From Ignavibacteriales bacterium (GTDB taxonomy: Bacteria; Bacteroidota; Ignavibacteria; Ignavibacteriales; Ignavibacteriaceae): a stretch of 37,152 nucleotides of DNA. Numbering within the stretch: the stretch's first letter is position 1; the number at the start of each line of letters is the position of its first letter. The stretch lies in NCBI GenBank assembly GCA_016182615.1, contig JACPGF010000048.1, forward strand, positions 1 to 37,152, in the 5' to 3' direction. The position numbers and the translations under genes are program-made. Shown here in pieces: positions 1 through 37,152 of the stretch. The notes under the pieces are model-generated. The model saw only the letters and a list, made by a program, of their open reading frames with translations. It made no database searches and had not been told where the DNA came from.

Positions 1-1850
1 TTTTTCAAATTACTATAATTTCATTACGTTTAACAAACACAAAAATTCCCAATTACACATTCCTGCACCCCAGCGGGGTGCTCTGTTTGTAGAAAAGGCC
101 ATCCAAAATGCGTTCAGCGCCCCGTAGGGGTGCACCTTCCCAATTGCCAAACATTTCCATTTTATCCATCTCTCATGCTTCCCGTGCGGGATTACCCCTA
201 CGGGGCAATAGGACATTCGGCTGGCGCGGTTTCCTACAAACAGAAAACCCCTCCGGGGCTTAAAACCGCCAATAATGGGGTTTGAATCAAAATTGTGCTG
301 ATGTTTTGTCATCAACATTGTTTTTTCAAATTACTATTTTTTCGCTACGCTTAATAAACACAAAAATCCCCGATTACCCGTTTCTGCGCCCCATCGCGGT
401 GTTCTGTCTGTAGAAAACCCCATCCCAAAAGACGTTCAGCGCCCTGTAAGGGTGCACCTTCCCAATTGCCAAACATTTCCATTTTATCCATCTCTCTTGC
501 TTTCCGTGCGGGATTACCCCTACGGGGCAAAAAAAGCGGGGGTAGCGGGTTTTGCTACAAACGGAAGACCCCTCCGGGGCCTTTAGAAGCCAACAATTGG
601 GTCAGAATCAAAATTGAGCTGATATTTTTTCGTCAACACTTTTTCAAATTTATATGTTTTCGCTACGATTAATAAACACAATAAACCCCAAATACACATT
701 TCTGCGCCCCGTCGGGGTGCACTCGTTTATTGAATATCAAGAGGAATAAATTTAGCATCATAGGTAACGTGAAATTTCTCCAAAAATAATTTATATTCCT
801 CGGTGAATGTTGTTTTCTGTGATGTTTTTCTTGATCCTGTATATATCGCACGACCTGTTCGATTTGTGAATGACTGTAGGAAAATGCCCCATATCCCTCT
901 TGCCATGAAAATTTGCTCCGGATAAGTCTTTCCTGATTAATCCACATGGAAGATGCCGATTTGACATCCCTCATCAAATCGGGAATTAATTGGGCTATTT
1001 CATACCCAATTAATAAATGAACATGATTCGCAACCCCATTTATCGCGATGAGTTTATGCCCCCGGTTCTGAACAACTCCTGTAATATAACGGTACAGTTC
1101 CTCTTTCCATTCAGGTAAAATTAGTGACTCTCTGTTTTTAACAGCAAAAACAAATTGCAGATAAATTTGTGTAAAAGTATTTGCCATATATATCCATTTA
1201 TTAATGATGTATGCAATTATAAACGGCTCTAAATATTCTTTTCTTACATGGTAAATGTAATATCTCTTGCAATAAAATGAAATTACATCTACCATTTTTT
1301 TGTTTTCCGTGCGGGATTACCCCTACGGGGCAATAGAACGTTGGTGGCGGGGTTTGCTACAAACGGAAGACCCCTACGGGGCTTGGAACCGCCAATAATG
1401 GGGCTTGAATCAAAATTGGATTGATGCTTTATCATCAACATAGTTTTCAAAATTTTTTGATTTCATCTCGTTTAACAAACACAAAAATTTCCATTTACAA
1501 CATTCAAGCGCCCCGCGGGGTGCTCTGTTTGTAGAAAAATCCCTCCCAAATGCGTTCAGCGCCCCGTAGAGGTGCACCTTCCCAATTGCCAAACATTTCC
1601 ATTTTATCCATCTCTGTTGCCTTCCGTGCGAGTTTACCCCTACGGGGCAACAAAACGTGTGTGGCGGGTTTTGCTACAAACAGAAAACCCCTACGGGGCT
1701 TTTAGCGGCCAACAATGTAGTTTGAATCAATATTGGATTGATGTTTCATCATCAACAATTTTTTGCAAATTTATATGTTTTCGCTACGCTTAATAAACAC
1801 AAAAATCCCCAATTACACGTTTCTGCGCCCCGGCGGGTGCCCTGTTTGAA
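1..1850. repeat. Tandem array of ~320-bp palindrome-rich REP-like units
   Basis: Five successive units begin near 1, 321, 641, 1443 and 1759. The first, second and fourth are about 320 bp. The third is about 800 bp because it carries a transposase gene, and the fifth is cut off near 1850. Two anchors show the register: CCCAATTGCCAAACATTTCC starts at 139, 461 and 1581, and GTGCGGGATTACCCCTACGG recurs near 184, 506, 1309 and (diverged) 1626. Each full unit carries GC-rich hairpins built on CCCC-TACG/GTAG-GGGG cores, for example at 66-82, 118-136, 188-208 and 247-262, and the inverted words CTGTTTGTAG and CTACAAACAG. Open frames inside the array run through repeat sequence and are not believed. 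This layout fits REP/BIME elements mobilised by the embedded transposase. No other gene is supported here. Confidence 0.85.
727..1187 (-). pseudogene. REP-associated IS200-like tyrosine transposase (RAYT), frameshifted near the C-terminus
   Basis: This is a single-strand HUH transposase of the Y1/IS200 superfamily (TnpA-REP type), expected to nick and move REP hairpins. The start chosen is the ATG at 1187, giving MANTFTQIYLQFVFAVKNRE, the usual family start. The HUH motif is H55-V56-H57, the likely catalytic Tyr is Y115 in VVRYIQDQ, and the family motif FSWQEGYGAFSYS is present. After HHRK (residue 125, about position 813-816) the open frame runs on for 40 unrelated residues. The other frame instead gives the expected family tail TTFTEEYKLFLEKFHVTYD and stops at 727-729. 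One A lost from an A-run (T-run on the plus strand) explains this. The restored protein would be 153 residues. The gene lies between two palindromes of its own repeat unit. It could be decaying, a sequencing error, or a slippage site. Family call is sure; inactivity is an inference. Confidence 0.85.
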
Positions 1851-2014
1851 GAAAATAATGAACCAGGCTAACCGGCAGGCACAGCTTTGGCAGATTGACT
1901 GCCGGTTTGCCCGGTCCGGTTTATTACACGGTATAAAGTAATTGCGGGATTATGTACAGTTTATAGAACAAATTGTTACATTTGTTTAATTCATATACTT
2001 AATTTAAGACACGA
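1851..2014. other. AT-rich intergenic region upstream of the aldehyde dehydrogenase
   Basis: This stretch follows the last repeat fragment and leads into the ALDH gene. It is AT-rich towards its 3' end and must hold the ALDH promoter if the gene is transcribed on its own, but no clear promoter or Shine-Dalgarno motif stands out before the ATG at 2015. Confidence 0.4.
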
Positions 2015-3580
2015 ATGACCACCGAAAGAAAACTGACCAAGTGTATTAATCCGGCAACCTTTGACATAATTGCCGAGATACCCGAGCATACAACTGAAGA
2101 ATTACAATCCGCTATTGCTCTATCGAGAGAAGCACAAAAAATATGGAGTAAGATGCCGTTTCAGGAGCGGAAAGCCGCATTGCGGAAGGTAGCGGGATAC
2201 ATTGCTCAGCATGCCGATGAACTTGCTAAAACCATATCGGATGCAACCGGTAAAACCCGGATTGATGCAATGAGTACCGAAGTACTGCCTTCGGCTATGG
2301 CGGTAAGTTACTATGCAAAACACGCGGGCTCCATACTCAAGAAAAAGAGATTAATGCCCGGTAACATTCTTTTGGCAAACAAATGGACGTATGTTACACG
2401 GGTGCCGTATGGGGTAGTGGGAATTATCAGTCCATGGAACTATCCGTTCGGTATTCCGTTCCATGAGGTCGCGATGGCCCTGATGGCGGGGAATGGAGTT
2501 ATACTAAAAGTGGCATCGCAAACACTTACCGTGGGCAATGCAATAGCTGAGTGCATGTCAGCGGCCGGTTTACCTGAAGGACTGTTTGCCCATGTTAATC
2601 TTCCCGGTAAAATCGCGGGTGATGCAATGATTGACGGCGGCGTGGACAAATTGTGCTTCACCGGTTCTGTACCGGTCGGCAAATATCTAATGAAAAAAGC
2701 GGCGGACAGGCTTTTACCCATCTCACTGGAACTTGGCGGAAATGATGCGATGATTGTATGCGCCGATGCAAATATTAAACGTGCTGCGGGGGGTGCATTG
2801 TGGGCGGGCCTTTCAAATTCAGGGCAATCGTGTGCCGGTGTTGAGAGAATATTTGTTGATAACAAGATTTATGATGAATTCATGCGGGAATTAAAATCGC
2901 AGTTAACGAAACTCAGGCAGGGTATTGATGAGGGTTTTTCAGTCGAAATAGGCTCTTTAACAACAGCGGGACAGCTCGAAACTGTCCGTGCTCATTTTAA
3001 GGATGCTATGGAAAAAGGAGCTGAGATATTTGTCGGGCAGAGCAAGCAGGGAGAAAATAATATTGGCTATTTCCATCCACCGGTTATCTTGGAAAAAGTT
3101 ACTCCGGATATGCTGACCATGCAGGAAGAAACATTCGGACCATTATTAGCAGTTGATTCATTCTCAACAATTGCAGAAGCCGTGGAAAAGGCGAACACCG
3201 GCAAGCTGGGGTTAACTGCATCCGTGTGGACTGAGAATAAAAAGCTCGCGCACGAATTGGCCGCTAAGCTTGAAAGTGGTGCAATTACCATAAATGATCA
3301 TCTGATGAGTCACGGCATGGCAGAATCGCCTTGGGGCGGTTTCAAAGAGTCGGGTTTTGGCAGGACGCATAGTTATATTGGATTAGAAGCAATGACTCAG
3401 CCGCGCGCGGTGATTGATGATATTATGCCGGGCCTGCAGAAAAATTTGTGGTGGTACCCGCACTCGAAAGAAGTCTATATGGGGTTAAGGGGAGCATTGC
3501 ACTTTTTATATCACCACAATCTCTCGAAAAGAGTTGAGGGATTAATAAATACCATAAAATTGTTTTTGAAGTGTTTTTAA
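2015..3580 (+). CDS. NAD(P)-dependent aldehyde dehydrogenase (ALDH superfamily)
   Basis: A 521-residue ALDH that should oxidise an aldehyde to the carboxylate with NAD(P)+. Visible motifs are the oxyanion-hole Asn in SPWNYPF (N142), the cofactor-binding Lys in VILKVAS (K165), the general base Glu in LELGGND (E239), the nucleophile Cys in SGQSCAG (C273), and the EETFGP and ESPWGGFKESGFGR motifs. No signal peptide is seen, so it is probably cytosolic. The C-terminus, from about residue 465, extends past the usual end with a WWYPHSKEVYMGLRGALHFL segment and a basic amphipathic tail. That tail is seen in some succinate-semialdehyde or fatty-aldehyde dehydrogenase-like members and may associate with membrane. 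The gene stands alone between the repeat array and a convergent operon, so the substrate is unknown. The usual Pro after the cofactor Lys (KPSE-type) is Val here. Confidence 0.93.
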   Translation: MTTERKLTKCINPATFDIIAEIPEHTTEELQSAIALSREAQKIWSKMPFQERKAALRKVAGYIAQHADELAKTISDATGKTRIDAMSTEVLPSAMAVSYYAKHAGSILKKKRLMPGNILLANKWTYVTRVPYGVVGIISPWNYPFGIPFHEVAMALMAGNGVILKVASQTLTVGNAIAECMSAAGLPEGLFAHVNLPGKIAGDAMIDGGVDKLCFTGSVPVGKYLMKKAADRLLPISLELGGNDAMIVCADANIKRAAGGALWAGLSNSGQSCAGVERIFVDNKIYDEFMRELKSQLTKLRQGIDEGFSVEIGSLTTAGQLETVRAHFKDAMEKGAEIFVGQSKQGENNIGYFHPPVILEKVTPDMLTMQEETFGPLLAVDSFSTIAEAVEKANTGKLGLTASVWTENKKLAHELAAKLESGAITINDHLMSHGMAESPWGGFKESGFGRTHSYIGLEAMTQPRAVIDDIMPGLQKNLWWYPHSKEVYMGLRGALHFLYHHNLSKRVEGLINTIKLFLKCF

Positions 3581-3584
3581 AAAA

Positions 3585-3668
3585 AGCCCTCCCAATTGCC
3601 GGGCAATGGTGTCAACTTAAGGGCTGGGTTTTATTTTGGAGCTTCCCTCTCCTGTTTTAGGAGAGGGA
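3585..3668 (+). terminator. Putative terminator hairpins behind the aldehyde dehydrogenase
   Basis: Two structures follow the ALDH stop. AGCCCT at 3585 can pair with AGGGCT at about 3620 and is followed by a T-rich stretch, GGGTTTTATTTT. A second hairpin at 3644-3668 has a perfect 10-bp stem, TCCCTCTCCT with AGGAGAGGGA, and loop GTTTT. The second hairpin is not followed by a clean T-tract and resembles a dispersed hairpin repeat. Confidence 0.5.
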
Positions 3669-3686
3669 TTAAGGGTGAGGTTGTCT

Positions 3687-3776
3687 TGTTTTAGCAGCGT
3701 TAACACTGCCTAAAAATGATTCCCCCGTCTCGCTAAAGCGATCCACCCCCTTTTCAAAAAGGGGGACTTCGGAAAA
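3687..3776 (-). repeat. Dispersed hairpin repeat, copy 1 (putative terminator of the minus-strand operon)
   Basis: Read on the minus strand this begins TTTTCCGAAGTCCCCC and continues through a CCCCCTTTT/AAAAGGGGG hairpin, an inner small stem-loop, GGGGGAATC, TTTTTAGGC, and a GTTAAC-containing end. The same series of blocks is found on the plus strand at 22017-22100. It lies 26 nt past the stop of the outer-membrane protein gene, in the orientation in which that operon would be transcribed, so it may serve as its terminator. The inner stem-loop here is TCGCTTTAGCGA; in the second copy it is GGCCTTCGGCC. Confidence 0.75.
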
Positions 3777-3802
3777 TACAGTACTATTGAACCAGTTACA
3801 AA

Positions 3803-5209
3803 CTAATTAAACCTGAAGCGCCAGCCTGCCGCGAAACTAACACGCTTACCTGATTTTGGCGAGAACAAATACTGGAAGTCGGGGGTTGCAGCATTGAGTT
3901 CTATCCTCCAGATATTAAGCCCCAGACCAACGGTCCAACTGAAAAAATCCGCACCGCCGAAGCTTACTCCGCCCCGCAGGTAAGGCAGCCATTTCGCGGC
4001 ATTCCATTCACCGCCAAAAGAAAACCGGCCAACTTTTTCGTTTCTGGGAGCATCGTTAAGTCCAAAATTCCAGTCCGCGGTTAACATAAACACATCAGGG
4101 CGGAAGACATATGAAGCCCCTAAACGTAACGTGGTTGGCAGTTTTGTCGTAAAAGAACTGAGATATTTGCCCTTGTCTTTAAATAGATTTTTTAATGAAT
4201 CGGACAGGTTAGGGTCTGAGGCATCTTTAATAATCATAGATGATTCGGAAATATATTCAGCGGCGTTTTTATTCCAGTTAATTGAACCAATATCGGTAAC
4301 AGCAAGGGCAATGCTCCATTTATCGTTAATGATAGCAGAAAAACCAATGTCGTAACCCATACCCGAACCGGCAGCTTCGGGAAAAGCCGACATTGATGAT
4401 TTTTTCTTAACACCAGATGAATCAAAATCGTAGTTTACTCCAAAGGACTCGGAAAAGGCGGTTAAAACCCGGTGTGCTGATGAAACGCCAATATAAAAAT
4501 TAGAATCCGTTGTAATACTGGTATTAATTTTATCAAGGGATACATACGCGTATCCCGCGACATATTTTATCCCGATACCCAAAGTTGCTTTCCTGAACCA
4601 TTTAGGAAGGATTTTCACTTCGCGGGCATAGGCAAAATTATAGGTCCGGTATAAAGTGCTTTTGAACTGCATATCGTTCAAGTCGTAATCGTTGCCCACC
4701 CGGTTTCCGTTCATAGCCAATTCGATAATGCCACTGGGAAATTTGAATTTCGTGTAGAACACATCTTGTATCGAAAACCCGAAAGCGCCGATACTGCTGT
4801 CGAATTTTGCAGAGGCACCAAACTGTATAAATGACAGGTCGGTTATAAATGTGCCGCCATCCTTAAAAAGGTTAACTAAGCGTTCCTTGTCATCATCGGT
4901 AAGATACCTGCCGACTTTTGTGCCTGCACTGTCAACACCGCCAAAGAAATAGTTGAATTCGTCTATGGATAAAAAGTCAGTACCGGCACGCATAGCAATA
5001 TTGAGCGGGGGCGCTATTTCAAAACGGGTCCCGCCGGGCAGAGCAAGGTTAGCGGGATTAATACCTATGGCATAAACTCCACGGGAGTTCGCGGTATATG
5101 TTTTGCCAAAACCAGTAGCATGTGCATCTACCATGCCAAGCGAGCCGTTTTGCGCGAATGTAACAGCCGAAGAAAAAATTACAGCGATGAGTATATATAG
5201 TTTTTTCAT
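3803..5209 (-). CDS. Outer-membrane beta-barrel protein (DUF5723 / PorV-like)
   Basis: A 468-residue exported protein. Residues 1-19 form a signal peptide (MKKLYILIAVIFSSAVTFA, cut before QNG). The mature start, with SRGVYAIGINPANLALPGG, is typical of DUF5723 and OmpP1/PorV-type barrels, which share a GINPANLA-like motif. The rest alternates amphipathic strands and ends in FAAGWRFRFN, an aromatic C-terminal strand typical of an outer-membrane barrel. The start at 5209 is well supported by AGGAGG five bases upstream. That Shine-Dalgarno overlaps the region just after the stop of the upstream lipoprotein gene (10-nt gap), implying translational coupling. Function is unknown; roles in T9SS cargo handling or hydrophobic solute transport are known for related barrels but cannot be assigned here. 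Confidence 0.8.
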   Translation of the reverse strand: MKKLYILIAVIFSSAVTFAQNGSLGMVDAHATGFGKTYTANSRGVYAIGINPANLALPGGTRFEIAPPLNIAMRAGTDFLSIDEFNYFFGGVDSAGTKVGRYLTDDDKERLVNLFKDGGTFITDLSFIQFGASAKFDSSIGAFGFSIQDVFYTKFKFPSGIIELAMNGNRVGNDYDLNDMQFKSTLYRTYNFAYAREVKILPKWFRKATLGIGIKYVAGYAYVSLDKINTSITTDSNFYIGVSSAHRVLTAFSESFGVNYDFDSSGVKKKSSMSAFPEAAGSGMGYDIGFSAIINDKWSIALAVTDIGSINWNKNAAEYISESSMIIKDASDPNLSDSLKNLFKDKGKYLSSFTTKLPTTLRLGASYVFRPDVFMLTADWNFGLNDAPRNEKVGRFSFGGEWNAAKWLPYLRGGVSFGGADFFSWTVGLGLNIWRIELNAATPDFQYLFSPKSGKRVSFAAGWRFRFN

Positions 5210-5219
5210 TATTTCCTCC

Positions 5220-7295
5220 TTATGGCTTATTGCGATAGTTTAACTGGCCGGCTGCATATACTTTAATATAGTCAGTGGTTAAAAACTTAACCGGAACAGC
5301 CTGTCCGCCTGTTGTGAAAAATTGCAGGGAAATAATCATGCTTTTACTATCGATAAACTTTTTAATCTGCTCGGTGTTTAAAGTTATTGTAATTTCCGAT
5401 TTTGCAGCAGCCGAGACTTCGCCCTGCTTCGGACCGGTAGTATATACTTGTGCGGCCGCTACATTTATACTCGAGGGTGTGCCGGGGGGTAAATTCATGA
5501 GGAAATTACCAGATGCATCATACAACTTTCCGGTAAACACAACTTCAGCCGGTAAACCGTTTTCTATCTGAAGTTTTACCGTGCCTGAAAGGATGTTGTC
5601 GAGCTTTTCTTTGTTCGATTCGGGAATATTTATTTCAGTCGTATCGGTTATGGTGCCGCCTTTAATACCAACATTCAGCGGGATTTCCATAGCACTGTTG
5701 CCATAGACCGAATCGGCATCATTGATAATAATTGCCTCGCTATTTGGGTTTACTGTAGCGTTATAACTTATGATAAGGGAATCTGGAGGCTTATTGACAA
5801 AAGCATTAATAAAGTCATTTAACTGAGTTTGAGGTATCGTAATCTTTTGCATAGACCCTCCACCGTTCAACAGCGTTGAAGCGATGTTGAGTGACCTTGT
5901 ACGCAAACTGTTTTTACCGACCACCGTTGCATTATCAAGGCGGATTTTAGTGTTTGCCGACATACCGAGGTTAATGTCAAAGACAAATTTATTAAAGAGA
6001 ATTGTTTCTGCGGTAAAAGTTTCCAGTGAGCCTAAATTGAGTGCTATCGCGGTTGTTTTTGTAGTTAACTGCGTTGGCTTCAGTTTGCCGTCAACCCGTT
6101 TAAGAATAAGAGTGTCCATGTTAACCGTAATTGAAACGTTATCACTTTTGGTTATTTCGACAGCAGTGGTGGTGGGAAGAACAGCAGTTGTAACATTAAA
6201 GTTAACTACACCCGTGTACGAGCCATCGGTTGATTGTAACGACCATCCATTCAAATCCGTTATTGTTATTGGTTTACTCTCATCCGGCCCAAGAGTTACG
6301 GTGTTGGAATATATTGCACCTGAACTTGTTTTTAGTTCGGGGATTGAAAAAAATGCGTTGACTGAGGCTTTGAAGTTATTTTTAAGGGTGTAAACTAATT
6401 TGCCTTTTTTTACCGTTACCAGTTTTATTCTTGAATTTTGATCAAGTTGGAAAGAAGAACTGTTGCTGTATGGATCCTGCGCCGGAATTTTTGCTTTCAT
6501 TCTGGAAGGGCTTAGGTTGACCATAGCAAAACTGAAACCGATAGTCTCTGCTGGTTCAATTTTAGAATTACCGGCGACTGTTGAAATGGTTATTGATGCT
6601 TTTAACGAATTCCTCATCGTTTTTCCGGCTAAACTCCGTGAGATTGTTTTTGATTGACCCGGAATTATCATTATTGAATCGGTATTTGCAAAAACCACAC
6701 TATTATCAGATGCATTGACAATGGTGACACCGTGTACTTTTAAGGAACAAGTTCCGGTTGTATTATTCGAAATTGTCAGGTTCATAGTTCCGTCTTCAAG
6801 AACCATTTCTTCGAAGTCATTAATCGGGGCAAGGTTTTGGGTAATGGTTTGTTTAACATAGGGAATAGGAACGACCACACCCTGAGATGACTGATTGAAG
6901 CCAGGGCCAAGCTGGCTAATGGCAACGGTGGTTGTGAAGGGAGCCGGATTAATTGTAAGTTTTTGTATCGCGAACTGAACATTTGCAACACTTGGGTTCA
7001 ATTTCAGCTTATCCTCAACAACAATGCCGGTAATTGGTTGATCATCGGCATAATACAGGTTATTGGTTGCATCATATTTTAGCGTACTGTCACTATCCTT
7101 TTCGATGACCTCCATGAGCGTATATTTTTTATTGGTAACTGGTGCATTTAATTGCACATCCCATACGGGACTCACGGGTTCATCAATACAACCCGAAATA
7201 AAAAGGGAAGTAAGTAAAAGTAAAAACTTACCAATCGATAAAGGGGGAAGAATCCCCATGCGATTTTTCAAGTGAGTGAAAGTTGTTATTGGCAT
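5220..7295 (-). CDS. Large putative surface lipoprotein of unknown function
   Basis: A 691-residue protein with a membrane-insertion segment followed by a lipobox: IGKFLLLLTSLFISGC, Cys at about residue 36, then IDEPVSPVWDV. It should be processed by signal peptidase II and lipidated. The body is rich in Ser, Thr, Asn and Val, with strand-like alternation suggesting several stacked beta-sandwich domains, and has no recognisable catalytic motif. The 5' end is uncertain. The ATG at 7295 gives a long positively charged pre-region; the in-frame Met at residue 13 would give a more usual lipoprotein signal, but no strong Shine-Dalgarno decides it. It is the first gene of a two-gene operon with the barrel protein, which suggests that the lipoprotein and barrel work together at the outer membrane. 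I do not recognise the family. Confidence 0.7.
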   Translation of the reverse strand: MPITTFTHLKNRMGILPPLSIGKFLLLLTSLFISGCIDEPVSPVWDVQLNAPVTNKKYTLMEVIEKDSDSTLKYDATNNLYYADDQPITGIVVEDKLKLNPSVANVQFAIQKLTINPAPFTTTVAISQLGPGFNQSSQGVVVPIPYVKQTITQNLAPINDFEEMVLEDGTMNLTISNNTTGTCSLKVHGVTIVNASDNSVVFANTDSIMIIPGQSKTISRSLAGKTMRNSLKASITISTVAGNSKIEPAETIGFSFAMVNLSPSRMKAKIPAQDPYSNSSSFQLDQNSRIKLVTVKKGKLVYTLKNNFKASVNAFFSIPELKTSSGAIYSNTVTLGPDESKPITITDLNGWSLQSTDGSYTGVVNFNVTTAVLPTTTAVEITKSDNVSITVNMDTLILKRVDGKLKPTQLTTKTTAIALNLGSLETFTAETILFNKFVFDINLGMSANTKIRLDNATVVGKNSLRTRSLNIASTLLNGGGSMQKITIPQTQLNDFINAFVNKPPDSLIISYNATVNPNSEAIIINDADSVYGNSAMEIPLNVGIKGGTITDTTEINIPESNKEKLDNILSGTVKLQIENGLPAEVVFTGKLYDASGNFLMNLPPGTPSSINVAAAQVYTTGPKQGEVSAAAKSEITITLNTEQIKKFIDSKSMIISLQFFTTGGQAVPVKFLTTDYIKVYAAGQLNYRNKP

Positions 7296-7481
7296 ATTCC
7301 GCGCCTAAATAATAAAAGAAAATCAAAAATCCAATTAAACGGTTTTATGGCCTATTAAAGAAAAAAAAGCGATAGATTAACGCTTCCAGCAAGGTGCCAC
7401 AATCCCGTTTTTGTGTAATTAATATAATACGCAAATCAGTTAAAAGAAAATAAGTTTTTTTACTTTAAAATAAAGTTATAA

Positions 7482-7904
7482 TTACGACCCTATAACGGTA
7501 ATCACAATTTTTCTTGAGCCGCCTGAATCCCTGTGTTCGCATAAATAAATACCCTGCCAGGTGCCGAGCAGCAACCGGTTATTTTTTACTGGAATGTTGA
7601 GGGTTGCACCCATAATTGAGGCTTTGATATGGGCAGGCATGTCATCGCTGCCTTCATACGTGTGGGTAAACCGTGGAAAATTTTCGGGCACGAGATGATT
7701 AAAGAAGATTTCGAAATCGCGCCTGACTGACGGGTCGGCATTTTCGTTAAGAGTAAGTGATGCCGAAGTGTGTTGAATACAAAGATTGCAAATACCTTTC
7801 TCAACATGTCCTTCGGCATCAATTGCCTTGTGAATAATTTCTGTTATCAGGTGAAAACCCCTGCGCATCTGTGGTAAGCGTATTTCCGTTTGCAGTACTG
7901 TCAT
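7482..7904 (-). CDS. YjbQ / UPF0047 family protein
   Basis: A 140-residue single-domain protein matching the full length of the YjbQ family. Family motifs are HTSASLTLNENADPSVRRDF (about residues 45-64), GSDDMPAHIKASIMGATLNI, and the C-terminal GTWQGIYLCEHRDSGG, RKIVITVIGS. The conserved His and Asp/Glu residues line a metal-binding pocket in known structures. Some members are reported to have weak thiamine-phosphate synthase activity, but the physiological role is unclear. It lies 39 bp downstream of pyrK on the same strand and may be the last gene of the pyr operon, although no functional link to pyrimidine synthesis is evident. No strong Shine-Dalgarno precedes the ATG. Confidence 0.92.
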   Translation of the reverse strand: MTVLQTEIRLPQMRRGFHLITEIIHKAIDAEGHVEKGICNLCIQHTSASLTLNENADPSVRRDFEIFFNHLVPENFPRFTHTYEGSDDMPAHIKASIMGATLNIPVKNNRLLLGTWQGIYLCEHRDSGGSRKIVITVIGS

Positions 7905-7943
7905 AAGTTGCTAATATTTGCTATAAATGATAAAACAAATGTA

Positions 7944-8759
7944 TCAGGTACAGCCTATTCCTGCAAATACTTTTCTTCCACCATACGCATCTCTGGTGTA
8001 TGTGCCGAATTCATCGATTGAATTGAGCACCTCACCCGAAATTACCGGGCCTTCTATGCAGAGCCTTATCCCGGCAGGGTCAAGCGTGCATTGGCCGCAG
8101 ATGCCAATACCGCATTTCATGTATCGCTCCAAGAGGAACCAGGATTCTAACGGAGTACTGCCAATTACTTCATGCACTTTTTTCATCATCAACTCCGGGC
8201 CTGCTGTATAGAGTATATCAAAAGCAGAGTTTGTCAATACTTCTCTTAAAATATCAGGAGTAAATCCGGCATATCCCTCGCTGCCGTCATCCGTTGAAGT
8301 AATGAGCTCGATGGGGTAGGAGCGGAATTCGCTAGCGTAGAGTAATTCATCGGCGGACCTTGCACCATTAATAAATGTTATGTTCGAATAACCGTGCTGC
8401 AACAAATGCCGTAACCAAAGGCGCATGGGAGCCGTACCGCAGCCGCCGCCAACAAGGATAAGCTTTTTGTCTTTGCCGGGTAAGGTAAAGCAGTTTCCAT
8501 AAGGGCCGCGGAGGTACACGGTTGAGCCGACAGGCACCCGTGTAATTGCTGAAGTAAATTTTCCGACAGCTTTTATGGTGAGGCCGCATTCGTTCTCTGA
8601 AACAAACGAAAATGCAAATGGCTTTTCACCGGTAGCAAAATCGGTAAGCATGATAAACTGACCGGGCTGCATTTCCATTTTACCAGATAGCACAAGTGTA
8701 GATGTCGAAGGTGTTTCCCTGATGATATCTTTAACAGTAAAAGGTTTCCATGTAATCAT
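7944..8759 (-). CDS. pyrK: Dihydroorotate dehydrogenase electron transfer subunit PyrK
   Basis: A 271-residue FAD and 2Fe-2S subunit that passes electrons from PyrD to NAD+. The N-terminal ferredoxin-reductase-like FAD domain has KPFAFSF (about 46-52, the RxxS-like FAD motif). The NAD-binding half has LVGGGCGTAPM (102-112). The 2Fe-2S cluster ligands are C216, C221, C224 and C234, spaced C-x4-C-x2-C-x9-C. The start is fixed by AAGGAG six bases upstream, which overlaps the stop of pyrD (10-nt gap), so the two are coupled. Pairing with the class 1B PyrD immediately upstream is the standard arrangement. PyrK is only found with NAD-linked class 1B enzymes, so orotate is made with NAD+ and not fumarate or quinone. 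Confidence 0.96.
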   Translation of the reverse strand: MITWKPFTVKDIIRETPSTSTLVLSGKMEMQPGQFIMLTDFATGEKPFAFSFVSENECGLTIKAVGKFTSAITRVPVGSTVYLRGPYGNCFTLPGKDKKLILVGGGCGTAPMRLWLRHLLQHGYSNITFINGARSADELLYASEFRSYPIELITSTDDGSEGYAGFTPDILREVLTNSAFDILYTAGPELMMKKVHEVIGSTPLESWFLLERYMKCGIGICGQCTLDPAGIRLCIEGPVISGEVLNSIDEFGTYTRDAYGGRKVFAGIGCT

Positions 8760-8769
8760 AAGGTACTCC

Positions 8770-9681
8770 TTAAATTGGTTTAATATCTCTTACCGAAGCA
8801 AGGTTGTTTTGACGGAGATAGGAACTGAAAAATGCATTAATCTTCGCGAACACATCAATGCCATTGTAATAAACGGCAGTCCCAACGCCGACGTATGCAG
8901 CTCCCGCGAGGAGGAATTCAACGGCATCCTCACCGGTTAACACTCCCCCGGTGCCGATGATGGGAATTTTGACCAGTTTACTGATTTCATAAATCAGTTT
9001 AACCGCCAAGGGCTTTATAGCTGCCCCTGAAATACCCCCGAATTTATTAAGAATAACCGGTTTTTGGGCATTGATGTCTATTATCATTCCCGGGCCGAGT
9101 GTGTTAATAAGCGTCAGGGCGTCCGCACCTGCCTTCTCTGCAGAGAGTGCAATCTCCGGTACATTGTAGGTATTGGGAGAAAGCTTTGCAATGACAGGCA
9201 GTTTGGTAATAGACTTAACCGCTGAGACAATTTCGAAAACTTTTTCCGTTGATGCCGCTATGGGAATACCGTACTCATCTGCTACATTGGGGCAGGAAAG
9301 GTTTAACTCGATAGCATCAATGATACTGCTGTCAACAGCGCGTACCAATTCGGTAAACTCTGCAGCGGTTACACCAAACAAGCTGATGATGATTGGTGCA
9401 TCACAGCGCTTTTTGCAGTCGGCTATTTCCTTCATTCCTTCGTAGATGCCGGGATTACTGAGGCCCATTGAATTGATAAACCCGCCGTTAAACTCGGCAA
9501 CCACAGGGCCTTCATGACCTTTCCGGCGCTGCACAGTATAGGATTTTGTCGTAATGATACCGCAGCCGTTTTCAACCACTTTCAGCATACCGGAATACGA
9601 GATGCCCATGACACCCGAAGCGAGCACTAATGGTGAAGCGGCAATTTTACCGAAGAAATCAACTGATAAATTTGGCTCCAT
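8770..9681 (-). CDS. pyrD: Dihydroorotate dehydrogenase, class 1B catalytic subunit
   Basis: A 303-residue FMN-dependent (beta-alpha)8 barrel that oxidises dihydroorotate to orotate in the cytosol. Class 1 is shown by the catalytic Cys in NLSCPN (C130), where class 2 enzymes have Ser. Other motifs are SPLVLASGVMG at the N-terminus, NSMGLSNPG (substrate and FMN contacts), PVIAKLSPN (FMN-binding Lys) and IIGTGGV near the C-terminus (phosphate site). Subclass 1B follows from the adjacent pyrK. It starts 2 nt after the pyrI stop, inside the pyrB-pyrI-pyrD-pyrK operon. Length is normal for PyrDB (about 300 residues). Confidence 0.97.
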   Translation of the reverse strand: MEPNLSVDFFGKIAASPLVLASGVMGISYSGMLKVVENGCGIITTKSYTVQRRKGHEGPVVAEFNGGFINSMGLSNPGIYEGMKEIADCKKRCDAPIIISLFGVTAAEFTELVRAVDSSIIDAIELNLSCPNVADEYGIPIAASTEKVFEIVSAVKSITKLPVIAKLSPNTYNVPEIALSAEKAGADALTLINTLGPGMIIDINAQKPVILNKFGGISGAAIKPLAVKLIYEISKLVKIPIIGTGGVLTGEDAVEFLLAGAAYVGVGTAVYYNGIDVFAKINAFFSSYLRQNNLASVRDIKPI

Positions 9682-9683
9682 AA

Positions 9684-10151
9684 TTATTCTTCTTTGATGG
9701 GCTGCATGAATTTGTTAATGTCATCGATAGTAAACACCCGTTCACAATAGCCGCAGCGGACAGTAACAGGTTTTTCTGATTCAACGCCGAATTTTGTCTG
9801 CATCTGCTCATGATTTGTTATACAGATGGTATTTGGACAGGTAACCAATCCTTTGATAATCTTCGGGATGCGGGCATCGGATTTTTTTACAGCCTCAAAA
9901 TTTCTGATGGTTACATAGGTTGCCGAAGGAGCCAGCAGGGTAATGATGTTAAGCTGATCCTCGGTGAACTCGGTATTCTCAATTTTTATAATATCCTTGC
10001 GTCCGAATTTTTTGCTGGGTAACTGCGTGCCAACCATAACCGGAATATTCTCTGCAAGTTTCAGGATTTCGATAATCTTGAAGGCTCTGCCAGCGGGTAT
10101 GTGGTCTATCACCGTTCCGTTTTCTATCGCGTCAACTTTTAATACTTTCAT
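9684..10151 (-). CDS. pyrI: Aspartate carbamoyltransferase regulatory subunit PyrI
   Basis: A 155-residue regulatory chain that binds ATP/CTP-type effectors and docks to PyrB through a zinc domain. The zinc ligands are C105 and C110 (CPNTIC) and C133 and C136 (CGYC), matching the C-x4-C, C-x2-C layout of the enterobacterial and archaeal proteins. The allosteric domain starts with LKVDAIENGTVIDHIPAG, where the family has the effector-binding Ile-Asp-His-Ile segment. It lies one nucleotide after the pyrB stop, so the two subunits are made together. This implies a class B-type ATCase holoenzyme with allosteric feedback. Confidence 0.97.
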   Translation of the reverse strand: MKVLKVDAIENGTVIDHIPAGRAFKIIEILKLAENIPVMVGTQLPSKKFGRKDIIKIENTEFTEDQLNIITLLAPSATYVTIRNFEAVKKSDARIPKIIKGLVTCPNTICITNHEQMQTKFGVESEKPVTVRCGYCERVFTIDDINKFMQPIKEE

Positions 10152-10152
10152 G

Positions 10153-11061
10153 TTACAATGCTCCTAGTAAAGTTGCAATAATTGCTTGCCTGATATAGAG
10201 GCCGTTTTTTGCCTGCTGAAAATAGTAGGCATAAGGCAGCGGGTCAACATCCACGGTTATCTCGTGTACACGAGGGAGCGGGTGCAGAATTTTGAAATTT
10301 TCCTTCGGGTTACAACTTGTGATGAGCTGTGAAGTAATTTGATAGCTGTTTTTAACAAGGTCATATTCAACAGGGTCTGCAAACCGTTCTTTTTGGACGC
10401 GGGTCACGTACATGACATCGAGCAGGGGAATGATTTCCGCGAGCGAATCGCACTCGATAAATTTCACATTCGCTAACGCGGGGTCGTTTTTAATATAGAG
10501 CGGCAGTTTAAGGTGTTTGGGAGCCACTGTGTAGAAAGTTACGCCAAAGTGGGCAAGTCCGTAAACTAAAGAGTGAATGGTTCTTCCAAAGCGGAGATCG
10601 CCGACCAAAGCAATATTTAGGTTGGAAAGCGTCCCTTGTGTTTTTTTAATAGAGTACAGGTCAAGCATGGTTTGTGTCGGATGCTGATTACTGCCATCAC
10701 CGGCATTAACAATGGGGATGGGGAGAATTTCGGAGGCGTAACGTGCAGCTCCCTCAAGAATGGAGCGGATAATAATAATATCGACGTACTGGCTGACAGT
10801 CTGTACCGTATCAGAAAAGGACTCGCCCTTTTTAACCGATGAAGCCTCGGTACCCGCCATGATGATGGATTTGCCATTCATGCGTTTAACCGCAGTATCA
10901 AAAGAAAAAACAGTTCGTGTCGAAGGCTCGTAGAAAAGCAGGGCTGCAACTTTATCGGAAATATCCGGTTGCAATTCCTTGTTTTCAATCTGCGCGGCGG
11001 TTTGCAATAGCTGCAAAATATCCGCCTGCGATAAATCTCTCATGGATATTACGTGTTCCAT
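10153..11061 (-). CDS. pyrB: Aspartate carbamoyltransferase catalytic subunit PyrB
   Basis: A 302-residue transcarbamylase condensing carbamoyl phosphate and aspartate, the first committed step of UMP synthesis. The carbamoyl-phosphate loop is EPSTRT (S47, T48, R49, T50), the mobile SVKKGES loop (K77/K78) follows, and the HPTQTMLDL motif begins at H127. The aspartate-binding HPLPRV and the trimer-contact C-terminus are present. The residue after STRT is Val51; most family members have Arg there (STRTR), a small oddity outside the core Ser-Thr-Arg-Thr. It is the first gene of the minus-strand pyr operon, transcribed divergently from pyrC across a 362-bp gap. Confidence 0.96.
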   Translation of the reverse strand: MEHVISMRDLSQADILQLLQTAAQIENKELQPDISDKVAALLFYEPSTRTVFSFDTAVKRMNGKSIIMAGTEASSVKKGESFSDTVQTVSQYVDIIIIRSILEGAARYASEILPIPIVNAGDGSNQHPTQTMLDLYSIKKTQGTLSNLNIALVGDLRFGRTIHSLVYGLAHFGVTFYTVAPKHLKLPLYIKNDPALANVKFIECDSLAEIIPLLDVMYVTRVQKERFADPVEYDLVKNSYQITSQLITSCNPKENFKILHPLPRVHEITVDVDPLPYAYYFQQAKNGLYIRQAIIATLLGAL

Positions 11062-11423
11062 AAATGCAAAATAATTTTGTTTGTAAAAAGTGATTTGTAA
11101 AGGGAAAGTGAAAATGTGAAAAGGAAAAAAGACAGGAATGCTAAAGAGCTTTGTTTTATTAGGGAATGAAAGTCTCCCGTACTATATATTCGTACGTTTT
11201 TCATCCGGGATGCAACCCAATATTGTTATCAGTGCCATTTGTTTTTCCGTTGCCACATCAAGTTGAGGAAAATCTAATTTGTAATAATAATAAAAATAAT
11301 TACGAATCTCCAAACGAAATCTTTATTTATTTGCTTAAAAGTGAAAAAAGATTAATAAAATAAATAAAATTTAATTTTTACTTTAATAAAAAAACTTTTA
11401 GTTTTGTTATTACATTTTCAAAT
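11062..11423. promoter_or_regulatory. Divergent promoter region between the pyrB and pyrC operons
   Basis: A 362-bp AT-rich gap separates the two divergent pyrimidine operons and must contain both promoters. The word TAGTTTTG at 11399-11406, 18 nt before the pyrC ATG, fits the TAnnTTTG -7 element of Bacteroidota promoters. No convincing upstream TTG partner was found and its closeness to the ATG would leave a very short leader, so this is weak. No attenuator, PyrR-binding stem-loop or riboswitch was recognised. A 65-codon open frame at 11166-11363 has no family features and is not believed. Confidence 0.45.
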
Positions 11424-12719
11424 ATGAAAACATTAATACAAAACTGCTTGATCGATGGTGCTTTACAGTTTGTACTCATCAATAATGAGTGCCTGGAGAG
11501 TGTCACCCCTTTTCCGCAGGAAGCAGACCGGATTATTGATCTTGAAGGCAAGATGTTGATACCGGGAATGATTGACCTGCACACGCACATTAGAGATTTA
11601 CAACAAGCATATAAAGAAGACTGGCACAGTGCCAGCTCCGCGGCTTTGGCGGGGGGAGTAACAACCATCTTTGATATGCCTAATACGGTTCCGGCAACAG
11701 ACACCCTTGAGCATCTTATGGAAAAACAGCACGTGGCGGCTTGCTCGAAGGTAAATTATGGTATGTATGGCGGTGCCACACCCCATAATCTGGAGGATCT
11801 CGAAGAGATGCTTGATGAAGGCTCCATATCGGGCATTAAAGTATTTCTGTCGGCTTCCAGTTCTAATGAAGTAGTTGCCGATGAAAACCTGCTGAAACAA
11901 ATCTGTGCACTTGCCCGTAAATACGATAAGCCAGTGCTGACGCACTGCGAACTCCAGGACTGCATAACCGAACATGAAAAAATGTATCACGGCGATGCAT
12001 ACAATTCCGTTATGTATCATGGTGCAATAAGGAACAGAGTATGCGCGTATAAAGCGGTTGAGCTAATGCTGAGGATTTCATCGGAAGTAAAAAATAAGCT
12101 GATGATTTTGCACGTCTCAACGGAAGAAGAAATGCAGTTGGTCAAAGCATACAAGCAGACAGCGGATTTCCCGGTTTATGCCGAAGTAACCCCGCATCAC
12201 CTGTTCTTAACCGAGGATGTATTGAAAGACGCGGGAAATTACGGTAAAGTTAACCCTCCGCTCAGGATGATGAAAGATACCGAAGCCTTGATGAATGCCC
12301 TGTTAAAAGGTTACATTGATACAATAGGCTCAGACCATGCCCCGCATGGTTTGCAGGAAAAGCAGAAGCCGTACCGTGAGGCACCGTCCGGGTTCCCGGG
12401 TTTAGAGACTTCGCTCCCTCTTCTCCTATCCCGGCACTTGCAGCAAAAAGACATTCCTTTAGATACTATTATCCGTTTAACATCCACTAATCCTTCACAA
12501 ATAATGCAATTGGAAAAACGGGGGAAGCTGCTCCCCGGCTACTATGCCGATTTTGCCGTTATTGACCAGCATGCCGAAGTGGTTGTGAGCGCGGAACATT
12601 TTTTAACGAAAGCAAAATATACTCCTTTCGAGGGCTTTCCCTTGCAAGGTAAAGTAGTTACAACATTTATTAACGGCAAAGAACACCATCAGAAAGGAAA
12701 GGCAATCTTTCATGACTAA
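11424..12719 (+). CDS. pyrC: Dihydroorotase, class I amidohydrolase type
   Basis: A 431-residue zinc enzyme that cyclises carbamoyl aspartate to dihydroorotate. The metal site shows H53-T-H55-I-R57 in GMIDLHTHIRD. The expected carbamylated lysine is K139 in GIKVFLS, followed by H174 in VLTHCE, H230 in ILHVSTEE, the NPPLR substrate motif near 277-281, and the catalytic Asp D304 in GSDHAPH. The C-terminal GYYADFAVID returns to the small beta-sandwich typical of the superfamily. Allantoinase or hydantoinase is an alternative for this fold, but the 8-nt overlap with the OPRT-OMPDC gene and the pyr context favour dihydroorotase. It is the first gene of a seven-gene plus-strand run. Confidence 0.94.
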   Translation: MKTLIQNCLIDGALQFVLINNECLESVTPFPQEADRIIDLEGKMLIPGMIDLHTHIRDLQQAYKEDWHSASSAALAGGVTTIFDMPNTVPATDTLEHLMEKQHVAACSKVNYGMYGGATPHNLEDLEEMLDEGSISGIKVFLSASSSNEVVADENLLKQICALARKYDKPVLTHCELQDCITEHEKMYHGDAYNSVMYHGAIRNRVCAYKAVELMLRISSEVKNKLMILHVSTEEEMQLVKAYKQTADFPVYAEVTPHHLFLTEDVLKDAGNYGKVNPPLRMMKDTEALMNALLKGYIDTIGSDHAPHGLQEKQKPYREAPSGFPGLETSLPLLLSRHLQQKDIPLDTIIRLTSTNPSQIMQLEKRGKLLPGYYADFAVIDQHAEVVVSAEHFLTKAKYTPFEGFPLQGKVVTTFINGKEHHQKGKAIFHD

Positions 12720-14088
12720 AACCGATTTTATCGTTAGTATGTTTGAAGCCGGAGTGCTGAAATTCGGGTCATTTACCCTTAAAAGCGGTATAACATCACC
12801 GTTTTATCTAAACCTTCGTCAGTTTATATCGTATCCCGATTTGATGCAGGGAATCTCGAGGCTTCTTGCAGATGTATTGCCTCCTGCCTTGCAATACGAG
12901 AGGATAGCAGGAGTGCCCTATACTGGAATCCCTCTTGCATCAGCCCTTTCCCTTCACCTGAACAAACCCTTAATTATACCCCGCAAAGAAGAAAAAGCTT
13001 ATGGCTCAAAAGATGCCATCATGGGCGAATACAGCCAAGGCGACCGCTGCCTTCTGGTAGAGGATTTGGTGACTTCGGGCGAGAGTATTCTTGAAACAAG
13101 GCAGCAGATGATAGACAATGGATTGAATCCCATTGCAGGTGTGGTACTTGTTGACCGGCGTGCGGTAAAGGATGATTTTGCCAAAAATACCGGGCTGCCG
13201 CTTTATGCAGTAACAAACATCGAGGAAATTATTCAGGTGCTGATGGAAAAAGGCTTAATGTCTAACGAAACAGCCAAAGAAATACAAATGTTTCTGATGA
13301 ATTCATCAATGCCGAAAGCTGTTCAGCAGACCGCTATTGAGAATGCTTCCACCGCATCACTATTGCAAACCATGCAGCGCAAGCAAAGCAATCTGGTGCT
13401 CTCGTTGGATGTTGACACGGAAAAAGAATTTTTTGCAATAGTTGAGCAGTGCGGCAAACATATCGCGATGCTTAAAACCCATATTGATATACTCGCGGAT
13501 TTTTCCCCTGCATTTATAAACCGCTTGCAGGAGGCTGCAAAAGCATACGACTTTAAAATCTTCGAGGACAGGAAATTTGCCGATATAGGTAACACGGTGC
13601 GCATGCAGTACCGCGGCGGAATTTATAAAATAGCCGACTGGTCAGAGTTTGTAACCGTTCATGCAATTGCCGGTGAAGCGATTCTTAACGGTCTATTTGA
13701 CGGGCTTGCAAACAGGAGTTCTTTCTTGCTGGCAAGAATGTCGGCAAAGAATAATCTTATTTCAGAAAACTATACCCGTAAGGTTTTAGAGATTGGTAAA
13801 AATAACAGGCATGTTGTTTCCGGCTTTATCGGTCATGGTAAGGACGAGAAGGACATCCGTTTGTTTAAGAATAAAATACCCGCGGGAATGCTTTTGCTGA
13901 TGCCCGGTGTGCAGATGGAAAGCAAAGGCGACGGGCTTGGGCAGCAGTATATTACTCCCGAGATGGCAGTGCGTGGCGGCGCGGATATGATTATTGTCGG
14001 CCGTGGTATTACCCATGCTGCAAGTCCGGCGGAAGCATCAGAACGATACCGTGAAACGGCTTGGAACGAACTAAGTAAACTTATATAA
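12712..14088 (+). CDS. pyrEF: Bifunctional orotate phosphoribosyltransferase / OMP decarboxylase (UMP synthase, eukaryote-like OMPDC)
   Basis: A 458-residue fusion performing the last two steps to UMP. Residues 1 to about 200 are OPRT: FTLKSGITSPFYLNLRQ, the substrate loop RKEEKAYG, and the PRPP motif LLVEDLVTSGES (114-125). Residues about 225-458 are OMP decarboxylase with SLDV (D233), LKTHIDIL (K255), and FEDRKFADIGNT holding the Lys-Asp-Lys-Asp tetrad (K255, D286, K288, D291). Later come LLMPGV and KGDGLGQQY and the phosphate loop IIVGRGI. The IFEDRKFADIGNTV and KGDGLGQQY wording is that of yeast URA3 and animal UMPS; most bacteria have either the short type I PyrF or the divergent type II enzyme. 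The OPRT-first order is also the animal order. The gene overlaps pyrC by 8 nt and has a GGAAAGG Shine-Dalgarno. Confidence 0.95.
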   Translation: MTKTDFIVSMFEAGVLKFGSFTLKSGITSPFYLNLRQFISYPDLMQGISRLLADVLPPALQYERIAGVPYTGIPLASALSLHLNKPLIIPRKEEKAYGSKDAIMGEYSQGDRCLLVEDLVTSGESILETRQQMIDNGLNPIAGVVLVDRRAVKDDFAKNTGLPLYAVTNIEEIIQVLMEKGLMSNETAKEIQMFLMNSSMPKAVQQTAIENASTASLLQTMQRKQSNLVLSLDVDTEKEFFAIVEQCGKHIAMLKTHIDILADFSPAFINRLQEAAKAYDFKIFEDRKFADIGNTVRMQYRGGIYKIADWSEFVTVHAIAGEAILNGLFDGLANRSSFLLARMSAKNNLISENYTRKVLEIGKNNRHVVSGFIGHGKDEKDIRLFKNKIPAGMLLLMPGVQMESKGDGLGQQYITPEMAVRGGADMIIVGRGITHAASPAEASERYRETAWNELSKLI

Positions 14089-14104
14089 TACTAATAACAA
14101 GAAT

Positions 14105-15682
14105 ATGATTAAAATACAGAGAGCGCTCATAAGCGTTACCGATAAAACAAATCTACGGGAGCTTGCAGAAGTACTGCAAGCGCACGGAACAGAAATTATT
14201 TCAACCGGTGGCACAGGGGCATTCCTTGCCGGGGCAGGTATTCCTTATACCGAAATAAGCACCGTTACCGGTAATCCGGAAGCATTTGGTGGCAGGATGA
14301 AAACCATTTCATTCAATATTGAATCAGCCTTGCTTTTTGACAGGGAAAAAGACGCGGCGGAAGCAGTCCAATTGAACATTAAGCCAATTGATCTTGTGGT
14401 ATGTAATCTGTATGCATTTGAAAAATACCGCGAGGCAGGAACGGAACTCAGTGAACTGATTCACCATATTGACATTGGCGGTCCGACCATGATACGGGCT
14501 GCTGCAAAGAATTCTAAATATGTAGCTGTTGTTACTGACATACATGATTACGATACCGTCATTAGTGAACTTCGAACCAATGCCGGGGCACTTGGGTATG
14601 AAACCAGAAAACGGTTAATGGCGAAAGCCTTTAACCTGACTGCTGACTATGATGCGGCTATAGCTCAAGCAATGGATAGTTTTAACGGAGTTGATTCACT
14701 GCGCCTCTCATTTACCGGAGGAAAAACACTCCGTTACGGCGAGAACTCGCATCAGCAGGCTTCGTTGTACAGGTTAGCAGGCAAAAACTCAGCACTGTAT
14801 GATATGGAAGTTTTACACGGCATGGAAGTTTCGTATAATAATATTCTTGATGTTCAGGCTGCAATAGAAACCGTGTCAACATTCAGCCATACCGGCTGCG
14901 TTATTGTTAAACATAATAACCCATGCGGGATGGCAGAAGGCAAAAGCCAGCGACGTGCATTTGAACTTGCATGGGAAGGCGATACGGTATCTGCATTCGG
15001 CGGTATAATTGCTTTTAATACCGAAGCAACTATAGAGGCAGTTAGTTATTTGGCTTTTGATGCTGAAGATAAAAGCAAGCGCAAGTTTGTTGAGATTGTT
15101 GCTGCGCCATCTTTTACTGAAGATGCGCTTGCATACCTGAAACAACAAAAGAATTTGCGGATTATCCGGTTCTCAACGGATATGATAAAAGCGACCGAAG
15201 AATTGCGCATATCGAACAACACTCTACTACGGCAGTCTAAAGATAATACTTTATACAGTAAGATTGATTCAGTAACGGAAACACCATTCGATATTGAAAA
15301 GCAGAAGGACTTGGTAGCTTTCGGGTTGCGTGCTGTGCAGTATATTAAATCCAATGCCATAGCACTGGTAATGCGCACACCTGAGAATTATTTACAGCTT
15401 ATCGGCATGGGCTCCGGGCAGCCGAACCGTGTTAACTCCGTTGGGCTTGCTGTAACAAAGGCAAAAAAGAATCTTGGCGTTGACACGCTTGCCGGGATAG
15501 ATATTCTTCTTGCATCCGATGCTTTTTTCCCGTTTGAAGATAACATCGATTTGGCACACGAAGCTGGTATTACAAAAATCATACAGCCGGGCGGTTCAAT
15601 ACGGGATAAGCATGTTATTGCACGCTGTAATGAACTTGGTGTAAGTATGGCGCTTACCGGTTGCAGGCATTTTAAGCATTAA
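14105..15682 (+). CDS. purH: Bifunctional AICAR transformylase / IMP cyclohydrolase PurH
   Basis: A 525-residue enzyme catalysing the last two steps to IMP. The N-terminal IMP cyclohydrolase (about 1-190) has SVTDKTNL, STGGT, GGRMKT, CNLYAF and IGGPTMIRAAAKN. The transformylase part has LRYGENSHQ, the catalytic KHNNPCG, KSNAIALV, GSGQPNRV and the C-terminal TGCRHFKH. The loop usually read as GGRVKTLHPK is GGRMKTISFN here. The Arg, Lys and Thr that contact the nucleotide are kept, but the HP pair is lost, and NLYPF is NLYAF. This is a variant subtype, not a clear defect. It follows the UMP synthase gene after 16 nt, so purine and pyrimidine genes share one transcriptional direction and probably one operon. 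Confidence 0.96.
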   Translation: MIKIQRALISVTDKTNLRELAEVLQAHGTEIISTGGTGAFLAGAGIPYTEISTVTGNPEAFGGRMKTISFNIESALLFDREKDAAEAVQLNIKPIDLVVCNLYAFEKYREAGTELSELIHHIDIGGPTMIRAAAKNSKYVAVVTDIHDYDTVISELRTNAGALGYETRKRLMAKAFNLTADYDAAIAQAMDSFNGVDSLRLSFTGGKTLRYGENSHQQASLYRLAGKNSALYDMEVLHGMEVSYNNILDVQAAIETVSTFSHTGCVIVKHNNPCGMAEGKSQRRAFELAWEGDTVSAFGGIIAFNTEATIEAVSYLAFDAEDKSKRKFVEIVAAPSFTEDALAYLKQQKNLRIIRFSTDMIKATEELRISNNTLLRQSKDNTLYSKIDSVTETPFDIEKQKDLVAFGLRAVQYIKSNAIALVMRTPENYLQLIGMGSGQPNRVNSVGLAVTKAKKNLGVDTLAGIDILLASDAFFPFEDNIDLAHEAGITKIIQPGGSIRDKHVIARCNELGVSMALTGCRHFKH

Positions 15683-15701
15683 TAAAAGTTTACAAAATAT
15701 T

Positions 15702-16793
15702 ATGGCTAAAACGAACAGCGGTATAAATACAAACCTTGGCAGTGCCTGCTCAAAAACAGCATTTGCATGGGCGAAAGGGACATTTAATAACCGCAAAAAA
15801 AACGGAGTAATGATTCCCACGGTTGACGGTGCCTATGCCTCGATGATGGATTGCAATGGCTCGCTCATTGGCATATCATCAGATGGCATCGGGACGAAAG
15901 TGGAAATTGCCGAGCGGATGAAGAAATATGATACCCTTGGTTATGACCTGCTGGCGATGACTGTTGACGACCTTGTTTCCAATGGCTTCGAGCCCGTCAG
16001 CATTTCGAATATTCTGGATGTTGACCATTTGAACCATGCAACGGTTGATGCATTAATGCGCGGGTTGCACGACGCGGCAAAATTTTCAAGGGTTATTGTT
16101 ACCGGTGGAGAAATTGCCGAACTTGGTTCGCGTATAGCTGGTTACGGTAAGGGTATGCATTTTAACTGGTGTGCCACGGGAATGGGTATTTTGCATCCGA
16201 ACCTGAAGCAGCCTTTGAATGGTATGGATATAATGCCCGGTGATGCTATTATTAGTATTTACAATCCCGGGTTTAGAAGTAACGGTTTTTCACTGCTTAG
16301 AAAAATCCTTACTGAAAAATACGGTGAAAACTGGCACGCGAAAACCGACAAGCGCAGTAAAATGAAATGGGGCGATGCAGCCCTGACCCCGTGCTTGATT
16401 TATTCACCGGTTGTAGTGAAGCTGCTGAGTAAATTAACCGCCATTCATGGTATAGCCCATATTACCGGGGGCGGGGTAGTAGATAACCTTGGGCGGCTGC
16501 TGAAGCACAAAGCGCTTGGTGCCGATCTGAACAATTTGTTTACACCTGAGCCTTATTTCGAATCATTAATAAAAATGGGAAATGTTCCGCTGAGTAAAGC
16601 GTATCAATACTGGAACATGGGGAACGGCATGCTGATAATACTCCCGGCAAAAGAGGTTAACAAGGCACTTAAGATTATTAACGGGACCGAGCCTTACAAG
16701 GCACAAGTTGCCGGATACGTGACAGACAGAAAACTGATTGAGATTACCATAGACAATACAATTTTACCATATACTACATACGATACAAAATGA
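15702..16793 (+). CDS. purM: Phosphoribosylformylglycinamidine cyclo-ligase (AIR synthase) PurM
   Basis: A 363-residue ATP-dependent enzyme that closes the imidazole ring of AIR. Family signals are SSDGIGTKVEIA (about 65-76, nucleotide and metal binding), YDLLAMTVDDLVSNG, VTGGEIAEL, the FRSNGFSLLR motif, and HITGGGVVDNLGR near the end of the conserved core. It is moderately diverged from the E. coli type but full length. It follows purH after 19 nt, and its stop overlaps the purSL start by four bases (ATGA at 16790-16793), a sign of translational coupling with the enzyme that supplies its substrate FGAM. Confidence 0.94.
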   Translation: MAKTNSGINTNLGSACSKTAFAWAKGTFNNRKKNGVMIPTVDGAYASMMDCNGSLIGISSDGIGTKVEIAERMKKYDTLGYDLLAMTVDDLVSNGFEPVSISNILDVDHLNHATVDALMRGLHDAAKFSRVIVTGGEIAELGSRIAGYGKGMHFNWCATGMGILHPNLKQPLNGMDIMPGDAIISIYNPGFRSNGFSLLRKILTEKYGENWHAKTDKRSKMKWGDAALTPCLIYSPVVVKLLSKLTAIHGIAHITGGGVVDNLGRLLKHKALGADLNNLFTPEPYFESLIKMGNVPLSKAYQYWNMGNGMLIILPAKEVNKALKIINGTEPYKAQVAGYVTDRKLIEITIDNTILPYTTYDTK

Positions 16794-19700
16794 AATTACC
16801 ATCCTATCACACGGTTCAGGTGTTTCTGAAAAGCGGTATAAAAGATTCCGCCGGAATACATCTGCGTGAAAAGATAATGAAATACCTTAATATTGAAACC
16901 GGAAAAATCCGGACGGGAAAAATCTATGTAATTGACTATCCGTTGCAGGATGAAGAGTTACAGAGATTTGCCAACGAAGGCTTGAGTGATGTTGTTGTTA
17001 ACGAGTACAGTATCAATGCACCGCTTATGCAAAAGGGTTTTGATTCATATATCATAATAGCAAAGCTGCCCGGTGTAACCGATGATGAGGGAATGTCGGC
17101 GCAGAAAACACTTATTGACATGTTCAGTCCGGAAACAGCGCCGGATGTGCAAAAAATATTCTCTCAGGATTTTTATCTGTTTGAAAATATACTTGCCGAT
17201 ACTGAACTACAGGTAATTGCCGATACGTTTCTTGCAAATAAATTAATCAATCATATCAGCACGGGAAGGTTTGAGCAACAGGCTCCGCTCTATGTTCCCG
17301 AAGTGCACCTGCATATTGATAACACCGTTGAAGCCGTGCCAATCGATTTTGAGGATGAGGAATTACTTGCCTTATCTAACAGCCGTTTGCTGGCGCTTAA
17401 CCTTGAAGAAATGCGGGTGATTAAATCGCATTACCTGAGTAAAAAAACTGCAAGCTACCGGAAAGCGGCTGGATTACCTGAACATCCAACAGACTGCGAT
17501 CTGGAAATTATTGCGCAGACATGGTCTGAGCATTGCAAGCATAAAGAGTTTAATGCTGAGATAATTTATATTGAGCCTGAGACCGGCAGAACGCTGCTGA
17601 TTGATTCGCTCTTTAAAGCGTATATCAAAAATGCCACACAGGATGTGCAGGAGACACTTGAAAAAGCCGGGCTGAAGTGGCTGGTGAAAGTGTTCTCAGA
17701 TAATGCAGGCGTGGTAAAAATTAACGATGAAGAATTATTCGTCTGGAAAGTTGAAACACATAATTCCCCATCTGCAATGGATCCTTACGGCGGTGCAATT
17801 ACGGGCATACTTGGCAACAACCGTGACCCGCTCGGCACTGGTATCGGCGGAGCAAAACTGCTGTTTAACACCAACGTGTTATGTTTCGGTCCGCCCTCAT
17901 ATTCCAAATCATTGCTCACCGGACAGCTGCACCCCCGCCGTATATTTGAAGGCGTGCGAAAAGGCATTGAAGACGGCGGCAATAAATCGGGTATTCCAAC
18001 AGTGAACGGCTCGGTAATATTTGATGACCGTTATTCCGGTAAGCCGCTTGTTTATTGCGGTACCGGCGGCATTATGCCTGCAAAATTTAACGGCAGGGAT
18101 TCGTGGGTAAAAGAGATTACGCCGGGAAGCCTTATTGTATCTGTTGGCGGCAGAGTTGGCAAAGACGGCATTCATGGTGCAACTTTCTCCTCGCGCGAAA
18201 TTGATGAGCACTCGCCGCAGTCTGCCGTGCAGATTGGCAGTCCTATAGTGCAAAAAATGGCGGCAGACTTTTTAGAAAAAGCCGCGCATAAAGGTTTAAT
18301 ACAATGCAGTACCGACTGCGGTGCAGGCGGGTTATCCTCGGCAATTGGAGAACTTGCAACTATTAGCGACGGCGCTGAAGTGTATCTCGAAAAAGTTAAA
18401 TTGAAATATTCAGGCCTGAAACCTTGGGAAATTTTCCTTTCCGAGTCACAGGAACGCATGATACTTGCAGTGCTGCCGGAACATTTGCATGAATTACTTG
18501 CGCTGGCACGCCACATGGAAAGTGAATATGCAGTAATAGGCAAATTTACCGGTAACGGGTATCTGAAAGTTATGTACGAAGGCGAACCGGTATCATACCT
18601 GCCGCTTGAATTTTTACATAACGGTGTCCCTAAAAAATACTTAAAGGCAGAGTGGAGGCCTGTGGCAAAATCAGTTGCAACTATTCCACAGGGGATTGAC
18701 TATACTGATATGCTGCTCCGATTGATGGGCAGTGATGCGGTCAGTTCGCGCGAATACCTGATACGGCAGTATGACCATGAAGTGAAGGGGAAGACGATTA
18801 TAAAACCACTCATGGGCAAACACCGTTCATCACCGCAGGATGCGGCAGTTGTCAGGACGGGGTTTACATCATACGAAGGGATAGCGGTTTCCAACGGCAT
18901 TATGCCAAAGTATGTTGAGATTGACCCGTACATGAGCTCGGCAGCAGCCTTTGATGAGGCTGTGCGGCAGATTATTGCAATTGGCGGAAAACTTCCGTTG
19001 TACAATACAGCAAAAAGTTTGTTCTGGTCAGTTAACGACAATTTCTGTGTCCCTGATTCGGTCTGGCATCCTGAGAATAATCCTGACGGTAAGCGGAAAT
19101 TAGGGCAGCTTGTGCAGATGTGTGAAGCGTTATACGATATGAGCACATTTTATGCTATCCCAATGACATCGGGAAAAGACAGCATGAAAAATGATTTTAA
19201 GTCAGACGGCATTAAAATATCCGTACCGCCGACATTGTTATACTCGATGGCTGCTAAGATTGAGGACGTGCGCAAAACAGTAACCGCGGAGTTTAAAACA
19301 CCGGGCGATATTATCTATGTTATCGGCAGAACTCATAACGAACCGGGCGAATCGGAATTCTTTAAGCTCCTGGGATTAAAGGATACCCGTATCCCCATGG
19401 TACGTAAAGAAATTGCAGCCCGGACATACCGGAAGATGATGCACGCGCACGAGAGAGGGATGATACACTCAGCGCATGATATTTCCGATGGCGGAATGAT
19501 TGTAACACTTGCAGAGTGCTGTTTTGGCAATATGCTCGGTGCAGAAATTGTTCTGCCGGTAAGCCGGGATACGAGTGCCGCGACACTGCTCTTTTCCGAA
19601 TCGCACAGCAGGTTTGTTGTTACAGTTAAACCAAAGCACAGGGAAAAATTCGAGGAATATATGGGCGGCAAAGCACATTATTTGGGCGTGGTTACTGCCG

Positions 19701-19804
19701 AGCCCGAAATAATTGTTACGGCAAATGAGGAGAAAATTATCAACTGTAAAACTGAGGATGTATATACAGCATGGAAAACCGGATTAACAAGGCAGGTGAT
19801 ATAA
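16790..19804 (+). CDS. purL: FGAM synthase subunit, fused PurS-like domain and PurL
   Basis: A 1004-residue protein converting FGAR to FGAM with ATP and ammonia delivered by PurQ. Residues 1 to about 85 (VQVFLKSGIKDSAGIHLREK) look like PurS, the small subunit that bridges PurL and PurQ. PurL proper follows, with the catalytic His in WSEHCKHKEF (H248) and KVETHNSPSA, GTGIGGAK, CSTDCGAGGLSSA, FLSESQERM, TSGKDSMKND and HDISDGGM. Stand-alone small PurL is about 700-750 residues and the large gamma-proteobacterial form about 1300 with its own glutaminase; this is an intermediate form with PurS fused and PurQ separate. The start overlaps purM by 4 nt and the stop overlaps the purQ ATG by 1 nt. Confidence 0.93.
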   Translation: MKLPSYHTVQVFLKSGIKDSAGIHLREKIMKYLNIETGKIRTGKIYVIDYPLQDEELQRFANEGLSDVVVNEYSINAPLMQKGFDSYIIIAKLPGVTDDEGMSAQKTLIDMFSPETAPDVQKIFSQDFYLFENILADTELQVIADTFLANKLINHISTGRFEQQAPLYVPEVHLHIDNTVEAVPIDFEDEELLALSNSRLLALNLEEMRVIKSHYLSKKTASYRKAAGLPEHPTDCDLEIIAQTWSEHCKHKEFNAEIIYIEPETGRTLLIDSLFKAYIKNATQDVQETLEKAGLKWLVKVFSDNAGVVKINDEELFVWKVETHNSPSAMDPYGGAITGILGNNRDPLGTGIGGAKLLFNTNVLCFGPPSYSKSLLTGQLHPRRIFEGVRKGIEDGGNKSGIPTVNGSVIFDDRYSGKPLVYCGTGGIMPAKFNGRDSWVKEITPGSLIVSVGGRVGKDGIHGATFSSREIDEHSPQSAVQIGSPIVQKMAADFLEKAAHKGLIQCSTDCGAGGLSSAIGELATISDGAEVYLEKVKLKYSGLKPWEIFLSESQERMILAVLPEHLHELLALARHMESEYAVIGKFTGNGYLKVMYEGEPVSYLPLEFLHNGVPKKYLKAEWRPVAKSVATIPQGIDYTDMLLRLMGSDAVSSREYLIRQYDHEVKGKTIIKPLMGKHRSSPQDAAVVRTGFTSYEGIAVSNGIMPKYVEIDPYMSSAAAFDEAVRQIIAIGGKLPLYNTAKSLFWSVNDNFCVPDSVWHPENNPDGKRKLGQLVQMCEALYDMSTFYAIPMTSGKDSMKNDFKSDGIKISVPPTLLYSMAAKIEDVRKTVTAEFKTPGDIIYVIGRTHNEPGESEFFKLLGLKDTRIPMVRKEIAARTYRKMMHAHERGMIHSAHDISDGGMIVTLAECCFGNMLGAEIVLPVSRDTSAATLLFSESHSRFVVTVKPKHREKFEEYMGGKAHYLGVVTAEPEIIVTANEEKIINCKTEDVYTAWKTGLTRQVI

Positions 19805-20586
19805 TGGCAATACGTGCATTGGTAATTACCGGCTTTGGCATTAACTGCGAAGAAGAAATGGCGGCTGCTTTCAGGCTTGCCGGAGCAGAGGCTGAAATAA
19901 CGCATATCAACGATATTTTTTCCGGCAGTGTGAATATTCACGAGTTTGATATTGTCAGCATTCCCGGCGGTTTTAGCTTTGGTGACGATATTGCTTCGGG
20001 AAAAGTTCTGGCAAATAAAATACGTTTTAAAAAACTTGGCAGCCAAGGCACACTGCTTGATGAGATTAAAGCTTTTATTGGCAATGGTAATTATATAATC
20101 GGTATTTGTAACGGGTTTCAGGTTCTTACAAGGCTTGGGCTGCTGCCGAATATTGCCGGAACCTGTACACAGGAGGCTTCGTTAATTCACAATGATTCGG
20201 GACGTTTTATTGATGACTGGACAGGAGTTTCAGTCCCCGTGATCAGTTCTTTTTTTGACGGGCTGCACTCATTCGAGCTACCCATAAGGCACGGCGAGGG
20301 TAAACTGGTTTTTGCCGATGAGACGGTAAGAACCAAAGTAAAAGAATTCGGGCTCAACTTCCTGACTTATACAAATAACCCGAACGGTTCGGAAATGGAC
20401 TGCGCGGGTTTGACTGATGTGACCGGAAAAGTAATTGGCATGATGCCGCATCCTGAGGCATTCCTGACAAAGTATAATCATCCGGCATGGAACAACGCAC
20501 AGCCGGGCAGTAAAAATGACGAATACGGTGCAGGATTTTATTTCTTTAAACATTTAGTTGAACAGGTAAAAAAGCAAAAAGGTTAA
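19804..20586 (+). CDS. purQ: FGAM synthase glutaminase subunit PurQ
   Basis: A 260-residue class I glutamine amidotransferase that releases ammonia for PurL. The nucleophile is C102 in GICNGFQVL, and the His-Glu pair is H216 and E218 in MMPHPEA. SIPGGFSFGDDIASGK is the PurQ-specific segment. The start at 19804 is preferred over an upstream frame extension because it gives the family start MAIRALVITGFGINCEEE, has an AGGCAGGTGA ribosome site, and overlaps the purL stop by only one base. It is longer than the 225-230-residue Bacillus form, closer to the 260-residue archaeal or Bacteroidota type. It acts with the PurS-PurL fusion upstream. Confidence 0.96.
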   Translation: MAIRALVITGFGINCEEEMAAAFRLAGAEAEITHINDIFSGSVNIHEFDIVSIPGGFSFGDDIASGKVLANKIRFKKLGSQGTLLDEIKAFIGNGNYIIGICNGFQVLTRLGLLPNIAGTCTQEASLIHNDSGRFIDDWTGVSVPVISSFFDGLHSFELPIRHGEGKLVFADETVRTKVKEFGLNFLTYTNNPNGSEMDCAGLTDVTGKVIGMMPHPEAFLTKYNHPAWNNAQPGSKNDEYGAGFYFFKHLVEQVKKQKG

Positions 20587-20590
20587 TGCT

Positions 20591-21994
20591 ATGAATTATT
20601 TTACAAGTTTTACAACACCGCAAATTAAAAAAATACATGCAGGCAAAGTCAGAGACAGTTTTTCACTTGATGCCGGACGCAGGATGATTGTTGTAACTGA
20701 CCGCATATCGGCTTTTGACCGGGTGTTGAAATCTCCTATACCAATGAAGGGGGCAGTCCTGAATGGTATTGCTAATTTTTGGTTCCACAAAACAGAGCAC
20801 ATTATCGAGAACCATTTGCTTGAAGAAATCGATGCTAACATCACCATTGTTAAGCAAGTAACCCCGGTAAAAATAGAGATGATTGTCCGCGGGTATCTTA
20901 CCGGCAGCATGTGGCGTTATTACAGTAAAGGGAAACGGGAATTTTCCGGCATCAGTGTACCTGACGGCTTAACAAAAAACCAAAAATTTCCTGAGCCGAT
21001 ACTTACCCCTACAACCAAAGAGGACAGTGACCGTGAAATCACTCCTGATGATATAATTGCACAGGGACTTGCAAGTAAGGAAGTCTATGAAACCATCGCG
21101 CGAACCGCTCTGGCATTGTACAAGTTTGGTTCGGAATATTTATACGGTAAGGGAATTATTCTGGTTGATACCAAGTATGAATTCGGTTTGTTGAATGGTA
21201 AAGTGGTATTGATTGATGAAATCCATACGCCTGATTCATCGCGGTTCTGGCGGGTTGAAGATTATAAAGCGAATCCGGACACTGCAGAGCAGATTGATAA
21301 AGAATTTGTCCGCCAATGGCTTATTTCGAATGAGAAGAATGGCGAATATCCGCAAGTACTGCCCGGCGGCATAATTACAGAAACTACCAAGCGCTATGCA
21401 GATATATACCGTATGGTAACTGGAGAGGAACTTCCCGTAGCGTTGAATGAAAATGTAAAGGCAAGAATATATCACAACCTTGTAAAGGCGGGACTGATAA
21501 AGCCCGGATATGTTGCACTTGTTATGGGTTCGGCTGGCGATAAAAAGCACGCGGAAAGTATTGCAGAGCACTTGAAGCCTTATAAAGTGCATGTTGAAAT
21601 GCGTGTTACCTCGGCTCATAAGAATGGGGAAAACATATTGCAAATGGCGGACATGTATAATAATTCAATCGAGCCCGGCGTACTAATAGCCATTGCCGGA
21701 AGAAGCAACGGTTTAGGCGGTGCATTAGCGGCTAATGTTAATGTGCCTGTTATTAACTGCCCGCCGTTTAAGGATGTGGCGGATATCATGATGAATGTGA
21801 ACTCGTCATTAATGATGCCTTCGGCAACTCCGGCGGTAACGGTAATTCACCCCGACAATGCCGCGCTTGCTGCAATACGTGCGCTGAATTTGCACAATTT
21901 TAGGGAAATTTTTTCGGCGCAGATTCAAAAGCAAAAGCAGGCATTGGCAGAGGCTGATGCAGAGTTTTTAAAAGAATCAGCGGTGAACAAATAA
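20591..21994 (+). CDS. purCE: Fused SAICAR synthetase (PurC) and class II-like AIR carboxylase (PurE), PAICS-like
   Basis: A 467-residue fusion. Residues 1 to about 290 are SAICAR synthetase: HAGKVRDSF, DRISAFD, IVRGYLTGS, LVDTKYEFG, IDEIHTPDSSRFW. Residues about 300-467 are PurE, with VMGSAGD (312-317), RVTSAHK (S341-A342-H343-K344), IAIAGRSNGLGGALAANV and PVINCPPF. Class I bacterial PurE reads SAHRTP; the SAHK signature and the AGRSNGLG wording match the animal PAICS carboxylase, a class II enzyme using CO2 directly on AIR. PurC first and PurE second is also the animal order. No purK (needed by class I PurE) is present in the window, which agrees. It starts 4 nt after purQ and ends the seven-gene run; a repeat-borne hairpin follows. 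Confidence 0.93.
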   Translation: MNYFTSFTTPQIKKIHAGKVRDSFSLDAGRRMIVVTDRISAFDRVLKSPIPMKGAVLNGIANFWFHKTEHIIENHLLEEIDANITIVKQVTPVKIEMIVRGYLTGSMWRYYSKGKREFSGISVPDGLTKNQKFPEPILTPTTKEDSDREITPDDIIAQGLASKEVYETIARTALALYKFGSEYLYGKGIILVDTKYEFGLLNGKVVLIDEIHTPDSSRFWRVEDYKANPDTAEQIDKEFVRQWLISNEKNGEYPQVLPGGIITETTKRYADIYRMVTGEELPVALNENVKARIYHNLVKAGLIKPGYVALVMGSAGDKKHAESIAEHLKPYKVHVEMRVTSAHKNGENILQMADMYNNSIEPGVLIAIAGRSNGLGGALAANVNVPVINCPPFKDVADIMMNVNSSLMMPSATPAVTVIHPDNAALAAIRALNLHNFREIFSAQIQKQKQALAEADAEFLKESAVNK

Positions 21995-22016
21995 ACTTTA
22001 AGGAAATGGTGCTTTA

Positions 22017-22166
22017 TTTTTCCGAAGTCCCCCTTTTTGAAAAGGGGGTGGCCGAAGGCCGGGGGAATCGTTTTTAGGCTGTGTTAACGCCGCTAAAACA
22101 ATTCTCCTCCCATTTGGTAAGCTTTTCGCTAAAGCGATCCACCCTCCTTTCAATATGAGGGACTTA
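22017..22166 (+). repeat. Dispersed hairpin repeat, copy 2 plus a divergent inverted copy 3
   Basis: Positions 22017-22100 match, in opposite orientation, the repeat at 3687-3776: TTTTCCGAAGTCCCCC, a CCCCCTTTT/AAAAGGGGG hairpin at 22029-22048, GGCC-TTC-GGCC, GGGGGAATCG, TTTTTAGGC, GTTAAC and CGCTAAAACA. It starts 22 nt behind the purC-purE stop and reads in the gene's direction, so it may act as a terminator. Positions 22091-22166 are a diverged head-to-head copy, with CGCTAAAGCGATCCACCC and a CCTCCTTTC/ATGAGGG arm. Confidence 0.75.
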
Positions 22167-22255
22167 GCTGCACAGCAGGATTATCGAAATTCGGGTGAAA
22201 TGAGGATCCCGATAATTCGAATTTAGGTTTTGAGAAAAGTAATATTTTGCTATGA

Positions 22256-22325
22256 TTCAGTCCCGTTAGGGACGAAATATTTATAGCAAACAAATGAATA
22301 ACGGTTTTCAGTCCCGTTAGGGACG
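22256..22325. repeat. Pair of 19-bp palindromic repeats
   Basis: The word TTCAGTCCCGTTAGGGACG occurs at 22256-22274 and again at 22307-22325, with 32 bp between. Each holds a short palindrome GTCCC-GTTA-GGGAC. Sequences of this kind are common intergenic REP-type elements in related genomes, by memory of the general pattern. They lie in the 477-bp gap before purD. Besides these repeats and a hairpin at 22438, nothing else is recognised in 21995-22471. Confidence 0.8.
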
Positions 22326-22437
22326 CGACAGATGAGCGGTAATGTAAATTGCCAACATAATAAATACATCGTTGTTTGAAGTTCTTAAACCACGATGCAA
22401 ATGGTAAAAAATGGTACTCTACACACGTAAAATGAAA

Positions 22438-22453
22438 GGCTGCTTTGGCAGCC
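22438..22453 (+). promoter_or_regulatory. Small hairpin in the purD leader
   Basis: GGCTGC pairs perfectly with GCAGCC across a TTTG loop, ending 18 nt before the purD ATG. There is no U-tract behind it, so it is not a terminator. It could affect mRNA stability or ribosome access. No purine riboswitch or PurR-box-like element was recognised around it. Confidence 0.35.
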
Positions 22454-22471
22454 ATAAACAAAATAAAAAGA

Positions 22472-23731
22472 ATGAATAAAATTAATATAGCAATTGTAGG
22501 CTCTGGCGGCAGAGAACATGCACTTTCCTGGAAATTGCAGGTCTCGCCTTTGGTTGGAACCGTATATACAATTCCGGGCAACGGAGGAATAGAAAACAGC
22601 ATTGCCCTTGATATAGCCGATTACAATGTACTACTACAATGGTGCCGTAAACAGGAAGTATCATTGCTTGTTGTTGGACCCGAGAACCATCTTGCTGCCG
22701 GTATAGTCGATTTTTTCGCCGGTACGGAAATTATGGTGTTTGGCCCTGATAAGACCGCTTCGCAATTGGAAAGTTCGAAAAGTTTTGCAAAAAGCTTTAT
22801 GAGCCGTTATGGCGTTGCAACTGCAAAATATGTTAGTGTTGAAGAGCCTTATGATGCATCAAGCCTTGCAAAAACCGCCGCGGAGTTTAACGGTAAAGTT
22901 GTTATTAAATACGACGGTCTTGCTGCCGGTAAGGGTGTGTTTGTCTGTAACACGCAATTTCAGATAGATGAGGCAATTGCAACAATACTCTCCCGTTATG
23001 GAAATACACAACCCATCGTATTTGAAGAGCTGCTTTCCGGCCCGGAACTTTCCTATATAGGTCTGACTGATGGAAGAACCGTAAAACTGTTTCAAGCATC
23101 ACAAGACCACAAGCGATTGCTTGACAATGACGAAGGCCCCAATACAGGCGGAATGGGCGCTTATACACCGGTTACAATGGCAGACAGCAAAGTTGACAAA
23201 CTGGTAATGGATGAAATTGTACTGCCAACTTTGAAGGGCATTACTAATGAGCATTTTAACTACAAGGGATTTATCTATTTTGGGGTTTTAATGGATAACG
23301 GTAAACCCTATTTGCTTGAGTATAACGTAAGAATGGGCGACCCGGAAACAGAAGTGCTGCTGCCTTCACTTAAAACGGATTTGCTTGAGCTGGTTCTTGC
23401 TACGTTGGCAGGTAAACTTGACGGGACGGGTATGGAGTTTTATCCCGGATCTTTTGTTGATGTTGTCATGGTTGCTAAGGGCTATCCCGGTGATTATCAA
23501 ACGGGAAACCTGATTCATGGCCTTGAAACAACTATCCCCGGCACATGGGTTTTTCATGCAGGCACAAAAAAGATGGATGCTGGAATTGTTAGTTCCGGCG
23601 GACGTGTGCTGAACATTGTTGCACATGGCGCAGATTTTAACGAAGCCCGTGAGAAAGCATACCGGCTTTGCAGCAGCGTGCAGTTCGAGGATTGTTTTTA
23701 CCGCTGCGATATTGGTGCGAAAAATATATGA
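22472..23731 (+). CDS. purD: Phosphoribosylamine-glycine ligase (GAR synthetase) PurD
   Basis: A 419-residue ATP-grasp ligase joining phosphoribosylamine and glycine. The start at 22472 gives MNKINIAIVGSGGREHALSW, the expected N-terminus; an upstream in-frame TTG would add nine residues ahead of the family start and sits in a hairpin. Motifs are VIKYDGLAAGKGV (ATP-grasp Lys and Gly-rich loop), NTGGMGAYTPV, and EYNVRMGDPETEV (metal-binding Glu and Asn). Length is normal. It begins a second purine run, purD-purN-purF, and overlaps purN by four bases (ATGA at 23728-23731). Confidence 0.96.
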   Translation: MNKINIAIVGSGGREHALSWKLQVSPLVGTVYTIPGNGGIENSIALDIADYNVLLQWCRKQEVSLLVVGPENHLAAGIVDFFAGTEIMVFGPDKTASQLESSKSFAKSFMSRYGVATAKYVSVEEPYDASSLAKTAAEFNGKVVIKYDGLAAGKGVFVCNTQFQIDEAIATILSRYGNTQPIVFEELLSGPELSYIGLTDGRTVKLFQASQDHKRLLDNDEGPNTGGMGAYTPVTMADSKVDKLVMDEIVLPTLKGITNEHFNYKGFIYFGVLMDNGKPYLLEYNVRMGDPETEVLLPSLKTDLLELVLATLAGKLDGTGMEFYPGSFVDVVMVAKGYPGDYQTGNLIHGLETTIPGTWVFHAGTKKMDAGIVSSGGRVLNIVAHGADFNEAREKAYRLCSSVQFEDCFYRCDIGAKNI

Positions 23732-24309
23732 GAAAAGTTAACTTCGCATTGTTTATCTCGGGCAGGGGGAGTAACATGGAGGCTATTTTACGAAATTGTT
23801 TGTCAGGAGAATTGGGCAATGTCTGTGAACCGCGGATAGTGCTGTCAAACAATGCGGAAGCAGCTGGACTGCACACAGCCGAAAGCTTAGGCTTTGAAAC
23901 CGTGGTGGTTGTTTCAAAAGGAACAAGCCGGGAGGTTTTCGAAAGAGAAGTCTTATCAATACTGCTTGCAAAAAATGTTGAGTATATTGTGCTTGCAGGT
24001 TTCAACAGGATAATCTCCCCGTTTTTACTGCATCATTTTCCGAATAAAATTATTAATATACATCCGGCTGATACAAAAGCGTATCAGGGGCTGCACGGCT
24101 ATGCATGGGCATTTGAACAGAAACTGCCGGTTACAAAAGTAACGGTGCATTATGTTGATGAAGGGATAGACACAGGCAACATTATTATGCAGGAAGAAGT
24201 TGATTTACAGGGGGCAGTTTCACTCGAAGAGGTAATGGCAAGAGGGCTGCGTGTAGAGCACGCGCTATACAGTAGAGCATTAACAAAAGTTTTTTCAGAA
24301 AGTATATAA
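23728..24309 (+). CDS. purN: Phosphoribosylglycinamide formyltransferase PurN
   Basis: A 193-residue 10-formyltetrahydrofolate-dependent GAR transformylase. The start overlaps the purD stop and yields MRKVNFALFISGRGSNMEAI, with the phosphate-binding GRGSNM loop. The catalytic Asn-His-Asp set is visible as NIHP (Asn and His) and HYVDEGIDTG (Asp). The segment NIHPADTKAYQGLHGYAWAF differs from the usual HPSLLPAFKGLHA wording but keeps the GLH core. No PurT (formate-using alternative) is seen in the window. Purine synthesis here would therefore use folate at both formyl steps (PurN and PurH). Confidence 0.94.
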   Translation: MRKVNFALFISGRGSNMEAILRNCLSGELGNVCEPRIVLSNNAEAAGLHTAESLGFETVVVVSKGTSREVFEREVLSILLAKNVEYIVLAGFNRIISPFLLHHFPNKIINIHPADTKAYQGLHGYAWAFEQKLPVTKVTVHYVDEGIDTGNIIMQEEVDLQGAVSLEEVMARGLRVEHALYSRALTKVFSESI

Positions 24310-24312
24310 GAT

Positions 24313-25737
24313 ATGTGCGGAATTATTGGTCTGTCGGGTCACGAAAATATTATCAGCGATTTACTATTCGGCCTTTCGACATTGCAGCACAGGGGGCAAA
24401 CCTCCTGCGGGATGGTAACGTTTGATAAACTGTTTCATACACATAAAGGTCTTGGTGTTATCTCTCATGTTTTTGATAAGGATAGTGTTCAGAAACTGAC
24501 TGGGGATATTGGCCTGGGACATGTTAGGTATGCCACGCAGGGCTCCGATGATATTATTAACGCGCAGCCGTTTACTATCAACTATCCTTTTGGCATCGCG
24601 ATGATACATAACGGCAACATTATCAATTTTAACGAGCTCCGCAAAACGATGTACGAGGAAAACCATATTCTCCTTGAAACATCGAATGACCTTGAATTAA
24701 TTTTGTACACGTTTTCGTCGGAACTTGCAAAAAAAGATTTGAAGCATCTTAAGGTTGAAGATATTTTTGAGGCAGTAACCAAAACACAAAAAAAAGTAAT
24801 CGGTGCATACGCGGCCATATCAGTAATAGCCAACCGCGGCCTGCTGGCCTTTACCGATCCGAATGGAATACGGCCATTGGCGCTCGGTAGGCGGCAAACC
24901 GACACCGGATACGAATACGGGTTTGCGTCGGAATCTTCTTCATTCGATTATCTTGGTTACGAACTAATGGGCAACCTTGAACCGGGTGAAGCGGTTTTTG
25001 TTGATATGGATAACAATTTGTTCCGGAAGATTTGCCATCAAAAAGAACGGGCATTCTGCATATTCGAATACATCTACTTTGCCCGTGAAGACAGCCGCAT
25101 GCATAATGTTCTTGTTGCCGAGGAGCGCATGAAGATGGGTAGATTGCTTGCTGCCAAAGTCCGTTCTGCCGGTTTGCAGCCTGACATCGTTATTGATGTC
25201 CCTTCTTCGGCGTACTTTTTTGCCGCGAGCCTCGCGGAAGAGCTGGGTGTTCCCTACCGGAGAGGTTTGGCAAAAAACAATCATATCGGCAGAAGTTTTA
25301 TTCTTTCAACACAAAAAGAGCGGGAGACTACCGCCCGCCTGAAACTGAATCCAATAAAAGAAATAGTTGCCGGTAAAAAAGTTGTTATAGTTGATGACTC
25401 GATCGTACGCGGTACAACTTCAAAGCATATTGTGCATCTGCTAAAAAAAGCGGGTGCAACGGCGGTTTATTTTGTGTCTGCCGCACCGCCTATTAAAAAC
25501 CCATGCGTGTATGGCATCGATATGGCAATAAGTGACGAGTTGATTGGACGCAAGAGTGAAGAAGAAATTGCTAAGTATCTAGAGGTAGATGCGCTTATCT
25601 ATCAGTCACTTGACGACTTGCAGGAGTTGTATAAAAATGAAGGCTTTTGCTACGCGTGCTTTAGCGGAAAATATCCTGTAAGCAATTCATTGGAATATTT
25701 ACAGAGTGTTGAGGCAGAGCGGAAGCTGAATTGTTGA
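24313..25737 (+). CDS. purF: Amidophosphoribosyltransferase PurF, Fe-S type
   Basis: A 474-residue enzyme for the first committed purine step, making phosphoribosylamine from PRPP and glutamine. The glutaminase domain begins directly with MCGIIGL, so Cys2 becomes the nucleophile after Met removal; there is no propeptide as in Bacillus. LQHRGQTSCG, GHVRYATQG and HNGNI follow. The PRPP motif is VVIVDDSIVRGTTS near 357-370. Four cysteines match the Bacillus/animal 4Fe-4S ligand pattern: C249 (CIFEYIYFARED), C398 (NPCVYGID), C446 and C449 (CYACFSGKYP). This points to an oxygen-sensitive cluster-bearing form, unlike E. coli PurF. It starts 3 nt after purN and is the end of the plus-strand purine genes. 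Confidence 0.96.
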   Translation: MCGIIGLSGHENIISDLLFGLSTLQHRGQTSCGMVTFDKLFHTHKGLGVISHVFDKDSVQKLTGDIGLGHVRYATQGSDDIINAQPFTINYPFGIAMIHNGNIINFNELRKTMYEENHILLETSNDLELILYTFSSELAKKDLKHLKVEDIFEAVTKTQKKVIGAYAAISVIANRGLLAFTDPNGIRPLALGRRQTDTGYEYGFASESSSFDYLGYELMGNLEPGEAVFVDMDNNLFRKICHQKERAFCIFEYIYFAREDSRMHNVLVAEERMKMGRLLAAKVRSAGLQPDIVIDVPSSAYFFAASLAEELGVPYRRGLAKNNHIGRSFILSTQKERETTARLKLNPIKEIVAGKKVVIVDDSIVRGTTSKHIVHLLKKAGATAVYFVSAAPPIKNPCVYGIDMAISDELIGRKSEEEIAKYLEVDALIYQSLDDLQELYKNEGFCYACFSGKYPVSNSLEYLQSVEAERKLNC

Positions 25738-25859
25738 AGGTGCTGGAGAGAGAGTTGCGTTACGTAAAACCGTGTTGTTGGATAGGTCGCTAAGTTCTGA
25801 ATCCAAATTATTTATATGCACAAAAATGCCCATGCGACCGCTTGTGATGAGTTTGATTA

Positions 25860-26114
25860 TTAGGAAAAAGCCAATGGTAATGAAAATGTTAACCGGGAAT
25901 TTTTGGTAAAGTCAAACTCGTTAAATCCAGTGCTCTCGTTCCGTTCACGCCGGTATGCAAAAATCATTTTTGCGACATCAATGAGATTAAATATTGCTTC
26001 CTCAATAGTGTCCCCCTCAGCGAATGCACCCTGTACCCCTGTAATCCTTGCTAAGTAGCCATCGTCATTTTTCTCAAGTTCAATAGATGCGAGAATTGTT
26101 TTTTCCTTTAGCAT
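25860..26114 (-). CDS. HicB-like small protein, no HicA partner
   Basis: An 84-residue protein with the HicB/UPF0150 partial RNase H-like fold: KTILASIELEKNDDGYLARI, then GVQGAFAEGDTIEEAIFNLI, with the family Gly-Tyr and the AxGDTxxEAxxN helix entry. The start at 26114 is chosen over an upstream in-frame codon because AAAGGAG lies six bases before it. HicB antitoxins normally sit beside a HicA toxin of about 60-80 residues with a conserved His, or carry a C-terminal DNA-binding domain. Neither is visible: the C-terminus is a short basic tail, and the flanks (25738-25859 and 26115-26321) hold no gene. It is probably an orphan or a non-toxin member of the family. Confidence 0.75.
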   Translation of the reverse strand: MLKEKTILASIELEKNDDGYLARITGVQGAFAEGDTIEEAIFNLIDVAKMIFAYRRERNESTGFNEFDFTKNSRLTFSLPLAFS

Positions 26115-26321
26115 TACGTACTCCTTTGAGGAGAATTTATTGGTGAAAAAGATTTTATAGTGCACATAAAGTAACAAATTTTAATTGATCATTCAACACG
26201 TCTGGCTTGTTGGATGTTTTGTTGCTATATCGAACTATTATTAAGTTTATAAGTTAAGAATAAATCTGCTATACAATCTTATTATTATAATCCTTTTAAC
26301 ATGCAAAAATTGCTCAGTAAC

Positions 26322-28109
26322 TTACTCCCACTCGATAGTGGCCGGTGGTTTTGTTGTTATGTCGTAGAAAACCGGTCCAGCACCGGGAACGGCCTGTATG
26401 GCACTGACAATTTGCTGCAACAATTGCTTATCCATCTGATATACATCCGCGGTCATAGCATCCTGCGAGCAGATGGGGCGCAGCACAAATGCCTGCCTAT
26501 TGTTTGCCGTAAACAGCGGCAAACTTACTACCGGTAACTGCCAAATTTCATGTAAATCGTGCGTGGCATTTTGTACAATATCATCAACCAATTGCAGAAG
26601 AGTAACTCTTTCTTCAGTTAAGTAAACTTCCTGCATGGCAAGCAGCGGGTTTTCATTGGATACGTTAAGTACAACCCGGTTAACCGTGTGGTGCTTGTTA
26701 ACTATCAATTTTGCACATTCAATCACAGCTTCCCACCGAAAGGATAGACTATTATCCGGAGAAAGTAAAACCGGATGCCTGTAGGTGCGGAAATCACCCT
26801 GAACACCAACGCTTTTAACCGGTAAAATTTTTGCTGTGCAATTATACTGTCCGGCTAACTGCTCAATTGCCATAAGTTCGCTTTCATCCACATCAGGCGG
26901 TGCAACATTCGCAAGAATGCGGATAGCAAGTCCGGGGCCGGGGAATGGCCTGCGCTCGACAAGGTGGCCGGGTAAGTTAAGTTCGCGGCCAAGTGCACGG
27001 ACTTCGTCCTTGTAAAGTTCTTTTAATGGTTCTATCACTAAGCCCCGAGCAATCAGCTCATCTATTTCCTTTACACGGTTGTGATGCGTTTTAATAGCGC
27101 TGGCATTTGCCGTACCGCCGCTCTCAATCGTATCGGGATAAATAGTACCCTGCACAAGTATCCATTCATCAGGCGGGAACTGATACTCCGAGAGAGCGGT
27201 ATGCATAACCTCAACAAACAGGCCGCCGATAATTTTGCGCTTTACTTCCGGATTCGTAACGCCCTGCAGCCGTTCAAAAAACAGCTTCCCGGCTTCGACC
27301 AATTTGAGGTTTTTAAATCCAAGTGTATCCAGAAACTCCATAACTGCTTCGGATTCTTTGTAACGCATAAAGCCCGTATCAACATGCAGTGCAAAAACCT
27401 GCTCGTTGCCCAGAGCCTTAATGCACAACGCGAGTGCAACAAGTGAATCGACACCACCGGAAATGAGCAGCAATAGTTTTTTGTTCCCGGCTTGCTGCTT
27501 TATTTCGTCCAGTATCTTTTCCGAGAAAGCATGCATATCCCAGTTATGGCCTACGGCACAAAGATTAACAAAATTTTGCAAAATAAGCATACCGTATTGC
27601 GTATGTGTAACTTCCGGGTGGAATTGCACGCCAAAGATGGGTTTATCAACTGCCATATATGCTGCTATTGGCGTGGTGGGTGTTGAGGCAGTTACGATAA
27701 AGTTCTCAGGCAGTTTTTCAACACGGTCACCATGACTCATCCAAACCTGCTGCTCTGTTGATGTGCTGGTGAAAAGCGGTGTAGTGGTTACACATTGAGC
27801 CGTTTCACGGCCGTATTCCTTTTCGTTGTGCGAGACAACTTCGCCTCCCAATACTTTAGCAATCAACTGATGACCGTAGCAGATGCCGAGAACCGGGACT
27901 TGCTGCTTCAGGATGTCAAGCTTCGCGGTAAGCAAATCATCTTCTGTTACCGAGCGCGGGCCGCCGGAAAAAATAATTCCCGCGACATCATCATCGTGTG
28001 GAATATCATGGGGTGAGTGAATTTCGCTATAAACACCGCACTCGCGTACGCGGCGCGCTATCAGGTGCGCGTATTGCCCGCCAAAATCAGCTACAATAAT
28101 TTTCTTCAT
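26322..28109 (-). CDS. guaA: GMP synthetase (glutamine-hydrolysing), long form with duplicated dimerisation domain
   Basis: A 595-residue enzyme aminating XMP to GMP. The glutaminase domain (1 to about 190) has C77 in LGICYGHQ and H164/E166 in FGVQFHPEVTHT. The ATP-pyrophosphatase domain has the SGGVDS loop (217-222) and GTIYPDTIES. The C-terminal half after FPGPGLAIRIL spans about 205 residues against about 120 in E. coli-type enzymes. It shows a first unit with KSVGVQGDFRTY and HTVNRVVLNVS, then a second ending YDITTKPPATIEWE. Human GMPS has the same doubled layout with similar wording (VGVQGD, NVNRVV). The start at 28109 gives MKKIIVADFGGQ and lies one base after the guaB stop; an upstream in-frame start would overlap guaB and add non-conserved residues. 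Confidence 0.95.
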   Translation of the reverse strand: MKKIIVADFGGQYAHLIARRVRECGVYSEIHSPHDIPHDDDVAGIIFSGGPRSVTEDDLLTAKLDILKQQVPVLGICYGHQLIAKVLGGEVVSHNEKEYGRETAQCVTTTPLFTSTSTEQQVWMSHGDRVEKLPENFIVTASTPTTPIAAYMAVDKPIFGVQFHPEVTHTQYGMLILQNFVNLCAVGHNWDMHAFSEKILDEIKQQAGNKKLLLLISGGVDSLVALALCIKALGNEQVFALHVDTGFMRYKESEAVMEFLDTLGFKNLKLVEAGKLFFERLQGVTNPEVKRKIIGGLFVEVMHTALSEYQFPPDEWILVQGTIYPDTIESGGTANASAIKTHHNRVKEIDELIARGLVIEPLKELYKDEVRALGRELNLPGHLVERRPFPGPGLAIRILANVAPPDVDESELMAIEQLAGQYNCTAKILPVKSVGVQGDFRTYRHPVLLSPDNSLSFRWEAVIECAKLIVNKHHTVNRVVLNVSNENPLLAMQEVYLTEERVTLLQLVDDIVQNATHDLHEIWQLPVVSLPLFTANNRQAFVLRPICSQDAMTADVYQMDKQLLQQIVSAIQAVPGAGPVFYDITTKPPATIEWE

Positions 28110-28110
28110 G

Positions 28111-29604
28111 TTAAAACTGCCCGTTTTCACTTGCTGATTCATTGTTCTCCGGCACAAAAATATCGTGCACTTTACCTTCCCGGATAGAAAGTGAACTGAC
28201 TAATTCTATTTCGGCTTTTTCATGCAGTTCTGCGATAGTTGTCACTCCGCAGGTTGACATGGTGGATTTAATTTTTGAAATACTTACTTCAAGGTTGTCC
28301 TTTAGTTTTCCGGCATACTCAACAAAGCCCTCAACGCCCTCGGCAAATTTTGCCTGATGATAGCGCTGTTGTTTCCATTCACGTGCACGGTTGCTGCCTT
28401 CGCCCCAGTAGGGTTTCATAACACGGTTGTTAATCATTACTTTTTCGGTGGGTGATTCTTCCATGCGGGCAAAATATCTGCCCATCATCACGTAATCAGC
28501 TCCTAAAGCCAGAGCCATGCTCATGTCTTTCGAGTTTACTATCCCGCCATCGGCGCAAACCGGGATGTATTTTCCTGTTTCGTGCAAATAGGCATTGCGC
28601 TCTTCAACAACTTTAATGATGGCGGTTGCGAGGCCCCTGCCAGTGCCCTTCTGTTCCTGCGTTATGCAGATTGAGCCGCTGCCCATGCCGACCTTTATCG
28701 CGGCAGCACCGCTTTCTACCAAAAACCGGAACCCTTCACCGGTAACAACATTACCGCCGACTATGGGCAGCTCTGGATATGCGGCAGTAATCCACTCGAT
28801 TGCATTTTTCTGAAAATCGGTGTATCCATCTGAAGAGTCGATAGTAACCACATCCAATCCGGCTGCAACCAACGCCGGGACACGCTCTTTATAATCATGC
28901 GTATTAACCGCAGCACCGGTAATAAGCCGCTTCCGGTCATCAACCACCTGCAGCGGATTATCGAGATGGTCGGTAATATCCTTCCGGAAAACAAGGAAGC
29001 GCAATTGGCCATGCTCGTTAAGGACGGGTAACACCGATTGATGGCTATCCATAAGGATATTGTTAGCATCCCTCAGGTTTTTGACATTGTGGGCACAAAT
29101 AAAATCCTTGGCGGGAATCATTCTCTCGGTAACCAAAAGCTCGCCGTGCCTTTTAACGTCATAGTCGTTCCGGGTAATGATGCCTGCAAAAGTGCCGTTT
29201 TCTTCAACGACGGGGAAAGTGTTAAAGCCGGTTTCAACGCGGATAGCGTGCAATTGTTTGATGTTGGCGCCGGGTGTAATGGTTCTTGGAACAACAAATC
29301 CTGCTTTGTGTTTTTTAATGGCTGTTACCATTGCCGCTTGCTCTTCAATGGGCTGCGAGCAATAGATAAATGCCATGCCGCCGCTCTTTGCCAGCTCAAT
29401 TCCCATAGCCACACCTGAAACGGACTGCATCGCGGCAGAAACCAAGGGTGTGTTAAGGAAAAGTTTTTTTTCGTCAAGTGGTGAATAAACTAGCGGGGTG
29501 CGGAGAGAAATATTTTCGATTTTGGAAGAGTCAGTCGTGTGTCCGGGCAGCAAACGGAATTCCATAAGTGTCCGTGAAGGCTCGTAGTTAATCTTTCGTG
29601 CCAT
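28111..29604 (-). CDS. guaB: IMP dehydrogenase
   Basis: A 497-residue NAD-dependent enzyme oxidising IMP to XMP, which the adjacent guaA turns into GMP. The barrel is interrupted by a CBS-pair regulatory region (about residues 95-215). VVTIDSSDGYTD and GGNVVTGEGF line the active site. The catalytic Cys is C313 in GSGSICITQEQ, followed by CADGGIV, ALGADYVMMGRYFA and the flap region with REWKQQRYHQ. The N-terminus, with TLMEFRLLPGHTTDSS, is the longer clostridial/Bacteroidota wording. An AAGGA Shine-Dalgarno lies eight bases before the ATG. It is the promoter-proximal gene of the guaB-guaA operon. Confidence 0.97.
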   Translation of the reverse strand: MARKINYEPSRTLMEFRLLPGHTTDSSKIENISLRTPLVYSPLDEKKLFLNTPLVSAAMQSVSGVAMGIELAKSGGMAFIYCSQPIEEQAAMVTAIKKHKAGFVVPRTITPGANIKQLHAIRVETGFNTFPVVEENGTFAGIITRNDYDVKRHGELLVTERMIPAKDFICAHNVKNLRDANNILMDSHQSVLPVLNEHGQLRFLVFRKDITDHLDNPLQVVDDRKRLITGAAVNTHDYKERVPALVAAGLDVVTIDSSDGYTDFQKNAIEWITAAYPELPIVGGNVVTGEGFRFLVESGAAAIKVGMGSGSICITQEQKGTGRGLATAIIKVVEERNAYLHETGKYIPVCADGGIVNSKDMSMALALGADYVMMGRYFARMEESPTEKVMINNRVMKPYWGEGSNRAREWKQQRYHQAKFAEGVEGFVEYAGKLKDNLEVSISKIKSTMSTCGVTTIAELHEKAEIELVSSLSIREGKVHDIFVPENNESASENGQF

Positions 29605-29892
29605 GCAAATTATCCTTTTTTGAAAGAGGAATTAAACTATAATTTGCCTTTAAAATTATGAAAAATTTGCCTGATAACCTTGTTTAATTCAGTAAAACGG
29701 CAAAAATTTAAAATTAATTAATATAAAACCCAAATTGTGTAGAATTGAGACAAATGAAAGTGGTTAGCCGACGGGAAAATACGGCTTATTCTCTGTTCCC
29801 GAAGGTGCCACTATGCAAATTCCCCTTAGGGGAACTAAAAAATCTAAAAACTTTGTTCTAAGGGGATTATTATTAAGAAAAATGAGAACATT
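29605..29892. repeat. Intergenic region with alternative hairpins ahead of the DsbA-like gene
   Basis: A 288-bp gap between the divergent guaB and DsbA-like genes. AT-rich DNA at 29605-29760 probably holds the guaB promoter, but no motif is clear. CGGGAA near 29773 can pair with TTCCCG near 29796. The palindrome TTCCCCTTAGGGGAA lies at 29820-29834. Its left arm can pair instead with CTAAGGGGATT at about 29858-29868, giving two mutually exclusive hairpins just upstream of the next start codon. The wording resembles a dispersed intergenic element. Confidence 0.5.
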
Positions 29893-30534
29893 GTGAATCC
29901 CAAAATGAAAATATACTATTTCTACGATGCCTTGTGCGGCTGGTGCTATGCGTTTAGCCCTGTGATAAAGGAAGTGTACGAGGAAAATATGGAACGTATT
30001 GACTTCGAAATTATCAGTGGAGGCATGATACGCGGTGAACGTGTAGGACCAATGAGCAATATGGCAGAGTATATACTTGGCGCAATACCCCGCGTTGAGG
30101 AATTGTCCGGAATACAATTTGGCAAACCCCACATAGAAGTGCTGAAAGAAGGAACAACCCTACACTCCTCGATAGAACCTTCTATCGCGCTGAGCGTGTG
30201 CAAAATGTTTGCCCCTGAAAAAGCCATCCCCTTCGCTTCGGCTATGCAAAAGGCTCATTTTTTTGACGGTAAGGATTATAATGACAATGCAATGTACATC
30301 GAAATAGCTGCATCGCTTGGTATTGATACGGAAAGATTTTCAGGATTATTACTGACTGAAGAAGCCCGGTACGCGGCTCATCAGGATTTCAGGCTTGCAG
30401 AGGATTTTGGTATTTCCGGTTTCCCGGCGTGTGTGGCCGAAAAGAGCGGCAAATACTATTTAATTTCCCGGGGCTTTATGAAAAAAGAAGATTTTTACTC
30501 CGCGCTTGCAAAAGTTGAGAGTATAGCTGTTTGA
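29893..30534 (+). CDS. DsbA-family thioredoxin-fold protein with CGWC motif
   Basis: A 213-residue protein of the DsbA/FrnE-like thioredoxin superfamily. The redox motif is C15-G-W-C18 near the N-terminus in YDALCGWCYAFSP, and the cis-Pro loop is DFGISGFPACV near residue 176. An alpha-helical insertion lies between them. There is no signal peptide, so it should act in the cytosol, for example as a disulfide oxidoreductase or glutathione-S-transferase kappa-like enzyme. The start is uncertain: GTG at 29893 or ATG at 29905 (Met5); both keep the whole domain. It is a single gene between guaB and a convergent membrane-protein pair, so its partner is not indicated. Confidence 0.85.
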   Translation: MNPKMKIYYFYDALCGWCYAFSPVIKEVYEENMERIDFEIISGGMIRGERVGPMSNMAEYILGAIPRVEELSGIQFGKPHIEVLKEGTTLHSSIEPSIALSVCKMFAPEKAIPFASAMQKAHFFDGKDYNDNAMYIEIAASLGIDTERFSGLLLTEEARYAAHQDFRLAEDFGISGFPACVAEKSGKYYLISRGFMKKEDFYSALAKVESIAV

Positions 30535-30601
30535 AAAACTGTCTGGATGCTAAAGAGTTCTTGTATGTTTGTTTTCACAATGTAAAGAGCAGTGTTCCTT
30601 C

Positions 30602-31579
30602 TTAACTAAAGGTTTCAAAGAAAAATTCGGGCACTATTGCCGTTGTATTTCGTCTGCTTATCGCAATGTAAACAAATAGCAGAAGAAAACCGGCAATGGT
30701 TGCTAACCACAAGATATAACCGGAATTTTTTTCATAGTTTGCAAATACCCATGTATTATTTATTAACCAGATGGCGATAAAATTATTGACAAAATGTGCC
30801 GTCATGGATGGGAACAGACTATTACTCCGGTAATAGAAGAATGAGAAAAGCAGGCCGAGAATTGATAATGTTATTAATCCCAAAGGCTGCATGTGGAATA
30901 ATCCAAAAATAACACCGCCTATAAAAATACTTTTTACACCAAGATTTCTTTCCAGAGTTCTTTGGAAATAGCCCCGGAAGAAAATTTCCTCGCAGATTGC
31001 CGGTGTAATGCATATTGCAAAAACCAAAAACCAAAATTCAAAACCGGATCTTGCAATAAACAGGTGTTCACCAGCCTGCTTCAGTGATTCTGGCACTTTA
31101 TACATTTCTTGTAACACAGAAGAGATTTGATAGCATGCCGGCAGAAAAAGTATTGTTATACTAACGGCTAATAATATTTGGGACAGCCCGGTAAATTGCA
31201 TCCGGATATACCTTGTTACAGTTGAACTATGCCATCGTTTTATCAGCCAGACACTCCCACCGAGAAGAAAAACAAACTGAGTTAAACTTACGGCGGTAAG
31301 AATTGGAATTTTTGCCCCGTTACTTGGCGAACTCAGGTTAAATAATTCTTTCACTTCCGCTAGTGAATGTCCTTGAAGTGTCGTGAAAAAAATTATTAGA
31401 GCTGTTATTATGGTTTGTACATAAAAATATATTGCTCCCGTGCCAAGTAACCCGAAAACCGCAGCAGCTGTCGGGTTTCGGGTTTTTTGTTCCCAAGTAC
31501 CGTCAAGTTTTGTTAAATCAGCGGCAGTATTTATATTGTTTGTCTTTACTTGTCCGGTAGTTTGCTCATCCTCTGTCAT
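30602..31579 (-). CDS. CPBP-family intramembrane metalloprotease (CAAX/Abi type)
   Basis: A 325-residue multi-pass membrane protein with the CPBP signature. Motif 1 is E197-E198-x3-R202 in ICEEIFFRGYFQR. The second His is H229 in GVIFGLFHMQ, and the third motif H262-x2-N265 in SMTAHFVNNF. These residues form the metal site of Rce1-like intramembrane proteases. About eight hydrophobic segments are visible. Bacterial members process bacteriocins or give self-immunity, but most have no known substrate and no bacteriocin gene is visible here. The first 30 residues are polar and variable. It overlaps the upstream membrane-protein gene by 14 nt, so the two are translated together. Confidence 0.87.
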   Translation of the reverse strand: MTEDEQTTGQVKTNNINTAADLTKLDGTWEQKTRNPTAAAVFGLLGTGAIYFYVQTIITALIIFFTTLQGHSLAEVKELFNLSSPSNGAKIPILTAVSLTQFVFLLGGSVWLIKRWHSSTVTRYIRMQFTGLSQILLAVSITILFLPACYQISSVLQEMYKVPESLKQAGEHLFIARSGFEFWFLVFAICITPAICEEIFFRGYFQRTLERNLGVKSIFIGGVIFGLFHMQPLGLITLSILGLLFSFFYYRSNSLFPSMTAHFVNNFIAIWLINNTWVFANYEKNSGYILWLATIAGFLLLFVYIAISRRNTTAIVPEFFFETFS

Positions 31580-32558
31580 TAGGTATGCTGTTTATTGTAT
31601 TCAAATCAATTGCATTGTCGTCGGCAATTTGTCCATCGGTTAAAGCAGCAATCTGAGGCTCCTCAGGCGGGAATTCATTATTCCTGATTCTCAAGTCATA
31701 GTAGGAAACTAATTCGTAAACCGGAGTGATAATCGAATGAATTAAGAAACTAATTGCTGATACGAAGATGAGAAATTTGTATAGAGCGATGTAATATTCT
31801 TTAAATTGTGTCAAATCACCCGAGCCAGCTGCGGGAGCCGTTTTTAATATATCCTGCCCATTCAGAAAAAAACCGAGTGGTATAGTGCACAACATAGTAG
31901 CTAATCCGATAATGAGAGAGAACAGTATTACTCTCCCGAATGTCCGCCACCAATTATCATCAACAAGATTATAACTGCGTTTTAAAGCTTCAGAAGCGGT
32001 TAAATCCTCGCAAATAATAATTACTTTGCCATACGTCCATGATATCAGAAAATAAAAAATGAGAAAATATCCCGGTACCAGCAAGGCGAATATTGCAATT
32101 GCACTTTTAGCCCCAGAAATTACTATAATAACTGTGGCAAAAATAACAACCCCCAAAAATATCCCCATTACAGGAATCAACATGAGTATATACATCAGTA
32201 TTACACGCCAGAATTTCACGGAAAATACCGAAAAAAACATTTCCTCGATAGTGCTTTCTTCGCCATTAAGTGCTTTTTGGGCTTGGATAAAGACAGCGAT
32301 TTGTATAAAAATTAATGCAATACCCAGAAAAAACAAACCAGCATAAAACGCGAGTACAGGCATTATTACCAAAGCTGGAGAATTATCACCGATAGATGCA
32401 TTGTTCGAGATAATCGAAAAAAATGTAAATGCTAGTGCTGTGGCTGGAACAATGACAATAGCAGAAAAGGTTACTGCCTTTGAGAAAATTACTTTTAACA
32501 AATTGAAAGTGATATTAGCAATATCTCCGAGATCCATTGGTCGAGTCTTATCTATCAT
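31566..32558 (-). CDS. Multi-pass membrane protein of unknown function
   Basis: A 330-residue protein with a short polar N-terminus (MIDKTRPMDLGDIANITFNL) and about six hydrophobic segments between residues 25 and 285. A conserved-looking cytosolic stretch SEALKRSYNLVDDNWWRTFG is followed by another membrane pair and an acidic, Pro-rich tail. The opening and the SxALKRSxxLVxGxWW-like motif resemble the membrane domain seen in glycerophosphodiester phosphodiesterase-associated and DUF975-like proteins; no enzyme domain is present. It is transcribed before the CPBP protease and overlaps it by 14 nt, so a joint role at the membrane is likely. The function is not known. Confidence 0.7.
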   Translation of the reverse strand: MIDKTRPMDLGDIANITFNLLKVIFSKAVTFSAIVIVPATALAFTFFSIISNNASIGDNSPALVIMPVLAFYAGLFFLGIALIFIQIAVFIQAQKALNGEESTIEEMFFSVFSVKFWRVILMYILMLIPVMGIFLGVVIFATVIIVISGAKSAIAIFALLVPGYFLIFYFLISWTYGKVIIICEDLTASEALKRSYNLVDDNWWRTFGRVILFSLIIGLATMLCTIPLGFFLNGQDILKTAPAAGSGDLTQFKEYYIALYKFLIFVSAISFLIHSIITPVYELVSYYDLRIRNNEFPPEEPQIAALTDGQIADDNAIDLNTINSIPNDRG

Positions 32559-33295
32559 AAAAATTCCCGTATTAAGTGGATGATTTCATGGGTGCAATTG
32601 TTTATGTCGGTAAGCCCGGTATAACTTTTCGCTTACTGTGCCAAGCTGTCTAAACAATTTGAAAGGTAAAGGCAAAAATACTGAATTAGACCAATCAAAA
32701 AAAACTTCACCGTTTGTAATTCATCATTTATACTCAAATTCTCGTCGAATTCTGCGATTTTTACAGAATTTGGTCGATAGGTTTGGGCAAATGGTTGGTA
32801 AAATAAAACATTTTGTAACTACCTCTTCAATTGTCGGGATACTTTTACAAGAATACCGGTTCCGGGAATAACGGCAAATAGCTGGCTATACAATCATTGC
32901 CCGGATGCATGAACCTGTCTGACCGTTTTTAGCTGCATTTAACCGCAAAGGCAGCCGCAAAGAACATAATTTGGAATAAACAAAATCCCGTTATATCAAT
33001 GCAAAAAATTAATCTTGTCAATCAAATAAATCATAGTTCAGGCAAATGACAGGATTGCTCCAAACAATTTATAGTTACCTTTACGTTTTATACCCGTATC
33101 AATATTTTCATTTATTTGCCTGCTTCCTTTTACAAGCAGGCAAGTGTAATAAGTTCTAAAGGGCATTTGCCCCGCCGCAATTTAACTTATTTTTCGGCAT
33201 AGAATGAACCGCCGTCCATCAATTTTCAAAAAAAATGGCGGTAAAGTAAAATTTAACTTGACAAGTGATAGGGAAATTATGTAATTTCAGGTCAG
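32559..33295. other. Long intergenic region upstream of the carbohydrate locus
   Basis: About 740 bp without a believable gene; a 77-codon frame at 32638-32871 has no family features. A perfect 10-bp stem TTGCCTGCTT/AAGCAGGCAA with an 8-base loop lies at 33116-33143, with no T-tract on either side. ACCGCC near 33210 can pair with GGCGGT near 33237. The right end holds a promoter candidate, listed separately. Confidence 0.5.
33258..33290 (+). promoter_or_regulatory. Candidate promoter for the secreted CBM9-like protein gene
   Basis: TTGACA lies at 33258-33263. Downstream, TATGTA at 33279 (15-bp spacing) or TAATTTC at 33282 could be the -10/-7 element; the latter resembles the Bacteroidota TAnnTTTG box, with C for the final G. 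Both would place the transcription start at or beside the first operator at 33296, which suits repression by a LacI-family protein. Confidence 0.45.
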
Positions 33296-33315
33296 AAATG
33301 TAAACGTTTACATTT
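33296..33315. promoter_or_regulatory. LacI-family operator, site 1 (perfect 20-bp palindrome)
   Basis: AAATGTAAACGTTTACATTT is a perfect palindrome with the central CG typical of LacI/GalR-family operators. It lies just downstream of the candidate promoter. A LacI-family regulator is encoded at 35563, so regulation by that protein is a direct inference. Confidence 0.85.
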
Positions 33316-33318
33316 TAT

Positions 33319-33357
33319 GTGATTAAGTCACCCGGGTGCGAATATTTTTTTAATCAC
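33319..33357. repeat. Inverted repeat between the two operators
   Basis: GTGATTAA at 33319-33326 and TTAATCAC at 33350-33357 are exact inverted copies that enclose a second palindrome, CACCCGGGTG at 33329-33338. In RNA this would be a stem-loop in the 5' leader; in DNA it could be a site for another regulator. Confidence 0.6.
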
Positions 33358-33358
33358 T

Positions 33359-33376
33359 AATGTAAACGTTTACATT
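33359..33376. promoter_or_regulatory. LacI-family operator, site 2 (perfect 18-bp palindrome)
   Basis: AATGTAAACGTTTACATT shares the full 18-bp core of site 1. The two centres are 62 bp apart, close to six helical turns, so both sites face the same side of the DNA. It lies 62 bp before the ATG of the secreted protein gene. Confidence 0.85.
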
Positions 33377-33438
33377 GTCGGTTTCCGTGTTTGAACGTTC
33401 AATTTATCAATTTTACTCAATTAAACTTCGGAGGTACC

Positions 33439-35427
33439 ATGAAGTTACATTTCTACAAATTATGCCTGATCTTGTCGGTTGTGGTGTTCAGTAATTTGAA
33501 CCATGCCCAGGGATTAGTTGATCCTCAAGTGCTCCCCGTGTATAATGCAACAGGAACCATTACTGTTGACGGTTTACTTAATGAAGCTGACTGGCAGAGC
33601 GCTACGCCTTATATGTTATTCCGTGCAAACGGTGTTGCCAGCGGTAACGCCAGTACACCCACGGGCCAATTTACCGTAAAAGAACCTTATCGCGATACAT
33701 CATCGTGCAAAGTAAAATTTGTCCGTCAGGGAACAAAATTGTATATGTCCCTTGATTCTGATGATAAACAGGTCTGCCGCTTCGATTGGGAAGGCGATGG
33801 CATGTTTATGAAATTCCAGAAGGCAGACGGAAACGATGTGGAATACAAGTTGTACGTTGGCGTAAAAGGTGGCGTACCGCAGTTTGTTCTCGAAACTAAT
33901 GGCGATACAACTGCTGTGGTAGGCAAAGGTCTTGGTAAAGCAGGGACAACCATTTATGATTCTTCGGATGTTGATGCCGGTTATAGCGGTGAATTAATGC
34001 TTGATCTTGCAAAATTAGGATATACTTCTGCTGCAACGGAAGTAAAACTGCTCATCAATATTTTTGATCCGGATAATTACAGCTTGAATGCCCCGCCATG
34101 GGGTCCGAACGGCTGCTATTTTAAACAATGGTGGGGCAGCGAGTGGGGCGGTGTTTACCGTAAATTAAGATTTGTTGACGGTGTAAAAGATCCGGCAAGC
34201 CTTGTTGTAAACCAGGCAATGGGTACAATTACCATTGATGGTCTGTTAAATGAACCGGAATGGACAGCTTCCTATCCTTACCTTATGTTCCGAGCAAAAG
34301 GTGTTGCCCATGGTAATGCCAATACACCAACCGGCGAATTTACCGTAAAAGAGCCATACAAAGATTCATCTATTTGTAATGTTAAATTCCTCCGTCAGGG
34401 CACAAAACTATATATGTCACTTGAATCAGACGACAAACAGGTTTGCCGTTTTGACTGGGAAGGTGACGGCATGTTCATGAAAATCCAAAAAGCCGATGCA
34501 AGCGACGTTGAAGTAAAATTGTATGTTGGCGTAAAAGGCGGTGTGCCGCAGTTTGTGCTTGAAACCAATGGCGATACAACTGCCTTTGTAGGAAAAGGTC
34601 TTGGTAAAGCTGGAACAACTATTTATGATTCAACAGATGTTGATGCAGGCTATGCTGCAGAACTGATGATTGATCTTGCCAAACTGGGCTATGCATCATC
34701 GGTAAGCGAAGTAAAAATGCTAATCAACATTTTTGATCCGGATAATTATAGCTTGAACGCACCGCCTTGGGGACCAAATGGTAACTACTACAAACAATGG
34801 TGGGGAAGTGAATGGGGCGGAGTTTACAGAAGTGTTAAATTCCAGCTTCCGTTGCCGGTTGAATTGACATCGTTTGAAGCAAAACGTATTGATAACGGTG
34901 TTGTGCTTAATTGGTCAACTGTTACTGAAGTAAATAACAAAGGTTTTGAAGTTCAGGTTAGCACAGATAATGCAAGCTTTAAGACTGTTCAGTTTATTGC
35001 AGGCAACGGAACCTCAAACATGCGCCATAATTATTCAACTCTGGATAATACCGAATATAACAGCGGTGTATATTTCAGATTGAAACAAGTTGATCTTGAC
35101 GGCTCGGTTAAATATTCACAGAGTGTTTTCGTTGATATGCGAACAAATTTAACATTCGCTTTAGATCAAAATTACCCGAATCCATTTAACCCGTCAACAT
35201 CGGTATCATTTACCGTTCCTGTAAAATCCAATGTTACGGTTGAGGTATTTGATGCAATTGGCCAGAGAGTGAACCAGTTAGCTGGTGGAGCTTTTGAAGC
35301 CGGTACGCACAAATTGAGCTTTAACGGCAGTTCATTAAACTCAGGAATTTATTTTGTAAGAATTAATGCAGCCGGAGAGAATGGGCTGTCGTTTAATTCA
35401 GTACGTAAAATGATGCTGCTTAAATAA
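33439..35427 (+). CDS. Secreted T9SS-dependent protein with two tandem CBM9-like domains
   Basis: A 662-residue exported protein with a signal peptide (residues 1-24, cut after NHAQ or nearby). Two copies of a CBM9-like domain follow at about 36-250 and 259-473, offset by 223 residues. Both open with GTIT-V/I-DGLLNE, contain VPQFVLETNGDTTA, and end in INIFDPDNYSLNAPPWGPNG and WWGSEWGGVYR. Most residues are identical between the two. A beta-sandwich spacer (PVELTSFEAKR to about 575) leads to a type A T9SS sorting domain with NYPNPFNPSTSVSF and GIYFVRI. There is no catalytic domain, so it probably binds carbohydrate at the cell surface or outside. The start at 33439 has a GGAGG site five bases before it; an earlier in-frame start would precede the signal peptide. 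Two LacI-type operators lie directly upstream. Confidence 0.88.
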   Translation: MKLHFYKLCLILSVVVFSNLNHAQGLVDPQVLPVYNATGTITVDGLLNEADWQSATPYMLFRANGVASGNASTPTGQFTVKEPYRDTSSCKVKFVRQGTKLYMSLDSDDKQVCRFDWEGDGMFMKFQKADGNDVEYKLYVGVKGGVPQFVLETNGDTTAVVGKGLGKAGTTIYDSSDVDAGYSGELMLDLAKLGYTSAATEVKLLINIFDPDNYSLNAPPWGPNGCYFKQWWGSEWGGVYRKLRFVDGVKDPASLVVNQAMGTITIDGLLNEPEWTASYPYLMFRAKGVAHGNANTPTGEFTVKEPYKDSSICNVKFLRQGTKLYMSLESDDKQVCRFDWEGDGMFMKIQKADASDVEVKLYVGVKGGVPQFVLETNGDTTAFVGKGLGKAGTTIYDSTDVDAGYAAELMIDLAKLGYASSVSEVKMLINIFDPDNYSLNAPPWGPNGNYYKQWWGSEWGGVYRSVKFQLPLPVELTSFEAKRIDNGVVLNWSTVTEVNNKGFEVQVSTDNASFKTVQFIAGNGTSNMRHNYSTLDNTEYNSGVYFRLKQVDLDGSVKYSQSVFVDMRTNLTFALDQNYPNPFNPSTSVSFTVPVKSNVTVEVFDAIGQRVNQLAGGAFEAGTHKLSFNGSSLNSGIYFVRINAAGENGLSFNSVRKMMLLK

Positions 35428-35432
35428 AAGGG

Positions 35433-35458
35433 TCGCTGGCTTAAAAGGCGATTTTTTT
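35433..35458 (+). terminator. Rho-independent terminator behind the CBM9-like protein gene
   Basis: TCGCT at 35433 pairs with GGCGA ending at 35451 (one G-T pair), with a loop of nine bases, and is followed by seven T residues. It begins 5 nt after the stop codon. It separates this gene from the downstream regulator, which probably has its own promoter. Confidence 0.7.
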
Positions 35459-35474
35459 ATCAGGGCAAAAATGT

Positions 35475-35537
35475 AAGTTGACAATCCGTATCCCCTGTAG
35501 ATGGTGCAGGGGATGCGGGTTTCGAATCCGCGGCAAA
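35475..35537 (+). promoter_or_regulatory. Leader of the LacI-family gene with two adjacent hairpins
   Basis: TTGACA near 35476 is followed by a perfect 8-bp stem ATCCCCTG/CAGGGGAT with a 9-base loop, and then by GCGG/CCGC around TTTCGAA. The gap holds no copy of the AATGTAAACGTTTACATT operator. The second hairpin looks like a tRNA T-arm at first sight, but no tRNA can be built around it. A possible role in translation or transcription control is only a guess. Confidence 0.35.
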
Positions 35538-35562
35538 TTTTTTCAGTAACCGGTGTAATAAT

Positions 35563-36558
35563 ATGGCAATTAATATTAAAGAACTAGCGGCTTTAGCCAA
35601 AGTTTCCATAGCTACCGTCTCCCGGGCGCTTAATGGCGATATTAAAGTAAGGCCTAAAACACGTGAAGCAATAGAGGCTTTAGCAAAAGCATATAATTAC
35701 AACCCGAATCTGCTTGCAAGAAGTTTTGTCAAAAAGCAAAGCAATATTATCGGATTAGTATTGCCAGAAATTTCAGATGAATTTTTTACTGAAATTATCC
35801 GCGGGGTGGACGAGGCAAGTTACGCGCAGGATTTTTTCTGTATGGTAGCAAGTTCACACGCGAACAGGTCAATAGTTGAGTCGATATTAAACTTTATGAA
35901 CAATGGGCTTACCGGAGGGCTGATTGTTATGCTCTCTGAATTTACGCCTGAAATTAAAAAAGTACTACAGAATCGGAATCTGCCCGTTGCGATTATCAGT
36001 GGGGATGATCACTTGAAGGGATTTGATACGGTTGGATTTGACAATTTTGTCGGCTCGTATAACATTGTCAATCACATGGTAAAAAGGGGCTATAAACGGA
36101 TTGCACATATAAGCGGTCCCGATAATAACGAGGATGCAAAAAAGCGTAAGGCCGGGTTTATTGAAGCGTTGGCTGACAATAAAATGAAACTGGATCCCGC
36201 GCTTATTATTAAAGGAGACTTTACGAGAGCGGGCGGCGAAAAAGCCTGCACAGAACTTTTAAATTTGAAAAAAAGACCGGATGCAATATTTGCTTCAAAT
36301 GATATGTCCGCGATAGGATGTTATGAAGCATTGCAAAAAGCCGGATTAAAAATACCGAAAGATATAGCCGTAACCGGTTTTGATGATATTTACATTTCAC
36401 ATTTTCTTAATCCGCCGCTTACAACAATACGGGTACCAATATCCGAAATTGGTAAGGCAGCAGCAAATTTAGTAATAGAAAAAGTCCGTAACGGAAAAGA
36501 AACGGGCGAACAACATATTAATATTAACACAGAATTAATTATCCGAAAATCCAGCTAA
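35563..36558 (+). CDS. LacI-family transcriptional regulator
   Basis: A 331-residue regulator. Residues 1-50 form the LacI helix-turn-helix and hinge: INIKELAALAKVSIATVSRALNG and the RPKTREAIEALAKAYNYNPNLLARSF linker. The periplasmic-binding-like effector domain follows, with IIGLVLPEISDEFF, DFDNFVG-type GFDNFVGSYN, HISGPDNNEDAKKRKAGF, AIFASNDMSAIG and VTGFDDIYISHFLNPPLTT. The likely targets are the two 18/20-bp palindromes upstream of the CBM9-like gene at 33296 and 33359, and the effector is probably an oligosaccharide or sugar handled by the GH94-type gene that starts 2 nt after its stop. No strong Shine-Dalgarno precedes the ATG. Confidence 0.94.
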   Translation: MAINIKELAALAKVSIATVSRALNGDIKVRPKTREAIEALAKAYNYNPNLLARSFVKKQSNIIGLVLPEISDEFFTEIIRGVDEASYAQDFFCMVASSHANRSIVESILNFMNNGLTGGLIVMLSEFTPEIKKVLQNRNLPVAIISGDDHLKGFDTVGFDNFVGSYNIVNHMVKRGYKRIAHISGPDNNEDAKKRKAGFIEALADNKMKLDPALIIKGDFTRAGGEKACTELLNLKKRPDAIFASNDMSAIGCYEALQKAGLKIPKDIAVTGFDDIYISHFLNPPLTTIRVPISEIGKAAANLVIEKVRNGKETGEQHININTELIIRKSS

Positions 36559-36560
36559 TC

Positions 36561-37152
36561 ATGAGTACAGAGTCCTTATATAAAAACCAGTATGGTTATT
36601 TTTCAAAAGATGGTAAAGAATACGTCATTACCGATTACAAAACCCCAAAACCCTGGGTGAATGTTATATCAAACGGCTCATACGGCCTTGTCATATCTCA
36701 AACCGGCGGCGGGTTTAGCTGGCTTAATCATTCAGAGTTTAACCGCGTTAACCGCTGGCATCAGGATATGGTGCAGGATAACTGGGGCAAGTATTTTTAC
36801 TTTACAAAGATGTTGAAATTATCCTCGATGTATTTGTGCCGAATGGCGAAACGCTTGAAGTATGGAATTTCTCAGTTAAAAACTATTCGGGTAAAATAAA
36901 AAATCTGTCGGTATTTTCTTACTTCGAATGGTGCTTGGGGTCTTCGGCAGATTTCCACCGGGAGTTTCACAAAACTTTTATTGAAACAGAATTTGACGCT
37001 GATCTAAATATTATGATTGGTAAAAAACGGCTGTGGGAAGTGCCCATTGCTAACCGCGGCCATTGGAATATCGAGTATCCGTATCTCGGCTTTTTTGGAT
37101 GCAGCAAAAAAATTGAGTCGTATGAAGCCGACAAGGAAAAGTTTATAGGCAA
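36561..37152 (+). pseudogene. GH94-type glycoside phosphorylase gene, frameshifted with apparent internal deletion, cut by the window end
   Basis: The first 83 codons read YGYFSKDGKEYVITDYKTPK, PWVNVISNGSYGLVIS, TGGGFSW, NRVNRWHQDMV and WGKYFYF, matching the N-terminus of the GT36/GH94 family (cellobiose-, chitobiose- and beta-1,2-glucan-type phosphorylases). After FTK near 36809 this frame drifts and stops at about 36899. A second frame, open from 36782 to the window end, continues the same family: DVFVPNGETLEVWNFSVKN, FSYFEWCLGSSADFHREFHK, TFIETEFD, KRLWEVP and RGHWN. Family members normally carry some 40-50 residues between the FYF and FVP segments (from memory of the family). They are missing here, so deletion and frame change coincide. 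The catalytic region lies outside the window. It is co-directional with and 2 nt behind the LacI-family gene. Confidence 0.75.

Follow-up and report, generated by a model that had tools for sequence, protein, structure and literature searches.

A bacterial PurC-PurE fusion with a predicted class II AIR carboxylase half, and its either-or relation to purK

Introduction

Animals carry AIR carboxylase and SAICAR synthetase on one chain, PAICS (ADE2; PDB 2h31, 6yb8, 4ja0), in which a class II PurE domain follows PurC, and fused PurCE proteins are common in eukaryotes (PMC3261824). Animal cells add CO2 to AIR directly, where bacteria usually spend ATP on an indirect route. Because animals take the direct route, the N5-CAIR enzymes have been pursued as antibacterial targets (PMC11451730). 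A bacterial AIR carboxylase is known from Treponema denticola (Tranchimand et al., 2011, as cited in PMC9376930), whose class II PurE (PDB 3rg8, 3rgg) is a stand-alone protein of 159 amino acids with no PurC fused to it. A class II-like PurE in genomes without PurK is also known from Archaeoglobi, and no PurC fusion is described for the Archaeoglobus protein (PMC3261824). The SAICAR synthetases of yeast (Ade1) and Mycobacterium abscessus (PurC; PDB 1a48, 2cnq, 6yvq) are monofunctional, and yeast uses PurK and class I PurE.

Here we describe a fused purC-purE gene found in a 37,152 nt stretch of DNA from an Ignavibacteriales bacterium (the window). Like PAICS, its product is predicted to combine both activities on a single chain, PurC first, with a PurE half of class II. 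Unlike PAICS, it is bacterial, it is encoded within a purine gene cluster, and its PurC half comes from another subfamily, that of yeast Ade1 and M. abscessus PurC. It shares a bacterial class II PurE with T. denticola, whose protein occupies a separate class II branch, and its genome resembles that of Archaeoglobus in being prokaryotic and without PurK. We consider it very likely that the window protein is a bifunctional AIR carboxylase/SAICAR synthetase that would use CO2 without ATP, PurK or N5-CAIR, and that the fusion is convergent with PAICS and moves with the purine cluster around it.

Our search of the open-access literature found no report of a bacterial PurC-PurE fusion. The same holds for its patchy distribution, for the reciprocity with purK and for the decayed domain of Aureispira described below. 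The parts are known; the bacterial combination, its scattered spread over phyla and the either-or relation to purK look unreported.

Results and discussion

A single open reading frame encodes PurC and PurE

The initial annotation had proposed a PurC-PurE fusion, and Pfam agrees, finding SAICAR_synt (E = 6e-72) followed by AIRC (E = 3e-32) on one open reading frame (Table 1). The PurC half scores 242.6 bits against PF01259 (cut-off 20) and 197 bits against TIGR00081 (cut-off 189.9), and an AlphaFold2 model of the fusion protein, as a monomer, has a mean pLDDT of 86. The window genome is a metagenome-assembled genome (MAG) of 5.1 Mb in 489 contigs, 89.8% complete. The same fusion junction occurs in 13 further genomes, in proteins 56-64% identical to that of the window, and so is no assembly accident. 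To judge from its sequence, this one protein very probably performs two consecutive steps of purine synthesis.

Table 1. Coordinates of the fused gene, its domains, other features of the window and related loci in other genomes
Feature	Coordinates	Strand	Remarks
purC-purE (class II) fusion gene	20591..21994	+	467 aa, ATG start, open ORF; predicted SAICAR synthetase + AIR carboxylase
SAICAR synthetase (PurC) domain	20633..21340	+	Residues 15-250; yeast Ade1/mycobacterial subfamily; Pfam, structure comparison
Class II PurE / AIR carboxylase domain	21512..21940	+	Residues 308-450; Pfam, tree, motifs
IS200-like Y1 transposase	669-1295		About 9 kb before the plus-strand nucleotide-gene run
pyrC	11424..12719	+	Dihydroorotase
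pyrE-pyrF fusion	12712..14088	+	OPRT then OMP decarboxylase
purH	14105..15682	+	
purM	15702..16793	+	
purL	16790..19804	+	1004 aa, N-terminal PurS-like domain + FGAR-AT linker fused on
purQ	19771..20586	+	Separate gene
purD	22445..23731	+	True start probably slightly downstream
purN	23668..24309	+	True start probably downstream
purF	24313..25737	+	
Type-B fusion loci	L130:1366-2871, L131:1399-2871, L132:1-1500		
Aureispira PurC with shortened PurE-like tail	L072:3322-4620, L073:8001-9296, L074:8001-9263		

The PurE half belongs to class II

Two segments had suggested a class II enzyme, and both are indeed read in the PurE half. Specifically, SAHRTP of class I is replaced by VTSAHKNGEN (at about residues 338-348 of the fusion protein) and GGAAHLPG by AIAGRSNGLGG (at about 367-377), which places the key residues at S341, A342, H343 and K344 and at A369, G370, R371, S372, N373, G374 and L375. 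The best matches of this half among solved structures are silkworm PAICS (4ja0; 95 bits), T. denticola PurE (3rg8; 83 bits) and human PAICS (2h31; 75 bits), compared with 49 bits or less for class I PurE structures. The AlphaFold2 model likewise superposes with Z 21 on T. denticola PurE (about 34% identity) versus Z 18.4 on the best class I structure. At 96.6 bits against the N5-CAIR mutase model TIGR01162 (NCBIfam), the domain falls short of the curated cut-off (149.6 bits). Automatic annotation that follows the nearest PurE model would suggest an N5-CAIR mutase, probably wrongly here.

When compared with a model of the human PAICS carboxylase site (PMC9376930), 15 of 18 residues of the window PurE are identical, including those equivalent to human Ser301, Ala302, His303 and Lys304 and to AGRSNGL. 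The three differences, human to window, are Thr275 to Ala315, Ser276 to Gly316 and Val328 to Ile368. The second of these falls on a phosphate-binding position; Asp317 and Lys344 are kept.

A maximum-likelihood tree of 58 rows splits PurE into class I and class II at 100/100. The window domain falls in class II, on the side of the T. denticola and Bombyx references, inside a clade (100/99) of 14 fusion proteins that we call type A. Holding type A beside class I PurE is not rejected (AU p = 0.39, 154-column PurE alignment), a split that fits type A as a basal class II branch and leaves the division between the classes unbroken. By motifs, tree, pocket residues and profile score, the PurE half is assigned to class II (AIR carboxylase, EC 4.1.1.21), as the initial annotation had predicted.

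A second bacterial fusion

Another family of the same class (family f66; G613, G663, G714) carries a PurC-PurE(II) fusion, type B, that is 39% identical to the window fusion. Types A and B may go back to a single ancient bacterial fusion instead of two, a reading that we place somewhat below an even chance. The PurC halves are sisters (100/99, on long branches), and joining the PurE halves of A and B is not rejected (AU p = 0.46, 154-column PurE alignment). In the best PurE tree, however, type B stands apart from type A, and both the linkers and the motifs differ (SAHKEPE and GLSG in type B, SAHKNGE and GLGG in type A).

The fusion arose separately from animal PAICS

The PurC half matches yeast Ade1 with E = 9e-55 and M. 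abscessus PurC with E = 1e-39, whereas the PurC domain of animal PAICS is matched with E = 1.4 only (phmmer). Its model superposes on yeast SAICAR synthetase 2cnq with Z 32, and over the structures of this subfamily Z is 31-32 at 33-37% identity. The proposal that the domains are fused as in animals thus holds for their order, PurC then PurE(II), and fails for the subfamily of PurC. Since the PurC half is of a different subfamily from that of PAICS, the fusion arose separately, and on sequence grounds the bacterial architecture is convergent with the animal one whatever the origin of its PurE half.

That the PurE half was itself transferred from a eukaryotic PAICS, with the fusion related to the animal one, is unlikely. 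Such a transfer would agree with animal PAICS being the best PDB match of this half, with the pairing of type A PurE and silkworm PAICS (92/74, where long branches meet) and with the eukaryote-like origin reported for PurE of Archaeoglobi (PMC3261824). Yet the PurC half makes at least the fusion event a separate one, and type A PurE and the other class II groups are equally deep. AU tests on type A with animals give no decision on the 154-column PurE alignment.

Class II PurE excludes purK

As the initial annotation had noted, there is no purK in the window. Extending the search to the whole genome (89.8% complete) gave no match over the curated cut-off and no second PurE; the sole purK match is the AccC biotin carboxylase, and the idea of a divergent ATP-grasp protein serving as purK was rejected on this ground.

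Type-A fusions occur in 14 genomes (window, G121, G206, G414, L063-L071, L075) of Ignavibacteriales, Flavobacteriales, Chitinophagales, Spirochaetota and Armatimonadota, none of which has purK. It is also absent from all three genomes with type-B fusions and from all ten with a stand-alone class II PurE (L037 and the spirochaetes L152-L160). The latter include the clade of T. denticola PurE (L155-L159), in which the L159 protein lies at zero branch length from the sequence of the T. denticola structure. All 55 relatives that encode their own PurE have class I by motif; purK is present in 25 of these and missing from the other 30. For the difference between the classes Fisher's test gives p = 5e-6, a value that ignores relatedness.

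Relatedness can be taken into account where the intact fusion has been lost, which happened three times independently in the PurC tree. purK is present in all three cases, the expected direction in an independent-pairs sign test, in which three pairs cannot reach 0.05. Where type-A PurC stands unfused or bears a decayed tail, purK passes the cut-off in six genomes (L072-L074, L076-L078). These six and L080, where purK is in fragments, also have a class I PurE. One further genome with a type-A PurC lacking an intact PurE half (L079) is too incomplete for a purK call.

Class II therefore excludes purK (0 of 27 genomes), whereas a genome without purK need not be class II. The gene is missing from 30 of the 55 class I relatives too, so its absence is weak evidence by itself, and we rejected it as sufficient evidence for class II. 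Furthermore, archaea with a class I PurE and no PurK are already known, a combination explained there by CO2 supply, and class I PurE can dispense with PurK when CO2 is high (PMC3261824). A missing purK is therefore no proof of the route.

It is very unlikely that the window domain is an N5-CAIR mutase whose purK lies on sequence missing from the 90% complete bin. The bin is incomplete and spread over many contigs, but purK is absent from the 13 other fusion genomes too, and chance loss in all of them would be most improbable; tree, pocket and profile score also count against a mutase.

In the family and order of the window genome, it is common for a genome with class I PurE to have no purK. 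In G121 and G206, a class I-type PurE with SPHRTP in place of SAHRTP (L107 and L108, respectively) occurs beside the class II fusion, with no purK. This co-occurrence counts against the function that we propose for the fusion.

A decayed carboxylase half in Aureispira

Three Aureispira genomes (L072-L074) encode a PurC followed by a shortened PurE-like tail. SAHK has become SADR in L072 and L073 and the motif is gone in L074, so that the catalytic His is lost, as are the CPPF.D and SSL.MPS blocks. The tail of L073, the named strain CCB-QB1, scores 29.9 bits in Pfam, just under the cut-off. All three genomes have an intact class I purE-purK pair elsewhere. The fused tail is probably a pseudoenzyme domain, catalytically dead, and Aureispira is a natural experiment in which the carboxylase half appears to decay where the other route is present. 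That the fused PurE half of the window protein is dead as well, with AIR carboxylated non-enzymatically or by another enzyme, is hardly credible even with this precedent, because it retains the His and the blocks that Aureispira lost, and its genome offers no class I PurE or PurK as a substitute, as those of Aureispira do.

Proposed function

For the bifunctional protein that we favour, we infer the activity, CO2 as its substrate, the oligomer and the passage of CAIR between sites; residue roles are assigned by homology with the mechanism calculated for human PAICS (PMC9376930). The class II PurE domain would carboxylate AIR at C4 with dissolved CO2, requiring no ATP, PurK or N5-CAIR. C4 of AIR would attack CO2 and His343, as general base, would take the C4 proton, while Lys344, Ser314 and Arg371 would hold the phosphate. 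CAIR would then pass to the PurC site and be joined with aspartate in an ATP-dependent step to give SAICAR. Both domains would probably sit in one oligomer built on a PurE octamer core.

If so, the animal solution of class II carboxylase plus SAICAR synthetase arose separately in bacteria, where it strictly tracks the absence of purK, and the either-or pattern offers a natural test of when cells spend ATP on AIR carboxylation. Bacteria with a direct CO2 route would be indifferent to inhibitors of the N5-CAIR enzymes.

The purine cluster travels as a whole

The fused gene lies in an island of nucleotide genes (Table 1) whose minus strand carries pyrB, pyrI, pyrD and pyrK, and also guaA and guaB. 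A 450-base gap (21995-22445) separates it from purD; a minus-strand open reading frame within this gap is probably spurious, and Rfam finds no element there or anywhere else in the window.

The identity of the window cluster genes is 43-63% with clusters of other orders and phyla and 50-71% with those of two other Ignavibacteriales (L075 and L076/L190/L200), but mostly 31-41% with counterparts elsewhere in their own family and order. A genome of the same genus (G001, 99% complete) is without PurC, PurE and PurH. By this pattern the whole purine cluster co-travels, and horizontal acquisition is the simplest reading. A mis-binned contig was rejected, as a gene of 1094 aa located 6 kb past the window is 61-68% identical to members of the family and order. 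The IS200-like Y1 transposase could bear on the mobility of the cluster.

A more tentative extension is that the PurK-free PurC-PurE(II) cluster has moved repeatedly between phyla, with lineages switching between the CO2 and the ATP/N5-CAIR routes and Aureispira caught after such a switch; this we regard as possible, and as rather less probable than not. In that case PurK and class I PurE would have replaced the fused carboxylase, which would survive there only as a non-catalytic scaffold for PurC.

G694, another member of the family, also lacks PurC, PurE and PurH, and it and G001 are probable purine auxotrophs by gene content. G024 and G711 have a PurH of the window type and no PurC or PurE match. 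The PyrE-PyrF fusion has the same domain order as eukaryotic UMP synthase, and it is also found in three of the co-travelling clusters (L064, L066 and L070).
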